Shown here in pieces: positions 1 to 64,000 of a stretch of 64,000 nucleotides of DNA. The stretch lies in contig NZ_JANZNR010000002.1 in assembly GCF_025153525.1 (NCBI RefSeq), positions 124,001 to 188,000 on the forward strand, written 5' to 3'. The stretch is from Psychroserpens sp. SPM9 (GTDB taxonomy: Bacteria; Bacteroidota; Bacteroidia; Flavobacteriales; Flavobacteriaceae). The translations under genes were made by a program, and so were the position numbers. Each line of letters begins with the position of its first letter. Position 1 is the stretch's first letter. Under the pieces are notes generated by a model that saw only the letters and a list, made by a program, of their open reading frames with translations, had not been told where the DNA came from and did no database searches.

Positions 1-383
1 ACCTGTCTGCCTTTTAAAACATCTGCTTCTGCCAACAACCATGGTGCATGGCAAATGGCTGCCACAGGTTTTTTATTTTCAAAGAATGACTTTACAAAAT
101 CTACGGCCATTTTATTTCTTCTCAAAATATCAGGATTAATGACACCTCCTGGTAACATTAAAGCATTATAATCTTCTTGAGATACTTCATCTAAAGTTTT
201 ATCCACTTTGTAAGCTTTACTCCAGTTTCCATTATCCCAACCTTTAATTTCGCCTGTTTTTAAAGAGACAATTTGCACCTCTGCTCCTGCTTCTTCTAAA
301 GCATTTTTAGGTTCTCTTAATTCACTTTCTTCAAAGCCATCGGTTGCTAAAATTGCAACAATCTTTTTTTTCAAATTTTCCAT
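1..383 (-). CDS. DJ-1/PfpI family protein (type 1 glutamine amidotransferase-like), C-terminus cut by window edge
   Basis: The reverse strand encodes about 127 residues that begin MENLKKKIVAILATDGFEE and run off the left edge. The order of elements is that of the PfpI/YhbO branch of the DJ-1 superfamily: an N-terminal strand, an ATDGFEESEL loop carrying the conserved Glu, an LMLPGG segment, and the nucleophile elbow AICHAPW with the reactive Cys. Members act as intracellular proteases, chaperones or glyoxal/deglycase-type stress proteins; the exact activity cannot be told here. An in-frame ATG two codons upstream (position 389) is an alternative start. Nothing upstream decides between the two starts, since no ribosome binding site is visible. 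Confidence 0.85.
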   Translation of the reverse strand, partial: MENLKKKIVAILATDGFEESELREPKNALEEAGAEVQIVSLKTGEIKGWDNGNWSKAYKVDKTLDEVSQEDYNALMLPGGVINPDILRRNKMAVDFVKSFFENKKPVAAICHAPWLLAEADVLKGRQ

Positions 384-513
384 TATCATTTGTGATTTTT
401 TTGGTTTATAATTACCCATATAATCTAATAGATTTATGAATCAATACCAAAAAACCAATAGAGATTAACCTAGACTTAACAACGAATGTTAAGGAGTCTT
501 AAAATACTTTTGT

Positions 514-2478
514 TTACCGCCTCCTCCGCTTCTTCTTCCCCTTCTTAAACGTCACCTTATCCTTCCGCTGATTAAAAGGCACAGCATCATTAAAGGTGTT
601 TTTGGCCTCACCTTTAGGTTTATTTTTTCGCCATTTTTCGGTTTTGGCAGGAAGTAAGACGTCTAATAAATCCTGACGACCCAGTTTATTCAAGGTCTTT
701 CTAATCCACGCCTTATTTTCATCTTTATACCAGAAGAAAAAACGATGCTGCTCATCTTTTTCCTTACGCGTTTTTGGCGTGTTCACTTTTTTAAGCGTAT
801 ACGGATGATACCCACTATAATAAATCACTGTCGCTACAGTCATAGGTGTTGGTGTAAAACCTTGGACTTGCTCTAACTGAAAGCCCATATCTTTGGTTTC
901 GGCAGCGAGATTCGCCATGTCCTCTACTTCGCAAGCCGGATGGTTCGAAATAAAATACGGAATCAACTGAAGCTTCAACCCTTTCTTAATATTAATCTTA
1001 TCAAAGCGCTCCTTAAACTTATGGAAGTACGTAAACGACGGCTTACGCATCAGCTTTAACACCGGATCGCTGGTGTGCTCTGGTGCCACTTTTAAGCGAC
1101 CAGACACATGCTTAGTCATCACCTCTTCGGTATAATCGTCAAGCTCTTTCGGATCGGCATTTTTATTAAATTCTGGCACCAGCATATCGTGGCGAATTCC
1201 AGAACCGATAAACGATTTCTTTACTTTCGGGTGACTGTCAACCGCCTGATACAATTCGGTTAGCGGTTTATGAGACGTATCGAGATTACTGCAAATTACT
1301 GGCGAAATACAACTCGGCGCCACACACTTATCGCAAATCGATTGTACCTTTCCTTTCATTTGATACATGTTGGCACTCGGACCACCAATATCAGATAAAT
1401 AACCTTTAAAATCAGGCATATTCGCAACCGTATCAACCTCCTTTAAAATGGATTCCTGACTTCGGGATGCAATAAATTTTCCCTGATGTGCCGAAATCGT
1501 GCAAAAACTACAACCACCAAAACAGCCTCTATGAATGTTGATAGAAAACTTAATCATTTCAAAAGCTGGAATGGGTCCGCGTTTATTGTATTTCGGATGC
1601 GGCAATCTCGTGTAGGGCAAATCGAAAGAGGCATCAATTTCGGCCTCAGTCATGGTTGGATAGGGCGGATTAATCATCAAGGTCTTATCACCTACTTTCT
1701 GAAAAATTCGTCGCGCTGCCAGCTTATTCGATTCCTGCTCAATCACCTTAAAATTAGAAGCGTATTGCTTTTTATCCTTTAAACAAGTTTCATGAGACGC
1801 AATTTCAACATCTTCCCAATTGCTGTTTTTCGGAATTTTATCATGTTTATCTAAAAGTACTGCTGTTTGATTTACGGTATTGATACTTTGAAACGGCACG
1901 CCTTTTTCCAGCAAACGAACAATTTCACGAAGCGGTTGTTCGCCCATTCCATACACGAGCATATCAGCTTTTGACGTCTCCAAAATGGTTGGCATCAATT
2001 TATCACTCCAGTAATCATAATGCGTCACACGACGTAAGGAACCTTCAATACCACCAATTAAAACTGGTGTGTCTGGCCATTTTTCCTTTAGGATATTAGA
2101 ATACACCGTTGAAGCATAATCTGGTCTAAAACCTATATCACCATTAGGCGTATAAGCATCTTTATCACGACGCTTTTTATTAGCATTATAATTGCTAATC
2201 ATCGGATCCATACAACCACCTGTCACACCAAAAAACAAGCGTGGCTGACCAAGTTTTACAAAATCCTGAAGATTATCATTCACATTCGGTTGTGGTACAA
2301 TCGCCACACGCAATCCCATACTTTCTAGTAAACGCCCAATAACTGCCGGACCAAACGTAGGGTGATCCACATAGGCATCACCACTAAACAGGATAACGTC
2401 TAGCGCTTCCCATCCGCGTATTTTCACCTCTTTGTTTGTGGTAGGCAACCAACTCGAAAGTCTTAATTCTTCTTGCAT
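514..2478 (-). CDS. ygiQ: YgiQ family radical SAM protein
   Basis: This 654-aa protein has the length and architecture of the YgiQ (UPF0313) family: an N-terminal cobalamin-binding-like region (about 25-200), a radical SAM core with the cluster motif Cys319-x3-Cys323-x2-Cys326 in RGCFGGCSFC, and a basic C-terminal tail ending in KKGKKKRRRR. The family reductively cleaves S-adenosylmethionine, but its substrate is unknown. Extra cysteines near residues 375-395 (CDKC, SCISPVIC) may bind a second metal site, as is usual in the family. The gene stands alone. On its strand a TActTTTG box (2493-2486) ends seven bases before the ATG, which supports this start and a very short leader. Confidence 0.93.
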   Translation of the reverse strand: MQEELRLSSWLPTTNKEVKIRGWEALDVILFSGDAYVDHPTFGPAVIGRLLESMGLRVAIVPQPNVNDNLQDFVKLGQPRLFFGVTGGCMDPMISNYNANKKRRDKDAYTPNGDIGFRPDYASTVYSNILKEKWPDTPVLIGGIEGSLRRVTHYDYWSDKLMPTILETSKADMLVYGMGEQPLREIVRLLEKGVPFQSINTVNQTAVLLDKHDKIPKNSNWEDVEIASHETCLKDKKQYASNFKVIEQESNKLAARRIFQKVGDKTLMINPPYPTMTEAEIDASFDLPYTRLPHPKYNKRGPIPAFEMIKFSINIHRGCFGGCSFCTISAHQGKFIASRSQESILKEVDTVANMPDFKGYLSDIGGPSANMYQMKGKVQSICDKCVAPSCISPVICSNLDTSHKPLTELYQAVDSHPKVKKSFIGSGIRHDMLVPEFNKNADPKELDDYTEEVMTKHVSGRLKVAPEHTSDPVLKLMRKPSFTYFHKFKERFDKINIKKGLKLQLIPYFISNHPACEVEDMANLAAETKDMGFQLEQVQGFTPTPMTVATVIYYSGYHPYTLKKVNTPKTRKEKDEQHRFFFWYKDENKAWIRKTLNKLGRQDLLDVLLPAKTEKWRKNKPKGEAKNTFNDAVPFNQRKDKVTFKKGKKKRRRR

Positions 2479-2549
2479 GACTTTGCAAAAGTAGTCAAAA
2501 AATTGGCGCTTAGTTATTTGTATGACGCGAATTAACTAAGATTATGTGT

Positions 2550-2673
2550 TGGGCGTTACCACACTCATCCCTACAAGGTTTTGAAAACCTTGCAGGATCG
2601 CTTAGGTCGCGCTTTCCACTGCAAGTCCTCGTTCGTGCCTCACTGTGGGCTTTACGTTGCAATCGCTAACGCA
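2550..2673. repeat. probable dispersed intergenic repeat with internal palindrome
   Basis: This gene-free segment between ygiQ and the ABC-F gene is visibly richer in G+C than its surroundings. It contains a perfect palindrome (9-bp arms, CAAGGTTTT / AAAACCTTG, 2574-2592), followed by a segment running from GGTCGCGCTTTCC to CAATCGCTAACGC. From memory, elements that begin GGGCGTT and end AATCGCTAACGC are scattered between genes in many flavobacterial genomes. Only one copy lies in this window, so the repeat status is an inference. No open reading frame is supported in it. Confidence 0.45.
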
Positions 2674-2722
2674 GAGAGAAGCAAGAAATGAGAAAATTGA
2701 AATAATATTGAAAAAAAGAAAA

Positions 2723-4354
2723 CTACAAATCTAGAGCCTTAACGCTCTCAATCCTATTACGCTCCAAAAAGGCATCAATCGTTTCAAAGTGTTCAATCAC
2801 ACGTTGGTCTTTAAACTCAAAAACTTTATTAGCCAAACCTTGCAGAAAATCACGATCGTGAGACACCAGTATCAGTGTGCCATCAAAATCCTGAAGTGCT
2901 TCTTTTAAAACGTCTTTCGATTTTAAATCCAGATGGTTTGTTGGCTCATCGAGAATCAATACATTCACAGGTTCGAGCAATAACTTCACCATCGCTAATC
3001 GGGTTTTTTCACCTCCCGACAATACACTTACTTTTTTATCAATGTCGTCACCTTTAAACATAAAGCGACCCAAGATATTTTTAATTTGCGTTCGGATATC
3101 GCCTTTAGCAACCTCATCAACCGTTTGAAAAATACTAAAATTTTCATCTAATAAAGCGGCTTGATTTTGTGCAAAATACCCAACCTTTACATTATGTCCT
3201 AAGGTACAAGTCCCTTCTACATCTATTTCACCTAAAATGGCTTTAATCATGGTCGATTTCCCTTCACCATTACGCCCTACAAAACAGACTTTCTCGCCTC
3301 TGGCTATCGACATATTCGCATCGTTAAACACCACATGATCGCCATAGGATTTAGACACCTCTTTAACCGTTACAGGATAATCTCCCGAACGTTGTGTGGG
3401 CGGAAAACGTAATTTTAAAGCCGAAGTATCAATATCATCAATTTCAATAATATCCAATTTTTCAAGCATGCGCTCTCGTGATGCTACTTGATTGGTTTTA
3501 GAATACGTGCCTTTAAAACGTTCGATAAATGCCATATTATCGGCAATCATTTTTTGCTGCTCTTGATAGGCTTTAATCTGGTGAGCGCGACGCTCTTCAC
3601 GCAATTGCAAATAATGAGTGTACTTGGCCTTGTAATCGTAAATGCGTCCCATAGTGACTTCAATCGTACGATTGGTAATACTATCAATAAAGGCTCTGTC
3701 GTGCGAAATGACAACAACGGCATTGGCTTTATTCACTAAAAAGTCTTCGAGCCAGATTACCGATTCAATATCAATATGATTGGTAGGCTCATCTAACAAA
3801 ATCAAATCCGGCTTTTGAAGTAAAATTTTGGCCAGTTCAATCCGCATACGCCAGCCTCCAGAAAACTCGCTGGTTGGTCTGGTAAAATCGGTTGGCTTAA
3901 ATCCTAAACCTTTCAGGGCTTTTTCAACTTCGGCATCGTAATTCACTTCTTCTAAAGCGTAATACTTCTCTCCTAAATCAGATACGCGTTCGATGATTTT
4001 CATATAATCCTCCGACTCATAATCGGTTCGGGTTTCCAGCTGCTTGTTTAAGGCGTCCATTTCATCACGCATGGCAAACACATGACTAAAAGCTTTAGAC
4101 GCTTCATCAAAAACAGTCGTATTGTCTTCCGTTAATAAATGCTGAGGCAAATAAGCTATAACGGCATCTTTAGGCGTTCTTACATGACCACGCGTTGCCT
4201 TTTGAACACCAGCAATAATTTTCATCATGGTCGATTTTCCGGCGCCATTCTTTCCCATTAAGGCAATTTTATCATCGGCATTTATGGTAAAAGACACCTC
4301 ACTAAAAAGTGTTTGTCCGCTAAATTCTACCGCTAAATTATCTACTGAAATCAT
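2723..4354 (-). CDS. ABC-F family ATP-binding protein
   Basis: This 543-aa soluble protein holds two ABC ATPase domains in tandem and no membrane segment, which defines the ABC-F family. Domain 1 has Walker A GKNGAGKST, signature SGGWRMR and Walker B LILLDEPTNHID. Domain 2 has GRNGEGKST, LSGGEKTR and VLILDEPTNHLD. The charged linker between them (about residues 240-320) matches the ABC-F interdomain linker that reaches toward the ribosomal peptidyl-transferase centre. Members act on stalled or initiating ribosomes; some confer antibiotic resistance by target protection. Which subfamily this belongs to cannot be fixed by eye. It stands alone, transcribed divergently from rplM. Confidence 0.93.
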   Translation of the reverse strand: MISVDNLAVEFSGQTLFSEVSFTINADDKIALMGKNGAGKSTMMKIIAGVQKATRGHVRTPKDAVIAYLPQHLLTEDNTTVFDEASKAFSHVFAMRDEMDALNKQLETRTDYESEDYMKIIERVSDLGEKYYALEEVNYDAEVEKALKGLGFKPTDFTRPTSEFSGGWRMRIELAKILLQKPDLILLDEPTNHIDIESVIWLEDFLVNKANAVVVISHDRAFIDSITNRTIEVTMGRIYDYKAKYTHYLQLREERRAHQIKAYQEQQKMIADNMAFIERFKGTYSKTNQVASRERMLEKLDIIEIDDIDTSALKLRFPPTQRSGDYPVTVKEVSKSYGDHVVFNDANMSIARGEKVCFVGRNGEGKSTMIKAILGEIDVEGTCTLGHNVKVGYFAQNQAALLDENFSIFQTVDEVAKGDIRTQIKNILGRFMFKGDDIDKKVSVLSGGEKTRLAMVKLLLEPVNVLILDEPTNHLDLKSKDVLKEALQDFDGTLILVSHDRDFLQGLANKVFEFKDQRVIEHFETIDAFLERNRIESVKALDL

Positions 4355-4373
4355 CGTTCTTCTTTTAAAGTTG

Positions 4374-4403
4374 CAAAACTAGTAAAAGCTCGATTTAGAC
4401 AAA
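4374..4403 (-). promoter_or_regulatory. promoter of the ABC-F gene
   Basis: On the reverse strand TTTG (4403-4400) is followed after 18 bp by TAgtTTTG (4381-4374), one base short of the Bacteroidetes consensus spacing. The transcript would begin near 4370, about 16 nt ahead of the ATG at 4354. Confidence 0.55.
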
Positions 4404-4496
4404 CCAATTAATTAAAAAAATAACACATTGAAATCGAGAGTAGTACCAAACTAAAAAAAAGCCTATTAAAAGGCATAAAAATATCTCATCACACTA

Positions 4497-4527
4497 TTTG
4501 GTAATCAAATATTTAATCGTAAATTTG
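4497..4527 (+). promoter_or_regulatory. promoter of the rplM-rpsI operon
   Basis: TTTG (4497-4500), exactly 19 bp, then TAAATTTG (4520-4527) is a perfect match to the Bacteroidetes housekeeping promoter. Transcription would begin near 4531, giving a leader of about 60 nt before rplM. Confidence 0.7.
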
Positions 4528-4591
4528 CAAACTCTTTTCGAGAGAGAAAGTTTAACCGTCTGTCGTGAACAGGCAACTAATATTAATAAGT

Positions 4592-5047
4592 GTGGACACA
4601 TTAAGCTACAAAACGATTTCGGCAAACAAAGCTACCGCTAATAAAGAGTGGGTTTTAGTTGATGCTGAAAATCAAACGCTAGGTCGTTTAGCTTCTAAAG
4701 TAGCAATACTTTTAAGAGGTAAACACAAGCCTAACTTCACACCACATGTTGATTGTGGCGATAACGTAATTGTTATCAATGCTGAAAAAATCAACTTATC
4801 AGGAAACAAGTGGAATGACAAAACGTACATTCGTCACACAGGGTATCCAGGTGGTCAAAGAAGTTTAACTGCGAATGAATTGTTTGGAAAAGATCCGGCA
4901 AGAATCGTGGAAAAATCAGTAAAAGGAATGCTCCCTAAAAACAAATTAGGTGCAGATTTATTCCGTAATTTAAATGTTGTTGTAGGTTCTGAGCACAAAC
5001 ATGAAGCTCAAAAACCAAAAACAATAGACTTAAACCAAGTTAACTAA
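4592..5047 (+). CDS. rplM: 50S ribosomal protein L13
   Basis: Encodes 151 residues beginning [15 protein letters not shown], with the L13 core [19 protein letters not shown] and the conserved [17 protein letters not shown] segment. L13 binds 23S rRNA early in 50S assembly. The GTG start at 4592 is chosen because flavobacterial L13 proteins begin MDTLSYKTI, as I recall, and are about 151 aa; the GTG nine codons upstream would add residues absent from the family. The stop codon overlaps the rpsI start in a TAATG junction, so the pair is translationally coupled. Expression is driven by the promoter at 4497-4527. Confidence 0.96.
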
Positions 5048-5433
5048 TGGAAGTAATTCACAAAATCGGTCGTAGAAAGACGGCTGTTGCTCGTGTGTAC
5101 CTTGCCAAAGGAAAAGGCAAGATCACGGTAAACAAAAAAGACATGGAGGCTTATTTTCCTACTGCAACATTGCAGTACAAAGTAAACCAACCTTTAACCA
5201 TGACTAACAACGATGGCAACTTTGATATTACAGTAAACGTTTATGGTGGTGGTGTAACAGGCCAGGCCGAAGCGATCCGTTTAGCATTATCTCGCGCTAT
5301 GTGTGAGCTTGATGCAGAAAACAGACTAATATTAAAGCCAGAAGGATTATTAACTAGAGACCCTCGTATGGTTGAACGTAAGAAATTCGGTCAGAAGAAA
5401 GCAAGGAAAAAATTCCAATTCTCGAAACGTTAA
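5047..5433 (+). CDS. rpsI: 30S ribosomal protein S9
   Basis: This 128-aa protein shows the S9 pattern: IGRRKTAVARVYL near the N-terminus, NVYGGGVTGQAEAIRLALSRA in the middle and the basic tail ending FQFSKR, whose last residues reach the ribosomal P site in known structures. It shares one base with the rplM stop codon (TAATG), the classic L13-S9 pair. The length is normal and no residues are missing. No obvious terminator follows directly; the next 329 bp hold a series of hairpins before rpsB. Confidence 0.97.
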   Translation: MEVIHKIGRRKTAVARVYLAKGKGKITVNKKDMEAYFPTATLQYKVNQPLTMTNNDGNFDITVNVYGGGVTGQAEAIRLALSRAMCELDAENRLILKPEGLLTRDPRMVERKKFGQKKARKKFQFSKR

Positions 5434-5762
5434 AATTCTCAGCTTGACTGGGAATCTCGTCATGAGCTTTCTCAATCAAATGGAATGTATTATTCTGTTC
5501 CGAAACTTCGGAAATATGCGGAATATAAAAATCTCAAAGCTGTTCTGAACTTTTATATTCAGAACAGCTTTACATTAAAATTGCTGAATCACATTCAGCT
5601 AGATTAAAAAAAATCCTGAAACGAGTTCAGGTACAGTTTAGCATCTAAATGATGAAGGCGAGCAAGTTACTTCCAAATAAACAAAAGAAGTAATTCAACC
5701 TCGATTATCGAGAGCAACCACTTGATCATTGCTAATTTAATAGAACGTAAACAAATTACAAC
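5434..5762 (+). other. hairpin-rich 329-bp spacer and leader upstream of rpsB
   Basis: No gene is supported here. Four inverted repeats follow one another: 5498-5513 (TTCCGAA/TTCGGAA), 5536-5549 with 5558-5571 (a perfect 14-bp stem, AAAGCTGTTCTGAA), 5583-5599 (GCTGAAT/ATTCAGC) and 5615-5631 (CCTGAA/TTCAGG). None is followed by a clean T-run, so they are not obvious terminators. They may form an rpsB leader RNA. Alternatively, parts may be copies of palindromic intergenic repeats: the CTGAA...TTCAG theme recurs at 40766-40793. Confidence 0.5.
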
Positions 5763-6566
5763 ATGGAAAAAGTAGAAGTAAAAGACTTACTTGAAGCAGG
5801 TGTACACTTTGGTCACTTGACAAGAAAATGGGATCCAAACATGGCTCCTTACATTTATATGGAACGTAATGGTATCCATATTATCAACCTTTACAAAACT
5901 CAAGCAAAAATTCAAGAAACCGGAGAAGCACTTCACAAAATTGCTGCTTCTGGAAAGAAAATCTTATTTGTTGCTACAAAAAAACAAGCCAAAGACATCG
6001 TTGCTGAAAAAGCTGGAAATGTAAACATGCCTTACATTACTGAAAGATGGCCTGGTGGAATGTTAACGAACTTCGTAACGATTAGAAAAGCGGTTAAGAA
6101 AATGGCTATGATTGATCGTATGAAAAAAGACGGAACATTCAATTCGCTTTCTAAAAAAGAACGTTTACAGGTTGATCGTCAACGTGCTAAATTAGAAAAA
6201 AACTTAGGTTCTATCTCTGATATGACACGTTTACCAGGTGCTCTATTTGTTGTAGACATCAAGCGTGAGCACATCGCTATCAAAGAAGCTCAAAAATTAA
6301 ACATTCCAATCTTCGCAATGGTTGACACCAATTCTGACCCTCGTGAAGTAGATTATTTAATTCCTTCAAATGATGATGCTTCAAAATCTATAGACAAAAT
6401 TATGTCTGTAGTTACATCGGCAGTAGCTGATGGATTAGCTGAAAGAAAATCAGATAAAGCTGAAAAAGATGCTAAAAGTGAAAAATCACCTGCAGCAAAA
6501 AAAGAAGTTAAAGCTGATAAAAAAGCTAAAGTAGCTGCACCTGTTGCCGCTAACGAAGAAGAATAA
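5763..6566 (+). CDS. rpsB: 30S ribosomal protein S2
   Basis: This 267-aa protein carries S2 landmarks: LLEAGVHFGHLTRKWDPNM at the N-terminus, ITERWPGGMLTNF in the middle, and LPGALFVVDIKREHIAIKEA followed by PIFAMVDTNSDP. The last 45 residues are a Lys/Ala/Glu-rich low-complexity extension beyond the usual core, common in Bacteroidetes S2. S2 joins the 30S subunit late and contacts S1. It is followed 86 bp later by tsf, the near-universal S2/EF-Ts order, but with an intrinsic terminator between them (6590-6636). Confidence 0.97.
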   Translation: MEKVEVKDLLEAGVHFGHLTRKWDPNMAPYIYMERNGIHIINLYKTQAKIQETGEALHKIAASGKKILFVATKKQAKDIVAEKAGNVNMPYITERWPGGMLTNFVTIRKAVKKMAMIDRMKKDGTFNSLSKKERLQVDRQRAKLEKNLGSISDMTRLPGALFVVDIKREHIAIKEAQKLNIPIFAMVDTNSDPREVDYLIPSNDDASKSIDKIMSVVTSAVADGLAERKSDKAEKDAKSEKSPAAKKEVKADKKAKVAAPVAANEEE

Positions 6567-6589
6567 ATTAACAATTACACAATATAAAT

Positions 6590-6636
6590 AAGTCGTTTAA
6601 TTGTTTTCTTTGAAACTATAAATTAAACGACTTTTT
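6590..6636 (+). terminator. intrinsic terminator/attenuator between rpsB and tsf
   Basis: A perfect 13-bp inverted repeat (6590-6602 with 6621-6633, AAGTCGTTTAATT) with an 18-nt loop is followed by a T-run. It lies wholly between the two genes, so it would lower tsf expression relative to rpsB unless read through. Confidence 0.7.
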
Positions 6637-6652
6637 TAAATTTTTAAACATT

Positions 6653-7627
6653 ATGGAAAATACGGTAAAAATTACAGCCGCAGAAGTAAATAAATTAAGA
6701 CAAGCCACTGGAGCTGGTATGATGGATTGTAAAAAAGCCTTAGTTGAAGCTGGAGGCGATTTTGACAAAGCCATTGAAGTACTTCGTAAAAAAGGACAAA
6801 AAGTTGCAGAGAAAAGAGCCGACAGAGATTCTTCTGAAGGTGCTGCAGTCGCAAAAATAAATGCCGATAACACCTCTGGTGTGGCTATCGTATTAGGATG
6901 TGAAACTGATTTCGTTGGAAAAAACGAAAACTTCGTAGCATTAGCTAATGATTTAGCAGATATCGCATTAAACCACAACACTAAAGACGAGTTTTTAGCT
7001 GCTGATTTTGGTGGAATGACTGTTGCTGAAAAGTTAACAGAACAAACTGGCGTTATTGGTGAGAAATTAGACATCACTGCTTTTGAAAGATTAGATGCAC
7101 CTTACGTAGGACACTATGTTCATATTAACAAAATTGCTGCTTTAGTAGGGTTATCTGCAAAAGTAGATAACGTTGAAACTCTTGTTAAAGATGTTGCAAT
7201 GCAAGTCGCTTCTATGGGAGCTACGACTTTATCTTACAAAGATTTTGATCCTGCATTTATTGCTTCTGAAACGGAAGCTAGAATTGCTGTTATCGAAAAA
7301 GATAATATCGAATTAGGTCGTTTAGGTAAAACCTTAAAAAATGTACCACAATACATTTCTATGGCGCAATTAACTCCTGAAGTTATTGCTCAAGCTGAAG
7401 AGGCTGCTAAAGCAGAATTAAAAGCAGAAGGTAAACCAGAACAAATCTGGGACAGAATTTTACCAGGAAAAATGGAGCGTTTTATTTCTGATAATACGAC
7501 TTTAGATCAAGAGCAATGTTTATTAGATCAAAAGTTTATCAAAGATGAAAAACAAACTGTAGCGCAATACGTAGCATCTTTTGGTGATGTTGCTGTTACT
7601 GGATTTAAACGTGCAACAGTAGGATAA
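6653..7627 (+). CDS. tsf: elongation factor Ts
   Basis: This 324-aa protein begins with the UBA-like EF-Ts N-terminal domain (VNKLRQATGAGMMDCKKAL; the TGAGMMDCKKAL signature is exact). The core contains GCETDFVGKNENF, the EF-Tu contact segment. It is EF-Tu's nucleotide exchange factor. It is longer than the E. coli protein (283 aa) because of an insertion around residues 200-260, usual in Bacteroidetes as I recall. The C-terminal FIKDEKQTVAQYV motif is intact. It follows rpsB after an intrinsic terminator and is itself closed by the hairpin at 7707-7742. Confidence 0.96.
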   Translation: MENTVKITAAEVNKLRQATGAGMMDCKKALVEAGGDFDKAIEVLRKKGQKVAEKRADRDSSEGAAVAKINADNTSGVAIVLGCETDFVGKNENFVALANDLADIALNHNTKDEFLAADFGGMTVAEKLTEQTGVIGEKLDITAFERLDAPYVGHYVHINKIAALVGLSAKVDNVETLVKDVAMQVASMGATTLSYKDFDPAFIASETEARIAVIEKDNIELGRLGKTLKNVPQYISMAQLTPEVIAQAEEAAKAELKAEGKPEQIWDRILPGKMERFISDNTTLDQEQCLLDQKFIKDEKQTVAQYVASFGDVAVTGFKRATVG

Positions 7628-7706
7628 TACACTCTTTTTACTAATGATACCCGGAAACTAAAGTGAAGGTTGTATCGAAGTAAAAGATCCCTCTAAAATA
7701 CCAAAG

Positions 7707-7742
7707 CCACTACTCTTAGTCTAAGATGTAGTGGTTTTTTTT
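7707..7742 (+). terminator. intrinsic terminator after tsf
   Basis: CCACTAC (7707-7713) pairs with GTAGTGG (7728-7734), with a second short stem inside, followed by eight T residues. The T-run touches the stop codon of the convergent protease gene. Confidence 0.75.
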
Positions 7743-9162
7743 ATTTAAAACTTAAGCTCATATATCCCGAATTAATATAAGCATTGTTGGTTCCCGAATA
7801 TACTCTTATTTTGTATTTGCCTGCTTTGTAAAACGCATGAGAAAAATGGGTAATATCGGCATTGCTATTAACCTGAGTCACATTAAACACTTCTACTTGT
7901 TTGTATAAACCACTGGCATCCATTTTATCAACATAAACTTTTAGCTTATCTGTATAAAGCGGATTACCAAGTCCGTTATCAACATAAGTCCAAATAAGAC
8001 CTCCTTTGACCCTATCAATAGTAAAACTTGTGTAGCGCTTACTCGTATTCGGAATTAAATTGTTATTTGAAGCTGCCGAAATATTGGAGAAAAAGACTTT
8101 CGATTTTATGTAATTACCATATTTAATGGGCGGATTTTTAATTTCGTTCTCTTTTTTAACTCTTAAAGCAATAGCCGCATTAATCTGCGCTTTACTTTTT
8201 AAAGGCTGTTTATCACCTTTAATTGTATTAATAGAGGTAGAACGCGTTGGCAAGGTTAAGCCTAAATTAATCAACTTCTTGTGTGCTTTACTATCTATTG
8301 CCGAAATGTAGTACATCCCATTAACGCCTCCTACAAGCCCAATTCCGGTTTTATTTCCTTTAGCAGTAGCAATACCAATCACTTTATTATTTTCATCAAA
8401 AACGGGTCCGCCACTATTTCCGGGATGAATTTCAGCATCTGTTTTTATGTATCCATAATCTGTATTCATTACAAAATCACTTCCACTCATAATCCCTACA
8501 CTCAAAGTACTCATGTCTTTAAGTAACATTTCCGAAGACCCAATAAACTGAGCTGGATAACCAAACACACATAGTTTTTCGCCTTGTGAAACGGTGTCTG
8601 AATTTCCTAATGGCAATGCTGTGAAATTAGCACTTACAGGTTGATCATTAATATCACTAACAATCTTGAGTAAGGCACCATCAAAAGCACCTGCGCCAAT
8701 AGCGACTATTTCTGCTTTATATAAGGTATAATCGTTTTCACTATTTCCATTAAATACCTGAATCAACGGGATTGTATGTCCGACTCTATGAACCTTAGTC
8801 AGGCTTTTAGTGTTCACAATCTCATCTGAGTAAACATCAAAACTTGTCTTTTTTTCTTTTCCAACAGTACTATCGTAATAAATATAGCCTTTCACTCCAG
8901 TTTCAACAACATGTTTATTAGTGAAAATATAGCCGTCTTTGGTGACAACAAAACCAGAACCTCTGCTTAAATAACCTTTTCCGGGTTTTTCTTTTTCTAA
9001 TTCTGGGTCTGCCATAATAATTTTCACAACTCCTTTGCTATACGCCGAAGCAATAAGCTTGGTATCTAAACCCTTTGGTGTAGGCTTTGGATCGACACAA
9101 GAAAAAACTGTAATAAAAGCGAAAAGTATAAGAGGTAAACTATTTTTCATCATGGTTGGCAT
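7741..9162 (-). CDS. trypsin-like serine protease, S1C/DegP-like, predicted lipoprotein
   Basis: This 473-aa protein starts with a lipoprotein signal (MKNSLPLILFAFITVFSC, lipobox Cys), placing it in the cell envelope. The trypsin-fold domain (about 35-290) has the three catalytic elements: GSGFVVTKDGYIFTNKHVV (His), DGALLKI (Asp; the residue after Asp is Gly where DegP-type enzymes usually have Leu or Val) and HPGNSGGPVFDENNKVIG (Ser). No PDZ domain is apparent. The remaining C-terminal part (about 365-473) resembles a beta-sandwich add-on domain of the kind that follows secreted proteases. In-frame Met codons at 9153 and 9150 are equally likely starts. It sits on the opposite strand between tsf and pyrH, splitting a translation-linked gene order. 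Confidence 0.83.
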   Translation of the reverse strand: MPTMMKNSLPLILFAFITVFSCVDPKPTPKGLDTKLIASAYSKGVVKIIMADPELEKEKPGKGYLSRGSGFVVTKDGYIFTNKHVVETGVKGYIYYDSTVGKEKKTSFDVYSDEIVNTKSLTKVHRVGHTIPLIQVFNGNSENDYTLYKAEIVAIGAGAFDGALLKIVSDINDQPVSANFTALPLGNSDTVSQGEKLCVFGYPAQFIGSSEMLLKDMSTLSVGIMSGSDFVMNTDYGYIKTDAEIHPGNSGGPVFDENNKVIGIATAKGNKTGIGLVGGVNGMYYISAIDSKAHKKLINLGLTLPTRSTSINTIKGDKQPLKSKAQINAAIALRVKKENEIKNPPIKYGNYIKSKVFFSNISAASNNNLIPNTSKRYTSFTIDRVKGGLIWTYVDNGLGNPLYTDKLKVYVDKMDASGLYKQVEVFNVTQVNSNADITHFSHAFYKAGKYKIRVYSGTNNAYINSGYMSLSFK

Positions 9163-9301
9163 TGAAAACAGTATAAAAAAACGAAAATTATTTATTCTAT
9201 GAAAATTAAATCACTTAATATCAACAATAAACACCAAGCAGAGCACGAAATAAAATAAATTGACCAATCCGCTATAAACGATAAGACATAAATAAAAACA
9301 A

Positions 9302-9334
9302 TTGCCAAGTAAAAAATAATTTTGTTTATTTTTG
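9302..9334 (+). promoter_or_regulatory. likely promoter of pyrH-frr
   Basis: TTG (9302-9304) and TAttTTTG (9327-9334) are 22 bp apart, slightly wide. A second TAatTTTG box overlaps at 9317-9324. Either would give a leader of about 35-45 nt before pyrH. Confidence 0.4.
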
Positions 9335-9372
9335 TCGCAATCTAATTACCTTTATAAACATTCATTCTACAA

Positions 9373-10083
9373 ATGACGAAATACAAAAGAATCCTACTAA
9401 AATTATCTGGTGAAGCACTTATGGGCTCACGCCAATACGGAATTGATCCAGAACGTTTAGCAGAATATGCCAAAGACATCAAAGAAATTACCGATTTAGG
9501 TGTAGAAGTGGCTATCGTTATTGGTGGTGGAAATATTTTTAGAGGTGTCGCTGGAGCTATGGCAGGTATGGACCGTGTTCAAGGAGATCATATGGGAATG
9601 TTGGCGACTGTGATTAACGGATTAGCATTACAAAATGCACTGGAAGATGCAGATGTAAAAACACGCCTGCAAACTGCCATCAAAATCAATGAAGTTGCCG
9701 AACCTTTTATAAGACGAAAAGCAATGAGTCACCTTAGAAAAGGTCGTGTTGTTATTTTTGGTGGCGGAACTGGTAACCCGTATTTCACAACAGATTCTGC
9801 AGCCGTATTAAGAGCGATAGAAATAGAAGCCGATGTTATTTTAAAAGGGACGCGTGTTGATGGTATTTATAATGCAGATCCTGAAAAAGATTTAAATGCT
9901 GTAAAATTCGACCACATTACGTTTGATGATGTATTGAGAAAAGGACTTAAAGTTATGGACACGACAGCATTTACACTAAGTCAGGAAAACAAACTACCAA
10001 TCATCGTGTTTGATATGAATAAAAAAGGAAATCTGCTAAAAGTAGTTTCTGGTGAAAATATTGGCACTAAAGTTAATTTATAA
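9373..10083 (+). CDS. pyrH: UMP kinase
   Basis: This 236-aa protein shows the bacterial UMP kinase pattern of the amino-acid-kinase superfamily: [14 protein letters not shown] at the N-terminus, [10 protein letters not shown] in the phosphate loop, [16 protein letters not shown], and [19 protein letters not shown] in the UMP site. It phosphorylates UMP to UDP with ATP in the cytosol as a hexamer and feeds RNA and CTP synthesis. Length and motifs are normal. It is followed 50 bp later by frr, the conserved bacterial pair, and the shared terminator after frr suggests one transcript. Confidence 0.97.
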
Positions 10084-10133
10084 TATTTGGCTCATTTTTT
10101 GGTAAGCATTTTACATATTAAAGTTTTTTAATC

Positions 10134-10691
10134 ATGAACGAAGACATAAAATTTATATTAGATACAGCTCAAGAAGCAATGGATGGTGCCATCAAGCACC
10201 TTGAAAAACAATTTGTAAACATTAGAGCAGGTAAAGCTAGCCCTGCTATGTTAGGTAGCGTTATGGTAGACTATTACGGTTCTCAAACGCCTTTATCTCA
10301 AGTTGCCAATGTAAACACACCTGACGGAAGAACCATTACAGTTCAGCCCTGGGAAAAGAGTATGCTTCAAGAAATTGAACGTGGCATTATGATCGCTAAC
10401 CTTGGTTTTAACCCAATGAATAATGGTGAAACCATCATTATCAATGTACCACCTTTAACCGAAGAGCGCAGAAGAGATTTGTCTAAACAAGCCAAAGCTG
10501 AAGCCGAAGATGCTAAAATTGGTGTAAGAAATGCACGTAAAGATGCCAACCACGAGATAAAAAATCTTGAGGATGCTTCTGAAGATCAACAAAAAAATGC
10601 CGAAATTGATATACAACAAATGACCGATAAATACGTTAAGAAAATAGACGATATTTTTGAAGTCAAAGAAAAAGAAATTATGACTGTATAA
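10134..10691 (+). CDS. frr: ribosome recycling factor
   Basis: This 185-aa protein matches RRF in length and sequence: the helix with VNIRAGKASPAML (including the RAGKA arginine), PLSQVANVNTPDGRTITVQPW, and the C-terminal helix with EERRRDLSKQAKAEAEDAKIGVRNARKDAN. With EF-G it splits post-termination ribosomes. The gene follows pyrH, as in most bacteria, and ends at a strong intrinsic terminator 7 bp downstream. Nothing unusual is seen. Confidence 0.97.
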   Translation: MNEDIKFILDTAQEAMDGAIKHLEKQFVNIRAGKASPAMLGSVMVDYYGSQTPLSQVANVNTPDGRTITVQPWEKSMLQEIERGIMIANLGFNPMNNGETIIINVPPLTEERRRDLSKQAKAEAEDAKIGVRNARKDANHEIKNLEDASEDQQKNAEIDIQQMTDKYVKKIDDIFEVKEKEIMTV

Positions 10692-10697
10692 ATCCTC

Positions 10698-10729
10698 AAA
10701 AAGCGACGTATTATAAGTCGCTTTTTTTT
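10698..10729 (+). terminator. intrinsic terminator after frr
   Basis: AAAAAGCGAC (10698-10707) pairs with GTCGCTTTTT (10717-10726) over a 9-nt loop and runs into a T-tract. Confidence 0.85.
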
Positions 10730-10755
10730 ATTAATCCTCTTTATTCTCTACTTAA

Positions 10756-12033
10756 ATGCATAAGATTTTTTGCTTAATTTTGGTTACGCTTTTTACTTGT
10801 GCACTTTATTCGCAAACCCCTAACACGGCACAGGATTCTACTAAAGTCGAAAATGACTCTTTAAGAAAAAGAGAGTTTTTAAAACAATTAGGCAATGGGT
10901 TTTATCCAACAAAATTTTTAAATGTCGATTTAAAATATCTGATAAAATTTAATCAGTACGAAGGATTTCGAACGGGAATTGGTGGCGAAACAAACGAAGG
11001 GTTTTCAGAAAAATATAAAATCAATAGTTATGTGGTTTACGGATTTAAAGATCATCGTTTCAAATATAAAATTGGTGGCGGATTTAGGGTAAATGAAGCA
11101 ACGAGCACCTGGATAAACCTTTCTTATACTGACGATTTACAAGAAACCGGTAGCTCCACTTTTTTAACAGATAAGCGCTTTTTTTCATTCTTTGAGCCGC
11201 GTTTATTAAATATTGATTTGTTTCATAAACACATTACAAAAGCGATTGCTATAGAGCACAAACTCTCAAATTATTTGCTTACCGAAACCGAATTTGCTGT
11301 AAGTAAAATTGATCCAACCTACGATTATAGATTTAATGTTAACGGACAATCTTATGGAAATTTTAATGTAAGTACCGCCAAAACGGCTTTACAATGGAGC
11401 CCATTTAGTCTTTTTTCAGTTGAAAAAGGAACCGTAAAAGAAACTAAAAGCGGCTATCCAAAATTCACCTTGCAACTAACTCAGAGTTTTAAAAATGTTA
11501 TTGGTAGTAATTTCAATTTCTTTAAAACAGACTTTAGAACGGTACACCGATTTATATTTAACGACCATGTATTTACCGAAGCCATATTAACCACTGGACT
11601 GGCTACGGGAAAAACACCATTAACGCACTTGTATCACGCCTATCCTAATAACATTACTAAAGAGACGATTTTACAACGATTTTCGGTGGCAGGAATTAAT
11701 AGTTTTGAAACCATGTATTTCAACGAATTCTTTTCAGATAGATATGCGACGCTCCAGCTCAAACACTTTGTAAAACCTTTTAAAATCACCGAGCGTTACC
11801 GACCGCAATTAGTGCTCATTTCAAGAATGGCTATTGGAGACATGAACAATATAGAACGACATCAAAACATCAATTTCGGGACACTATCTAAAGGCTATTC
11901 GGAAGTGGGATTTGAATTAAACAAATTACTCTTCGGTTTTGGCTTGAGTTTCGCCTATCGTTATGGCGGCTATCACCTTCCGTCTTATGCCGATAATATT
12001 GCTGCGAAGTTTACATTTAATGTCAGTTTATAA
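10756..12033 (+). CDS. DUF5686-like outer-membrane protein, C-terminal barrel part only
   Basis: This 425-aa protein has a signal peptide (MHKIFCLILVTLFTCALYSQ) and alternating aromatic beta strands ending in a terminal hydrophobic residue, typical of an outer-membrane barrel. Stretches such as RFSVAGINSFETMYFNEFFSD, YATLQLKHFVKPF and FGLSFAYRYGGYHLP resemble the C-terminal half of the DUF5686 family. As I recall, full DUF5686 proteins exceed 800 aa and begin with a carboxypeptidase-regulatory-like domain, absent here. So this is a short form or a distinct member. The signal peptide starts at the first codon, so it does not look like a truncated gene. Function is unknown. It follows the frr terminator and precedes the RND-type gene, which has its own -7 box. 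Confidence 0.65.
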   Translation: MHKIFCLILVTLFTCALYSQTPNTAQDSTKVENDSLRKREFLKQLGNGFYPTKFLNVDLKYLIKFNQYEGFRTGIGGETNEGFSEKYKINSYVVYGFKDHRFKYKIGGGFRVNEATSTWINLSYTDDLQETGSSTFLTDKRFFSFFEPRLLNIDLFHKHITKAIAIEHKLSNYLLTETEFAVSKIDPTYDYRFNVNGQSYGNFNVSTAKTALQWSPFSLFSVEKGTVKETKSGYPKFTLQLTQSFKNVIGSNFNFFKTDFRTVHRFIFNDHVFTEAILTTGLATGKTPLTHLYHAYPNNITKETILQRFSVAGINSFETMYFNEFFSDRYATLQLKHFVKPFKITERYRPQLVLISRMAIGDMNNIERHQNINFGTLSKGYSEVGFELNKLLFGFGLSFAYRYGGYHLPSYADNIAAKFTFNVSL

Positions 12034-12079
12034 TACAATAATATATCGTTAAATTTATCGGTTATCATTAGGTTTTTTC

Positions 12080-12087
12080 TACCTTTG
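12080..12087 (+). promoter_or_regulatory. -7 box of the RND/MMPL gene
   Basis: TAccTTTG is a perfect -7 match 19 nt before the ATG at 12107. No TTG is seen at the expected upstream distance. Confidence 0.45.
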
Positions 12088-12106
12088 GGCTTCGTTTTGA
12101 AAGCAC

Positions 12107-14515
12107 ATGTTTAAACTATTTACAAAGAACTTTTGGGAAGTGGTTGCGCGATTGATTTTGCGTAACAAAATTGGTATTTTAGTCGTCATCATTTTGGCTA
12201 CTCTTTTCTTTAGTTCGCAGTGGAAATACATGCGTTTCACCTATACTGAAGCCAATTTACTTCCCGATGATCACGAGGTCAATGTCACCTATAACGAATT
12301 CTTAGATGTCTTTGGAGAAGAAGGCAACCTTATTGTACTTGGTGTAAAAGATTCTACGCTGTTTACGGTTGAAAAATTAAATGCTTGGAACCAGCTTTCT
12401 GAAAGTTTTAAAGCTTTCGACGAAGTAGAAACCGTTGTATCTATTAATGACCTGCAAAAACTGGTCAAAAATAATGAGGCCGAAAAGTTTGATTTAGTTC
12501 CGTTTATTAAAGATTCGATTGCTTCACAAGAGCAAATCGAAACGCTTCAAAACGAGCTATTTAAAACCTATCCGTTCTATGACAATTTCTTGTTTAATAC
12601 CAAAACAAGAACTATAAGAACTGCCATTTATCTCAAAAAGGATATTGTAAACACAGCAGCCAGAAAAGATTTTATCCTTTTAACTCTTAACGATACAATT
12701 GAAGCCTTTGAAAACACTTATAATTTAGACGTTCGTATTTCTGGAATGCCTTATATACGAACGCTAAATGCTCAGAATATTGTTGACGAAATCGGACTCT
12801 TTATCGCTTTGGCTTTAGGTGTTACTTCGCTTATTTTCTTTTTCTTTTTCAGATCGTTTAGAGCTACCTTTATCTCACTTATTGTGGTGTGTGTTGGCGT
12901 TATGTGGACCTTTGGTATCATTGGGCTTCTCAACTATGAAATTACGGTACTTACGGCGTTAATTCCGCCATTAATAATCGTCATCGGGATTCCCAACTGT
13001 ATTTTTCTTATCAATAAATATCAACATGAGGTTAAGCTTCATGGTAATAAAGTAAAATCGCTCCAGCGTGTCATTACCAAAATTGGAAACGCAACCTTAA
13101 TGACTAACGTCACTACCGCTTCAGGTTTTGCAACTTTTATTTTGACAGAGAGCACACTCTTAAAGGAGTTTGGTATTGTAGCTTCGCTTAGTATTATTGC
13201 GATTTTTCTATTGTGTTTATTTGTAATTCCTATCATTTACACCTTTTTACCATATCCAAAAGAGCGCCATTTAGAACACTTAAACAAGCGTTGGATTGGT
13301 GGTTTTGTAAATTGGATTGAACGCATGGTACGTGAACAAAAAATTGCCATTTATGTTACCGCTCTTGTACTTATTATTGCGAGTATTATTGGCATTTATA
13401 AGATAGAAATCTCGGGCAGCCTCATTGAAGACATGCCAAAAGAAGAAGACTTCTTTAAAGATATCAGGTTCTTTGAACAAGAGTTCGATGGCATTATGCC
13501 TTTAGAAATTATGGTCGATACCAAGCGTAAAAAGGGTGTTATGAAATTGAGTACGCTTAAAAAAATGGAAGACCTTGAAAACCTAATTGATGAAACCGAA
13601 GAATTATCGCGTCCAATTTCTGTAGTTAGCTTAGTAAAATACAGTAAGCAAGCCTATTACAATGGCAACCCTAAATACTACCAACTCCCAACAAGTCAAG
13701 AAAACAGTTTTATTTTATCTTATGCAAAAAACTCATCTTCTGATGTAGACTTACTTAAAAATTTCGTCGACAGCACTGGACAATATGCACGGATTACCAC
13801 ATTTATGAAAGATATTGGTACCGATAAAATGGAACGTATTCAAGAAGACTTACAAAATAAAATAAACAAGGTATTTCAACCAGCCGATCGCTATAATGTC
13901 ACCATGACCGGAAAGGCACTCGTTTTTCAAAAAGGTACCAAGTATCTGGTTAAAAACTTAGCCATTTCATTGTCTTTAGCCATACTATTAATTTCAATAT
14001 TCATGGCTTATATGTTTCGATCGGTAAGAATGATTATTGTATCCCTTATTCCTAATGTACTTCCACTTGTGATCACAGCAGGTTTAATGGGGTATCTTGG
14101 TGTTCCTATCAAGCCTTCAACCATTTTGGTCTTTAGTATTGCCTTCGGAATATCGGTAGACGACACCATTCACTTTTTGGCAAAATACCGACAAGAACTA
14201 CAAGCCAACCACTGGAAAATACGTAAATCTGTATATGCTGCTCTTCGCGAAACTGGCGTGAGTATGTTTTATACCTCTATTGTATTATTCTTTGGATTTA
14301 TCGTATTTACAACGTCGAGCTTTGGAGGAACCGTTGCTTTAGGAGCATTAGTTTCGGCGACTTTACTGTTTGCAATGTTATCTAATTTACTACTGCTTCC
14401 GTCCTTATTATTATCCTTAGAACGCAGCATTGCTAATAAGGAAGTAATGCGTGAACCTTCTATAAATATTATTCCTATGGAAGATGACGATTCCGAAGCA
14501 GATAAAAATTCATAA
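12107..14515 (+). CDS. RND superfamily (MMPL/patched-type) transporter
   Basis: This 802-aa protein has two repeats, each with one N-terminal transmembrane helix, a large periplasmic loop and a block of five helices: helix 1 near 21-40 and block 1 near 225-380; a helix near 412-430 and block 2 near 620-780. The second block contains FGISVDDTIHFLAKYRQEL, the MMPL/SSD-type motif with the Asp pair that carries protons in RND pumps. It is shorter than AcrB-type pumps and has no adaptor or TolC partner nearby, so an envelope lipid or hydrophobic-compound exporter of the YdfJ/HpnN kind is more likely than a drug pump. The cargo is unknown. asnS follows 30 bp later with its own -7 box. Confidence 0.85.
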   Translation: MFKLFTKNFWEVVARLILRNKIGILVVIILATLFFSSQWKYMRFTYTEANLLPDDHEVNVTYNEFLDVFGEEGNLIVLGVKDSTLFTVEKLNAWNQLSESFKAFDEVETVVSINDLQKLVKNNEAEKFDLVPFIKDSIASQEQIETLQNELFKTYPFYDNFLFNTKTRTIRTAIYLKKDIVNTAARKDFILLTLNDTIEAFENTYNLDVRISGMPYIRTLNAQNIVDEIGLFIALALGVTSLIFFFFFRSFRATFISLIVVCVGVMWTFGIIGLLNYEITVLTALIPPLIIVIGIPNCIFLINKYQHEVKLHGNKVKSLQRVITKIGNATLMTNVTTASGFATFILTESTLLKEFGIVASLSIIAIFLLCLFVIPIIYTFLPYPKERHLEHLNKRWIGGFVNWIERMVREQKIAIYVTALVLIIASIIGIYKIEISGSLIEDMPKEEDFFKDIRFFEQEFDGIMPLEIMVDTKRKKGVMKLSTLKKMEDLENLIDETEELSRPISVVSLVKYSKQAYYNGNPKYYQLPTSQENSFILSYAKNSSSDVDLLKNFVDSTGQYARITTFMKDIGTDKMERIQEDLQNKINKVFQPADRYNVTMTGKALVFQKGTKYLVKNLAISLSLAILLISIFMAYMFRSVRMIIVSLIPNVLPLVITAGLMGYLGVPIKPSTILVFSIAFGISVDDTIHFLAKYRQELQANHWKIRKSVYAALRETGVSMFYTSIVLFFGFIVFTTSSFGGTVALGALVSATLLFAMLSNLLLLPSLLLSLERSIANKEVMREPSINIIPMEDDDSEADKNS

Positions 14516-14520
14516 TCTGT

Positions 14521-14528
14521 TATATTTG
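14521..14528 (+). promoter_or_regulatory. -7 box of asnS
   Basis: TATATTTG is a perfect -7 box lying between the previous stop codon and the asnS ATG (14546). No good -33 TTG is seen. Confidence 0.45.
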
Positions 14529-14545
14529 CATAAAATTTTAAACTA

Positions 14546-15976
14546 ATGAGCTACACAGTTTCACAATTATTGACACAAGACATTACCTTTCAGCCCATCG
14601 AAATTAAAGGCTGGGTAAGAACTTTTAGAGCAAACCGATTTATTGCCTTAAATGACGGTTCTACTATAAATAATATTCAGTGTGTTGTTGATTTTGAAAA
14701 TACAGATGAAGCCATTCTAAAACGCATCACTACTGGCGCTGCAGTTCATATTAAAGGAGAACTGGCAGAAAGTCAAGGGAAAGGACAAAAGGTTGAAATT
14801 CAGGTTTCTTCTATAGAGATTCTGGGGGATTCTGATCCTGAATCATATCCAATTCAACCTAAAAAGCACACTTTTGAATTTTTACGTGAAAATGCCCATT
14901 TACGTACCCGCACCAATACATTTAGTGCTGTAATGCGTTTACGTTCTGCACTGTCATTTGCTATTCATGGGTATTTTAATGATAACGGGTTTTACCACGT
15001 TCATACACCAATTATCACAGGTAGTGATGCCGAAGGTGCTGGTGAAATGTTTAGAGTAAGTACCTTAGATGCTAAGAACCCACCTTTAAATGAGGATGGC
15101 TCTGTTAATTATAAAGAAGATTTCTTCGGAAAAGAAACCAATCTTACTGTTTCTGGTCAATTAGAAGCTGAAACATTTGCCATGTCACTCGGAAAAGTGT
15201 ACACCTTTGGTCCAACGTTTAGAGCCGAAAACTCCAATACTTCGCGTCACTTGGCAGAATTCTGGATGATAGAACCTGAAGTCGCGTTTATGGATTTAAG
15301 TGGTAATATGGACTTAGCCGAAGACTTTATGAAATCGGTATTAGGCTACGTTTTGGAACACAATCGAGAAGATCTGGAATTCTTGGAAAAACGCTTACTG
15401 GACGAAGAAAAGACAAAGCCTCAGGCCGAGCGTTCAGATATGAGCTTAATTGATAAAATTAAGTTTGTGGTTGATAACAACTTTAAACGTGTGAGTTATA
15501 CGGAAGCCATTGATATATTAAAGAATTCTAAGCCAAATAAGAAAAAGAAATTCAACTATATTATTGAAGAATGGGGTGCCGATTTACAAAGTGAGCACGA
15601 GCGTTTCTTAGTTGAAAAACATTTTAAATGTCCCGTGATTTTATTTGATTATCCGGCAAATATTAAAGCCTTTTACATGCGTTTAAATGAAGACGGAAAA
15701 ACGGTAAGAGCAATGGATATTTTATTTCCAGGTATTGGAGAAATGGTTGGAGGTTCGCAACGTGAAGAACGTTTAGAAGTCTTAATAGAAAAAATGAAGG
15801 CACTTGACATTCCTGAAGAAGAATTATGGTGGTATTTAGATTTACGTAAATATGGAACCGCTGTACATTCTGGTTTCGGATTAGGTTTTGAACGTTTGGT
15901 AATGTTTGCAACAGGAATGAGCAATATTAGAGACGTGATTCCTTATCCGAGAACACCACAAAATGCAGAATTTTAA
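14546..15976 (+). CDS. asnS: asparaginyl-tRNA synthetase
   Basis: This 476-aa protein is a class II synthetase of the AspRS/AsnRS type: an N-terminal OB-fold anticodon-binding domain (about 15-100, with GWVRTFRANRFIALNDGS), then the catalytic core with motif 2 (TFRAENSNTSRHLAEFWMIEPE) and motif 3 (HSGFGLGFERLVMFATG). TSRHLAEFWM marks AsnRS rather than AspRS, which is present separately at 39004-40758. It charges tRNA-Asn in the cytosol. An insertion around residues 275-340 is usual in bacterial AsnRS. The gene has its own terminator at 16008-16041. Confidence 0.95.
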   Translation: MSYTVSQLLTQDITFQPIEIKGWVRTFRANRFIALNDGSTINNIQCVVDFENTDEAILKRITTGAAVHIKGELAESQGKGQKVEIQVSSIEILGDSDPESYPIQPKKHTFEFLRENAHLRTRTNTFSAVMRLRSALSFAIHGYFNDNGFYHVHTPIITGSDAEGAGEMFRVSTLDAKNPPLNEDGSVNYKEDFFGKETNLTVSGQLEAETFAMSLGKVYTFGPTFRAENSNTSRHLAEFWMIEPEVAFMDLSGNMDLAEDFMKSVLGYVLEHNREDLEFLEKRLLDEEKTKPQAERSDMSLIDKIKFVVDNNFKRVSYTEAIDILKNSKPNKKKKFNYIIEEWGADLQSEHERFLVEKHFKCPVILFDYPANIKAFYMRLNEDGKTVRAMDILFPGIGEMVGGSQREERLEVLIEKMKALDIPEEELWWYLDLRKYGTAVHSGFGLGFERLVMFATGMSNIRDVIPYPRTPQNAEF

Positions 15977-16007
15977 CACATCAGCATTTGATATAAAATG
16001 ATATGAC

Positions 16008-16041
16008 AGACCTGTTAGATTTAAAACCTAACAGGTCTTTT
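16008..16041 (+). terminator. intrinsic terminator after asnS
   Basis: AGACCTGTTAG (16008-16018) and CTAACAGGTCT (16028-16038) form a perfect 11-bp stem, followed by a short T-run. Confidence 0.7.
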
Positions 16042-16119
16042 AAATTATTCTTAAAAGCATTTGATTTTATAAACTTATATCAATAGTTTTTTTAACTTTA
16101 CTTTAAACGAAAACAAAGC

Positions 16120-17580
16120 ATGCTCAAACAATACCTACAGTTTAAATTATCACAAAAGTTGTCGCCACAACAAATTCAGCTAATGAAGTTGATACAGTTG
16201 CCTACACAAGCTTTTGAGCAACGAATAAAGCAAGAACTGGAAGAAAATCCTGCTTTAGATACAGGTAAAGAGAGTAATGATGACGACAAGTTTGATGAGT
16301 TTGATAACTCTGAAGATGATTATAATGACAATGATGAAATCAACACCGAAGACATCAACATCGATGAATATTTGAGTGATGATGAAGTCCCAGAATACCG
16401 AACACAAACCAGTAATTATAGTGCAGATGACGAAGAAAAGAATGTCCCATACGCTGCTGGAACATCCTTTACCCAACATTTAAGAAATCAGTTAAATACC
16501 TTTAGACTCAATGATGAAGAACGTGAAATTGCTGAATTTCTCGTAGGTAGCGTTGATGAAAGTGGTTATATACGTCGCTCGTTAAGCGATATCATGGATG
16601 ATTTAGCCTTCACTCAAAATGTTTTTACTACCGAAGAAACGATTGAAAAGGTATTACATACGGTTCATCAATTAGATCCAGCAGGTGTTGGTGCTCGTAA
16701 TCTTCAGGAATGTTTGAGCATTCAGTTACATAGAAAAGAAAAGTATCCAGATGTCGAATTGGCTTGTGATATTATCGATAAAGCATTCGATCAGTTTACA
16801 AAGAAGCACTACAAAAAGCTACTTCAAAAATTTGACATTACCGAAGTCCAACTTAGAGATGCCATAGAAGAAATTGAACGACTCAACCCTAAACCTGGTG
16901 GTTCTTATGCTGGAAACAATAAAATTGTTGAGCATGTGGTACCCGATTTTGCAATTAAAATTGTTGATGGCGAACTAGAACTCACACTCAACGGAAGAAA
17001 TGCTCCAGAGCTTCATGTATCGCGAGAATATAGTGATATGATGAAAGGTTACAAAGCCTCTAAGGATAAAAGCAAATCACAAAAGGATGCCGTTATGTTC
17101 ATCAAACAAAAGTTAGATGCTGCAAAATGGTTCATTGAAGCGATTAAGCAACGTCAGCAAACCCTTTTTGTGACCATGAGTGCCATCATGCATTATCAAA
17201 AAGAATACTTTCTTACAGGTGATGAGCGCAAGCTAAAACCTATGATTTTAAAGGATATTGCCGATGAAATAGACATGGATGTGTCAACAGTATCTCGTGT
17301 GGCTAATAGCAAATATGTAGATACGCCTTACGGAACAAAACTCATTAAAGAATTCTTTAGTGAATCGATGACTAATGATCAAGGTGAAGAAGTTTCCACA
17401 CGAGAAATCAAAAAGATTTTAGAAACAGTTGTTGAAGAAGAAAACAAGAAAAAACCGCTAACCGACGAAAAATTAGCATCCATACTTAAAGAAAAAGGCT
17501 ATCCTATTGCACGTCGAACTGTTGCTAAATATCGTGAGCAATTAGATATTCCTGTGGCGAGATTGCGGAAGAAAATATAA
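16120..17580 (+). CDS. rpoN: RNA polymerase sigma-54 factor
   Basis: This 486-aa protein has all three RpoN regions: a Gln-rich activator-interacting region I (QKLSPQQIQLMKLIQLPTQ), an acidic Asp/Glu-rich region II (about residues 50-105), the core-binding region, and the DNA-binding region with the RpoN box ARRTVAKYRE at about 464, followed by the usual C-terminal tail. It directs polymerase to -24/-12 promoters with the help of enhancer-binding ATPases; none is encoded in this window. Its stop codon overlaps the next start in a TAATG junction, so the downstream membrane protein is coupled to it. Confidence 0.96.
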   Translation: MLKQYLQFKLSQKLSPQQIQLMKLIQLPTQAFEQRIKQELEENPALDTGKESNDDDKFDEFDNSEDDYNDNDEINTEDINIDEYLSDDEVPEYRTQTSNYSADDEEKNVPYAAGTSFTQHLRNQLNTFRLNDEEREIAEFLVGSVDESGYIRRSLSDIMDDLAFTQNVFTTEETIEKVLHTVHQLDPAGVGARNLQECLSIQLHRKEKYPDVELACDIIDKAFDQFTKKHYKKLLQKFDITEVQLRDAIEEIERLNPKPGGSYAGNNKIVEHVVPDFAIKIVDGELELTLNGRNAPELHVSREYSDMMKGYKASKDKSKSQKDAVMFIKQKLDAAKWFIEAIKQRQQTLFVTMSAIMHYQKEYFLTGDERKLKPMILKDIADEIDMDVSTVSRVANSKYVDTPYGTKLIKEFFSESMTNDQGEEVSTREIKKILETVVEEENKKKPLTDEKLASILKEKGYPIARRTVAKYREQLDIPVARLRKKI

Positions 17581-18185
17581 TGAACTTCATTCTTAAAAGC
17601 ATATCATATATTTTTCATCCGTTATTGATGCCTTTGCTTGGTGTGATTTTTTACTTTTCAAAAACACCTCGATATATTCCGGAACCCATGATGAAAGCGA
17701 AAGTGTTTTCAATCACAATCCTTACGATTATACTGCCAATTCTTCTGTATTATTTATTAAAAACCTTGAATAAAGTAGCGACAATTCATTTAGAAAATGT
17801 TGAAGAGCGCAGACTTCCATTATTTATCAATTGCATCATTACTGTATTGGTCATTGCACGTGTCCTTCCTATAGATGAAATACCAGAGCTCTACTTCTTC
17901 TTTATTGGAATTTTGATTTCAACCATCACTTGTCTGGCCTTAGCTTTAGTGAAATTTAAAGCAAGTATTCACATGATTGCTTCAGCTGGATTTTTTATGT
18001 TTGCGATAGCTGTTGCCATTCATTTTAAGATAAACACTAATGGTACAATTGCATTGATGTGTATTATTCTTGGAGCTATAGCCACATCAAGATTACATTT
18101 AAAAGCCCATACTTCAGTAGAATTAATTACAGGCTTTTTTGTGGGTTTACTCCCGCAGCTGCTATTATTAAATTATTGGTTGTAG
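17580..18185 (+). CDS. integral membrane protein, degenerate PAP2-like
   Basis: This 201-aa hydrophobic protein has about six predicted transmembrane helices (near 7-26, 41-61, 85-102, 107-128, 132-150 and 155-197). The C-terminal segment ATSRLHLKAHTSVELITGFFVG has the layout of the third PAP2 phosphatase motif (SR...H...E/D), and SIHMIASAG sits where the PSGH motif would be. Both are degenerate, so phosphatase activity is doubtful. It may be a PAP2-fold membrane protein with another role. Its ATG overlaps the rpoN stop codon by one base, so it is translated with sigma-54; whether that link is functional is unknown. Confidence 0.6.
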   Translation: MNFILKSISYIFHPLLMPLLGVIFYFSKTPRYIPEPMMKAKVFSITILTIILPILLYYLLKTLNKVATIHLENVEERRLPLFINCIITVLVIARVLPIDEIPELYFFFIGILISTITCLALALVKFKASIHMIASAGFFMFAIAVAIHFKINTNGTIALMCIILGAIATSRLHLKAHTSVELITGFFVGLLPQLLLLNYWL

Positions 18186-18189
18186 TAGA

Positions 18190-18918
18190 CTAAAGGATAT
18201 AAAATATTAATCCGATTTTAATGGCATTCATATCTACAGCTTCTCCTGTACCACTCACTTTAGCATTGGTATCAAAAATCGTGTTTAGCGCGTAATAAAA
18301 GTGAAAATTAACATTGGAGTAACCTGCACTGAATGTCAATCCGTATTGAAAAGCATTAAAATCATCAATATTTGAGAGTTTAATGTCATTCGGGCTCCCA
18401 TTAAACTTCGAGGAATTATGAAAGACGTAGCCTATTTTAAATCCGGTATAGATTCGCCAAAAATCATAATCTTTAGGGGTCGATGTACGCCATCTGAATT
18501 CAATAGGCATCTCTAATAAATAGGTTGTAAATTTATTTTTACTGAAGCTGGTATCATCATCAATATCGGTATAAATATAGTCCCCATTTTCTTCTGTAAT
18601 CAACAAGGTTTGATTATACGAATTTGAAGATAAGCCTAGGCCAAGTCCTATGGCAATATTTCGTTGTGTATTAATAGGCATATCTTTAATAAAGCCCAAA
18701 TGAAAACCACTAGAAAACCCATTTTGAGAGACACCATCAGGCTTTTGACCCAATAAGTTATAGGTAATAGCGAGATAAAATTGATCTTCTTTATACTGAT
18801 GATCGACCACAGCAATACTATCATTTTTTGGGGTTTCGGCTAAAGGATTTGTATCCTCTTGAGCGAATCCATTAATAATAGGCAGAATCAATAGAACGTA
18901 AAAAATCAAATGTTTCAT
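18190..18918 (-). CDS. outer-membrane beta-barrel protein, porin family
   Basis: The mature sequence follows a signal peptide (MKHLIFYVLLILPIINGFAQ). It shows alternating strand patterns with Gly/aromatic turns and ends in the hydrophobic strand AIKIGLIFYIL, typical of small 8-10-stranded barrels of the OMP_b-brl/PorT-like type found in Bacteroidetes. The start at 18918 (242 aa) is preferred over the ATG six codons upstream. The signal peptide begins here, and a TAtaTTTG promoter box (18930-18923) lies inside the would-be N-terminal extension, so the longer reading frame could not be fully transcribed. Role unknown. It is convergent with the PAP2-like gene (4-bp gap). Confidence 0.75.
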   Translation of the reverse strand: MKHLIFYVLLILPIINGFAQEDTNPLAETPKNDSIAVVDHQYKEDQFYLAITYNLLGQKPDGVSQNGFSSGFHLGFIKDMPINTQRNIAIGLGLGLSSNSYNQTLLITEENGDYIYTDIDDDTSFSKNKFTTYLLEMPIEFRWRTSTPKDYDFWRIYTGFKIGYVFHNSSKFNGSPNDIKLSNIDDFNAFQYGLTFSAGYSNVNFHFYYALNTIFDTNAKVSGTGEAVDMNAIKIGLIFYIL

Positions 18919-18922
18919 ACTA

Positions 18923-18930
18923 CAAATATA
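18923..18930 (-). promoter_or_regulatory. -7 box giving a near-leaderless porin mRNA
   Basis: TATATTTG ends four bases before the ATG at 18918, so transcription should begin at or beside the start codon. No TTG is found at the expected upstream distance. Confidence 0.5.
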
Positions 18931-18966
18931 ACTCAATAGTTTGTAGAAAATTTTGGTTTATGACAC

Positions 18967-18992
18967 AAAAAAAGCATCCAGATGGATGCTTT
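18967..18992 (-). terminator. intrinsic terminator of the exbB-exbD operon
   Basis: AAAGCATCC (18971-18979) and GGATGCTTT (18984-18992) form a 9-bp stem with a 4-nt loop. Read on the reverse strand it is followed by a T-run, correct for the leftward operon. Confidence 0.8.
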
Positions 18993-19016
18993 AATATAAT
19001 TTATAAAGTGTGATAA

Positions 19017-19493
19017 TTAATTATCTAAAGCACTACCTGTACCTACAGTATAATTAATTTTAAGTGCATTAGCTTCTCTTAGCTCTTGCTTGATATCACT
19101 TACAATTCCCATATTAGCTTCTTTATCAACTTTTAAAGAAATGGTCATGTATGGAATCAAAGCCTCTTCTCTAAGTGCCGCTCTTTCGGCATCAATAAAA
19201 GCTTGGATATCACTAATTTCAGCAAACTTATCGTTAAGCTGTAATCTCGCTTCTGTACCAAATTTCTTATATGCTGCAGTTGGTTTTCCTGCATAGATAT
19301 AACTAATAGGGTTTTTCTTTTCTAATTTCTCTACCTGATCTGCTAATGGTAATCGATTTTCAATCAATAGTGTATCTTCTCTCATCACAGTTACAACCAT
19401 GAAGAAAAATAATAACATAAAAACAATATCAGGTAATGATGCTGTATTTACAGCTGGTAATGCATTATCCTTTTTACTTTTAAATTTAGACAT
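19017..19493 (-). CDS. exbD: ExbD/TolR family biopolymer transport protein (second copy)
   Basis: This 158-aa protein has one N-terminal transmembrane helix (about 20-40) with the proton-carrying Asp in ASLPDIVFMLLFFFMVVTVM, followed by a periplasmic domain. This is the ExbD/TolR layout. With ExbB it uses the proton motive force to energise TonB at the outer membrane. It is the last gene of a four-gene leftward operon (ExbB, small membrane protein, ExbD, ExbD) and lies 14 bp after the other ExbD. Two different ExbD paralogues per ExbB are usual in Bacteroidetes. Length is near normal (E. coli ExbD is 141 aa). Confidence 0.9.
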   Translation of the reverse strand: MSKFKSKKDNALPAVNTASLPDIVFMLLFFFMVVTVMREDTLLIENRLPLADQVEKLEKKNPISYIYAGKPTAAYKKFGTEARLQLNDKFAEISDIQAFIDAERAALREEALIPYMTISLKVDKEANMGIVSDIKQELREANALKINYTVGTGSALDN

Positions 19494-19507
19494 AATCTTT
19501 AATGTTT

Positions 19508-20119
19508 TTATTTACTATACACTTCAGAGAGTTTCTCAGGATATTCTTCTCTAATTTGGTCAATTACAGCTTTAAGTTTATCCTTGTTACCTAAAAACTT
19601 AACGTCTTTGTAATTTTTTTCCATCATTACAAAATCCATATCTCTAAAACCTTTGCTAGGACCTATTTGTAAGGCTCTTTTGTTACGCAAATCATTGTAT
19701 GCTGCCACTAATTCATTTTGAACAGATATATAAGCAGAATACGATGTTTCTCTTTCATTTTTTAGTGATATAATCGCTTTGTCAGGATTGTCTGATGATG
19801 ATGGATCTTTTTCACCATTACAGTAATCACAAGTGCCATCGCCACCATTATCTAAAAACTTAATGGCAGCTGCTCTCAAGTCTTTAAGTTCCATTAGTTC
19901 ATCTTCAACTAGTAATTGATCCTTATTATTCAACAAGACAGTAAAAATGTTTTTCTGTTTGATGACAACATCTTCATCGTTTTCTTCTATAGGAGGAAGC
20001 TTTCGATTTATACCTGAATCTTTAGGAATCGTAGTTGTTACTAAGAAAAATATAAGAAGTAAGAATGCAATATCGGCCATTGAGCCTGCATTTACTTCTG
20101 GTGCTGATCGTTTTGCCAT
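19508..20119 (-). CDS. exbD: ExbD/TolR family biopolymer transport protein (first copy, with CxxC insert)
   Basis: This 203-aa ExbD paralogue has the conserved Asp in its single membrane helix (AGSMADIAFLLLIFFLVTTT). It is about 60 residues longer than E. coli ExbD. The extra length lies in the periplasmic domain and includes a CDYC motif near residues 98-101 inside an acidic, Gly/Asp-rich stretch, possibly a disulfide or metal loop. It is probably part of the TonB-energising complex with the ExbB at 20599-21378 and the second ExbD downstream. It is transcribed from upstream of exbB: spacing to the previous gene is 8 bp and to the next 14 bp. Confidence 0.88.
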   Translation of the reverse strand: MAKRSAPEVNAGSMADIAFLLLIFFLVTTTIPKDSGINRKLPPIEENDEDVVIKQKNIFTVLLNNKDQLLVEDELMELKDLRAAAIKFLDNGGDGTCDYCNGEKDPSSSDNPDKAIISLKNERETSYSAYISVQNELVAAYNDLRNKRALQIGPSKGFRDMDFVMMEKNYKDVKFLGNKDKLKAVIDQIREEYPEKLSEVYSK

Positions 20120-20127
20120 AATTAATA

Positions 20128-20571
20128 TTATTTACTAAGCATCTTTTTAATTCCAAAGAACAGCATTAAACCTGCTGCTAACAAAATTAAAATATAGAAT
20201 GCTTTTATTGCGCCTTCAATCATTTGAGATTGAGTTGCTGTTAATGTCGTACCATCACTTAATAATCGCTCTTCTCCAGAAGAAAGAAAAAATCCTACTA
20301 ATAAAATGACAGCAAATACACCAAATGATAATAGTGCTTTCTTTAGTTTATCTGGATGGCTAACTAAGTTAACCAAACTGAATACAACGGCTGAGATAGC
20401 GGCAATAGCTAAAACCACATAAGCGAGATTAGCAAACCATGATAAAACAGCTTGGTTGTCAACATCAGCTTTAATTGCATCATCACCTAACATGATGATT
20501 CTTACTAGAAAGAATACCGCAATTAGACCAATTACTAAAGCAACAATTTTGATTATTTTTTGAATATTCAT
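20128..20571 (-). CDS. small multi-helix membrane protein of the ExbB/ExbD operon
   Basis: This 147-aa protein is almost wholly hydrophobic, with four likely transmembrane helices (about 6-26, 42-66, 77-97 and 118-143) and a short charged C-terminus (GIKKMLSK). No enzymatic motif is seen. Its place between ExbB (27 bp upstream) and the first ExbD (8 bp downstream) suggests it is an accessory part of the proton-channel complex. The same arrangement is common in Flavobacteriaceae, as far as I recall, but its function is not known to me. Confidence 0.75.
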   Translation of the reverse strand: MNIQKIIKIVALVIGLIAVFFLVRIIMLGDDAIKADVDNQAVLSWFANLAYVVLAIAAISAVVFSLVNLVSHPDKLKKALLSFGVFAVILLVGFFLSSGEERLLSDGTTLTATQSQMIEGAIKAFYILILLAAGLMLFFGIKKMLSK

Positions 20572-20598
20572 GTTATGTTTGATTTAATAATTTGGTTA

Positions 20599-21378
20599 TT
20601 ACTTCTTGTGTCTTACTAATAAATCCATTAAAGTTATTGAAGCATCTTCCATATCGTTTACAATACTATCAATTTTAGCAATGATATAGTTGTAAAATAT
20701 TTGAAGAATAATCGCTACGATAAGACCAAATACTGTTGTTAATAAGGCGATTTTAATACCACCTGCTACTAATGACGGATTCATATCACCTGCAGCTTCA
20801 ATTTTATCAAAGGCATCAATCATACCAAGTACAGTTCCCATGAAACCAAGCATTGGTGCTAATGCGATAAACAATGAAATCCAAGACACATTCTTTTCTA
20901 ATTGTCCCATTTGAACTCCTCCATAAGCAACAACAGCTTTTTCTGCAGCATCAATGTCTTCGTCTGCTCTATCTAATCCTTGATAAAAAATAGAGGCAAC
21001 AGGCCCTTTTGTATTTCTACAAACTTCTTTTGCTGCTTCGATTCCACCAGAATTAAGTGCATCCTCAACATTTTGAGTTAGCTTTTTAGTATTAGTAGTA
21101 GCAAGGTTTAAATAGATAATTCTTTCAATAGCAATTGCTAATCCAAGAATTAAACATAGCAATACAATTCCCATAAAAAATGGACCACCTTCAATAAAAC
21201 GTTCTTTCACTACTTGAGTAAATGATTTGTCCTCTTCAGCAGCTACTGGATCTGCGTCTTGAAATGTTGTGGCAACTGCTGTAGTTGCAGTCTCTACTGT
21301 GTAAGCATTTGTACTTGCGTTAACAGTACCGAAAGCCATGATACATACTATGGCTAAGATAGAAAATAGTCTTTTCAT
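20599..21378 (-). CDS. exbB: MotA/TolQ/ExbB proton channel family protein
   Basis: This 259-aa protein starts with a cleavable-looking signal (MKRLFSILAIVCIMAFGTVNA) and an extra periplasmic stretch. It then has the three ExbB helices (about 63-88, 160-188, 203-232). The second and third helices carry the family hallmarks LAPMLGFMGTVLGMIDAF and GGIKIALLTTVFGLIVAI, including the channel Thr residues. With ExbD it forms the inner-membrane proton channel that energises TonB. It is the first gene of the leftward operon ending at the terminator 18967-18992. A weak TAtcTTTa box (21419-21412) lies about 33 nt upstream. Confidence 0.92.
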   Translation of the reverse strand: MKRLFSILAIVCIMAFGTVNASTNAYTVETATTAVATTFQDADPVAAEEDKSFTQVVKERFIEGGPFFMGIVLLCLILGLAIAIERIIYLNLATTNTKKLTQNVEDALNSGGIEAAKEVCRNTKGPVASIFYQGLDRADEDIDAAEKAVVAYGGVQMGQLEKNVSWISLFIALAPMLGFMGTVLGMIDAFDKIEAAGDMNPSLVAGGIKIALLTTVFGLIVAIILQIFYNYIIAKIDSIVNDMEDASITLMDLLVRHKK

Positions 21379-21763
21379 CGTTCTTGTTCTTAATTTTATT
21401 AGTTAAAGTGTTAAAGATATAAAAAAAATGCAATTAATAAATAAAAATCCTAATTGAGTCACTAGGTTTAACAGTTGTTAGACGCAATCAGCAATTTTTA
21501 TTGTGACGAATTTAAATAAAATGTTTTGGATTTCTTAGTTCAATGAAAAAAATATTGCCACTATTTATATAATCTGAACCTACATTATAATTCATTTATC
21601 CATCTGAAATCTTAAAACCCTCATACCCTTTTATTTATAAACCTGCTTTAAAACTCATTAATTTATACTGTAAATATTGAATTTTATCGGTGACGACTGG
21701 AAAATCTATAATTTAAACCCTTATAACCGAAAAAGAATTGAAATTTGTTAGTCTTTGGAAACA
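21379..21763. other. AT-rich gene-free stretch upstream of exbB
   Basis: No open reading frame or RNA gene is supported. It holds the 5' region of the leftward exbB operon, with a near-consensus -7 box at 21419-21412. The rest is AT-rich sequence without clear repeats until the tandem array starts at 21764. Confidence 0.6.
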
Positions 21764-22120
21764 AGCTTCGACAACCAAAAGGATGAGCTGCGCTGATCCT
21801 AATTGACTATGCTGGTAATACATCGTATTAGCAAACTCTCGTTTGCTTATGAAAACATCCCCATAAATTTACTGAAGCGAGCTTCGATATTAAATAGGTT
21901 TAGCTACGCTGATCCCAATTGGCTATGCTGGTAATACATCGTATTGGCAAACTCACGTTTGCTTATGAAAACATCCCCATAAATTTACTGAAGCGAGCTT
22001 CGATATTAATAGGATTAGCTACGCTGATCCCAATTGACTATGCTGATAATACATCGTATTAGCAAACTCTCGTTTGCTTACGAAAACATCCCCATAAATT
22101 TACTGAAGCGAGCTTCGATA
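21764..22120. repeat. tandem repeat, about 116-bp unit, three copies plus a 10-bp start of a fourth
   Basis: The units are 21764-21879, 21880-21995 and 21996-22110, each beginning AGCTTCGA and ending CTGAAGCG, then AGCTTCGATA at 22111-22120. Units 2 and 3 are most alike in the first third; units 1 and 3 share GACTATGCTG and TTAGCAAACTCTCG, where unit 2 has single changes. Each unit holds short inverted repeats (TAATAC/GTATTA, GCAAAC/GTTTGC, GAAG/CTTC) and the string GAAAACATCCCCATAAATTTA. No open reading frame runs through the array. It ends directly at the inverted copy of that string, beside tRNA-Ser. Confidence 0.9.
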
Positions 22121-22139
22121 AATTTATGGGGATGTTTTC
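22082..22139 (-). repeat. long inverted repeat directly downstream of tRNA-Ser
   Basis: Positions 22082-22102 and 22119-22139 are perfect 21-bp inverted copies, with a 16-nt loop that can itself pair (GAAG/CTTC). On the tRNA strand it starts about 10 nt after the tRNA 3' end and finishes in TTTTC. It could therefore act as the tRNA terminator or 3' processing structure. The left arm is part of the third tandem unit. Confidence 0.8.
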
Positions 22140-22148
22140 ATGTATTCG

Positions 22149-22236
22149 CAGAGAGGAAGGGATTCGAACCCTCGATACCCTTTTGGAGTATACACACTTT
22201 CCAGGCGTGCGCCTTCGACCACTCGGCCACCTCTCT
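22149..22236 (-). tRNA. tRNA-Ser (anticodon GGA)
   Basis: The reverse strand gives an 88-nt tRNA: acceptor stem AGAGAGG/CCTCTCT, D-loop GCCGAGTGGTCGAAGGC, anticodon loop CTGGAAA (anticodon GGA, reading UCC and UCU), the long variable arm typical of tRNA-Ser, and a T-arm with GGTTCGAATCC. The discriminator base is G, as serine tRNAs require. CCA is not encoded. A TAtaTTTG box (22257-22250) lies 13 bp upstream. The 3' side abuts a long hairpin and a tandem repeat array. Confidence 0.97.
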
Positions 22237-22249
22237 ATTTTTAAGTTGG

Positions 22250-22257
22250 CAAATATA
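22250..22257 (-). promoter_or_regulatory. -7 box of tRNA-Ser
   Basis: TATATTTG on the reverse strand lies between the asparaginase stop codon and the tRNA. It indicates that the tRNA has its own promoter rather than relying on read-through from the asparaginase gene. Confidence 0.5.
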
Positions 22258-22271
22258 CAAATCTGAAATGA

Positions 22272-23303
22272 TTATGACATTTCCCCACGTAAAGATGTTT
22301 CAAAAATGGTTTTGAAAGTTTTCATAGAGACTTGCTCGCCTAGCATAAACATTAATTTTGTCAATGCAGCCTCAGTAGTAATATCTTTTCCCGATATAAC
22401 GCCAATCGATTTTAATTGAGTACTGGTCTCATACTGCCCCATGTTCACACTTCCTCCAGAACATTGCGTGACATTAATAATAGGAACCCCTCTTTTTATG
22501 GTCGCTTTTAGCAAATCAATAAACCAATCTTCAGTAGTTGTATTACCAGCGCCATAAGTTTCTATCACAATACCTTTTACTTGTGACAATTCAAATAAAG
22601 GAGTCAAAATAGATTCTGAAATTCCCGGAAACAGCTTAATTAATAAAATATCGGTTTCAAAGACTTTATGTACTACCAGTTTTTTTCTCAGATTGGGCTT
22701 AAATAAGTCATCGTGTTCTACCTTTAAATGCACGCCAGATTCTGCCAAATGCGGATAATTCATAGATTCGAAGGCTTCAAAATGTTCAGCATTAATCTTA
22801 GTGGTTCGGTTTCCGCGATATAATTTATATTCAAAATACAATCCAACTTCCTTAATCACTGGCTTTCCGCCTTTTTGCAAAGAGGCCATTTGAATGGACG
22901 TAATTAAATTTTCTTTTGCATCTGTTCTTAAATCTCCAATAGGTAATTGTGAACCCGTAAAAATAATAGGTTTGGCTAAGTTTTCAAACATAAAACTCAA
23001 TGCCGAAGCAGAATAACTCATGGTGTCGCTTCCGTGTAAAACAACAAATCCGTCAAAAGTGTCGTAATGGGCTTCTATACTTTCGGCTATTTGAATCCAG
23101 TATTTAGGATTCATATTACTCGAATCTATAGGTTCTTTAAACGAAATGGCTTCAATATTACAATCTAAAAGTTTTAACTCTGGTATGTTTTTTAACAGGT
23201 TTTTAAAATCAAACGATTTAAGAGCGCTAGTTTCAGGATGCTTAATCATGCCAATCGTACCTCCTGTATACACCAATAATATGTTAGGTTGAGATGCTGC
23301 CAT
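22272..23303 (-). CDS. ansA: type I L-asparaginase
   Basis: This 343-aa cytosolic-type enzyme has the asparaginase signature VYTGGTIGM with the nucleophilic Thr near residue 13-16. The second catalytic segment is VLHGSDTMSYSASALSFM, with the Thr-Asp pair. There is no signal peptide, as expected for the type I, low-affinity cytosolic form, which hydrolyses L-asparagine to aspartate and ammonia. Length matches the type I group (about 340 aa). It begins 2 bp after the TatD stop codon, so the two are one transcription unit starting at the TatD promoter. Confidence 0.92.
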   Translation of the reverse strand: MAASQPNILLVYTGGTIGMIKHPETSALKSFDFKNLLKNIPELKLLDCNIEAISFKEPIDSSNMNPKYWIQIAESIEAHYDTFDGFVVLHGSDTMSYSASALSFMFENLAKPIIFTGSQLPIGDLRTDAKENLITSIQMASLQKGGKPVIKEVGLYFEYKLYRGNRTTKINAEHFEAFESMNYPHLAESGVHLKVEHDDLFKPNLRKKLVVHKVFETDILLIKLFPGISESILTPLFELSQVKGIVIETYGAGNTTTEDWFIDLLKATIKRGVPIINVTQCSGGSVNMGQYETSTQLKSIGVISGKDITTEAALTKLMFMLGEQVSMKTFKTIFETSLRGEMS

Positions 23304-23305
23304 AG

Positions 23306-24073
23306 TTATATTTTGAATATATCTTTTGAGTTTTGAGTTGTAATTTCGGCAATTTTTTCTTCGGAAACTTCATATATCTGAGCTAATTTCTCTAAAACTT
23401 TAGTAATGTAAGCACTTTCATTTCGCTTTCCTCTGAAGGGTTTTGGTGCCAGATATGGTGAGTCGGTTTCCAAAACAATATGTTTTAAATTGATTTCATT
23501 TAAGAACTGATCGATTTTACCATTCTTAAATGTTGCGACACCTCCAATTCCTAATTTCATATTATAGGATATGGCTTGATGCGCTTGTTCTAAAGTCCCT
23601 GTAAAACAGTGAAAAATTCCGAAGAGTTTATCATCATTCACTTCGTCTAAGACTTCAAAAATCTCATCAAAGGCGTTCCTACAATGTATAACAATTGGTA
23701 AGCCATAGTGTTTGGCTAAGTTAATTTGATATTTAAAAGCTTCTTTCTGAATCTCTAAAGTTGAAGTATCCCAATACAAATCAATGCCTATTTCACCTAC
23801 AGCATAAAAATGACGTTTGGCAAGCTGTGTTTCTACCTGCTTCAATTCATCTTTAAAATTCGCTTTAACCGATGTAGGATGCAATCCCATCATCAAAAAG
23901 ACATGCTCGGGATAGTCGGCTTCAAGTTGTAACATTGCTTCGGTATAACTCGAATCTATAGCAGGAATAAAAAAGCGCTTAACATTTGAATCAATGGCGC
24001 GCTTCATCATCTCCTGTCTGTCAGCATCAAAAGCGTCACTATATAAATGTGTATGTGTATCTGTTATAATCAT
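23306..24073 (-). CDS. tatD: TatD family metal-dependent hydrolase
   Basis: This 255-aa TIM-barrel hydrolase has the metal-binding pattern of the family: DTHTHL at the N-terminus, the conserved Glu in AVGEIGIDLYWD, His residues in PIVIHCRNAFDE and GIFHCFTG, and the Asp in LETDSPYLAP. TatD proteins are Mg-dependent 3'-5' DNases or, in some cases, aminoacyl-tRNA editing enzymes; this sequence alone does not decide. It is the first gene of a two-gene unit with ansA. A TAttTTTG box ends four bases before its ATG, so the mRNA is probably leaderless. Confidence 0.93.
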   Translation of the reverse strand: MIITDTHTHLYSDAFDADRQEMMKRAIDSNVKRFFIPAIDSSYTEAMLQLEADYPEHVFLMMGLHPTSVKANFKDELKQVETQLAKRHFYAVGEIGIDLYWDTSTLEIQKEAFKYQINLAKHYGLPIVIHCRNAFDEIFEVLDEVNDDKLFGIFHCFTGTLEQAHQAISYNMKLGIGGVATFKNGKIDQFLNEINLKHIVLETDSPYLAPKPFRGKRNESAYITKVLEKLAQIYEVSEEKIAEITTQNSKDIFKI

Positions 24074-24077
24074 TGTG

Positions 24078-24085
24078 CAAAAATA
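24078..24085 (-). promoter_or_regulatory. -7 box of tatD-ansA, near-leaderless
   Basis: TATTTTTG on the reverse strand ends four bases before the tatD ATG (24073). It lies back to back with the rightward box at 24101-24108. Confidence 0.5.
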
Positions 24086-24100
24086 ATCGAATTATAGAAT

Positions 24101-24108
24101 TATATTTG
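24101..24108 (+). promoter_or_regulatory. -7 box of the retropepsin-like gene
   Basis: TATATTTG lies 16 nt before the ATG at 24125 and is divergent from the tatD promoter. No -33 TTG is evident. Confidence 0.45.
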
Positions 24109-24124
24109 TACGAAATTATAAGTT

Positions 24125-24565
24125 ATGGAAACTCTACAAGAATACTTGTTAGATAAAGGGTATACAAAAGCAAAACTGAAGCTCACTAAAACCAATCATT
24201 TTGAGATAAAGGCGACTATTAATGGTGTTAAAGGACGGTTTATTTTAGACACAGGTGCATCGAGCTCATGTGTTGGTTTTGAAGCTATTGAGACCTTTAA
24301 GCTTATTGCTAAAGATTCAAACATCAAAGCTGCTGGTGCTGGCGCTACAGATATGCTAACGCAATTATCTAAAAAAAACACGCTTAAGATTGGCAAGTGG
24401 AAAAAAGATAAAGTTGCCCTGGTACTTTTTAATTTAACACATGTAAATACAGCTTTAACAACACATAAAGCCCAACCAGTTGACGGTATTATTGGGGCCG
24501 ATATTCTAAAAAAATCTAAAGCTATTATCGATTATGACCAAAAGTATTTATACTTAAAATTGTAA
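24125..24565 (+). CDS. single-domain retropepsin-like aspartic protease
   Basis: This 146-aa protein has one copy of the clan AA aspartic protease fold: the catalytic motif DTGAS in RFILDTGASSSCVG (about 40-52) and the downstream hydrophobic glycine motif GIIGADIL (about 118-125). Such one-domain enzymes must dimerise, like retroviral proteases, to form a full active site. There is no signal peptide or membrane helix, so it should act in the cytoplasm. Substrates are unknown. It is transcribed alone, divergently from tatD and ahead of the response regulator, with 67 bp between them. Confidence 0.82.
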   Translation: METLQEYLLDKGYTKAKLKLTKTNHFEIKATINGVKGRFILDTGASSSCVGFEAIETFKLIAKDSNIKAAGAGATDMLTQLSKKNTLKIGKWKKDKVALVLFNLTHVNTALTTHKAQPVDGIIGADILKKSKAIIDYDQKYLYLKL

Positions 24566-24632
24566 GTTTTATATTTTAAATATTGGTAAAAACTAGTTAT
24601 ATTTAAACTTAAATCCCTCACACACTAGCCCA

Positions 24633-25268
24633 ATGCCTACGTCGATTATTACAGCAGACGATCATCCTCTTATTCTTAAAGGTCTCAATGACTACCTTTT
24701 AGAAAAACAATTTAATGTTATTGCCAGTGCAAAAAATGGTAAAGAAGCCTTTACACTTATTAATGCACACCAGCCTGATATTGCCATTTTAGATATTCAA
24801 ATGCCAATACTAACGGGTTTACAAGTTGCTGAAAAATGTAAAACTGAAGGCTTACATACCAAAATTATTATCATCACATTTGAAAAAAGTGAAGAGATCT
24901 ATAATAAAGCGAAATCTTTAGGCATATATGGTTACATTCTAAAAGAGTTTGCTATTGCCGAGATTGAACATTGTATTGCTTCTGTTCTAGAAGAACGTTC
25001 TTACTTTAGCCCTGAACTTATTGAGTATCTTGAAATAAAAGAAACTCCTGAAGAATTAAAAACACTAACTGATACTGAAATGAAAGTGTTGAAGCTCATT
25101 ACAGAAAACAAAACAGCTAAAGAGATTGCCGATGTTTTATACATATCGGCTCGTACAGTTGAAAAACATAAAAGTAATATTCGGAACAAGCTAAAACTAA
25201 AATCGAATGCAAATAGCTTTGTATTATTTGCCAAAGAACACGAAGAATTTTTATCAAAATATACGTAG
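24633..25268 (+). CDS. NarL/FixJ-type response regulator
   Basis: This 211-aa protein has a receiver domain (about 4-120) with the acidic pair Asp9-Asp10, phospho-acceptor Asp54 in AILDIQMP, and the conserved Lys in ILKEFA. Its LuxR-type helix-turn-helix (about 140-205) contains LTDTEMKVLKLITENKTAKEIA and SARTVEKHKSNIRNKL. It is a phosphorylation-dependent transcription factor; no sensor kinase is encoded next to it. Its stop codon lies inside the first of three identical palindromes of the 7-2-7 type bound by this family. It is therefore the natural candidate to control the three small transcription units that follow. Confidence 0.92.
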   Translation: MPTSIITADDHPLILKGLNDYLLEKQFNVIASAKNGKEAFTLINAHQPDIAILDIQMPILTGLQVAEKCKTEGLHTKIIIITFEKSEEIYNKAKSLGIYGYILKEFAIAEIEHCIASVLEERSYFSPELIEYLEIKETPEELKTLTDTEMKVLKLITENKTAKEIADVLYISARTVEKHKSNIRNKLKLKSNANSFVLFAKEHEEFLSKYT

Positions 25269-25308
25269 AACTACGTATTGTTTCCATAAGTTTTAATACT
25301 GATATTTG
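25261..25308 (+). promoter_or_regulatory. operator-promoter module A (7-2-7 palindrome plus promoter)
   Basis: The perfect palindrome ATACGTAG-AA-CTACGTAT (25261-25278) overlaps the response-regulator stop codon. Its right end merges with a -33 TTG (25278-25280). After exactly 20 bp comes GATATTTG (25301-25308), a -7 box off consensus at its first base. A weak core promoter with a site abutting -33 suggests activation. Copies B and C have the same spacing. Confidence 0.75.
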
Positions 25309-25311
25309 TCA

Positions 25312-25383
25312 AGCTATTAATTCTTATAGGGAGGATTAAAACAGAAGCCTTGGATTATTTTTTAATCCAGGGTTTCTTTATTT
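25312..25383 (+). ncRNA. candidate small RNA A
   Basis: The predicted transcript is about 70 nt. It begins near GCTATTAAT, contains a purine-rich GGGAGGATT, and ends in a terminator. The terminator is a 15-bp stem with two G-U pairs (25343-25357 with 25363-25377), a T5 loop, and the tail TTATTT. There is no start codon followed by a useful reading frame. The 5' end shares GCTATTAAT with RNA B at the same distance from the promoter box. Confidence 0.5.
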
Positions 25384-25414
25384 AGAGCCTCAACCCCTTC
25401 AAAAAAGTAAAAAA

Positions 25415-25462
25415 ATACGTAGAACTACGTATTGTTTACTATACAATTATTACCGAAGTTTG
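25415..25462 (+). promoter_or_regulatory. operator-promoter module B
   Basis: The same 18-nt palindrome (25415-25432; extendable to 20 nt here) is followed by TTG (25432-25434), 20 bp and GAAGTTTG (25455-25462). The sequences between the boxes differ from module A, while palindrome and spacing are conserved. Confidence 0.75.
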
Positions 25463-25465
25463 TAA

Positions 25466-25536
25466 CGCTATTAATCAATTTCCTTTTGAAAAGAAGGATC
25501 TAAAGCTCTAGGTCATTTTGGTTTAGAGCTTTTTTT
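25466..25536 (+). ncRNA. candidate small RNA B
   Basis: The predicted transcript is about 70 nt. It starts CGCTATTAAT, has the purine-rich AGAAGGATC, and ends at a 9-bp terminator stem (AAAGCTCTA 25502-25510 with TAGAGCTTT 25524-25532) followed by a T-run. No reading frame of note is present. Confidence 0.5.
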
Positions 25537-25593
25537 AATTTTAGTCTTCTTTAACCCTCCATTTTCTTCAAAAAGTTTAATAAAAATCAAAAT

Positions 25594-25641
25594 ATACGTA
25601 GAACTACGTATTGTTTGACATGCTTATAATGCCGAATTTTA
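25594..25641 (+). promoter_or_regulatory. operator-promoter module C
   Basis: This is the third copy of the palindrome (25594-25611), with TTG (25611-25613), 20 bp and GAATTTTA (25634-25641). The -7 box is the weakest of the three (last base A). Confidence 0.7.
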
Positions 25642-25644
25642 CAT

Positions 25645-25740
25645 CAGAGTTATTAAGATTAGAGGGATTTTTTTATAGTAACTCTATTAATTAATTAGGG
25701 TATATAAGGCTCTGGGTATTCTTAGTCCCAGAGCTTTATT
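25645..25740 (+). ncRNA. candidate small RNA or leader C
   Basis: This segment contains GTTATTAAG and the purine-rich AGAGGGAT, echoing RNAs A and B. It has a 7-bp stem (AGAGTTA 25648-25654 region with TAACTCT) and a terminator-like hairpin GCTCTGGG/CCCAGAGC (25709-25716 with 25727-25734) followed by TTTATT. Read-through would reach the 36-aa peptide gene 37 nt further on, so it could be a leader or attenuator. Confidence 0.45.
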
Positions 25741-25776
25741 CAAAAGGCAGAAATTTTAATTTAAAACAATAAAAAA

Positions 25777-25887
25777 ATGGAAACGATGAAAAACAAACAA
25801 AGCTATACCAATAAGCTATTTATTGCAGGCTTAATCTTTAGTGCCATTTTAATCATATCAATTAACATTCTTGTTAATTTTTTTTAG
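25777..25887 (+). CDS. 36-aa single-helix membrane peptide
   Basis: The frame encodes 36 residues: a short charged N-terminus (METMKNKQSYTNK) and one continuous hydrophobic helix (LFIAGLIFSAILIISINIL) ending VNFF. It is preceded by an A-rich stretch typical of Bacteroidetes translation starts and followed by its own bidirectional terminator. A second in-frame ATG lies three codons in. No family is recognised. Its place after module C suggests expression under the same regulator, possibly as a small membrane-acting or kinase-modulating peptide; that role is a guess. The frame is short enough that chance cannot be fully excluded. Confidence 0.55.
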   Translation: METMKNKQSYTNKLFIAGLIFSAILIISINILVNFF

Positions 25888-25916
25888 TTATTAGTTAGTT
25901 ATTTTTTTTATTAGGG

Positions 25917-25953
25917 AAAAAAGCCCAATTCAAACTTTGAATTGGGCTTTTTT
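25917..25953. terminator. bidirectional terminator between the peptide gene and odhB
   Basis: AAGCCCAATTCAA is mirrored by TTGAATTGGGCTT (25921-25949, tight loop), with an A-run on the left and a T-run on the right. It therefore serves both converging units. Confidence 0.85.
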
Positions 25954-25977
25954 ATAATTGTTAAACAATGTTTAAGC

Positions 25978-27246
25978 TTACATTTCTAAAGCTTTCTTCA
26001 CATCATTATTCATTAATAACTCTTCAGGGTTTTCAAGTGCTTCTTTAACTGCGACTAAGAATCCAACAGATTCTTTCCCATCAATAATTCTATGATCATA
26101 AGATAAGGCCACATACATGATTGGTCTAATCTCTACTTTTCCGTCAATTGCAACTGGACGCTCAACAATATTATGCATTCCTAAGATTCCGCTTTGTGGC
26201 GGATTGATAATTGGAGTCGATAACATACTTCCAAATACACCTCCATTAGAAATGGTAAAGGTTCCTCCTGTCATTTCATCAACAGTTATTTGTCCGTCAC
26301 GAGCACGAATCGCCAAACGTTTTACTTCAGATTCAACGCCTCTAAAACTTAAATTTTCAGCATTTCTAATTACTGGGACCATTAATCCTTTAGGACCAGA
26401 TACTGCTATAGAAATATCAACAAAGTCATAGCTCAACATTTCTTTGCCATCAATCATTGAATTTACGGCAGGATATAATTTTAATGCACGAACTACAGCT
26501 AATGTAAAGAAACTCATAAACCCAAGACCAACGCCATGTTTCGCTTTAAAGTCTTCTTTATATTGTTTACGTAATTCAAAAATAGGCGACATATCAACTT
26601 CGTTAAACGTCGTTAACATGGCAGTTGTGTTTTTTGCTTCAACCAAACGCTCGGCTACCTTACGACGTAACATAGACATTTTGCTTCTCGATGTCCCTCG
26701 GTTTCCACCTGTTGGTGTTCCCATTGAAGGTACAGCATTCACAGCGTCATCTTTAGTAATTCGTCCGTCCCTTCCTGTTCCCGAAACTGAAGAAGACTCG
26801 ATGCCTTTTTCGTCTAATATCTTTTTAGCTGCCGGACTCGCAACACCTGAAGCGTAGGTGTCTTTTGCTGGGTTTGGTGCCTTTTCATGGTTCGATGAAT
26901 TAGGTGTCGCTTTTTGATCTTTAGCTAAATCCTTTTCAGCATTGGTATTACCACCTTCATCGCCTCCACCATAAGTAGCTGGTGCATCGTCTCCACCTTC
27001 AGGTTTAGTTGCACTTGTATCAATTAAGCATACAATTGCTCCAACCTCAACAGCATCACCTTCTTCAGCTTTAAGAGTAATCGTTCCGCTTGCTTCAGCA
27101 GGTAATTCTAATGTAGCTTTATCACTATCGACTTCAGCAATGGCTTGATCTTTTTCAACATAATCGCCATCGGCAACTAGCCATTCTGCAATTTCTACTT
27201 CTGTGATTGATTCTCCTGGAGAAGGAACTTTCATTTCTAAAATCAT
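25978..27246 (-). CDS. odhB: 2-oxoglutarate dehydrogenase E2 (dihydrolipoyllysine succinyltransferase)
   Basis: This 422-aa protein has the three E2 parts in order: a lipoyl domain (1-80, with the lipoylated Lys in [10 protein letters not shown]), a peripheral-subunit binding domain (about 135-175, [12 protein letters not shown]...[12 protein letters not shown]), and the acyltransferase core with the catalytic His in SYDHRIIDG near 380. The linker between them is Gly/Asn/Pro-rich and flexible. It transfers succinyl groups to CoA in the TCA cycle. It follows odhA by 48 bp on the same strand, so E1 and E2 form one operon; E3 is not in the window. Confidence 0.95.
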
Positions 27247-27294
27247 CGTTCTATAATTTTATTTTAAGCGTTTGTATCAGTTTATATTTGTAAT

Positions 27295-30051
27295 CTAACG
27301 TTGGTTGTTTTTGGTTTTATCAAAGACATAATCTATGACCTCTAGGTGACGTTTTTTAGAACGCACACTACTTCCTGCTGCTGGCGCTCCGTATGGCCTA
27401 CGCGTAGCTGCTCTAAATGATTTTGCCTCATCTAAGTGCATTAAGATATGCCCATAAGCTCCCATGTTTCTTGGTTCTTCTTGAGCCCAAACTAAATCTT
27501 CAGCATTGTTGTATTTCGCAATCGCATCTTTAATTTGCTGTTCTGGTAACGGGAATAATTGTTCTATTCTTACCAATGCTACATCGTCTCTTTTAATCTC
27601 TTCACGTCGCTCTAATAAGTCGTAATAGAATTTACCTGTAACAAATACTAAAGTCTTAACCTTATCTGCCTTAACCGAAGCATCGTCAATAACCATTCGG
27701 AAGCTTCCATTTGCAAATTCATCTACAGTAGAAACCACTAAAGGATGGCGCAACAAACTCTTTGGCGTAAAGACGATTAAAGGCTTTCTAAATTCGGCCT
27801 TCATTTGTTTACGTAATAAATGGTACATGTTTGCAGGTGTTGTACAATCCATCACAAACATATTATCTTTAGCACATAATTGTAAGTAACGCTCCATACG
27901 ACCTGAAGAATGCTCAGCACCTTGACCTTCATAACCATGTGGTAACAACATGACCAAACCATTTTGAAGTTTCCATTTATCTTCAGCTGCTGAAATGTAC
28001 TGATCTAACATGATCTGAGCACCATTACTGAAATCGCCAAATTGAGCTTCCCAGATAACCAGTGTTTTCGGACTTGCCATAGCATATCCATAATCAAATC
28101 CTACGACGCCATATTCTGAAAGCAATGAATTATAGATAAAAAATCGCCCTTGTTTATCACTGATTTGATTAAGCAATAAAATTTCTTCTTCGCTATCTTC
28201 AACTTTGACCACAGCATGACGATGAGAAAATGTTCCACGCTCTACATCCTGACCCGAAATACGAACATCGTAACCTTCTTCTAATAAAGTTCCGTAAGCT
28301 AAATGCTCAGCCATGGCCCAATCAAGCTTGTCCTCGTCAAACATGGTTTGGCGAGATTGTACTAAACGTTCAATTTTTCGGATAAATTTTTTGTCTTCCG
28401 GTAAGTTTGAAATCACTTTTGTGATTTTAGCCAAACCTTCTTTAGGATAAGTCGTATCAACAGCCTGAAGCATTTTATCTTCAATAACGGTTTGATAATT
28501 CACCCATTCATCTTGCATAAATGGTGTGATAACTGTTTTATCTATTTTACGGGAATCTTCGAGATTCTCTTCCAGTTTGTCTTTGTATTCTTTTTCTAAT
28601 TGCGACACAAAATCTTTATCAATAACACCTTCAGCTAATAACTTTTCAGCGTAGATATCCCTTGGGTTTTTATGTTTTGAAATCGCTTTGTATAATTTTG
28701 GTTGCGTAAAACGCGGTTCGTCGCCTTCGTTATGACCATATTTTCTATAACCTAATAAATCGATAAAAACATCGCGCTTAAACTTCATTCTAAAATGGAG
28801 CGCAAATAGCATGGCATGAACCACAGCTTCCGCATCATCGGCATTAACGTGTAAAACTGGCGACAAGGTCACTTTACCAACATCTGTACAGTAAGTACTT
28901 GATCGTCCATCGAGATAATTCGTTGTAAATCCGATTTGATTATTAACCACTATATGTATGGTTCCGTTGGTTTTATAGCCATCTAACTTAGCCATTTGAA
29001 CAACTTCATAAACCAAGCCTTGACCAGAAATTGCAGCATCTCCATGCACTACAATTGGTAGTACTTGCGATGGATTATCAGGATATTTATCGTCTTGTTT
29101 TGCTCTTACAATACCTTCAACAACAGCACCAACGGTTTCAAGGTGTGACGGGTTTGGAGCGATATTCAGATTAATTTCTTTTCCGTTATCACTCACACGA
29201 TTGCTCGTCCAACCTAAATGGTATTTTACATCACCATCAAACACTTCTTGCTCGTAATCTTTTCCGTCAAATTCACTAAAAATGTCTTTAGCAGATTTTC
29301 CGAAGATATTCGTTAAAGTACTTAAACGACCACGATGTGCCATTCCCATAACAAACTCTTTAACACCATGAACAGAGGCATTTTCAATAAGCGAATCTAA
29401 TGCAGGAATCAACGATTCATTTCCTTCTAAAGAAAATCGTTTTTGCCCAACGTATTTGGTATGTAGAAAACTTTCAAATGAAACAGCTTCATTTAGTTTT
29501 TTGAGAATATGTTTCTTTTGTTCCGCAGAAAATTGCGGTTGATTATCATTAATATTCAACTTGTCTTGAATCCATTGAATCTCTGAAGGGTTTCTAATAT
29601 ACATATATTCAACACCAATAGAGTCACAATAAATACTTTCTAAATGTCTAACGATCTCGCTTAAAGTCTGCTTACCAATTCCTAAGATTTCTCCAGCATT
29701 AAATTTGGTATCTAAATCTGCTTTAGACAATCCGAAATTTTCAAGAGCTAAGGTTGGTTCGTATTTTCTACGATCTCGAACAGGATTTGTTTTGGTAAAT
29801 AAATGACCACGGCTTCTATAGCCATCAATCAATTTTACAACCTGAAATTCTTTTTGTACGTGCTCCGGAATTTGAGTTGAAACCCCTTCAACAAGGTTTT
29901 CGTCCATACCGTAACTCTCACTACCAAAATCGTAACCTTGAAAAAAGGCTCTCCAACTTGGTTCTACTGAATCAGGATTTTTTAGGTATTGTTCGTATAA
30001 ATCAGCAAAGTATGCTGTATGTGCTGCGTTTAAAAAGGAATATTTATCCAT
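27295..30051 (-). CDS. odhA: 2-oxoglutarate dehydrogenase E1 component
   Basis: This 918-aa thiamine-diphosphate enzyme matches SucA/OdhA E1: an N-terminal E2-binding segment (YFADLYEQYLKNPDSVEPSWRAFF), HRGRLSTLTNIFGKS, the ThDP site with GDAAISGQG and a following NNQIGFTT, and the transketolase-like half with LPHGYEGQGAEHSSGRMERYLQLCA. It decarboxylates 2-oxoglutarate in the TCA cycle. Length is normal. It is the first gene of the odhAB unit. A TAttTTTG box (30098-30091) lies about 40 nt upstream of the ATG. Confidence 0.96.
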   Translation of the reverse strand: MDKYSFLNAAHTAYFADLYEQYLKNPDSVEPSWRAFFQGYDFGSESYGMDENLVEGVSTQIPEHVQKEFQVVKLIDGYRSRGHLFTKTNPVRDRRKYEPTLALENFGLSKADLDTKFNAGEILGIGKQTLSEIVRHLESIYCDSIGVEYMYIRNPSEIQWIQDKLNINDNQPQFSAEQKKHILKKLNEAVSFESFLHTKYVGQKRFSLEGNESLIPALDSLIENASVHGVKEFVMGMAHRGRLSTLTNIFGKSAKDIFSEFDGKDYEQEVFDGDVKYHLGWTSNRVSDNGKEINLNIAPNPSHLETVGAVVEGIVRAKQDDKYPDNPSQVLPIVVHGDAAISGQGLVYEVVQMAKLDGYKTNGTIHIVVNNQIGFTTNYLDGRSSTYCTDVGKVTLSPVLHVNADDAEAVVHAMLFALHFRMKFKRDVFIDLLGYRKYGHNEGDEPRFTQPKLYKAISKHKNPRDIYAEKLLAEGVIDKDFVSQLEKEYKDKLEENLEDSRKIDKTVITPFMQDEWVNYQTVIEDKMLQAVDTTYPKEGLAKITKVISNLPEDKKFIRKIERLVQSRQTMFDEDKLDWAMAEHLAYGTLLEEGYDVRISGQDVERGTFSHRHAVVKVEDSEEEILLLNQISDKQGRFFIYNSLLSEYGVVGFDYGYAMASPKTLVIWEAQFGDFSNGAQIMLDQYISAAEDKWKLQNGLVMLLPHGYEGQGAEHSSGRMERYLQLCAKDNMFVMDCTTPANMYHLLRKQMKAEFRKPLIVFTPKSLLRHPLVVSTVDEFANGSFRMVIDDASVKADKVKTLVFVTGKFYYDLLERREEIKRDDVALVRIEQLFPLPEQQIKDAIAKYNNAEDLVWAQEEPRNMGAYGHILMHLDEAKSFRAATRRPYGAPAAGSSVRSKKRHLEVIDYVFDKTKNNQR

Positions 30052-30190
30052 TATTGGGTGTCAGTCGTTTTCGCTTCAACAAAATTTAAACAAAAATACA
30101 ACAATTACTAAAAATAGGTGCGTTTTTGATATATTTATGAATGTAATTTAACGCAAATTTTGGATTATGAACTTTTCTGAACTTTTAAAA

Positions 30191-30706
30191 ATGAAAACCT
30201 TAGTTTTTACACTTGTTTTTATCAATTTTTCAAACATTGCTTTTTCTCAAAATCAAAATTCAGACCGACAAACTAATTTTTGGGACCATGTACGTTTTGG
30301 AGGTGGTATTGGCTTGAGTTTTGGAGACGGATTTTTTAGTGGCACATTAGCGCCAAGTGCGATTTATCAGTTTAATTCTGATTTTGCTTTAGGGCTTGGG
30401 CTTAATGGCACTTATAACAAACAAAAACATGTTTTTAAATCGACCATATTTGGAGCCAGTGTGATTGGTTTGTACAATCCCATTCCTGAACTGCAATTAT
30501 CGGGTGAATTTGAAGAATTAAATGTTAACCGAAGGTTTGACGACTCGGCTTTTGAAGATCAAAATTACTGGTATCCAGCACTTTTTGCAGGTATTGGTTA
30601 TCGCAGTAATAATGTAACATTCGGCATTAGATATGATGTGTTATACGATAGAGAAAAAAGTATTTATGCCGATCCTTGGATGCCTTTTGTTAGAGTATAT
30701 TTCTAG
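30191..30706 (+). CDS. small outer-membrane beta-barrel protein
   Basis: After a signal peptide (MKTLVFTLVFINFSNIAFSQ) this protein has eight or so amphipathic strands rich in Gly and aromatic residues (RFGGGIGLSFGDG, LGLGLNGTYNKQ, ALFAGIGYRSNN) and ends PFVRVYF, with the terminal Phe typical of barrel proteins. The ATG at 30191 (171 aa) is preferred over the one eight codons upstream (30167) because the signal peptide begins here. Function is unknown. Its nearness to odhA invites a metabolic label, but nothing in the sequence supports an enzyme. It is convergent with the 118-aa gene (5-bp gap). Confidence 0.75.
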   Translation: MKTLVFTLVFINFSNIAFSQNQNSDRQTNFWDHVRFGGGIGLSFGDGFFSGTLAPSAIYQFNSDFALGLGLNGTYNKQKHVFKSTIFGASVIGLYNPIPELQLSGEFEELNVNRRFDDSAFEDQNYWYPALFAGIGYRSNNVTFGIRYDVLYDREKSIYADPWMPFVRVYF

Positions 30707-30711
30707 TATCT

Positions 30712-31068
30712 TTAACGTCTATAGTGATTTTTAAACCATACTTTTTGCCAGGCACGTTGAAGTACTAAAAAAGTAACGTCTTCAGATAGTTTTAAAGTAT
30801 CGCTTCCGTCTAAAGCTTTAATTTTCGCCTCAGAAACATCAACGATATATAACAGATTGAGGTAATCTGCAAATTTCTCTTGAATAAGCTTATAGATAAC
30901 TTCATGTAAAAGGTATTTTAAGCTCGAAGGCAATATATTAACTTCAAAATCCAGATCGATATTAGCCAAGAGAAAATCTTTATTAACCTGATTAATAAGG
31001 GCTTCATAAAGATCTAATTGTTCAGCTTCAGTAATTAAATCTGAAAAGGTTGTAGGTAATTTAGACAC
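30712..31068 (-). CDS. uncharacterised 118-aa protein coupled to polyprenyl synthetase
   Basis: A small, soluble, mostly helical protein with no signal peptide, membrane helix or recognisable motif. It is rich in Leu and Lys and ends in a basic stretch (WQKVWFKNHYRR). Its start overlaps the end of the polyprenyl synthetase gene by 8 bp, so the two are translationally coupled. A link to isoprenoid synthesis is suggested only by this position. I do not recognise the family; the coding frame itself is well supported by the tight packing. Confidence 0.72.
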   Translation of the reverse strand: MSKLPTTFSDLITEAEQLDLYEALINQVNKDFLLANIDLDFEVNILPSSLKYLLHEVIYKLIQEKFADYLNLLYIVDVSEAKIKALDGSDTLKLSEDVTFLVLQRAWQKVWFKNHYRR

Positions 31069-32035
31069 TTCTATTCATTAAATTATTTCCAAATGTTTTC
31101 AGGATTGCTTTATTGGCTTCGGAAATTTTTAAGGTCTCTAATACTGAAAACGCTTTTTGCGTATAATCTTCAATTGCTTTCTTAGTGGCTGCTGCCGAAC
31201 CACTGGAAACAAACAGTTGCTTTACGGTCTCTATTTTATCGGAAGCATCTGTAGGATTTACACCATATAAATGCTCCAGTTGCCGTTGATCTGAAGCCTC
31301 CGAAAACTCAAGTGCTTTTAAATATAAATAGGTTTTTTTGTTTTCTATAATATCACCTCCTACTTGTTTTCCGAAGGTTTTTGGATCTCCAAACACATCT
31401 AAATAATCATCTTGTAATTGAAAAGCAATACCTAAGTTTTTTCCGAAGTCATAAATAGCATTTTGACAAGCCACAGAAGCTTCGGCGACAATAGCACCCA
31501 TTTTCATAGCAGCACCAACCAGTACCGCTGTTTTATATTCTATCATTTTTAAGTACTCGACAATAGTCACATCATCGCGGGTTTCAAAATCTACGTCGTA
31601 TTGTTGTCCTTCACAGACTTCTAATGCCGTTTTACTAAATAATTTGGCTAAATCCTGAAATACCTTAGGCTCATAATTTTCAAATAATTGATAAGCCATA
31701 ATGAGCATGGCGTCTCCAGAAAGAATCCCAGTGTTAACATCCCATTTTTCATGCACTGTTGTTTTTCCTCGTCGCAATGGCGCATCATCCATAATATCAT
31801 CATGCACTAACGAAAAATTATGAAACACCTCAACGCTTAAGGCTGCATCTAGGGCTTTTTGGTAATTGCATTCAAAAATTTCGGCAGTCATCAAAGTTAA
31901 AATTGGTCTTAATCGCTTACCGCCAAGTTGTAAAATATAATGAATGGGTTCGTAAAGTGTTGAAGGTTCTTTCGGACTCACAAAAGTCTCCAGATGTTTA
32001 ACAAACGCCTCTTGATAAGATGAAATATGTTGCAT
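31061..32035 (-). CDS. polyprenyl (farnesyl/geranylgeranyl-type) diphosphate synthase
   Basis: This 324-aa trans-prenyltransferase has both Asp-rich motifs: SLVHDDIMDDAPLRRGKTTVH (first, with chain-length region just before it) and LAFQLQDDYLDVFGD (second), plus GGKRLRPIL near the N-terminus. It condenses isopentenyl diphosphate with allylic diphosphates; product length cannot be read with certainty. The start at 32035 (MQHISSYQEAF) is preferred over an ATG nine codons upstream, because a TAttTTTG promoter box (32047-32040) with GTTG 19 bp further up lies within that extension. The resulting mRNA would be nearly leaderless. The gene overlaps the next one by 8 bp. Confidence 0.93.
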   Translation of the reverse strand: MQHISSYQEAFVKHLETFVSPKEPSTLYEPIHYILQLGGKRLRPILTLMTAEIFECNYQKALDAALSVEVFHNFSLVHDDIMDDAPLRRGKTTVHEKWDVNTGILSGDAMLIMAYQLFENYEPKVFQDLAKLFSKTALEVCEGQQYDVDFETRDDVTIVEYLKMIEYKTAVLVGAAMKMGAIVAEASVACQNAIYDFGKNLGIAFQLQDDYLDVFGDPKTFGKQVGGDIIENKKTYLYLKALEFSEASDQRQLEHLYGVNPTDASDKIETVKQLFVSSGSAAATKKAIEDYTQKAFSVLETLKISEANKAILKTFGNNLMNRSV

Positions 32036-32039
32036 TGCA

Positions 32040-32070
32040 CAAAAATAATGCAAATGCATCAACCTACAAC
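32040..32070 (-). promoter_or_regulatory. promoter of the polyprenyl synthetase gene, near-leaderless
   Basis: GTTG (32070-32067), 19 bp, TATTTTTG (32047-32040), then four bases and the ATG. The spacing is exactly the Bacteroidetes consensus. Confidence 0.6.
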
Positions 32071-32118
32071 TACACTTTAACGCAATGTTAAAAAAAGTTT
32101 AAAACTTTGGAAACTTTT

Positions 32119-32149
32119 TTTGTTTTTAAAGTTTCCTCACCTATCTTTG
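32119..32149 (+). promoter_or_regulatory. promoter of the TetR-TolC-RND efflux operon
   Basis: TTTG (32119-32122), exactly 19 bp, TATCTTTG (32142-32149): a full consensus match. It lies inside the longer reading frame that would begin at 32120, so the TetR start is the ATG at 32159. Confidence 0.7.
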
Positions 32150-32158
32150 CGCTTCATT

Positions 32159-32764
32159 ATGAGAGAAAAAATTATACATAAGTCGGTAGATTTGTTTTTA
32201 ACCTTAGGATTTAAAAGTGTTACAATGGATGATATTGCCAATGAAATGGGCATTTCAAAAAAAACCATATATGTGCACTTTCCTAATAAAACTAAATTAG
32301 TAGAAGCCACGACACTACATATTTTTGAAACCATTTCGCATGGGATAGACTGTATATGTGAATTAAAAAAGAACCCTATCGAAGAGGTTTATGACATCAA
32401 GCAGTTTATAATGGAGCATTTAAAAAATGAAAAAACCTCACCTCAATACCAGTTACAAAAATATTATCCCAAGATTTTTGCATCACTAAAATCAAAGCAG
32501 TTTGAAGTCATGCAAGGTTGTGTTACCGAAAATTTAAAACGTGGGATGGAGCTAGGACTTTATAGAAAAGATTTAAATATTGATTTTATTTCCAGGATTT
32601 ATTTCTATGGCATGGTGTCTCTTAAAGACCACGAATTATTTCCATTAAAAACATTTTCTATGAATGCCTTGATGGAATATTATTTAGAATATCATTTAAG
32701 AGGCATTTGCACACCAGAAGGTATTAAAACACTAACTGAATTATTAAACATCAATCAAAATTAG
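32159..32764 (+). CDS. TetR/AcrR family transcriptional regulator
   Basis: This 201-aa protein has an N-terminal TetR helix-turn-helix (about 8-50: FLTLGFKSVTMDDIANEMGISKKTIYVHFPNKTKLV, typical spacing and the TIYxHF recognition end) and a helical ligand-binding C-terminal domain. It is the first gene of an operon with TolC, adaptor and RND pump (9-bp gap to TolC), so it is probably the local repressor, responding to a pump substrate or fatty-acid-like signal. The ATG at 32159 is chosen because the consensus promoter (32119-32149) overlaps any longer start. Confidence 0.92.
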   Translation: MREKIIHKSVDLFLTLGFKSVTMDDIANEMGISKKTIYVHFPNKTKLVEATTLHIFETISHGIDCICELKKNPIEEVYDIKQFIMEHLKNEKTSPQYQLQKYYPKIFASLKSKQFEVMQGCVTENLKRGMELGLYRKDLNIDFISRIYFYGMVSLKDHELFPLKTFSMNALMEYYLEYHLRGICTPEGIKTLTELLNINQN

Positions 32765-32773
32765 AATTACAAA

Positions 32774-34117
32774 ATGAGAAAAACACTCATAGGATTAAGC
32801 ATGATTATAACTTGTATCGGATTTTCACAAGATAAACCAACAAGTTTATCGCTTCAAGAGGCGATAGATTATGCCTTAGAAAACAATCGTACAGCACTAA
32901 ATGCCGAACGTGATATCGCAGCTGCCGAAAAACAAAAATGGGAAACTATTGCGACAGGTTTGCCTCAAATTAATGCCAGTATTGATTATCAAAACTTTTT
33001 AAAACAGCAGGTTCAGGTTATTCCTGCCGAATTTTTTGGTGGTCAACAAGGTGAATTTGCCGAAGTCGTTTTTGGCACCAAACAAAGCATGACTGCTTTT
33101 GCAACTTTAAATCAGAAGATATTTGACGGTTCTTATATTGTCGGCTTGCAATCGGCTAAAGTCTTTCTGGAAATTTCTAAAAATGCTAAAGTAAAAACAG
33201 ATTTAGAAGTTCGAAAATCGGTTATTGAAGCCTACGGAAATGTGCTCTTAGCCGAAGAAAGTGTTACCATTTTAGAGCGCAATATTGAAGTTCTTGAAAA
33301 AAACCTCTTCGAGACAAATAAAATTTTTGAAAACGGTTTAGAGGAAGAAGAAAGTGTAGAACAACTTAAAATCACATTATCTGGTGTAAAAAGTAGTTTG
33401 AATAATACCAACAGACTCAAAACTTTAGCCTATCAAATGCTAAATATTACCTTGGGAATAGACGTCTATGATTCGCTAACACTTACCGATGATTTAGAAA
33501 GTTTAACCCAGCAAAACATATCTCTTGACATTTTAGAAACTGAAGCCAATCCAGAAAACACCATCGATTATCTAATTGCCGAAAATGATACTGAGTCTAA
33601 AGCCTTGCTATTAAAATTAGAAAAAAGCAAAGCCTTGCCAACACTTAACGCCTTTATTAATGGTGGTTATTCTGCTTATAGCGATGAATTTAGCTTCGCC
33701 AAGAAAAGTCAAGATTGGTTTGGTTCCTCTCTCGTTGGTGTGAGCTTAAACATTCCCATATTTACCTCCGGAATGCGTAGTGCTTCAACCCAACGCGCTC
33801 AAATTAATTATGAAAAAGCAAAAACCGAATTAACCGAAACCGAACAACGCATAAAACTTCAGATTGCTTCAGCAAAAAGTGATTACCAATTTGCGATTGA
33901 AGATTATGAAAACAAAAAAGAAAATTTAGAACTAGCTGAACGTATCGAACAAAAAAACCAAACCAAATTCTTTGAAGGTATTGGGTCTAGTTTTGAGCTA
34001 CGCCAGGCACAAACACAACTATACACAGCACAGCAGGAATTATTACAGGCGATGCTCGATGTCATCAACTCAAAAACTGCATTAGAAACTGCATTAAACA
34101 ATATATCATTAAACTAA
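32774..34117 (+). CDS. TolC family outer-membrane efflux protein
   Basis: This 447-aa protein has a signal peptide (MRKTLIGLSMIITCIGFSQ) and two repeats of the outer-membrane efflux protein fold: long amphipathic helices (AERDIAAAEKQKWETIATGLPQINA in the first; NFEKAKTEL-type and GIGSSFELRQAQTQLYTAQQELL in the second) framing beta strands. It forms a trimeric channel through the outer membrane and periplasm for the RND pump downstream. It lies 9 bp after the TetR gene and 18 bp before the adaptor gene, clearly one operon. Length is normal for the family. Confidence 0.93.
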   Translation: MRKTLIGLSMIITCIGFSQDKPTSLSLQEAIDYALENNRTALNAERDIAAAEKQKWETIATGLPQINASIDYQNFLKQQVQVIPAEFFGGQQGEFAEVVFGTKQSMTAFATLNQKIFDGSYIVGLQSAKVFLEISKNAKVKTDLEVRKSVIEAYGNVLLAEESVTILERNIEVLEKNLFETNKIFENGLEEEESVEQLKITLSGVKSSLNNTNRLKTLAYQMLNITLGIDVYDSLTLTDDLESLTQQNISLDILETEANPENTIDYLIAENDTESKALLLKLEKSKALPTLNAFINGGYSAYSDEFSFAKKSQDWFGSSLVGVSLNIPIFTSGMRSASTQRAQINYEKAKTELTETEQRIKLQIASAKSDYQFAIEDYENKKENLELAERIEQKNQTKFFEGIGSSFELRQAQTQLYTAQQELLQAMLDVINSKTALETALNNISLN

Positions 34118-34135
34118 TCAAGCATACATCAAAAC

Positions 34136-35329
34136 ATGAAAAATTTATATACAATCATATTAGCCTCAATCCTTCTGGCCTCTTGTGGCGAACAAAAGAA
34201 GAATTCGGTAGAGAGCGTTTTAGAAAGCAATAGCCTTGAAGTCATTCGTAAAAAACGTGGCGAATTAGTTAATGAGCAACAAACCATTAACGAACAAATT
34301 AAATTGTTAGATGAAAAAATCAAAACAATAGATACAACTAAACATGTGCCACTTATAACAACCTTCACAGCACAAACCGAAAAATTTGAGCACGTTTTAG
34401 AACTTCAGGGAAATGTTACTACTAAAAACCTCTTAGTTATTACTCCAGAGTATAACGGGATTTTAACTAAGGTGTATGTAAAAGAAGGACAGAAAGTAAA
34501 TAAAGGACAACTACTTGCCAAAATTGACGATGGTGGCTTAAGTCAGCAATTAGCTCAATTACGTATTCAAACCGATTTAGCTAAAACCACTTACGAGCGT
34601 CAAAAGCGCCTTTGGGATCAAAATATTGGTAGTGAAATCCAGTTTTTACAAGCGAAATCAACCTACGAATCACAGCAAGAAGTGGTCAATCAATTACAAC
34701 AACAAATCGCTAAAACTTCGGTAAGAGCGCCTTTTACAGGAACCATTGATGATGTGATTACAGAACAAGGAAGCGTTGTTGCTGCTGGTCAAACACAATT
34801 AATGCGTATCGTAAATCTTGATGATATGTATATTGAGGTTGAAGTTCCTGAAAGTTATGTTTCCAATGTTACTAAAGGCAAAAAAGTTGAAGTTAACCTT
34901 CCAGTGTTAGGGAAAACTATAGACACAAAAATTCGTCAAGCCAGTGATTTCATCAATCCGGCTAACCGAACCTTCAAAGCAGAAATCGAAGTTCCAAATA
35001 AAGACAAAAACATAAAGCCTAATCTTACTGCACGATTAAAAATTAACGATTACACTAACGAGAATGCGATATTAATTCCGCAGAGTGTTATATCTGAAAA
35101 TGCCGATGGCGAACAATATATATACATCGTTACCGATAAAGATGAAAAAGGTATTGGTGTTGCAAAACGTTTAATTATTGAAACAGGAAAAACGCAAGGC
35201 GATGTTATTGAAGTCTTAAATAATCTTGAACAAGGGGTTGAAATTATTAAAGAAGGAGCGCGTAGTGTAAAAGACGGTCAATCGGTTGAAGTCATTAACT
35301 ATAAAGAAGAAGGCAATGATGACAACTAA
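34136..35329 (+). CDS. RND efflux periplasmic adaptor subunit (membrane fusion protein)
   Basis: This 397-aa lipoprotein begins with a lipobox (ILLASCGEQ). The HlyD/AcrA layout follows: a coiled-coil stretch right after the lipid anchor (about 20-65, an extra coil), a barrel-sandwich lipoyl half (VLELQGNVTTKNLLVITPEYNGILTKVYVKEGQKVNKGQLLAKID), the alpha-hairpin (about 135-180), the second lipoyl half with SVRAPFTGTIDDVITEQGSVV, then beta-barrel domains. It bridges the inner-membrane pump and TolC. Its end overlaps the pump gene start by 14 bp, so translation is coupled. Confidence 0.94.
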   Translation: MKNLYTIILASILLASCGEQKKNSVESVLESNSLEVIRKKRGELVNEQQTINEQIKLLDEKIKTIDTTKHVPLITTFTAQTEKFEHVLELQGNVTTKNLLVITPEYNGILTKVYVKEGQKVNKGQLLAKIDDGGLSQQLAQLRIQTDLAKTTYERQKRLWDQNIGSEIQFLQAKSTYESQQEVVNQLQQQIAKTSVRAPFTGTIDDVITEQGSVVAAGQTQLMRIVNLDDMYIEVEVPESYVSNVTKGKKVEVNLPVLGKTIDTKIRQASDFINPANRTFKAEIEVPNKDKNIKPNLTARLKINDYTNENAILIPQSVISENADGEQYIYIVTDKDEKGIGVAKRLIIETGKTQGDVIEVLNNLEQGVEIIKEGARSVKDGQSVEVINYKEEGNDDN

Positions 35330-38300
35330 GAAAAAGAAAAATACCGATAAAGAGTTCGGATTCTCATCGTGGGCCATAAACAACAAAACCACGATGTATG
35401 TGCTTATTGCTGTCTTTTTCTATCTGGGTGTATCTGCGTTTTTTAGCATGCCTAGAGAAAATTTCCCAGAAGTCAACGAAACTAAAATTTACGTAAGCAC
35501 CGTATTTCCGGGAAATACAGCAGAAGATATCGAAAAACTTGTCACAGATCCTCTGGAAGACCAGCTAAAAACCGTAAGTAATGTTGTAGAAATCACCTCA
35601 ACATCTCAAGAAGATTATTCGATGCTTATTGTAGAGTTTGATGAAAACATTACTGTAGATCAAGCCAAGCAAAAAGTAAAAGATGAGATCGACAGTGAAA
35701 CTGCTAGTGAAGATTGGCCAACCTTTAATGGTGCTAAAGTAGAACCTGATGTTTTTGAGCTCAGCCTTTCGGAAGAAATGCCCATCTTAAACATTAATAT
35801 TTCTGGAGATTATCCCGTTGAAAAACTTAAAGATTTTGCTGAATACCTTCAAGATGAAATTGAAGATTTACAGGAAATCAAAAAAGCAGATATTAGAGGT
35901 GCCCAGGAAAAAGAAGTTGAAGTTGCCGTAGATATCTATAAAATGATGGCTGCAAAAGTCACGTTTAGCGATATTCTTGGTGCCATCGGAAATGGGAATC
36001 TCACTCAATCTGCCGGAAACTTAAAAGCGAGTGGCCAACGTCGTACCATTAGAATTATTGGAGAAATAGAAAAGCCTTCAGAGCTTGAAAATTTCGTCGT
36101 TAAATCTGAAAACGGTAATGCCATCTATCTCAAAGATGTGGCTTCTGTATCATTTAAAGAAGAAGACAAAACCACTTTTGCAAGAAAGTCTGGCGAACCT
36201 GTTGTTATGCTCGATGTCAAAAAACGTGCGGGAAAAAACATGGTAGCTGCTGCTGAGCAAATACAAGTCATTGTACAGGATGCAATTGATAATGTGTTTC
36301 CTCAGGATTTAGAAGTAACCATTACCAACGACCAATCATCTGTAACTATTGGCCAAGTTGATGACTTGGTCAATAACATCATTTTTGGTGTCATTCTCGT
36401 GGTAACGGTTTTAATGTTCTTCTTAGGATTTAAAAACGCTTTATTCGTCGGATTTGCAATCCCGATGTCCATGTTCATGTCGCTCATGATATTAAGTCTT
36501 ATTGGGTATAGCTTAAATACCATGGTACTTTTTGGTCTCATTATGGGACTGGGAATGCTGGTAGACAATGGTATTGTGGTTGTTGAAAATGTCTATAGAT
36601 TAATGGACGAAGAAGGCATGAGCCGTATTGAAGCTGCAAAGAAAGGTATTGGAGAAATTGCATTCCCAATTATCATTTCCACCTTAACCACAGTTGCTGC
36701 CTTTGTACCGTTAGGACTCTGGCCAGGCATCATGGGTGAGTTTATGAAAATTCTACCGATTACCTTATCTATTGTATTAGGCTCCTCATTATTTGTGGCT
36801 ATATTCTTTAACTCTGTTTTGGTTTCACGATACATGACGATTGAAGACAAGGACATGCCTCTTAAACAAATTATTAGAATCACCATTATTGTTGCTGTTA
36901 TTGGCTTACTTATCCTTCTTTTTGGAGGTGCTTACAGAGGTTTAGGAACCATTATGATTTTTACAGCTGTAATGCTTTGGGCTTATCGCTTTTTTATCAG
37001 AAACTGGGCCAATAATTTCCAGAATAAATCTTTAGTGAAATTAGAGAATTGGTACGAACGTCAATTACGTCGTGCCTTGTCTAAAAAGCGGCCTTATATC
37101 TTAAGTATTGGTACGTTTTTATTACTTATTGCTGCGTTTATTGCCTTCGGAATTTCCTTAGGAACACAACGTACAAAAGTGGAATTTTTCCCAGATAATA
37201 AGCCTAACCAGATTATTGTGTATATCGAATATCCACAAGGAACTGCGATTGAAAAAACCAATGCCATCACCAAACAAATTGAACAACGTGTTTATCAGGT
37301 TATCAACCAAAGTGAATACATGGATGGCGACAGAAACTTCTTAGTTGAAAGTGCCGTATCTCAAGTTGGTGAAGGTGCCGGAAATCCGCAAACTGATGGT
37401 GGTTCTTCTGCCGAAATGCCTCACAAAGCTAAGATTACAGCATCGATGCGAGAATATAAATACCGTCGTGGCAAAGACAGTGAATTACTGCGTCAGAAGG
37501 TACAAGAAGCCTTAGTTGGTATTTATCCAGGTGTTTTAATTTCTGTAGAGAAAAATGTTGACGGACCGCCAGCAGGTTCACCGATTAATATTGAAATTGA
37601 AGGTAATGACTATAACGAACTTATTGCCACTGCCGAGCAAATGCGTGAATTTATCAATTCAAAGAATGTTGCTGGTATTGACGAGCTTAAAATAGACGTT
37701 AATAAAGACAAGCCAACTATGTTGGTTGAAATTGATAGAGAAAAAGCTGGTGAGTTAGGCATTAGTGCGAAGCAAATTGGTGACCAGTTGCGAAACTCAA
37801 TTTTTGGTGCGAAAGCAGGAATTTACAAAGAAGATGGTGACGATTTTGATATCTATGTAAGATTTAATGAAGCTAATAGATACAATACCAGTGCTTTATT
37901 TAATCAAAATATCACCTTTAGAGATAATACAGGACAAATTAAAGAGATTCCATTATCTGCAGTTGCTAAGCAGAAAAATAATTCTGGTTTTAGTGCTATC
38001 AAGCATAAAGACACAAGACGTGTGGTAACGGTTTACTCTGCATTAGCTCCTGGATATACAGATGCTGGAGCGATTGTGACTCAAATTCAGAATGAAATGA
38101 AAAGCTATGAAGGCTTGCCTGATGATATCAAAATAGATTATACAGGTCAAATTGAAGAACAGAATAAACAAATGGCATTTTTAATGGGTGCGTTTTTTAC
38201 TGGTTTAGGATTGATTTTCTTCATACTTATATTTCAGTTCAATTCTGTATCAAAGCCTGCCATCATTATGCTGGCTATCTTCTTGAGTTTTATTGGTGTA

Positions 38301-38831
38301 TTTGGTGGTATCGTCATCTCTGGTAGTGCCTTTGTAATTATGATGACCATGGTGGGCATAATTTCGCTCGCCGGAATTGTAGTAAACAACGGTGTGGTAC
38401 TTCTAGATTATGCCCAACTTTTAATTGATCGTAAGAAAAACGAATTAGACCTAGATGAAGATGCTTACTTATCTAAAGACGATCTTTTTGAGAGTATCGT
38501 CAAAGCTGGAAAAGCACGTTTAAGACCTGTATTACTAACGGCTATTACCACTATTTTAGGATTAATTCCGTTAGCGATTGGTTTAAACATCAACTTCTTT
38601 ACGCTGTTTGCCGATTTCAATCCTAACATTTATATGGGAGGTGACAATGTAGTGTTCTGGGGACCTTTAGCCTGGACCGTTATCTACGGATTATTAATAG
38701 CCACCTTCTTAACCTTAATTGTGGTGCCTATTTTATTTTACCTAGTCACACGTTTAAAAATGTGGTTGAGAAGTAAAAACACCTCAGCAGAAGTAATTCC
38801 GCTGACTGAGCAAGACATCATTAACGACTAA
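35316..38831 (+). CDS. RND family efflux pump, inner-membrane permease
   Basis: This protein of about 1171 aa has the 12-helix RND plan: a helix near 30, a large periplasmic loop, a six-helix block (about 355-580) with GLIMGLGMLVDNGIVVVENVYR carrying the proton-relay Asp in helix 4, and a mirrored second half ending near 1150. Sequence such as SSWAINNKTTMYVLIAVFFYLGVSAFFSMPRENFPE is typical of Bacteroidetes AcrB-like pumps. The ATG at 35316 overlaps the adaptor gene end; an ATG three bases later is equally possible, and the ATG ten codons upstream is less likely. Substrate (drugs, detergents, lipids) cannot be read. Terminators follow at 38884-38954. Confidence 0.93.
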   Translation: MMTTKKKKNTDKEFGFSSWAINNKTTMYVLIAVFFYLGVSAFFSMPRENFPEVNETKIYVSTVFPGNTAEDIEKLVTDPLEDQLKTVSNVVEITSTSQEDYSMLIVEFDENITVDQAKQKVKDEIDSETASEDWPTFNGAKVEPDVFELSLSEEMPILNINISGDYPVEKLKDFAEYLQDEIEDLQEIKKADIRGAQEKEVEVAVDIYKMMAAKVTFSDILGAIGNGNLTQSAGNLKASGQRRTIRIIGEIEKPSELENFVVKSENGNAIYLKDVASVSFKEEDKTTFARKSGEPVVMLDVKKRAGKNMVAAAEQIQVIVQDAIDNVFPQDLEVTITNDQSSVTIGQVDDLVNNIIFGVILVVTVLMFFLGFKNALFVGFAIPMSMFMSLMILSLIGYSLNTMVLFGLIMGLGMLVDNGIVVVENVYRLMDEEGMSRIEAAKKGIGEIAFPIIISTLTTVAAFVPLGLWPGIMGEFMKILPITLSIVLGSSLFVAIFFNSVLVSRYMTIEDKDMPLKQIIRITIIVAVIGLLILLFGGAYRGLGTIMIFTAVMLWAYRFFIRNWANNFQNKSLVKLENWYERQLRRALSKKRPYILSIGTFLLLIAAFIAFGISLGTQRTKVEFFPDNKPNQIIVYIEYPQGTAIEKTNAITKQIEQRVYQVINQSEYMDGDRNFLVESAVSQVGEGAGNPQTDGGSSAEMPHKAKITASMREYKYRRGKDSELLRQKVQEALVGIYPGVLISVEKNVDGPPAGSPINIEIEGNDYNELIATAEQMREFINSKNVAGIDELKIDVNKDKPTMLVEIDREKAGELGISAKQIGDQLRNSIFGAKAGIYKEDGDDFDIYVRFNEANRYNTSALFNQNITFRDNTGQIKEIPLSAVAKQKNNSGFSAIKHKDTRRVVTVYSALAPGYTDAGAIVTQIQNEMKSYEGLPDDIKIDYTGQIEEQNKQMAFLMGAFFTGLGLIFFILIFQFNSVSKPAIIMLAIFLSFIGVFGGIVISGSAFVIMMTMVGIISLAGIVVNNGVVLLDYAQLLIDRKKNELDLDEDAYLSKDDLFESIVKAGKARLRPVLLTAITTILGLIPLAIGLNINFFTLFADFNPNIYMGGDNVVFWGPLAWTVIYGLLIATFLTLIVVPILFYLVTRLKMWLRSKNTSAEVIPLTEQDIIND

Positions 38832-38927
38832 AAATTGAATTTCAATTTTAACAATATACTTTGATTTTATATTAAAGTATGAGAAACCTTTTAGGGAATT
38901 AGAAAAGGTTTGATTAATAGCGAAAAG

Positions 38928-38954
38928 AGCCTCAACAATTGTTGAGGCTTTTTT
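38928..38954 (+). terminator. intrinsic terminator after the efflux operon
   Basis: AGCCTCAAC (38928-38936) pairs with GTTGAGGCT (38941-38949) over AATT, followed by a T-run. A second inverted repeat without T-run, AAACCTTTT/AAAAGGTTT, lies just upstream (38884-38911). Confidence 0.85.
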
Positions 38955-38977
38955 ATTTAATACTCAGTAAACTTCAT

Positions 38978-38985
38978 TAAATTTG
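38978..38985 (+). promoter_or_regulatory. -7 box of aspS
   Basis: TAAATTTG lies 18 nt before the aspS ATG (39004). The expected -33 position has no TTG. Confidence 0.4.
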
Positions 38986-39003
38986 CACGATTAAAATTTC
39001 AAT

Positions 39004-40758
39004 ATGTACAGAAGTCATAATTGTGGTGAATTAAGAGCATCACACATCAATACAGAAGTTACCCTTGCAGGTTGGGTTCAAAAATCAAGAGATAAAGGGT
39101 TTATCGTTTGGGTCGATTTACGCGACCGATACGGTATCACGCAATTGGTCTTTGATGAAGAACGCACCTCTAAAGACATGATGAAACAAGCTCAGGATTT
39201 AGGCCGTGAGTTCGTCATTCAGGTCAAAGGAAACGTGATCGAACGTGCTTCCAAAAACCCTAATATGCCTACAGGTGATATTGAAATCTTGGTTTCAGAA
39301 TTAAACATATTAAACGAAGCGCAGTTACCGCCATTTACTATTGAAGATGACACTGATGGTGGTGAAGAATTACGAATGAAATACCGCTACTTGGATATTC
39401 GTCGTAATCCTGTAAAAAACAGCTTGATTTTTAGACATAAAGTAACTCAGGAAGTCAGAAACTATTTATCTAAAGAAGGATTTATTGAAGTTGAAACACC
39501 TTATTTAATCAAATCAACACCTGAAGGAGCTCGTGATTTTGTAGTGCCTTCTCGTATGAATGAAGGTCAGTTTTATGCACTTCCGCAATCGCCTCAAACC
39601 TTTAAGCAACTGTTAATGGTTGGAGGAATGGACAAATACTTTCAGATTGTAAAATGCTTTAGAGATGAAGATTTACGTGCCGACAGACAGCCTGAATTCA
39701 CTCAGATTGACTGCGAAATGGCCTTTATAGAACAAGAAGATATTTTAAATGCTTTTGAAGGATTAACGCGTCATTTATTAAAAGAAGTTAATGGTGTAGA
39801 GGTTGAAAAATTTCCACGAATGCTTTATGATGATGCCATGCGTCTCTACGGAAATGACAAACCAGACATTCGCTTCGGAATGGAATTTGGCGAATTAAAT
39901 GCTGTCGCACAACACAAAGATTTTAACGTCTTCAATTCAGCCGAATTAGTGGTTGGAATTGCAGTTCCTGGCGGAAACACTTACACTAGAAAAGAAATTG
40001 ATAAACTTATTGATTGGGTCAAGCGTCCGCAAGTAGGTGCTTTAGGAATGGTCTACTGTAGATGTAATGACGACGGAACCTATAAGTCTTCCGTAGATAA
40101 ATTCTACGACCAAGACGATTTAGCAAAATGGGCCGAAGTGACTGGTGCAAAACCAGGGGATTTAATCTGTGTGCTTTCAGGAGCTACGAACAAAGTTAGA
40201 GCGCAATTGAGTGCTTTACGTATGGAATTAGCTGAACGTTTAGGATTAAGAGATCCGAAGACATTCGCACCACTTTGGGTCATGGATTTCCCGCTTTTAG
40301 AATGGGACGAAGACACCAAACGCTACCATGCGATGCACCATCCGTTTACCTCTCCAAAACCTGGACAAATAGAATTATTAAAAACCGATCCTGGAGCTGT
40401 AAAAGCTAATGCTTACGATTTAGTGCTTAACGGAAATGAAATTGGTGGTGGTTCGATTCGTATTCATGATAAAGAAACACAAGCCTTAATGTTTGATTAC
40501 TTAGGTTTTACTCCTGAAGAGGCTAAAGCGCAATTCGGATTCTTAATGGATGCCTTCCAATATGGTGCGCCTCCTCATGGTGGACTCGCTTTTGGATTGG
40601 ATCGACTGGTAGCTATTCTTGGCGGACAAGAGACCATTCGTGATTTTATCGCCTTTCCAAAAAACAATAATGGTCGTGATGTCATGATTGATGCGCCTGC
40701 TCCAATCGATGAAGAGCAATTGACAGAGTTGAGTTTAAAACTTAACTTAAAACCATAA
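39004..40758 (+). CDS. aspS: aspartyl-tRNA synthetase
   Basis: This 584-aa protein has the bacterial-type AspRS plan: an OB-fold anticodon-binding domain (1-105, with [22 protein letters not shown]), the class II core with [13 protein letters not shown] and motif 2 ([21 protein letters not shown]), a bacterial insertion domain (about 280-420), and motif 3 ([16 protein letters not shown]). It charges tRNA-Asp. Size is typical of the long bacterial form. It stands alone behind the efflux-operon terminator. Confidence 0.96.
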
Positions 40759-40765
40759 TTTTTTT

Positions 40766-40793
40766 GTCATGCTGAACTTGGTTCAGTATCTCA
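40766..40793. repeat. short palindromic intergenic element
   Basis: GTCATGCTGAAC-TTG-GTTCAGTATCTCAT contains a 6-bp inverted repeat (CTGAAC/GTTCAG). Elements of this kind (GTCATGCTGAA...TTCAGCATCTC) recur between genes in Flavobacteria, as far as I recall. A related CTGAA...TTCAG element is seen here at 5615-5631. Confidence 0.4.
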
Positions 40794-40880
40794 TAATTTT
40801 AGATTAACAATTTAAGTTAAGTTTACATCTTTGCTAAGGCTTCTGTGTATTTTGACAGGATTTTTTAGTAGATTTAATCT

Positions 40881-42659
40881 ATGCCAACCCAAAACCTCAT
40901 AAAGCGTTTACTCATTTTGCGGTATAAGTACATCTCGCAAAAAAACTTTGTGTTTCTATTGGCAATTCTTATTGGCTTACTTGCAGGATTAGTCTCTGTA
41001 ACTATTAAAAATATTACTTACGGCATAGAATGGCTGCTATCTAAAGGAATTATTGTATCTCAAAATAGTATTTATTTTATTCTTCCAATTATCGGACTTT
41101 GGTTAGTATATCTTTTTGTGAAATACGTCTCTAAACAAAAGGTTGAACATGCCATTCCCAGTATTTTATTTTCGTTGTCGAAAAAAAACGGACTCCTCAA
41201 GCGAAGTAAGATCTATTTGCCTTTAATTACAGCGCCTTTAACTGCTGGTTTTGGAGGTTCGGTTGGGCTACTTGGTCCTGCAATTGCTTCGGCATCTGCG
41301 GTGAGCTCTAATATTGGTCAGTTGTTTCATGTCGATAGAAAAACAAGAACCTTGTTAATTGGTTGTGCAGCCGCTGGTGCCATCGCTTCTATCTTTCAGT
41401 CACCAATTGCAGCTATTATTTTTGCTGTAGAAGTGTTTAGTCTCGATTTAACTTTTGCGTCATTATTACCGCTTCTGATTGCTTCCGTTTCTTCAGTATT
41501 AACCTCCTATTTTTTTGTCGGAAACGGCGTCTTATTCAACTATAATGTGTCTACCACATTTGCATTGAGAGACACCTTGTTTTTTATTATTTTAGGAATT
41601 GGAACCGGAATCGCTTCCATCTATTTCTCCAAAATATACTTTGCTGTTTATAAGTTTTTTGAACGGTTTAAAACCAACGGACAAAAACTCATTGTTGGAG
41701 GTTTGGCCATTGGTGTGATGTTGTATTTTATTCCGCCATTGTATGGTGAAGGTTTCGGATTTATAAATGACCTTTTAGACGGTAATCACTTGCATGCATT
41801 AGGTAAAACGCCTTTTGATGATTATCTCGATAATATTTGGGTAGTCATCGCATTACTCATTGGAATTACCATTTTTAAAGCCGTTGCCATGACCACAACC
41901 TTCGCTGCTGGTGGTGCTGGCGGAATTATCATTCCAACCATGGTTATGGGTAGTGCCTTAGGAAATGTCGTCGCAAAAATCATTAATAATATCGGTTTAG
42001 GATTTCAGGTATCTGAATCTAATTTTACGCTTATTGGCATGGCTGGGCTCATTGCTGGTGTGCTTCATGCGCCTTTAACCGCTATTTTCTTAATTGCTGA
42101 AATCACTGGTGGTTATCAATTATTTGTTCCTTTGATGATTACTGTTTCTATGTCCTTCATTATCACTAAAAATGCTGTCGATCATACTATTTATACGAAA
42201 GAGCTTGCTGAAAAAGGTGAACTACTCACACATAATAAAGACCAGTCGGTGTTAACCCTTATGAAGTTGGATAGCGTTATTGAGCAAGATTTCACCATCC
42301 TTAATCCCGATATGTCACTAGGTGAAATGCTACATCAAGGTGTTGCCAAATCAAGTCGGAATTTATTTCCAGTGGTAGACGAAAACCAACATCTCGTTGG
42401 TATTATCTTACTTGATGATATTAGAACTGTTATGTTTGACCAATCACTTTACAATACCACTTCGGTAGAAACCTTTATGCACAGTCCGCCAGAACATATT
42501 CATTACGAAACAGATTCTATGAAAGTGGTGATGAAAAAATTTCAGGATACGGCTGCTTGGAATTTACCTGTAATCCGAAACAAAAAGTACTATGGCTTTG
42601 TTTCAAAGTCTAAATTACTAACAGCTTATCGCCGCGAATTGATTAATTTTACAACCTAA
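40881..42659 (+). CDS. ClC family chloride channel/transporter with C-terminal CBS pair
   Basis: This 592-aa protein has the ClC membrane domain (about 20-440) and two CBS domains (about 455-590), which often bind adenine nucleotides. The ClC landmarks are altered: the GREGP loop reads G-L-Leu131-G-P, so the gating glutamate (E148 in the E. coli exchanger) is absent; the position of the internal proton glutamate (E203) is Val185 in FAVEV; and GSGIP reads E-His90-A-I-P. The anion-coordinating Tyr is kept (TIYTKEL). Loss of both glutamates predicts passive anion conduction rather than proton-coupled exchange. It stands alone. Confidence 0.88.
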   Translation: MPTQNLIKRLLILRYKYISQKNFVFLLAILIGLLAGLVSVTIKNITYGIEWLLSKGIIVSQNSIYFILPIIGLWLVYLFVKYVSKQKVEHAIPSILFSLSKKNGLLKRSKIYLPLITAPLTAGFGGSVGLLGPAIASASAVSSNIGQLFHVDRKTRTLLIGCAAAGAIASIFQSPIAAIIFAVEVFSLDLTFASLLPLLIASVSSVLTSYFFVGNGVLFNYNVSTTFALRDTLFFIILGIGTGIASIYFSKIYFAVYKFFERFKTNGQKLIVGGLAIGVMLYFIPPLYGEGFGFINDLLDGNHLHALGKTPFDDYLDNIWVVIALLIGITIFKAVAMTTTFAAGGAGGIIIPTMVMGSALGNVVAKIINNIGLGFQVSESNFTLIGMAGLIAGVLHAPLTAIFLIAEITGGYQLFVPLMITVSMSFIITKNAVDHTIYTKELAEKGELLTHNKDQSVLTLMKLDSVIEQDFTILNPDMSLGEMLHQGVAKSSRNLFPVVDENQHLVGIILLDDIRTVMFDQSLYNTTSVETFMHSPPEHIHYETDSMKVVMKKFQDTAAWNLPVIRNKKYYGFVSKSKLLTAYRRELINFTT

Positions 42660-42687
42660 ACCGAGCATTAAACTTTTTATTGTTTAC

Positions 42688-42915
42688 ATGAAATATTTTA
42701 TACTTGTCGCCTTAATCGCATCACTTGGTAGTATTATTTGTGGTTATGTTTTAGACGTTGATTATACCCAAAAACTAATCGGATTTGGTGTTCTTGGATT
42801 ATTTGTCGTCGTTTTTCCATTATTTGCCTACCATAGATGGAAAGGCAAAAACATAAAAGATTATATGCTTACCCAAGAGAACTTAGAAAAAATGCGTGAA
42901 AATCAGAAAAACTAA
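42688..42915 (+). CDS. small two-helix membrane protein
   Basis: This 75-aa protein has two predicted transmembrane helices (about 4-21 and 31-48) and a charged cytosolic tail (RWKGKNIKDYMLTQENLEKMRENQKN). There is no signal peptidase site and no known motif. It follows the ClC gene by 28 bp on the same strand and may share its transcript. I do not recognise the family; similar small membrane proteins are frequent in Flavobacteria. Confidence 0.68.
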   Translation: MKYFILVALIASLGSIICGYVLDVDYTQKLIGFGVLGLFVVVFPLFAYHRWKGKNIKDYMLTQENLEKMRENQKN

Positions 42916-42979
42916 ACGCACTGAGAGTCAATTATTTAAAAAATTACAATTTATTAATACATTGCATTGTTATAAATCA

Positions 42980-42987
42980 TACCTTTG
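42980..42987 (+). promoter_or_regulatory. -7 box of the cold-shock gene
   Basis: TACCTTTG is a perfect -7 box about 30 nt before the ATG. TTG triplets occur upstream (42962-42964, 42967-42969), closer than the optimum. Confidence 0.45.
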
Positions 42988-43016
42988 CACCTTAATTAAT
43001 ATATATTTTTATTACC

Positions 43017-43208
43017 ATGACTGGAACAGTTAAATTTTTTAATGATTCAAAAGGATTTGGATTCATTACCAACGAAGAAACAGGAAAAGACATTTTCGTA
43101 CACGTATCAAACCTTAACGGTGTTGAGTTACGCGAAGGCGATAGTGTAGAGTACACAGAAGAAGAAGGAAGAAAAGGAATGGTTGCGGCTAACGTACAAG
43201 TTCTTTAA
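43017..43208 (+). CDS. cold shock domain protein
   Basis: This 63-aa single OB-fold protein has both RNA-binding motifs of the CspA family: KGFGFI (RNP1) and DIFVHVS (RNP2), framed by MTGTVKFFN and [10 protein letters not shown]. It binds single-stranded RNA and DNA and melts secondary structure, acting on transcription antitermination and translation. It is transcribed alone, with a promoter at 42980 and a terminator with a GAAA tetraloop at 43235-43264. The leader is only about 25 nt, so the long thermosensing leader of E. coli cspA is not present. Confidence 0.95.
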
Positions 43209-43234
43209 GAAGATATACTTTATATTACAGTTTC

Positions 43235-43264
43235 AACGTCTAACGAAAGTTAGACGTTTTTTTT
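43235..43264 (+). terminator. intrinsic terminator after the cold-shock gene
   Basis: AACGTCTAAC (43235-43244) and GTTAGACGTT (43249-43258) form a perfect 10-bp stem closed by a GAAA tetraloop, with eight T residues after it. Confidence 0.9.
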
Positions 43265-43416
43265 GTGTTTTATTTCTGGTGTTTACTACTTCGCTTTATT
43301 CGTGGGTTTCTGTTTTATAATATGGAACTCAAGAATATAACTATTTCACTACTTGCTTTCCCAATAATACATCGGGAAGAGCTCAAACAAAACGCTCAAT
43401 CGTTAATGTGCTAGGC

Positions 43417-43866
43417 TTAATTCAAATTTCGTTTCTCTATAAAAAACCGTTTTAATAATGCTGACGCTTCATCTGCTAAAACTCCACCAACCATTTTAGT
43501 TTTTGGATGTAGCTTTGTTTTTAAATGTATGCAACCACGTTCTTCATCTCTGGCACCATAAACAATCTTAGAAACCTGACTCCAGTATAAAGCACCTGCA
43601 CACATCTGACAAGGCTCTAAAGTCACGTATAACGTACAGTTTGTTAGATACTTTCCGCCTAAAAAATTAGCTGCGGCAGTAATTGCCTGCATTTCGGCAT
43701 GTGCCGTAACATCATTTAAAAGTTCGGTGAGATTATGAGCTCTTGCAATAATTCGATCGTTGATAACCACAATAGCACCAACAGGAATTTCGCCTTTATC
43801 AAAAGCCGTTTCAGCTTCCTGCAACGCTTTTTTCATATAGTAAGTATCGTCAAACGGGTTTTCCAT
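43417..43866 (-). CDS. tadA: tRNA adenosine(34) deaminase
   Basis: This 149-aa zinc deaminase has the HAE motif (VTAHAEMQAI, His ligand and proton-shuttling Glu) and PCQMCAGAL (both Cys ligands). It contains the N-terminal helix typical of TadA (YYMKKALQEAETAFDKGEIPVGAI). It converts A34 to inosine in tRNA-Arg. Length is normal. It stands alone. A TATTTTTa box (43879-43872) ends five bases before the ATG, again suggesting an almost leaderless mRNA. Confidence 0.94.
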   Translation of the reverse strand: MENPFDDTYYMKKALQEAETAFDKGEIPVGAIVVINDRIIARAHNLTELLNDVTAHAEMQAITAAANFLGGKYLTNCTLYVTLEPCQMCAGALYWSQVSKIVYGARDEERGCIHLKTKLHPKTKMVGGVLADEASALLKRFFIEKRNLN

Positions 43867-43945
43867 AGTTGTAAAAATACAATTCTAAATGAATTCATCG
43901 TAAACATGGCAAGACATTTGATGCCATAAAAGAAATCAATCCACT

Positions 43946-44926
43946 ATGAAAACACGTTATTCCATTTCAATTCCCAAACCGTGTCATGAAAATTGGTCTA
44001 CAATGACACCTAACGACAAAGGACGTTTTTGCCAGTCGTGTTCAAAAACGGTTGTCGATTTCACTAAAATGAACAGCGACGAAATTCAAAATTACATTCA
44101 TGAAAACAAGCACAAACGCATTTGCGGACATATCAAACAGAAGCAATTGGATACCGTTAATCTACAGATTTCAGAAACAGTATTCGACCAACAATTAAGT
44201 CTTCAGAAACTATTTTTATTGGCTTTATTATTAGCTATGGGAACAACCTTATTTAATTGTTCTGATGAAAAAGGGCAGTCCAAAAAAATAGAACGTGTTG
44301 AGATCATTAAAACTGTAATGGATTCCACTCAGGTTGAAATCAAACAAGAAACAGATACAACAACAGCGTGTGCCGCAAAAACAAAAATGGAGCATCAAAG
44401 CACTAAAAAGAACCCGATTACTGCGCCTCCTAAACCCATTTTAAACGGTTTGGTTATTCTAACAGGCGATATTATCAATGAGGAAAAATCCCCTGTTGCT
44501 ATAGATTCAATTGTTGAGCCCGAGTATCCAGAAGTAGAAGGCATGCTTGAAATTGAAGATGATTTTTTAGTAGGACTAATTACAGTTGATGTACCACCAG
44601 AGTTTCCGCAAACACCTCAAAATTTAACACGTAAAGAAAAACAAACATACTTCAATACAAAGATGAATTCCTTTGTTCAAAAGCATTTCAATATAGAAAC
44701 TACAAAACATATAGGTCTATCAGGAAAACAAAGAATTTATGTACAATTTAAAATCGACGAAACAGGTCAAATACAAGACATAAAAACAAGAGCTCCACAT
44801 CCAGAATTAGAAAAAGAAGCGATTAGAATTGTTAAACTACTTCCTAAATTTATACCTGGAAAACAACGAAATTTATTTACTCCTATTATCTACAACTTAC
44901 CTATTGTATTTGATATAGAAGACTAA
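43946..44926 (+). CDS. TonB-like protein with N-terminal Cys-rich cytoplasmic domain
   Basis: This 326-aa protein has three parts. A Cys-rich N-terminal segment (1-75; CHENW, GRFCQSCSKTVVDFTKM and RICGH) could bind metal. One transmembrane helix follows (about 90-106, LFLLALLLAMGTTLF). Then comes a periplasmic region with a Pro-rich linker and a C-terminal TonB-like fold (about 235-326, VQFKIDETGQIQDIKTRAPHPELEKEAIRIVKLLPKF). The tail matches TonB C-terminal domains, which touch outer-membrane receptors. The N-terminal domain recurs before other C-termini in Flavobacteria, as I recall. Whether it energises transport or is a signalling relative of TonB is unclear. Confidence 0.78.
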   Translation: MKTRYSISIPKPCHENWSTMTPNDKGRFCQSCSKTVVDFTKMNSDEIQNYIHENKHKRICGHIKQKQLDTVNLQISETVFDQQLSLQKLFLLALLLAMGTTLFNCSDEKGQSKKIERVEIIKTVMDSTQVEIKQETDTTTACAAKTKMEHQSTKKNPITAPPKPILNGLVILTGDIINEEKSPVAIDSIVEPEYPEVEGMLEIEDDFLVGLITVDVPPEFPQTPQNLTRKEKQTYFNTKMNSFVQKHFNIETTKHIGLSGKQRIYVQFKIDETGQIQDIKTRAPHPELEKEAIRIVKLLPKFIPGKQRNLFTPIIYNLPIVFDIED

Positions 44927-44936
44927 TTAATTCTCG

Positions 44937-44944
44937 TATTTTTG
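44937..44944 (+). promoter_or_regulatory. -7 box of dxs, near-leaderless
   Basis: TATTTTTG is followed by TGTG and then GTG (44949), the same TAnnTTTG-N4-start layout seen at tatD, the polyprenyl synthetase and the porin gene. Confidence 0.45.
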
Positions 44945-44945
44945 T

Positions 44946-46730
44946 GTGGTGCAAAAGCGACTATTAGACCATATCAATTTTCCTTCAGATTTAAAACAAT
45001 TAAATCCTGAGCAATTGCCGCAACTCGCCAAAGAGTTACGCGAATTCATTATAGATATTGTTGCCACTAAAGAAGGACATCTTGGCGCGAGTCTTGGTGT
45101 TGTTGAACTCACTTTAGCCTTGCATTATGTATTTAATACACCTAAAGATCAATTAATTTGGGATGTTGGACACCAGGCTTACGGACATAAAATTCTAACG
45201 GGAAGAAAAGATAATTTTCATACCAATAGGCAACAAGATGGCATTAGTGGGTTTCCTAAGCGAGATGAAAGTACCTATGATACTTTTGGTGTCGGACACT
45301 CCTCTACCTCAATTTCGGCAGCTTTAGGAATGGCCATTGCTTCTCAATTAAGAGGTGAAGACAAACATCATATTGCCGTCATTGGTGATGCCTCGATTGC
45401 CAGCGGAATGGCATTTGAAGGCCTTAATCATGCTGGAGTTACTAAGGCAAATTTATTAGTCATTTTAAATGATAATGCTATTGGGATTGATCCTAGTGTT
45501 GGCGCTTTAAAGCAGTATTTAACCAATGTAAAGAAAGGAAAAGAACGACAAGACAATATTTTTGAAGCCTTGAATTTTGATTATTCCGGACCTATAGATG
45601 GTCATGATTTACCGGAATTAATTTCAGAATTAGAACGCTTAAAGTCGGTTAAAGGTCCCAAGTTTTTACATGTGATTACAACCAAAGGAAAAGGCTTAAA
45701 ACAAGCTGAAGATGATCAGGTAAAATACCATGCGCCAGGAAAATTTGATTCGGTTACAGGAGACCTCCTTCCGAAGACAACTTTAGAAGAAGCTCCTAAA
45801 TTTCAAGATGTATTTGGCCATACCATTGTTGAACTTGCAAAAACCAATCCTAATATTGTTGGAATTACACCAGCCATGCCTACAGGAAGTTCATTAAAAT
45901 ATATGATGGAACAAATGCCAGAACGTGCTTTTGACGTTGGTATAGCAGAGCAACATGCTGTTACTCTAGCAGCTGGAATGACCACCCAGGGTTTGGTTGT
46001 CTTTTGTAATATTTATTCTACATTTTTACAACGTGCCTATGACCAAGTCATCCATGATGTAGCTCTTCAAAACCTTCCGGTAATTTTCTGTTTAGATCGT
46101 GCAGGTTTGGTTGGTGAAGATGGCGCGACTCATCATGGTGTTTTTGATTTGGCTTATTTAAGATGTATTCCGAATATGATTATTTGTGCACCTCGTAATG
46201 AAATCGAATTACGGCATATTATGTATACTGCACAACTAGGATTAAAGCATCCTATTGCTATTCGATACCCTAGAGGTCGTGGCAGTATTCTTGATTGGCA
46301 ACAACCCTTTGAAACCCTTGAGATAGGTAAAGGTGTTCAGCTAAAACAAGGCAAACATATAGCAGTTTTAAGTATTGGATCTGTAGCTGTTAATGTAGAA
46401 AATGCTATTTATAAAAGTGATGATGCTGAATTGATTTCTCATTATGATATGCGTTTTGTAAAACCCTTAGATGAGAATTTACTACATCATATTTTTAAAA
46501 CTTATGCCTATATAATTACCATTGAAGATGGTGTTAAGTCTGGAGGATTTGGAAGCGCTGTATTAGAATTTGCTTCAGAACACAAATACACAAAACCTAT
46601 AAAAACTCTGGGGATACCTGATACATTTATTGAACATGCCTCTATAAAACAACAACATCAATCGATTAAGATTGATGCTGATAGTTTAAGTCTTTTGTTT
46701 AATGCTATTGCTCGTCTTCGTCTAAAGTAG
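44946..46730 (+). CDS. dxs: 1-deoxy-D-xylulose-5-phosphate synthase
   Basis: This 594-aa thiamine-diphosphate enzyme has the Dxs hallmarks: HLGASLGVVELTLALHYVF, the ThDP motif from IGDASIASGMAFEGLNHAG to LNDNAIGID, and DRAGLVGEDGATHHGVFDLAYLR in the second half. It condenses pyruvate with glyceraldehyde 3-phosphate, the first step of the MEP isoprenoid pathway, which supplies the polyprenyl synthetase at 31061-32035. The start is GTG at 44946 or GTG at 44949; the promoter box ending at 44944 fits the second better. It is slightly shorter than E. coli Dxs (620 aa). Its 3' end overlaps a convergent small gene by 26 bp. Confidence 0.94.
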   Translation: MVQKRLLDHINFPSDLKQLNPEQLPQLAKELREFIIDIVATKEGHLGASLGVVELTLALHYVFNTPKDQLIWDVGHQAYGHKILTGRKDNFHTNRQQDGISGFPKRDESTYDTFGVGHSSTSISAALGMAIASQLRGEDKHHIAVIGDASIASGMAFEGLNHAGVTKANLLVILNDNAIGIDPSVGALKQYLTNVKKGKERQDNIFEALNFDYSGPIDGHDLPELISELERLKSVKGPKFLHVITTKGKGLKQAEDDQVKYHAPGKFDSVTGDLLPKTTLEEAPKFQDVFGHTIVELAKTNPNIVGITPAMPTGSSLKYMMEQMPERAFDVGIAEQHAVTLAAGMTTQGLVVFCNIYSTFLQRAYDQVIHDVALQNLPVIFCLDRAGLVGEDGATHHGVFDLAYLRCIPNMIICAPRNEIELRHIMYTAQLGLKHPIAIRYPRGRGSILDWQQPFETLEIGKGVQLKQGKHIAVLSIGSVAVNVENAIYKSDDAELISHYDMRFVKPLDENLLHHIFKTYAYIITIEDGVKSGGFGSAVLEFASEHKYTKPIKTLGIPDTFIEHASIKQQHQSIKIDADSLSLLFNAIARLRLK

Positions 46731-46878
46731 CAATATCTGACTGGTCATTTGAATCTATAACCTGTACATTGTTTTGTTGTGGCTCATGATTACCATTACT
46801 TGTAATATCATCAAGCATTAATAAAAACGCTAATGTTACAAAAAAAATCACTGCAGCTCCAAGAATATTCTTTTTCAT
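46705..46878 (-). CDS. 57-aa membrane-anchored acidic protein
   Basis: The frame encodes MKKNILGAAVIFFVTLAFLL followed by a polar, acidic tail rich in Asp, Asn, Gln and Glu, ending LDEDEQ. It has one N-terminal membrane helix with the tail outside the membrane if the positive-inside rule holds. A full-consensus promoter (TTTG-N19-TATATTTG, 46937-46907) sits about 30 nt upstream on the same strand, strongly supporting that it is expressed. Its last 26 bp overlap the end of dxs on the opposite strand. No family is recognised. Confidence 0.68.
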   Translation of the reverse strand: MKKNILGAAVIFFVTLAFLLMLDDITSNGNHEPQQNNVQVIDSNDQSDIATLDEDEQ

Positions 46879-46906
46879 CTGAGTAGGTTTAAAAGATTAG
46901 GTTAAA

Positions 46907-46937
46907 CAAATATAGTCAATTGTCGTTAAAATACAAA
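46907..46937 (-). promoter_or_regulatory. promoter of the 57-aa membrane protein gene
   Basis: TTTG (46937-46934), exactly 19 bp, TATATTTG (46914-46907). Transcription would start near 46903, 25 nt before the ATG. Confidence 0.7.
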
Positions 46938-46961
46938 TTTAATCGATGAAATGCATCTAAC

Positions 46962-46990
46962 AAAAAAAGGAACCCCTAAAAGTTCCCTTC
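46962..46990 (-). terminator. likely terminator of dgt
   Basis: On the reverse strand AAGGGAAC can pair with GTTCCTT apart from one bulged G, and a run of seven T residues follows. It lies about 115 bp after the dgt stop codon. Confidence 0.55.
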
Positions 46991-47106
46991 TTTATAATTC
47001 AAATATCTTGTAAATTTTAGGGATTTGGAACTACTCTCAGAATAATTATCAACACTAATATCAACAAAACATTAACCCAAATTAGTTTAGGGTTTCATTT
47101 TACTAA

Positions 47107-48450
47107 TTATAAGTGATTGCCTTTGAGTTTTTGATACACCATCATCGCATTTCCATCAGACATTTTTGAGACATAGAAGCAGACCGATAGTAAAGAATCA
47201 TAGAGGTTGGTTTTATTTAAATCTACATGTTGCTTGATAGATTTAAGAATAAGCTTATCAAAATTAGACGGTTCACCGTTCAAATTATTAACGACAGCTT
47301 TTGTAAAACTACTCAATAACTCATGGATGACCTTATAACCTACAATTTCTTTATCTATCACTTCATCAGATTGATAAACCTTTGCTATACTTAAGGTAAT
47401 AATATCTGTAATTTGAGCTTCGTAAGCACTATAATCCATCAAAGCTTTCGAAAACGCTCCCGATAATATCTCTTCTTCATGCGTCATAAAAATATCTACG
47501 GCTTCACTTATAAGTGTGTTGATAGCCAAAGAGCGCAAATAACTTAATCTGTCCTGAGTGTTTTCTAAGGCGTTATAAGTTTTTGTTTGTATAGAATCTC
47601 GTACTAAATTGATTAAATACTCTAGAGCAAATTCTTCTTGAATCAAACCTAAATTGATGCCGTCTTCAAAATCGATAATCGTATAACAAATATCGTCGGC
47701 AGCTTCAACCAGATAAACTAAAGGATGTCTACAATAACTAATAGCATCATTAGCGCCTCGTTTAACGAGACCTAACTCGTTTGCAATGTCTTCAAACAAG
47801 TCCTTTTCACTCTGAAAAAAACCGTATTTTTTGTCAGCAATATGAGATGAAGGCTTTTTAGGGAGCGACTCTTTAGGATATTTTGTAAATGCTCCAAGTG
47901 TGGCATAACTCAATCGTAAGCCTCCTACACGACCTTGTCGGCTTTCAGTTAAAATTTTGAATCCGTTAGCATTCCCTTCAAAACTACAGAGGTCTTCATA
48001 TTGTTTTTTGGTTAGCTGGTCTTCAAAATAACGACCATCACCAGATTTAAAAAATTCGCCAATTGCCTTTTCTCCCGAATGCCCAAAAGGCGGATTTCCT
48101 ATATCATGTGCTAATGCCGCAGCTGCTACAATAGCTCCAAAATCATTAATTTGATACCCATGAACATCTCTTAAATGCGGATGCTTTTCTAACAAACGTT
48201 GTCCAACCTTTCGCCCTAAAGACCGTCCAACCACACTCACTTCTAAACTATGCGTTAAGCGCGTATGTACAAAGTCGGTTTTAGACATTGGTACCACTTG
48301 AGTTTTATCCTGAAGGCTTCTGAATTCCGAAGAAAAAATGATTCTATCATAATCCACTTCAAAACCTAATCGTGTTTCGTCTTGTTCTTTTCGTAAACGT
48401 TTATGAGTATCTCCAAACCGCTTTAAGGAGAGTAATTGTTCCCAATTCAT
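47107..48450 (-). CDS. dgt: deoxyguanosinetriphosphate triphosphohydrolase (dNTPase)
   Basis: This 447-aa HD-domain protein has the Dgt pattern: RTEFRSL-type start (SSEFRSLQDKTQVVP), THSLEV with the first His, the metal pair in LAHDIGNPPFGHSGE, and the later Asp in YLVEAADDICYTIIDFEDG. It cuts dGTP or other dNTPs to the nucleoside and triphosphate, adjusting dNTP pools or protecting against phage. Length fits the Dgt subfamily of about 450 aa. It is monocistronic and divergent from the surface lipoprotein gene. A TAtcTTgc box (48476-48469) precedes it. Confidence 0.93.
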   Translation of the reverse strand: MNWEQLLSLKRFGDTHKRLRKEQDETRLGFEVDYDRIIFSSEFRSLQDKTQVVPMSKTDFVHTRLTHSLEVSVVGRSLGRKVGQRLLEKHPHLRDVHGYQINDFGAIVAAAALAHDIGNPPFGHSGEKAIGEFFKSGDGRYFEDQLTKKQYEDLCSFEGNANGFKILTESRQGRVGGLRLSYATLGAFTKYPKESLPKKPSSHIADKKYGFFQSEKDLFEDIANELGLVKRGANDAISYCRHPLVYLVEAADDICYTIIDFEDGINLGLIQEEFALEYLINLVRDSIQTKTYNALENTQDRLSYLRSLAINTLISEAVDIFMTHEEEILSGAFSKALMDYSAYEAQITDIITLSIAKVYQSDEVIDKEIVGYKVIHELLSSFTKAVVNNLNGEPSNFDKLILKSIKQHVDLNKTNLYDSLLSVCFYVSKMSDGNAMMVYQKLKGNHL

Positions 48451-48562
48451 AGATAAATTTTAGTCTTTGCAAGATAGAATATTTCAATGTTAATTTAATG
48501 TTTCCATCAGATAAAAAATAGCTCAGTACGTAACATTGAGTTAATGGTTTTTTGACTTAGGT

Positions 48563-48607
48563 TTAATTCTCAATTAACCTTGACTTTACATTATGCGTCT
48601 TTCTTTG
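48563..48607 (+). promoter_or_regulatory. PhoB-type direct repeats with promoter of the lipoprotein-receptor genes
   Basis: Seven-base repeats with 4-bp gaps (11-bp period): TTAATTC (48563), TTAACCT (48574), TTTACAT (48585-48591). Eight bases later comes TTTCTTTG (48600-48607), a poor -7 box. The same 8-bp geometry is found upstream of the porin gene. A further 7-4-7 element lies on the opposite strand at 48504-48487 (GAAACAT, 4, TTAACAT), toward dgt. Confidence 0.5.
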
Positions 48608-48647
48608 CACCATTATTACTATAACAAAAACTATTAAAAAAAATATC

Positions 48648-49982
48648 ATGAAAAAATTAGTATTATCTGCATTGATCGCTTCTTCTCTAGTTTTCACTAG
48701 TTGCTTTAAAGATGACGACACACCAATCATTATTGAAGAAGTTACCATTATTAATAATGGCGAAGGAAACGGCGGCGGCGAAGATTGTCCGGTAATTAAT
48801 ATCACTGGTGCGATTACAGAAAACACCACTTGGACAAACGATAATATCTATAGATTGAACCAAAAAGTTGTTGTAGACAATGGTGCTACTTTAACAATTC
48901 AAGAAGGAACTATCATTAAAGGTTCTCCGGGAACAGGTTCTTTAGCTTCGGCATTAATTATTGCAAGAGGTGCAAAAATAAACGCAGTTGGTACTGCAAC
49001 TCAGCCTATCATTTTTACTTCAACAAGTGATAATATTACTTGTGGAGAAACTGCTGGTACTAACCTAGATGAAAATGACAGAGGACTTTGGGGTGGTTTG
49101 TTGGTATTAGGAAATGCACCTTCATCTTTCTCTGGTGATATCACTGAAGCTCAAATTGAAGGAATTCCTGCTGATGATACATTTGGACTTTACGGTGGTA
49201 CTGATGCTGCTGATAATTCTGGCGTATTATCTTATATCTCCATTCGCCATGGTGGTGCTTTAATTGGAGAAGGGAATGAAATAAACGGTTTAACCTTAGG
49301 TGGTGTAGGAAATGGAACCGTTATAAATAATATCGAAGTTGTTGCAAATGTTGATGACGGTATCGAGTTTTTTGGTGGAACTGTAAACGCTTCTAACTTA
49401 CTTATTTGGGCTCAAGGTGATGATGCTATAGATATAGATCAAGCTTACTCTGGGACTATTGATAATGCAGTCGTTGTCTTAGGTGATTTTTCTGATCACG
49501 CCTTTGAAATAGATGGACCAGAAGGAAGCACACCTTCAGGAAACGAAGGGTCTTTCACATTACAAAACTGTACTATTATTGGAAATACCGTTACAAGTAA
49601 TGGTGAATATGCTGACTACAGAAGTAGAGCAAGAGGAAACACAAGCAATATTTACGCTTACGGATTTAAAGAGTCTTCAGATGTTGAATTAGATAACAAC
49701 GGGGTTTCTCAAAACTATTTAGATGGGTTTTTAACCTTCGGAACCTGGGAAATCTCAGGTGATGATCATAACATTTTTGTTGAAAAAGTAGCATGTGTCG
49801 AAAACTGTGATGACGAAGATGATATTAACAATGATGATGTTGACGAGCCATTTATCACGACGTTTACTGCAGATGCAGCAGCATGGGCATCAGAAGTAGC
49901 ACAAGGAGCGAATACAGTAGGAGCTACAACTTCAGAGTTAGCTTGGACTTATGCTAATACTGCAGGTGGCTTAGGTTTCTAA
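48648..49982 (+). CDS. surface lipoprotein with beta-helix-like repeats
   Basis: This 444-aa protein has a lipobox (SSLVFTSC) followed by FKDDD. A Lys and a run of acidic residues just after the lipidated Cys is the Bacteroidetes signal that sends lipoproteins to the cell surface. The rest is Gly/Asn/Thr/Ile-rich, with repeating short strands (VVVDNGATLTIQEGTIIKGS, GGVGNGTVINNIEVVANVDDGIEFFGG) typical of a right-handed parallel beta-helix. An acidic stretch near 385-402 (CDDEDDINNDDVDE) could bind cations. It sits 119 bp before a TonB-dependent receptor gene and is likely its surface partner. Ligand unknown; the neighbourhood suggests phosphate or a phosphate ester. Confidence 0.75.
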   Translation: MKKLVLSALIASSLVFTSCFKDDDTPIIIEEVTIINNGEGNGGGEDCPVINITGAITENTTWTNDNIYRLNQKVVVDNGATLTIQEGTIIKGSPGTGSLASALIIARGAKINAVGTATQPIIFTSTSDNITCGETAGTNLDENDRGLWGGLLVLGNAPSSFSGDITEAQIEGIPADDTFGLYGGTDAADNSGVLSYISIRHGGALIGEGNEINGLTLGGVGNGTVINNIEVVANVDDGIEFFGGTVNASNLLIWAQGDDAIDIDQAYSGTIDNAVVVLGDFSDHAFEIDGPEGSTPSGNEGSFTLQNCTIIGNTVTSNGEYADYRSRARGNTSNIYAYGFKESSDVELDNNGVSQNYLDGFLTFGTWEISGDDHNIFVEKVACVENCDDEDDINNDDVDEPFITTFTADAAAWASEVAQGANTVGATTSELAWTYANTAGGLGF

Positions 49983-50043
49983 ATTGAAACTTTAAGTTAA
50001 CACAGTATTTTTTAGAATAAGAAAACACTCTCATACACTATAA

Positions 50044-50081
50044 ACTACTACTCGTTAACAATTTATGTAACGAGTAGTAGT
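50044..50081 (+). other. 14-bp hairpin between lipoprotein and receptor genes
   Basis: Positions 50044-50057 and 50068-50081 are perfect inverted copies with a 10-nt loop. There is no T-run behind them. This fits an RNA-stability or processing element that lets the upstream lipoprotein message outlast the receptor message; partial termination is an alternative. Confidence 0.6.
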
Positions 50082-50101
50082 GTTTAGATAATACACTAAT
50101 T

Positions 50102-52930
50102 ATGGAAAAAAAAATATACTCACTCCTCATACTTCTACTTATTGGTACTGGATTTGCTTATGCGCAAAAGGGAAAAGTAGCAGGTAATGTTATTGATGGT
50201 GAGTTTGTAGAACCTATGGCTTTTGCTAATATCTTAGTCAAAGGCACTACAACCGGAACGACTTCAGATTTTGATGGTAAATTTGAATTAGAGTTAGATC
50301 CTGGAACATATACTTTAGTATTCTCATTTGTTGGATACAATACGCAAGAAATAGAAGACGTCGTCATTAAAGCTGGAGAAGTCACTACGCTTGATGTCAC
50401 TTTAGAAACCAATTCTCTAGATACTGTCATTGTAACCACATCTGTTAAACGTAACACAGAAAATTCAGTATTAAACTTACAAAAGAAATCCGTTGTCGTT
50501 TTAGATGGTTTATCAGCACAATCTATTAAAAGCACAGGCGCAAGTAATCTTGCAAGTGCTGTAAAAAGTGTTCCTGGCGTCTCTATTGAAGGCGGAAAGT
50601 ACGTTTATGTAAGAGGACTTGGGGATCGTTACACAAAATCTATATTAAACGGAATTGATATTCCTGGTTTAGATCCTGATAGAAATACCATTCAAATGGA
50701 TTTATTTCCAACCAATATTTTAGATAATGTTATCGTATTGAAATCGGCTTCCGCAGAATATCCTGCAGATTTTACAGGTGGTATTGTTGATATTGTAACT
50801 AAAGATTTCCCTACCAAAGCAGAATACACTATTTCTTTAGGTTCGGGATACAATCCAGACATGCACTTTAATGATAGCTACCTAACTTCTGAAGGTAGTG
50901 ATACCGACTTTTTTGGCTATGATGATGGCACCAGAAATTTACCAATTAATAGATACCAGCAAATTCCTGGAACTTTTGAAAATAGACTTTTATTAAATAC
51001 ACTTACCAATAGGTTTTTAAAAGAATTACAAGCGAAACAAGAGCAAAGTAATATGAACTTTGATTTTGGTTTTACGTTAGGTAATCAATACGATATTGGT
51101 GATGATAAGTTAGGATACCAAGCTTCATTTTCATACAAAAACGAAACTACTTTTTATGAAAATAGAAATGATGGTGCTTATGTAAAGAATAATGATGATG
51201 CTTCAGATAAAGACTTAAACTTTGTATTAGCTTCTAGTGGTTCTGAAGGTATCAATAATGTGATTTTAAACGGAATGTTAGGATTGGCTTATAAAACTGA
51301 TAAGTCAAAGTTTAAAGTAAACTTACTACACATTCAAAATGGGGAATCTACAGCTGGTAGATTTAGTCAAGTCATCTCTCAGGATGGTGTTGGTGGCGGA
51401 TTAGAACCTTTAACAAAAAACTCGATTACCTATACCGAACGCTCTGTGACCAATTTATTATTAACAGGAAAACATCGTTTAAGTGCTGATGAAAATGCCT
51501 TTAATTTTGAATGGAAGCTATCCCCTTCGTTTTCAAAAGTAATGGATAAGGCCCACAGAATTACACCATTTCAACAATCTGGTGAAGGCGAGTATTTTAT
51601 TAGTCCGAGTGCTTCTACTTTCCCAATTCAGCTTTGGAGAAACCTAATCGAAGAAAGCTGGGCTGCAAAAACTGATTTTGATAAAACGATCGATATATTT
51701 GGGAAGCCTGGAAAAATAAAATTCGGTGGAGCTTACACGTATAAGTTTAGAGATTTTAGTATCGACGATTATACATTTAACATTCAAGGTGATGATTCAT
51801 TTATTGCTGATGGCAATGCTAATAATCTTTTAGCTACTGAAAATCTATGGACTCCAGATTCTGATTCTGGTACCTACTTGGTCTTTGGTGATCAGTTTAA
51901 TCCAAATGATGCCTATGAAGGTGAACAAATTATTGGGGCAACTTATTTATCAGCAGAATTTAATGTAAGTGATAAATTAAAAACAGTTCTTGGTATTAGA
52001 ACCGAGCTTTTTAAATCGTATTATACGGGTCAAAATAGCAGTACAGTTTTTGATAGAGAATCCATACTCGATGAATTTGACATCTTCCCATCGGCCAACC
52101 TTATTTATTCGGTAACAGACAATTCAAACATTAGAACATCGTATTCACGAACTACAGCAAGACCTTCGTTTAAAGAAGCTTCTGTTGCTCAAATATTTGA
52201 TCCTATTACCAACCGTTTATTTATTGGTAATATCGATTTGGTTCCAACCTACGTGAACAACTTTGATTTAAGGTTTGAGCGTTTTGGAGATAACGGACAA
52301 ATGTTTGCGATTAGTGGTTTTTATAAAGATTTTAAAGATCCTATTGAACAAGCTTTCTTTTTACAAGCACCAACACAATTAACGGTTGATAATTTAGGAG
52401 ACGCTAAAGTTTATGGTGTAGAATTAGAATTAAGACAACGTCTTGGCTTTATTTCAGAAGGGCTTAACAATCTTAAATTTAATGCCAATGTATCTGTTAT
52501 AAAATCAGAATTAACTATGTCTGATGCCGAGTTCACCAGTAGACAACTCGCTGCGAGAGATGGAGAATCTATTGACAGAGAACGTGATTTACAAGGTCAA
52601 GCACCTTACTTACTTAATTTTGGTTTGGATTATAACAACCAAGATTGGGGTTTACAAACTGGACTATTTTATAATGTTCAAGGAGAAACGCTTCAGGTAG
52701 TAGGTATTGGTTTAGTACCAGATGTGTATACAAAACCTTTTAATAGTTTAAACTTTACCTTAAACAAATCATTCGGTGAAAAGAAAAATTCGTCTATAGA
52801 CTTTAAAGTTACTAATATTTTAAACAGCGATAGACAAAGTGATTATGTTTCCTTTGGAGCCGAAGACCAAATATATTCTTTAAGAGAACCAGGTACTGAA
52901 ATCTCATTAGGTTATACCTTTAAGTTCTAA
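50102..52930 (+). CDS. TonB-dependent outer-membrane receptor
   Basis: This 942-aa protein has a signal peptide (MEKKIYSLLILLLIGTGFAYA), a carboxypeptidase-regulatory-like domain (about 24-110, with GTTSDFDGKFELELDPGTYTLVFSFVGY), a plug (about 125-240, SVPGVSIEGGKYVYVRGLGDRYT) and a 22-stranded barrel ending in the terminal Phe of GYTFKF. No SusD partner is nearby, so it is not a glycan SusC/D pair. The preceding surface lipoprotein and the following porin and PiT genes point to phosphate or organophosphate uptake. It is energised by TonB-ExbBD. A strong terminator follows. Confidence 0.92.
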   Translation: MEKKIYSLLILLLIGTGFAYAQKGKVAGNVIDGEFVEPMAFANILVKGTTTGTTSDFDGKFELELDPGTYTLVFSFVGYNTQEIEDVVIKAGEVTTLDVTLETNSLDTVIVTTSVKRNTENSVLNLQKKSVVVLDGLSAQSIKSTGASNLASAVKSVPGVSIEGGKYVYVRGLGDRYTKSILNGIDIPGLDPDRNTIQMDLFPTNILDNVIVLKSASAEYPADFTGGIVDIVTKDFPTKAEYTISLGSGYNPDMHFNDSYLTSEGSDTDFFGYDDGTRNLPINRYQQIPGTFENRLLLNTLTNRFLKELQAKQEQSNMNFDFGFTLGNQYDIGDDKLGYQASFSYKNETTFYENRNDGAYVKNNDDASDKDLNFVLASSGSEGINNVILNGMLGLAYKTDKSKFKVNLLHIQNGESTAGRFSQVISQDGVGGGLEPLTKNSITYTERSVTNLLLTGKHRLSADENAFNFEWKLSPSFSKVMDKAHRITPFQQSGEGEYFISPSASTFPIQLWRNLIEESWAAKTDFDKTIDIFGKPGKIKFGGAYTYKFRDFSIDDYTFNIQGDDSFIADGNANNLLATENLWTPDSDSGTYLVFGDQFNPNDAYEGEQIIGATYLSAEFNVSDKLKTVLGIRTELFKSYYTGQNSSTVFDRESILDEFDIFPSANLIYSVTDNSNIRTSYSRTTARPSFKEASVAQIFDPITNRLFIGNIDLVPTYVNNFDLRFERFGDNGQMFAISGFYKDFKDPIEQAFFLQAPTQLTVDNLGDAKVYGVELELRQRLGFISEGLNNLKFNANVSVIKSELTMSDAEFTSRQLAARDGESIDRERDLQGQAPYLLNFGLDYNNQDWGLQTGLFYNVQGETLQVVGIGLVPDVYTKPFNSLNFTLNKSFGEKKNSSIDFKVTNILNSDRQSDYVSFGAEDQIYSLREPGTEISLGYTFKF

Positions 52931-52958
52931 ACTTAAACTCTTTTAGCCTTTAAAACAG

Positions 52959-52995
52959 AAAGTTCCCAACGAATAAAATCGTTGGGAACTTTTTT
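52959..52995. terminator. strong terminator after the receptor gene
   Basis: AAAGTTCCCAACGA (52959-52972) and TCGTTGGGAACTTT (52979-52992) form a perfect 14-bp stem with a 6-nt loop and a T-run on the plus strand. It may also serve the convergent gene at 53018-53377. Confidence 0.9.
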
Positions 52996-53017
52996 ATCTT
53001 ACTACTATATAAGATGT

Positions 53018-53377
53018 TTATTTATTGTTTACAGCGACTTGCACTTTATCTGTCCATTCGCTTACACTTGCAATTCTAGAGTCTACATAATCTACCTCTC
53101 TTAAGGTATCACCAGACCAAAATAACCATTTACCGGTTTTCTTTCCATTGGTATAACTACCCACTGTAACTTTTTTCCCGCTAGTATCATAGCTAGTCCA
53201 AACACCATGCAATTCACCTTCCTTATTAAAGGTTCCTTGTTGCTCAATACTACCATTATCGTGATAATAGGTTGCAACAGTTAAATCTCCATCTTTTTTA
53301 AGATCAACTTTTGGTGTTTCTTGTGCAAATGTAAATACCACACTTAACATTAGTAATAACGAGCATATTTTTTTCAT
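53018..53377 (-). CDS. secreted YwqK/MORN-repeat-like protein
   Basis: This 119-aa protein has a signal peptide (MKKICSLLLMLSVVFTFAQ) and three MORN/YwqK-type repeats of the form YYHDNGSIEQQGTF, LHGVWTSYDTSGKKV and KTGKWLFWSGDTLREVDY. Such repeats form small beta hairpins and occur in many Bacteroidetes envelope proteins, often labelled YwqK family antitoxin; no toxin is seen here. The ATG at 53377 is preferred over an upstream in-frame start (53449), because a consensus promoter (53435-53405) lies within that extension and the signal peptide begins here. Function unknown. Confidence 0.78.
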   Translation of the reverse strand: MKKICSLLLMLSVVFTFAQETPKVDLKKDGDLTVATYYHDNGSIEQQGTFNKEGELHGVWTSYDTSGKKVTVGSYTNGKKTGKWLFWSGDTLREVDYVDSRIASVSEWTDKVQVAVNNK

Positions 53378-53404
53378 AGCGTTACTTGGGTTTGATTTAT
53401 ACCT

Positions 53405-53435
53405 CAAAGTTAAGAAAAAGTTTACAATATGCAAA
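53405..53435 (-). promoter_or_regulatory. promoter of the YwqK-like gene
   Basis: TTTG (53435-53432), exactly 19 bp, TAACTTTG (53412-53405). The TTTG overlaps the first of three 11-bp-phased repeats read on the other strand (53432-53460). Confidence 0.65.
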
Positions 53436-53460
53436 CATTTACGTAACATTAATTTAACAT
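53432..53460 (+). promoter_or_regulatory. triple 7-mer direct repeat, 11-bp period (Pho-box-like)
   Basis: CAAACAT (53432-53438), GTAACAT (53443-53449) and TTAACAT (53454-53460) are separated by 4 bp each. No -7 box lies at the 8-bp distance seen at the other copies. It may act on the leftward YwqK-like promoter it overlaps, or on the rightward unit beginning about 120 bp on. Confidence 0.5.
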
Positions 53461-53541
53461 TAAAGTTATAACAAATTGATTTTCATTTGCTTATATCAAT
53501 TACTGAATTGTCAATCAACTTAATAATTAAATAATATTAGC

Positions 53542-53575
53542 ATTACAATAAAGTTACCTTACATTCTCATATTTG
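53542..53575 (+). promoter_or_regulatory. possible PhoB-type promoter of an RNA gene (weak match)
   Basis: ATTACAA (53542-53548), 4 bp, GTTACCT (53553-53559), 8 bp, CATATTTG (53568-53575). The geometry equals that at the porin gene but the 7-mers are degenerate. Confidence 0.35.
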
Positions 53576-53578
53576 TAT

Positions 53579-53691
53579 GATGTGTATTTTAGTACACTAT
53601 CTATGATTTCATAAATTTTAATTAGTTTTTGTCGACTTTAAGTTATGATTTCTAATGAGACTGCTTTTTAAAAAAGCAGTCTTTTTTTTTT
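53579..53691 (+). ncRNA. candidate small RNA upstream of the porin gene
   Basis: An intrinsic terminator with a perfect 11-bp stem (AGACTGCTTTT 53658-53668 with AAAAGCAGTCT 53672-53682) and ten T residues ends a gene-free stretch on the plus strand, with no coding region before it. The promoter-like element at 53542-53575 would give an RNA of about 110 nt, with a small 5' hairpin (GTGTA/TACAC). It has no useful reading frame. Function unknown; co-regulation with phosphate genes is inferred. Confidence 0.45.
53658..53691 (+). terminator. orphan intrinsic terminator
   Basis: The perfect stem and long T-run described for the candidate RNA. The nearest upstream plus-strand gene is the receptor, which already has its own terminator at 52959-52995, so this one needs a transcript of its own. 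Confidence 0.85.
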
Positions 53692-53718
53692 AGTCTGTTT
53701 TTAAAAGTTAATTATTTG

Positions 53719-53752
53719 GAAACATTTAGTTAACATAAAAACATGTTCTTTG
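53719..53752 (+). promoter_or_regulatory. PhoB-type direct repeat and promoter of the porin gene
   Basis: GAAACAT (53719-53725), 4 bp, TTAACAT (53730-53736), 8 bp, GTTCTTTG (53745-53752). The -7 box departs from TAnnTTTG at its second base and first base, as expected for an activator-dependent promoter. It gives a leader of about 18 nt. Confidence 0.5.
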
Positions 53753-53773
53753 CAGTCGACAAAAACTATAATA

Positions 53774-54976
53774 ATGAAATCCAAATTTATACTTGCACTC
53801 CTTTTGTGTACAGTATCGTATACAAACTCTCAAGAGATTAGTGACACATCTTTTGGAAAAGGTTTAATTAATTTTACAGCTAAAGACAGTTCATTTAGTA
53901 TAAAATTTGCTCCTCGTTTTCAAGTACGTTCCAATTCATCTTGGAATCATGACGGTGAACAGTATACAAGTCCCGAACATAATTTTACAGTTCGTCGTGC
54001 GCGATTAAAATTTGATGGCTTCGCTTATAGTCCGAAACTTATATATAAAATTGAATTAGGTTTATCTAATAGAGATATTGTTGGTGCCAATCAATTTAAC
54101 AGAAATACACCACGCTACATTCTGGATGCAGTTCTAATGTGGAATTTTTATGGCAACTGGGAATTATGGGCCGGACAAACGAAACTTCCAGGTAATGTTG
54201 AACGTGTTGTGTCTTCTGGAAATCTTCAATTAATAAACCGCTCATTACTAAACAGCCGTTTTAATATAGATCGTGATTTAGGTATTCAATTGCGACATAA
54301 AACCAACTTAGGTGGTAATTTTTTAATGCGAGAAAAAATTTCAATTTCTCAAGGCGAAGGTCGTAATGTCACTGAGGGTAATGAAGGTGGTTTACAGTAC
54401 ACCGCTCGTTTAGAATTTTTACCTTTCGGAACGTTTAAGTCTAAAGGTGATTACAGTCAATCTGATTTAAAACGTGAGCCAAAACCAAAATTGATGGTTG
54501 GTTTTACCTATAATTACAATCAAGATGCTGTTAGAGAACGAGGCTTTGCAGGCGATTATATGATAAGAACAGACGGTTCACTATATGAAACCGATCAAAC
54601 CACATTGTTTGCTGACGCCATGTTTAAACACAAAGGGTTTTCATTTATGGGAGAATATGCCAAACGTACTGCAGACGATGAAATCGCAACAGAAGCAGAT
54701 GGCACAACTCCTACAGGAAATATAGTTTTAACAGGTAATGCTCTAAACCTACAAGCGGGTTACTTATTCAAGAACAACTATGAAATCGCTGCGCGTTTTA
54801 CAACTATTGACTATGAAAGCATCACTCAAACATTACCATTAAAACAGTACACGTTGGGAGTTAATAAATTTATTGTTGGTCACAAACTAAAGTTACAGTC
54901 GGATATTAGCTATACCACTGAAAATGGAAATGAAGATAGCATCACCTTTAGAATGGGCTTTGATATTCATTTTTAA
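53774..54976 (+). CDS. phosphate-selective porin O/P family protein
   Basis: This 400-aa outer-membrane protein has a signal peptide (MKSKFILALLLCTVSYTNSQ) and the porin O/P features: FAPRFQVRSNSSW, NFTVRRARLKFDGFAYSPKLIYKIELG early, FYGNWELWAGQTKLPGNVERVVSSGNLQLINRS in the middle, and the terminal strand DSITFRMGFDIHF. Family members form trimeric anion or phosphate channels induced by phosphate starvation. The ATG at 53774 is chosen because a longer frame from a TTG at 53750 would overlap the promoter box. It is followed 69 bp later by the PiT gene. Confidence 0.88.
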   Translation: MKSKFILALLLCTVSYTNSQEISDTSFGKGLINFTAKDSSFSIKFAPRFQVRSNSSWNHDGEQYTSPEHNFTVRRARLKFDGFAYSPKLIYKIELGLSNRDIVGANQFNRNTPRYILDAVLMWNFYGNWELWAGQTKLPGNVERVVSSGNLQLINRSLLNSRFNIDRDLGIQLRHKTNLGGNFLMREKISISQGEGRNVTEGNEGGLQYTARLEFLPFGTFKSKGDYSQSDLKREPKPKLMVGFTYNYNQDAVRERGFAGDYMIRTDGSLYETDQTTLFADAMFKHKGFSFMGEYAKRTADDEIATEADGTTPTGNIVLTGNALNLQAGYLFKNNYEIAARFTTIDYESITQTLPLKQYTLGVNKFIVGHKLKLQSDISYTTENGNEDSITFRMGFDIHF

Positions 54977-54979
54977 AAT

Positions 54980-55024
54980 ATAACAATTAGATAACACATT
55001 AAACGAAAACACTATAGATATTTG
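54980..55024 (+). promoter_or_regulatory. Pho-box-like repeats and -7 box before the PiT gene
   Basis: ATAACAA (54980-54986) and ATAACAC (54991-54997) repeat with an 11-bp period, and a degenerate third unit (AACGAAA, 55002-55008) is followed after 8 bp by GATATTTG (55017-55024). The transporter may therefore have its own regulated promoter as well as read-through from the porin gene. Confidence 0.4.
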
Positions 55025-55045
55025 CAAACTTATTTAAACTAAACT

Positions 55046-57532
55046 ATGGATAATATTTATTTATATATGATCATTGCTTTGGCCATTTTAGCAATAGCTG
55101 ATTTGGTAGTAGGCGTTAGCAATGATGCGGTAAACTTTTTAAACTCAGCCATTGGGTCCAAAGCCATTTCTTTTAAAACCATTATGATTGTTGCGAGTCT
55201 TGGGGTAGCTGTAGGTGCTATTTTTTCAAGCGGATTAATGGAAGTTGCCCGAAAAGGAATTTTTAACCCTGGCGAATTTATGTTTGATGAAATCATGATC
55301 ATCTTTATGGCCGTGATGATAACAGACATTCTTCTGTTAGACTTTTTTAACACCTTAGGAATGCCTACCTCAACAACAGTATCTATTGTTTTTGAGCTAC
55401 TAGGTGCTGCGGTAGCCATGTCATTTATTAAAATTTATAGTGATAGTGGAAGTGGTGTTTTTTCTGATGTGCTTAACTATATTAATACAGATACCGCCAC
55501 GAAGATTATTATAGGAATACTGCTGTCCGTTGTGATAGCATTTTCTGTGGGTGCCTTTGTACAATGGTTGACCCGATTGTTGCTATCGTATAATTTCGAA
55601 CAAAAAGCCAAATGGGTTGGTGCTTTATTTGGAGGTATTGCATTAACTGCATTAACTTACTTTATTTTTATCAAAGGAATTAAAGGCACAAACTACGCTA
55701 AATCTATTGTTGATGTTCTGTATAGTGGATCTGCTGATGGAATTTTAGATTGGGCAAATAATTACTTCGGAACTGCTTTTGATAGTATTAAAGAATTAAC
55801 CTCACATAAAGATTATAAAGATGCTCTTAAAATTAATACCGATAAAGGAACTGTAGGATTAACATTAAGAGGTTTTTTAGAAGTTAATGTACTTCCAATT
55901 ATTGGTGTAAGTTTAGTGGTTTGGTCGCTTTTATCTTATGTTTTTGTAACAGCCTTAAAAAAGAACATCTATAAACTTATTATTATTGTAGGAACCTTTG
56001 CTTTGGCACTCGCTTTTGCTGGGAATGATTTGGTAAACTTCATTGGTGTTCCAATTGCTGCATGGCAATCATTTGTAGATTTTTCGGATCCATTGATTAA
56101 TACAGCTGGATTATCAGCAGATCAGTTTCCTATGAATAGCCTTGCAAAAAAAGTAACTACCCCTACGTTTCTACTAGTTTTTGCTGGATTAATTATGGTT
56201 GTCACCTTATGGTTTTCAAGCAAAGCAAAGTCTGTAGTTAAAACCTCATTAGATTTATCAAGTCAAAGTGAAACCAAAGAACGTTTTCAACCTAATTTTT
56301 TATCCCGTGGATTTGTTAGAGTTGCTATGGCGATGTCACAAATGACCAGCTATATTTTACCAGAATCTTGGCAAGCAAAAATTGAAAAGCAATTTGAAGT
56401 TCCTGTGATTTCTCTTGCTAGAAACAAATCTCACGAATTACCTGCATTTGATATGGTAAGAGCTGCTGTGAATTTAATGGTTGCAGCGATGTTAATTTCA
56501 TTAGCGACTTCTATAGGAATTCCTTTATCAACTACTTATGTAACCTTTATGGTCGCTATGGGAACCTCGTTAGCTGATAGAGCTTGGGGTGCCGAAAGCG
56601 CTGTATATAGAGTTGCAGGAGTGATTAATGTTATTGGCGGCTGGTTCTTTACTGCCTTTAGTGCATTTACTGCAGCAGCAATCGTTGCTTATCTGTTAAA
56701 GCTAAATCTCCCAATAATGTTTCCTTTATTGCTTGTAGCTGCTTTTGCACTTTTACTTCGAAGTTATCTAGTACACAGCAAAAAGAATAAAGAAGCTAAA
56801 GCTGAAGACAGCTTAACAAAAGCTGAAAGCAGTTCTGTACAAGGTGTGATACAAGAAAGTGCTACAAACATTGCTAACGTTGTAAAACGTGGAAATAAAA
56901 TTTACACTAATGCCATTAAAGGTTTGGCTAGACAAGACTTAGCGCTTCTGAAAAAGAATAAGAAACAAGTCGTTAAGCTTTCAAGTGAAATAGACGAATT
57001 ACGCGACAACATATTTTATTTTATAAAAAACCTGGATGAATCTAGTGTTGGCGCCAGTAATTTTTATATTAATATCCTTGGGTATCTACAAGATATGACC
57101 CAATCTTTAGAATATATTTCTAAAGTGAGTCATAAGCATATTAATAACAATCATAAAAAATTAAAATTCTCACAAATTAAGGAGTTAAAAGAAGTCGATG
57201 ATAAAATGGAGCTCTTGTTAAATGACACTAAAACAGCTTTTGACTCTAGATCTTTTGAAAAGATTGGTGTAATTTTAGATGAAAAGGCTCAAGTTTATAA
57301 TTTGGTGAAGGAGAAAATTCAAAAGCAAGTCGAACGCACTCGCACTGAAGAATCAAGTCCTAAAAACACTACATTATATTTTAGTTTGTTGTTAGAAACT
57401 AAAGACTTATTAAATGCCACAATGAATCTTTTAGACGAATACTACAATGCGCATGATGGCACTGTCACTCCTGCAACTATTAAGACTAATGACGCTGAAG
57501 AAGATCCAAATCTTGACAATGAAAGTGAGTAG
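55046..57532 (+). CDS. PiT-type inorganic phosphate transporter fused to a PhoU-like domain
   Basis: This 828-aa protein has two parts. Residues 1-600 form a PiT permease with the two signature repeats: GVSNDAVNFLNSAIGSKA near the N-terminus and AGNDLVNFIGVPIAAW near 325. About ten membrane helices surround them, with a second permease block after 475. Residues about 605-810 are a helical PhoU/DUF47-like domain (VKRGNKIYTNAIKGL, LRDNIFYFIKNLDE, FSLLLETKDLL). In many bacteria these are two genes. PiT imports phosphate with H+ or Na+ as metal phosphate, and PhoU-like domains damp uptake or signalling. It follows the porin gene, making an outer- plus inner-membrane route. Confidence 0.88.
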   Translation: MDNIYLYMIIALAILAIADLVVGVSNDAVNFLNSAIGSKAISFKTIMIVASLGVAVGAIFSSGLMEVARKGIFNPGEFMFDEIMIIFMAVMITDILLLDFFNTLGMPTSTTVSIVFELLGAAVAMSFIKIYSDSGSGVFSDVLNYINTDTATKIIIGILLSVVIAFSVGAFVQWLTRLLLSYNFEQKAKWVGALFGGIALTALTYFIFIKGIKGTNYAKSIVDVLYSGSADGILDWANNYFGTAFDSIKELTSHKDYKDALKINTDKGTVGLTLRGFLEVNVLPIIGVSLVVWSLLSYVFVTALKKNIYKLIIIVGTFALALAFAGNDLVNFIGVPIAAWQSFVDFSDPLINTAGLSADQFPMNSLAKKVTTPTFLLVFAGLIMVVTLWFSSKAKSVVKTSLDLSSQSETKERFQPNFLSRGFVRVAMAMSQMTSYILPESWQAKIEKQFEVPVISLARNKSHELPAFDMVRAAVNLMVAAMLISLATSIGIPLSTTYVTFMVAMGTSLADRAWGAESAVYRVAGVINVIGGWFFTAFSAFTAAAIVAYLLKLNLPIMFPLLLVAAFALLLRSYLVHSKKNKEAKAEDSLTKAESSSVQGVIQESATNIANVVKRGNKIYTNAIKGLARQDLALLKKNKKQVVKLSSEIDELRDNIFYFIKNLDESSVGASNFYINILGYLQDMTQSLEYISKVSHKHINNNHKKLKFSQIKELKEVDDKMELLLNDTKTAFDSRSFEKIGVILDEKAQVYNLVKEKIQKQVERTRTEESSPKNTTLYFSLLLETKDLLNATMNLLDEYYNAHDGTVTPATIKTNDAEEDPNLDNESE

Positions 57533-57551
57533 TTGATAAACACTCTTTATT

Positions 57552-57593
57552 AAAAAACCCATCCTAATACATAGTTGTTAAGATGGGTTTTTT
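57552..57593. terminator. bidirectional terminator after the PiT gene
   Basis: AAAAAACCCATC (57552-57563) pairs with GATGGGTTTTTT (57582-57593). The A-run and T-run make it usable by both converging genes. Confidence 0.85.
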
Positions 57594-57602
57594 AGTTTTA
57601 GG

Positions 57603-58112
57603 CTAATTATTACCTATACGACCAATTTCATCTAACTCTTCAAAAGCTACCTTTTTCTCTTCAAACTTTTTGATGTCAACCACAAAGGTTTTTGAAATCG
57701 AATCATGCCAACCTTTTCCATCTTCACCTAAAAATGAAAACGCTTCAAAAGGAATCATACGGCATAACGAACGCACCAAAATCTCATGAAAACTTGGCTT
57801 GGAACCGTCGTAAATGACCACTTTTGTATTGGTTACAAACTTTCCTATTGAACGGCCTGTTAGCGTTTCGATAGTGGTATAATAAATGAGCAGAACAATA
57901 TATCCGAATAGAAAATCAACCAAGGTACTTTCAGAATATAAGATAGCATCTGATACCGTATAATTACCTGTCATATCTGATAATATTCCAATCGCAAAAC
58001 CAATGGCTGCTCCAATTATAACTTGCATAATATAATCGATAATAAAGTTGGCAAAACGAATCCCTTTACTCGCTAAAACATCTGGTGTTACTGTATATTC
58101 TATTCGGTTCAT
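57603..58112 (-). CDS. RDD family membrane protein
   Basis: This 169-aa protein has the RDD layout: a helix beginning LASKGIRFANFIIDYIMQVIIGAAIG (with the Arg and Asp of the family), a second helix pair near 60-85, and LTGRSIGKFVTNTKVV followed by LVRSLCRMIPFEAFSFLG. Some RDD proteins have been linked to sodium or alkali tolerance; the role here is unknown. The ATG at 58112 is chosen over an in-frame TTG at 58139, since a TAtaTTTG box (58144-58137) covers that codon. This gives a leader of about 20 nt. It is convergent with the PiT gene across a shared terminator. Confidence 0.85.
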   Translation of the reverse strand: MNRIEYTVTPDVLASKGIRFANFIIDYIMQVIIGAAIGFAIGILSDMTGNYTVSDAILYSESTLVDFLFGYIVLLIYYTTIETLTGRSIGKFVTNTKVVIYDGSKPSFHEILVRSLCRMIPFEAFSFLGEDGKGWHDSISKTFVVDIKKFEEKKVAFEELDEIGRIGNN

Positions 58113-58199
58113 AGTCAAAATTTGGTTAGTAGATTTCAAATATAGTATTCTAACATTAATTTCAAATAGTTTATTTTAGGGTATTAAAATCCTTTCACT

Positions 58200-58922
58200 A
58201 TGAAATATATGACGTGTATTGTTATTCTTTTATTGAGTGTGCAATTGCTAACAGCTCAAGAATTAACAGGAAACCTACTCCTTGATAAGGCCATTAAGTA
58301 TCATGATCCTAACGGAAACTGGTCCACTTTTAATGGGACACTTCATATCACGATGGAAACGCCTAACAATTCCAATCGTGACAGTAAAATCGATATTAAT
58401 TTACCTGAAGATTATTTTTATGTGAGTGCCAAACGCGATACCACAACAACTGAATATATGGTTAAAAATGCAGATTGTACGATTAAATTAAATGGTAAAA
58501 CCAACCTTACTGAAGCCCAGTTAAAAGCAAAAAACTTAAGCTGTGAACGCGCTCAAATGTATAAGAATTATTATACCTATCTCTATGGATTGCCCATGAA
58601 ATTAAAAGATGAAGGCACTATAATTCATGATAAGGTAGAACGTAAAACATTTAAAGGTAAAACCTATGTAGTACTCAAAGTATCTTATGAAAAAAGCGTA
58701 GGCAGTGATGTTTGGTTTTTCTATTTTGATCCTAAAACCTATGCGATGGAAGTCTACCAGTTTTTTAAAACTAACGACAAAGGCGAACTACAATCTGATA
58801 GTGGTGAATATATTTTACTAACTGAAACCGCCATTATAAATGGTATTAAAATGCCTAAAAACCGAGCCTGGTATTACAATAAAGACGGTAAGTATTTAGG
58901 AACCGATAAATTGAAGGATTAA
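58200..58922 (+). CDS. secreted DUF6503-like protein, LolA-type fold likely
   Basis: This 240-aa protein has a signal peptide (MKYMTCIVILLLSVQLLTAQ) followed by a beta-rich domain. The stretches LLDKAIKYHDPNGNWSTFNGTLHITMETP and VWFFYFDPKTYAMEVYQFF resemble the DUF6503 family of Bacteroidetes, as far as I recall, and the general plan of the LolA/LolB half-barrel that holds lipids. It should sit in the periplasm. The ligand is unknown. It is transcribed alone and ends at a terminator shared with the convergent nrdA gene. Confidence 0.62.
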   Translation: MKYMTCIVILLLSVQLLTAQELTGNLLLDKAIKYHDPNGNWSTFNGTLHITMETPNNSNRDSKIDINLPEDYFYVSAKRDTTTTEYMVKNADCTIKLNGKTNLTEAQLKAKNLSCERAQMYKNYYTYLYGLPMKLKDEGTIIHDKVERKTFKGKTYVVLKVSYEKSVGSDVWFFYFDPKTYAMEVYQFFKTNDKGELQSDSGEYILLTETAIINGIKMPKNRAWYYNKDGKYLGTDKLKD

Positions 58923-58942
58923 CCGTTGACTTTTAAACAAAA

Positions 58943-58980
58943 AAAAGCATCCCATTATCATATGATAACGGGATGCTTTT
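58943..58980. terminator. bidirectional terminator between the DUF6503-like gene and nrdA
   Basis: AAAAGCATCCC (58943-58953) and GGGATGCTTTT (58970-58980) form an 11-bp stem, extended by TTATCA/TGATAA inside. It is flanked by an A-run and a T-run. Confidence 0.9.
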
Positions 58981-58998
58981 ATACATAACACTTAATTA

Positions 58999-61473
58999 TT
59001 AAGAACCACACATTAAGCAATCATCACCTTCGGCTTGTTTAGCTTGAGCAATTAAGGCTTTCATTTCATCTGCACTCATTGGTTCTACCTCTACTTTATC
59101 TGCTGTTTTCTTAGCAAATTTAGCAGCTGTTTCTGCTGCTTTTTGTTGTTTTTGAGCTACCTCGTCAACTTGTTGAGGTGCTTCGGCTACTGGTTCTGCT
59201 TTTTCAGATCTGGTAATGGTCACTTTTTTAGCATCAACAGCACTCTTGGTACGTAAATAGTACATTCCGGTTTTTAAACCGCTCTTCCATGCATAAAAAT
59301 GCATAGAGGTTAATTTTGCCATGGTCGCACCTTCCATAAACAAGTTAAGCGATTGTGACTGATCGATAAAGTAGCCTCTATGACGAGACATATCGATGAT
59401 ATCTTTCATGCTCAATTCCCAAACCGTTTTGTAAAGCTCTTTAATATCTTGAGGAATCACATCAACATTTTGTATCGATCCATTGGCTCTCATGATTTCA
59501 TTTTTCAAACCTTCATTCCAAAGTCCTAATTCGACTAAGTCTTCTAATAAGTGCTTATTTACAACAATAAACTCTCCAGATAATACACGACGTGTATAAA
59601 TATTAGACGTATACGGTTCGAAACATTCGTTATTTCCTAAGATTTGAGAGGTTGAAGCTGTTGGCATTGGTGCTACTAATAATGAATTACGCACACCATT
59701 TTTTAAGACCTGCTTACGTAACTTCGCCCAATCCCAGAGTCCGCTTAACTCCTCATCTTTAATACCCCAAAGGTTGTATTGGAATTCACCTTTACTAATT
59801 GGAGATCCTTCATAGGTTTGGTAAGGTCCATCGGCTTTTGCTTCTTCCATACTAGCGGTAACTGCTGCAAAGTATAGCGTTTCAAAAATATCCTGGTTTA
59901 ATTTTTTTGCTTCGTCACTTGTAAAAGGCAAACGTAATTTAATAAACGTATCGGCTAAGCCTTGAACCCCTAAACCAACTGGTCTGTGACGAAAATTAGA
60001 GTTTTCGGCTTCTTTTACAGGATAGTAATTTCTATCGATTACTCGGTTTAAGTTCTTCGTCACACGTTTGGTGATTCTAAATAACTCTTTGTGATCAAAC
60101 TCACCATTTTTAACAAACATTGGTAAGGCTATCGATGCCAGATTACACACAGCAACTTCGTCTTTAGACGTGTACTCCATGATTTCTGTACATAAATTTG
60201 AAGAACGGATGGTTCCTAAATTTTTCTGATTCGACTTACGGTTTGCCGCGTCTTTATATAACATGTAAGGTGTTCCCGTTTCAATTTGAGATTCTAATAT
60301 TTTCTCCCAAAGTTCACGAGCTCTAATCGATTTACGACCTTTACCTTCGGTTTCATATTTGGTATACAATGCTTCAAATTCTTCACTATGCACATCGCAT
60401 AATCCAGGGCATTCATTAGGACACATTAAGGTCCACTCACCATCTTCCTGTACACGTTTCATAAATAAATCTGGCATCCACATCGCATAGAATAAATCAC
60501 GAGCACGTAATTCTTCGGCACCATGATTTTTCTTTAAATCTAAGAAGCTCATAATATCTGCATGCCAAGGTTCGATGTACATGGCGAAGCTTCCTTTACG
60601 CTTTCCGCCACCTTGATCTACATAACGTGCTGTATCGTTAAACACTTTAAGCATTGGTACAATCCCGTTACTTGTTCCGTTGGTTCCTGCAATGTAACTT
60701 CCTGTAGCACGAATATTATGAATAGACAAGCCTATTCCGCCTGCAGATTGCGAAATTTTAGCCGTTTGTTTTAGTGTATCGTAAATACCATCAATACTAT
60801 CATCTTTCATCGTTAATAAGAAACAAGATGACATTTGTGGTTTTGGCGTTCCTGAGTTAAATAAGGTAGGTGTAGCGTGTGTAAAGTATTTTTTAGACAT
60901 CAACTCATAGGTTTCCAGAGCAGCGTCTAAATCGTTAAGGTGAATCCCGATAGAAACTCGCATTAACATGTGTTGCGGACGTTCGGCAATTTTACCATTT
61001 AATTTTAAAAGGTAAGAACGTTCTAAGGTTTTAAATCCGAAATAATCGTAACCAAAATCACGGTTATAAATGATAGCCGAATCCAGTGTATCCTTATTAT
61101 CGGTAATAACTTTATAGACTTCATCACTTAGCAAAGGTGCTTTTTTTCCTGTTCTCGGATTGACATAGGTATATAAATCGGTCATGACCTCACTAAAGGT
61201 CTTTTTGGTATTTTTATGTAAGTTAGATACAGAAATTCGCGCAGCCAATCGTGCATAATCTGGATGAGCTGTGGTCATTGTTGCAGCTTGTTCGGCTGCC
61301 AGATTATCTAATTCGCTAGTGGTTACACCATCGTATAAACCATCGATTACTCGCATAGCCACTTTAATTGGATCTACAAGTTCATTGAGTCCATAACATA
61401 ATTTACGAACTCTGGCCGTAATTTTGTCGAACATTATCGGCTCTTTTCTTCCGTCTCTTTTTACTACATACAT
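58999..61473 (-). CDS. nrdA: ribonucleoside-diphosphate reductase class I, alpha subunit
   Basis: This 824-aa protein has an N-terminal ATP-cone (1-90, [16 protein letters not shown]), the first active-site Cys in PQMSSCFLL, the thiyl-radical region SSNLCTEI with Asn-Leu-Cys-Thr-Glu, [15 protein letters not shown] near 595, and a C-terminal CLMC tail (Cys819 and Cys822) that passes electrons from thioredoxin. It reduces ribonucleotides to deoxyribonucleotides with NrdB. The ATP-cone implies dATP feedback control. An Ala/Lys/Glu-rich linker (about 755-805) precedes the tail. nrdB lies upstream on the same strand after 189 bp. Confidence 0.96.
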
Positions 61474-61662
61474 ACGTTACACATTTTTTAGTTTTCTGAA
61501 GCTACCATTCAGAAAAAGGATTAGTTAGTTATCATTAATCAGCAGGAAACTGATTAACAATGGATTAATTATTAGGTTTATATACTGAAATTAAAACTGG
61601 TTGTTACGTATTCTTCGAAAATTGCTAACCAGTTAAAATACTTCTGTCTTTACTTACGGGTT

Positions 61663-62652
61663 CTAGAAATCGAAATTATCTGAACCGAAATCGTATTTAT
61701 TTTCTTCTTCCTCTTTGTTAAGAACGCCAGCTTTTTGGTATTCTGACACACGTTTTTCGAAGAAGTTTGTTTTACCTTGTAAAGAAATCATGTCCATGAA
61801 ATCGAAAGGATTTGCTGTATTGTAAACTTTTTCACAGCCTAAATCAGCAAGCAAACCATCAGTTACAAACTCCAAATATTGAGACATGAGTTTGGCATTC
61901 ATTCCTATTAAACTTACAGGAAGAGATTCGGTAATAAATTCTCTTTCAATATTTAAGGCGTCAACAATAATTTCTTTGATACGTTCTTTTGGCACTTTGT
62001 TTATCAAGTGATTTTCGTGTAGGTGTACGGCGAAGTCACAGTGCATTCCTTCATCACGGGAAATCAGTTCATTAGAAAATGTCAAACCTGGCATTAAACC
62101 ACGTTTTTTCAACCAAAATATAGAACAAAATGATCCAGAAAAGAAAATACCTTCTACAGCAGCGAAAGCGATTAAACGCTCGGCGAAACTTGGAGATTCG
62201 ATCCATTTTAATGCCCAATCTGCTTTCTTTTTAATCGCAGGAAAAGTTTCAATAGCATTAAAAAGCATGGCTTTTTCTTTCTCGTCTTTTACATAGGTGT
62301 CAATTAACAAAGAGTAGGTTTCACTGTGAATGTTTTCCATCATGATTTGGAATCCATAGAAAAATTTGGCTTCACTATATTGAACTTCATTCACGAAATT
62401 TTCAGCTAAATTTTCGTTTACAATACCATCACTAGCCGCAAAAAACGCTAATACATGCTTGATAAAGTAACGTTCATCATCGGTAAGTTTTCCTGTCCAA
62501 TCGGTAATGTCTTGGTGTAAATCAATTTCTTCTGCCGTCCACATACTAGCTTCTGATTTTTTATACCATTCCCATAAATCATGGTGTTGAATAGGAAAAA
62601 TCACGAATCGATCTTTATTTTCTTGCAAAATTGGTTCTACAACTTGAGACAT
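61663..62652 (-). CDS. nrdB: ribonucleoside-diphosphate reductase class I, beta subunit
   Basis: This 329-aa ferritin-like protein carries the di-metal ligands: Glu and His in [20 protein letters not shown], then [21 protein letters not shown] and [16 protein letters not shown] with Glu and His. It provides the radical cofactor for NrdA, and the tail ([13 protein letters not shown]) is the peptide that docks into the alpha subunit. It is upstream of nrdA on the same strand. The 189-bp spacer contains no clear promoter, so the two may be co-transcribed. The upstream 680 bp is gene-free. Confidence 0.95.
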
Positions 62653-62955
62653 ATTAATTGGTTTTTTTTATTTAAAAATTAGCTGAAAAATTTAGTGTGA
62701 TTTGGGACTAACAAAGATTCAAAAATGTATGAGATATTTCGGTATTTTTTACGAAACCTTTTCAACAAGTTTTTAACAATGTGGATTTTATAAAAAAATT
62801 AAAGATTTGTTAAAAATATTTTTAATGTATTGATATTCAGTATTTTACAATTAATGTTCGAAAATCAAAAACGTAAGTATAATCCTGTTAAATATGCCTT
62901 GGCAAGTGATGTTTACTGTAAGTTCACCATGTTAAAAATACGCTAATAATTCCAT

Positions 62956-62986
62956 AAAAAAAGAGAGCAAAATTTGCTCTCTTTTT
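62956..62986. terminator. orphan bidirectional terminator-like hairpin
   Basis: AAAAAGAGAGCAAA is mirrored by TTTGCTCTCTTTTT (62958-62986) with A- and T-runs on the outside. No coding gene ends here on either strand. Confidence 0.75.
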
Positions 62987-63055
62987 ATCCCTAATAATTA
63001 ACTAAACTAACTAAAACTATTTACTAATAAAGTCATGTTAATTGAAATTAAGATT

Positions 63056-63084
63056 AAAAAAGTCAGGTTTGACCCTGACTTTTT
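63056..63084. terminator. orphan terminator-like hairpin
   Basis: AAAAAGTCAGG (63057-63067) and CCTGACTTTTT (63074-63084) form an 11-bp stem with a 6-nt loop. T-runs exist in both directions; the longer is on the reverse strand. Confidence 0.75.
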
Positions 63085-63324
63085 AATGATTAATAGCATT
63101 TAATCAAAAAGTGAATCCCCACGATCACTCTATTTTTTTGATTGGTCATCTTAATTTCAGTTCAAATATGATAAAATATCTTTGTCAAAATGTTTCAATT
63201 TGTATAGATGGTTGCAAAAAGTGTATACTTGGTAAGAGCCCATTACGAATACATACTTTAAAACACATTACACAGTAAATCGTGCTAACTATACATATTA
63301 CAGACAACCTATTACATTATATTC

Positions 63325-63332
63325 TATATTTG
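63325..63332 (+). promoter_or_regulatory. -7 box of the LytTR regulator gene, near-leaderless
   Basis: TATATTTG ends five bases before the ATG at 63338. No TTG is found at the expected upstream distance. Confidence 0.45.
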
Positions 63333-63337
63333 ATATT

Positions 63338-64000
63338 ATGATTAAAGCAGTAATAGTAGACGACGAGCCAAAGGCTATTCAAGGGTTATCCTGGGAGCTT
63401 ACCAACTTCAGCAACGACATAGAAATTATAAAAACGTTTTCTAGTCCGGAAGAAGCTATTCAGTATTTAAATAAACATACGCCTGACTGTTTGTTTTTAG
63501 ACATCCAGATGCCAACGATGGACGGATTTCAGTTTTTAGAAAAGCTCACCAACAAAGATTTCCCTGTTGTTATTACAACCGCTTATGACGAATATGCGAT
63601 AAAGGCCTTAAAGCACGAGGCCATAGATTACCTATTAAAACCTATAGATTCTGACGACTTACAAGACACCATTCAAAAAATAAAAAAATACAATTCCAGA
63701 GTTATAAACGCTTCCAAAATAGAAGAGGTTTTAATGAGTTTTAACGAACGGTTCGACAAAAAGAAGATCACTATAAATACTGACGGAAAACTTATATTTT
63801 TAGATATTGATGATATTTTATTTGTTGAATCTGATGGCAACTACAGCACCATCGTTACCAGCAAACAACAAAACATTGTCATCACTAAAAAATTAAAAGA
63901 AGTGGATGCTATTTTACCCGAGCATTATTTTTTTAGAATTCATAACTCATTTATTATTAACTTGAATAAAATTAAAGAGTTCATTAAAAGTGAAGGTTAT
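63338..64000 (+). CDS. LytTR-type response regulator, 3' end beyond the window
   Basis: The visible 221 residues have a receiver domain (1-120) with Asp8-Asp9, phospho-acceptor Asp55 in CLFLDIQMPTMDGFQFL, Thr in VVITTAYDEYAI and Lys in YLLKPIDSDDL. A LytTR DNA-binding domain (from about 145) follows, with DILFVESDGNYSTIV and FFRIHNSFIINLNKI. Such LytR/AlgR-type regulators usually pair with a histidine kinase of the LytS/YehU kind, likely encoded just outside the window. About 20 C-terminal residues are missing because the sequence ends. The ATG is fixed by the promoter box five bases upstream. Confidence 0.93.
   Translation, partial: MIKAVIVDDEPKAIQGLSWELTNFSNDIEIIKTFSSPEEAIQYLNKHTPDCLFLDIQMPTMDGFQFLEKLTNKDFPVVITTAYDEYAIKALKHEAIDYLLKPIDSDDLQDTIQKIKKYNSRVINASKIEEVLMSFNERFDKKKITINTDGKLIFLDIDDILFVESDGNYSTIVTSKQQNIVITKKLKEVDAILPEHYFFRIHNSFIINLNKIKEFIKSEGY

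Follow-up and report, generated by a model that had tools for sequence, protein, structure and literature searches.

A response regulator gene followed by operator–promoter modules and a family of predicted small RNAs in Flavobacteriaceae

The stretch of Psychroserpens DNA analysed (64 kb, hereafter referred to as the window) contains a gene encoding a response regulator of the NarL/FixJ family (RR), directly followed by three modules, each composed of a palindromic operator, a predicted promoter and a predicted short RNA. We suggest that these RNAs are most likely trans-acting sRNAs activated by the RR. The array is conserved beside orthologous regulators, the RNAs form a single covarying family, and members of this family were also found behind a PAS-LuxR protein with a different palindrome. 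The features of the window are listed below, where R1 is our own covariance model of the RNA family (68 positions, 21 pairs) and z is the folding score relative to shuffled sequences.

24125..24565, + strand: gene for a retropepsin-like aspartyl protease (Pfam Asp_protease_2), the upstream syntenic neighbour
24633..25268, + strand: RR, 211 aa, receiver and GerE/LuxR HTH (Pfam, orthologue alignment)
25261..25278, no strand assigned: operator 1, over the RR stop codon (sequence reading and mismatch scan)
25278..25308, + strand: predicted promoter 1, TTG (-33) and GATATTTG (-7) (sequence, module spacing)
25313..25382, + strand: predicted sRNA 1, type A, 5' end predicted; R1 64.3 bits (in the training set), z -5.3, terminator 25343-25377
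25415..25432, no strand assigned: operator 2 (sequence reading and mismatch scan)
25432..25462, + strand: predicted promoter 2, TTG and GAAGTTTG (sequence, module spacing)
25467..25537, + strand: predicted sRNA 2, type B, 5' end predicted; R1 42.1 bits (outside the training set), z -2.8, terminator 25502-25532
25594..25611, no strand assigned: operator 3 (sequence reading and mismatch scan)
25611..25641, + strand: predicted promoter 3, TTG and GAATTTTA (sequence, module spacing)
25645..25742, + strand: predicted sRNA 3, type C, two UAUUAA..AGGG units, 5' end predicted; z -4.1, hairpin 25705-25737
25777..25887, + strand: small protein of 36 aa, METMKNKQSYTNKLFIAGLIFSAILIISINILVNFF, with one hydrophobic stretch (membrane span by eye)
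25917..25953, no strand assigned: intrinsic terminator hairpin, separating the small ORF from the sucB-like gene (terminator scan)

The regulator, its operators and their conservation

The RR matched the Pfam families Response_reg (1.3e-24) and GerE (3.1e-15), and residues D9, D10, D54, T82 and K104 were invariant in the alignment of the 22 same-genus orthologues. In receiver domains, D54 is the phospho-acceptor aspartate and the other four are catalytic residues. The initial annotation of the gene as a NarL-type response regulator was borne out. The RR did not reach the NCBIfam cutoff for NarL itself or for any of the equivalogs in the match list, with 82.7 bits against a cutoff of 280 for NF007018 (the UvrY/SirA/GacA equivalog). 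A search of the genome of the window for a cognate kinase found none, and this counts against the signal-to-RNA relay proposed below. A TPR-HisKA_3 kinase precedes the RR in two loci, L097 and L098 (the Pfam run covered L098 only). In the genome of the window, the closest relative of this kinase ends in an HTH-like part, with no kinase part by eye, and was rejected as a partner of the RR.

The 18-bp palindrome ATACGTAGAACTACGTAT is present in three identical copies, starting at positions 25261, 25415 and 25594, all of which had been noted initially and were found again here. It consists of two inverted heptamers (TACGTAG and CTACGTA, with outer TAC/GTA) separated by AA; NarL sites are formed by heptamers in a 7-2-7 layout, and the palindrome, re-read from the sequence, has this form, in agreement with the earlier description. 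The first copy overlaps the stop codon of the RR (TAG, 25266-25268), also as described. No further matches with up to three mismatches were found in the window, and none of 100 shuffled windows (mean of 0.08 matches) reached the six strand-wise matches observed. The whole genome contains one exact site for TACGTAGNNCTACGTA outside the array (C11:834451) and no exact copies of its reversed control; with two mismatches allowed, there was no excess of palindromes in this genome (7 vs. 8 for the control).

Each palindrome in the window runs into a TTG, followed after exactly 20 bp by a -7 box (GATATTTG, GAAGTTTG and GAATTTTA), and this arrangement, which was part of the original description, is conserved in the relatives. 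Among 165 modules from 71 loci, 162 have a -7 TTT[GA] beginning exactly 27 nt beyond the palindrome, and 133 have the TTG immediately 3' of it. Of the 122 modules in which CTATTA marks the RNA start, 104 have it 35 nt and 12 have it 36 nt beyond the palindrome. If the G of GCTATTAAT is taken as +1, the operator centre would lie at about -43.5, the position of a class-II activator. A hairpin of -8 kcal/mol or lower with a T-rich tail follows 145 of the 165 modules, including 90 of the 94 that precede another module and 55 of the 71 last modules. The window had been said to contain three terminated RNAs: for two of them, the scanner flagged a hairpin and T-run terminator (25343-25377 and 25502-25532), but the third hairpin (about 25705-25737), with its weak T-run (TTTATT), was not flagged and was seen in folding only.

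A close orthologue of the RR (E value of 1.1e-86 or better) was identified in 22 of the 23 same-genus genomes, including that of the window, and in all 22 loci (L011–L032) it is adjoined by two to four palindromes with up to two mismatches. The best match in the remaining genome (G011; 5e-19) is a non-orthologue, with no adjoining palindrome with up to three mismatches. The wider comparison used the best 80 of 416 RR matches (the named loci), to which the window was added for counts out of 81. The named loci belong to Psychroserpens (the majority of the nearest matches), Gelidibacter, Winogradskyella, Mangrovimonas, Formosa, Xanthomarina, Bizionia, Algibacter, Tamlana, Oceanihabitans and other genera. 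In the 81 loci, near-palindromes of the form TACG-N8-CGTA (at least six of eight positions symmetric) numbered 173 in the 93,150 bp beside the RR vs. one in 805,651 bp elsewhere. At least one strict near-palindrome was present in 73 loci (72 of the 80 named loci, and the window); seven of the other eight have, within two mismatches, a variant of lower symmetry (e.g. TACGTAGAAGTGCGTA), and L114 has one site only, with three mismatches. The palindrome and its spacing are thus kept beside orthologous regulators, the reverse of the outcome that the initial annotation had named as evidence against its reading. The first operator lies over the RR stop codon, as in the window, in 27 of the 81 loci, and 3–6 nt beyond it in a further 34. 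The exact pattern was found in 51 of 299 sampled genomes of the family, and its reversed control in two.

The neighbouring genes are also conserved: among the named loci, a retropepsin-like homologue lies upstream in 79 of 80, and a gene that is sucB/odhB-like by its sequence lies downstream in 74. An ORF of 33–45 aa with one hydrophobic stretch lies after the array in about 77 of the 81 loci (the automatic pick gave 78, with the wrong ORF in L050, L068, L071, L086 and L104). For the first four of these five loci, the correct ORF was identified separately. For the 18 sequences of the 36-aa versions, the synonymous fraction of single-base codon differences was 0.781 vs. an expected 0.196, the pairs being non-independent; the small protein matched no Pfam or NCBIfam family.

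In some loci, TACGTAANNTTACGTA or a near form replaces TACGTAGNNCTACGTA (the A-class operator). The core is shared by 116 of 145 operator pairs within a locus (shuffles: mean of 76, maximum of 91 in 1000). The residues QN before L-[LI]-I-W at the RR C-terminus were found in 15 of 15 A-class loci vs. none of 52 G-class loci (Fisher 2.9e-15; window and best 80 of 416 matches, with the 14 loci of neither class excluded), an association noticed in the same data as it was counted in, among related and therefore non-independent loci, and with a loosely defined G class (G at position 7 or C at position 10) that includes some variant sites. In a tree built from the receiver domain only, with many unresolved forks, the operator label requires at least nine changes (mean of 13.8 for shuffles), three of which are forced by well-supported branches. 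L057, from Psychroserpens, combines a QN-type HTH with changes in all three operators. Judging from these comparisons, the operator centre and the C-terminus of the RR change together, and this natural series of co-changed operator/regulator pairs would be useful for studies of LuxR-type specificity.

The RNA family and its occurrence behind other regulators

The window RNAs folded better than most of their shuffled versions (z of -5.3, -2.8 and -4.1), with 0, 2 and 0 equally good shuffles of 200, respectively. They share the motifs G[CT]TATTAA and GGGAGGAT, AGAAGGAT or AGAGGGAT, as previously stated. The conserved layout consists of an unpaired 5' GCUAUUAAU, followed by UUAGGGAG in a small AGGG hairpin and then by the terminator. 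In type B, CCUUU..AAAGG replaces the AGGG hairpin and AGGG is often absent; type C and the first modules of several Winogradskyella loci have two UAUUAAU..AGGG units per RNA. Since GCTATTAAT is absent from several genes that share this operator and promoter (L008, L151, L097 and L098), it belongs to the RNA, and its assignment to the promoter was rejected. Possible antisense pairing of type A with type B RNAs was inspected by eye and set aside.

Covariation was assessed with two alignments. A2 (39 of 56 type-A RNAs), which was not fitted to a structure and in which hairpin 1 of the short forms is misplaced, contained a 14-pair terminator hairpin with changes on both sides in 12 of the 14 pairs. 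In A4 (147 distinct rows), 91.5% of the cells were paired vs. 80.9% after shuffling and 27–55% for slid structures, and 19 of the 21 pairs had changes on both sides, figures limited by the fitting of this alignment to the structure. By these alignments, the RNAs constitute one covarying family, which answers the check for covariation in related genomes proposed initially.

With an E value of 0.01, R1 matched 181 places in 84 sources. It recognised the RNA in 76 of the 80 named loci (best 80 of 416), missing L090, L096, L097 and L098, yet L090 and L096 do contain a GCTATTAA module; among the loci that supplied no training sequence, some of which are close relatives of training loci, 42 of 46 were matched. 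In the window, it also matched the 3' part of sRNA 3 (25683-25742, 41.6 bits). No match with an E value below 0.05 was obtained in 800 kb of the genome of the window (best 0.068). In the survey of the family, R1 matched in 86 of 299 sampled Flavobacteriaceae genomes and 71 of 236 genera, under strict filters by which weak matches are lost. A class-wide draw yielded matches in two of 295 genomes, that of the window and a marginal one from the same order; eight other genomes of the same family listed in this draw had no R1 match.

No Rfam 15 family matched the window RNAs at threshold, and eight further loci gave only tRNA and one sub-threshold match. A known Rfam family was therefore rejected, the best sub-threshold candidate, Atu_C9 (25.7 bits, cutoff 40, E value 2.5e-4), lying off the RNAs on the other strand (25920-26000). 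This match covers the terminator and the end of sucB. The Qrr model also had no match at its gathering score in the window, with a sub-threshold hit (20.1 bits, E value 1) at 25914-25995 on the other strand, off the RNAs.

Copies of the RNA distant from the RR were studied in 27 regions, 20 obtained from R1 matches and seven from matches to a second palindrome; these regions were selected and give no frequencies. A PAS-LuxR protein of 256 aa, together with the palindrome TACTCAANTTGAGTA, was found in 14 of the 20 R1-led and six of the seven palindrome-led regions. In these 20 loci, the RNA starts 50 nt after the start of TACTCAANTTGAGTA (49 in L216), and the distance from the operator end to the RNA start equals that in the RR array. 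The palindrome is located -12 to +89 nt from the PAS-LuxR stop codon in 19 of the 20 loci, and 2.3 kb away in L219. The genome of the window contains one such locus (L215, on C36), with a PAS-LuxR gene at 3241-4011 (Pfam PAS_3 and GerE), the palindrome at 4023 and an RNA beginning with GUUAUUAAUUUACAUAGGG. The R1 score of this RNA was weak (18.6 bits), as were those in L216 and L218 (18.8 and 17.8 bits; E values of 0.43–0.62, 0.45 for L215), and these three RNAs were recognised by place and motif only, which counts against the relay. With up to one mismatch, TACTCAANTTGAGTATTG was present in 22 of 24 selected, mostly R1-positive genomes vs. one of 24 for the control, part of the sites having been checked for an RNA.

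In two genomes (L196 and L211), RNA copies lie behind a response-regulator-like gene and start 48–50 nt after a third palindrome, TACGG-N4-CCGTA. The L211 gene scored 24.2 bits for Pfam Response_reg (cutoff 30.2), with no HTH family; L196 has six more stretches of this type on the same strand without an RNA. A gene that looks kinase-like by eye adjoins the response-regulator-like gene in both loci. An additional RNA, 50–51 nt after AGGTA-N4-TACCT, was found inside eight of the 81 RR arrays, all from Psychroserpens or near kin. None of these palindromes was in view for the distal copies L199, L206 (by eye), L207 and L208. By sequence, the RNA family thus extends past the RR, to PAS-LuxR and, in two genomes, to the response-regulator-like gene; two regulators clearly carry their own copy of the RNA, and there are probably three or four.

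Proposed mechanism and alternative explanations

We consider it probable, as a whole, that the array is a signal-to-RNA relay. The RR would bind each palindrome as a dimer and activate the weak -33/-7 promoter adjoining it, and each promoter would yield an RNA of 60–100 nt closed by an intrinsic terminator. The conservation of the RNAs suggests that they would act in trans, by means of the unpaired 5' GCUAUUAAU and the AGGG-bearing hairpin. Several copies may provide more dose and leave room for the siblings to diverge, and the separate wiring of the same RNA family to PAS-LuxR, and probably to more regulators, would make it a hub where several signals meet. The small hydrophobic peptide encoded at the end of the array may perhaps provide feedback. 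The small ORF of L097 and L098 is driven directly by the operator; these loci have the RR, operator and small protein without the RNA, and the RR can therefore work without it, which argues against the relay. They may represent a simpler form of the circuit.

The most likely mode of action would be pairing with mRNAs, to which we give about an even chance and which we prefer because the most conserved part of the RNA is its single-stranded 5' end, as in the FopS RNAs according to excerpts of their description (PMC11697453). A pairing scan (RNAduplex, six probes, 638 start regions from about a fifth of the genome) was underpowered and gave no clear excess, a result counting against the relay. 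For the best 1%, the tail probe reached -10.98 vs. -10.33 for shuffles (sd 0.30; about 2 sd) and -10.37 for ORF-internal regions, and the window RNA 1 probe reached -19.87 vs. -17.68 (sd 0.55; about 4 sd) and -19.65, respectively; the other four probes were within about one sd of the shuffles. This outcome would also fit titration of an RNA-binding protein, a Gac/Rsm-like sponge with another protein in the place of CsrA, acting through UAUUAAU...UAGGG, which we regard as possible and rate below pairing. The location of AGGG in or beside a hairpin loop, the two units per RNA of type C and several Winogradskyella RNAs, and the resemblance of a NarL-type RR with sibling RNAs to GacA and RsmX/Y/Z point to such a role, but most of the RNAs listed have one unit only and type B often lacks AGGG. 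Furthermore, with positive controls, CsrA (PF02599) and RRM_1 (PF00076) were not found in the genome of the window (0/1 each) and Hfq (PF17209) was found in none of 19 genomes of relatives. A CsrA sponge, an RRM/RbpB sponge (one genome each) and an Hfq-type sRNA (19 genomes) were rejected on this basis. The likeness to Qrr and RsmY/Z put forward initially therefore stands for a regulator with sibling RNAs, but an RsmY/Z or Hfq-type mechanism finds no support here.

The modules could also be cis-acting leaders or attenuators of the downstream genes, chiefly that of the small hydrophobic protein, instead of free sRNAs. In most loci, the small ORF comes after the last module; a strong terminator is missing from 16 of the 71 last modules, the T-run of the final terminator in the window is weak, and the operator drives the ORF directly in L097 and L098. 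Since CTATTA is present in eight of these 16 modules and absent from the other eight, some leaders that are read through into the ORF do carry the RNA motif (e.g. L060, L075, L112 and L115), and sRNA 3 may double as a leader of the small ORF. However, 94 of the 165 modules precede another module, with a strong terminator hairpin in 90, and in 19 of the 20 copies behind PAS-LuxR there is no such hydrophobic ORF within 700 nt of the RNA (L212 has a doubtful candidate), so we consider this explanation unlikely for the modules in general. It is even less probable, to the point of being very doubtful, that the palindromes are decoy or autoregulatory sites buffering the RR, with the RNAs as by-products: the regulator gene does have several sites beside it, with the first frequently overlapping the stop codon, but the RNA sequence itself is conserved and covarying, and is found again behind a regulator and a palindrome that are both unrelated to those of the array.

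Relationship to known systems and significance

Sibling sRNAs driven by a regulator are known in Proteobacteria and Firmicutes. In the Gac/Rsm system, GacA drives RsmX/Y/Z, which titrate CsrA. Our array resembles it in its NarL/FixJ-family response regulator, its palindrome upstream of several sibling sRNAs and its GG-bearing hairpins, but differs from it in the lack of a CsrA match in the genome of the window, the RR score (82.7 vs. 280 bits for UvrY/SirA/GacA), the tandem RNA genes directly behind the regulator and the wiring of an unrelated regulator to the same RNA. The Qrr RNAs are controlled by LuxO, whereas the regulator here is of NarL type and Hfq was found in none of the 19 relatives. 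The CiaRH csRNAs belong to another phylum, with another type of regulator and another operator form, and are not known as an array abutting the regulator gene. According to excerpts of the sources, the shared features are, for the csRNAs (Ccn) of Streptococcus, one response regulator with several homologous, partly tandem sRNAs (PMC11478796, PMC4211561) and, for Qrr of Vibrio, several sibling sRNAs integrating signals through a response regulator (PMC4211561).

Within Bacteroidota, excerpts on the FopS family and RbpB of Bacteroides thetaiotaomicron describe multicopy sRNAs that pair near start codons and combine a conserved, single-stranded stretch at the 5' end with a Rho-independent terminator (PMC11697453). 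The RNAs described here are likewise a multicopy family with such a 5' stretch and a terminator, but have an extra hairpin and the operators of dedicated regulators, and RRM_1 was not found in the genome of the window; they had no Rfam 15 match at threshold, although Rfam 15 need not include FopS. Rfp18 of Flavobacterium psychrophilum, compared by its description only, is also a conserved structured sRNA of Flavobacteriaceae, and the terms 'response regulator', 'LuxR' and 'palindrom' do not occur in its main text (PMC9723704). No dedicated regulator is named for FopS or Rfp18 in these excerpts (PMC11697453, PMC9723704). We found no description of this arrangement of regulator, operator and RNA in the literature searched, which mostly left out subscription papers.

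We tentatively suggest, at slightly under even chances, that one RNA family serves as a shared output hub in much of Flavobacteriaceae, with several regulators bearing their own palindromes at a fixed distance and their signals converging on it. This hub would work without Hfq, CsrA or an RRM protein, via a UAUUAAU...UAGGG motif read by an RNA-binding protein or a conserved set of mRNAs. The structured RNA family has a regulator, operator and promoter readable from sequence, and recurs behind an unrelated regulator. It would offer a convenient starting point for studying post-transcriptional control in marine flavobacteria, in which Hfq was found in none of 19 genomes, and CsrA and RRM_1 were not found in that of the window.

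Atypical RR loci

In loci L097 and L098, a TPR histidine kinase was found upstream of the response regulator (RR), with a single operator and the small hydrophobic protein, and the small RNA was absent; this layout is perhaps a simpler form of the RR circuit. In four other loci (L065, position 5762; L074, 5757; L088, 5780; and L091, 5773), the gap separating module 1 from module 2 was unusually long and held an additional small hydrophobic ORF of this type.

Operators in front of other genes

The Psychroserpens sp. SPM9 genome contained a single further exact RR palindrome (contig C11, position 834451; operator at 8452 of locus L008), located upstream of a metallo-beta-lactamase-fold gene that adjoins a gene judged by eye to be patatin-like:

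L008 6708-8399, (-) strand, metallo-beta-lactamase-fold gene, operator at 8452

A similar gene, with the same operator and promoter, was present in L151, from a genome of another genus (G151). At most of the G151 sites (L145-L156), the RR palindrome lay inside a dispersed repeat of ~100 bp (..TAACTTCGTTTAACTATCGATATAGATAATTG..CCATATCG), with copies upstream of unrelated genes, and copies resembling this repeat were found in genome G221 (L162 and L163). For the unrelated regulator PAS-LuxR, the TACTCAATTTGAGTA operator at position 2052 of L217 (genome G001) was upstream of a protein-coding gene and the RNA was not seen there, suggesting that this palindrome may have protein targets too.

Repeated ORFs beside a tRNA

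Three ORFs of near-identical sequence (..HRISKLSFAYENIPINLLKRASI..), spaced ~116 bp, occupy window positions 21803-22130, and their sequences suggest a tandem DNA repeat beside a tRNA:

Window 22149-22236, tRNA, beside the three ORFs

Regulator and operator co-change

In L057, from Psychroserpens, the HTH of the RR was unlike those of close relatives, and each of the three operators was altered to match; the DNA-binding domain looks to have been swapped. Near-palindromes akin to TACGTAG..CTACGTA (1-3 mismatches) were found at the border of five (L034-L036, L038 and L039) of the seven RR paralogues (L034-L040; 40-48% identity), and these paralogues may thus have operators of their own.
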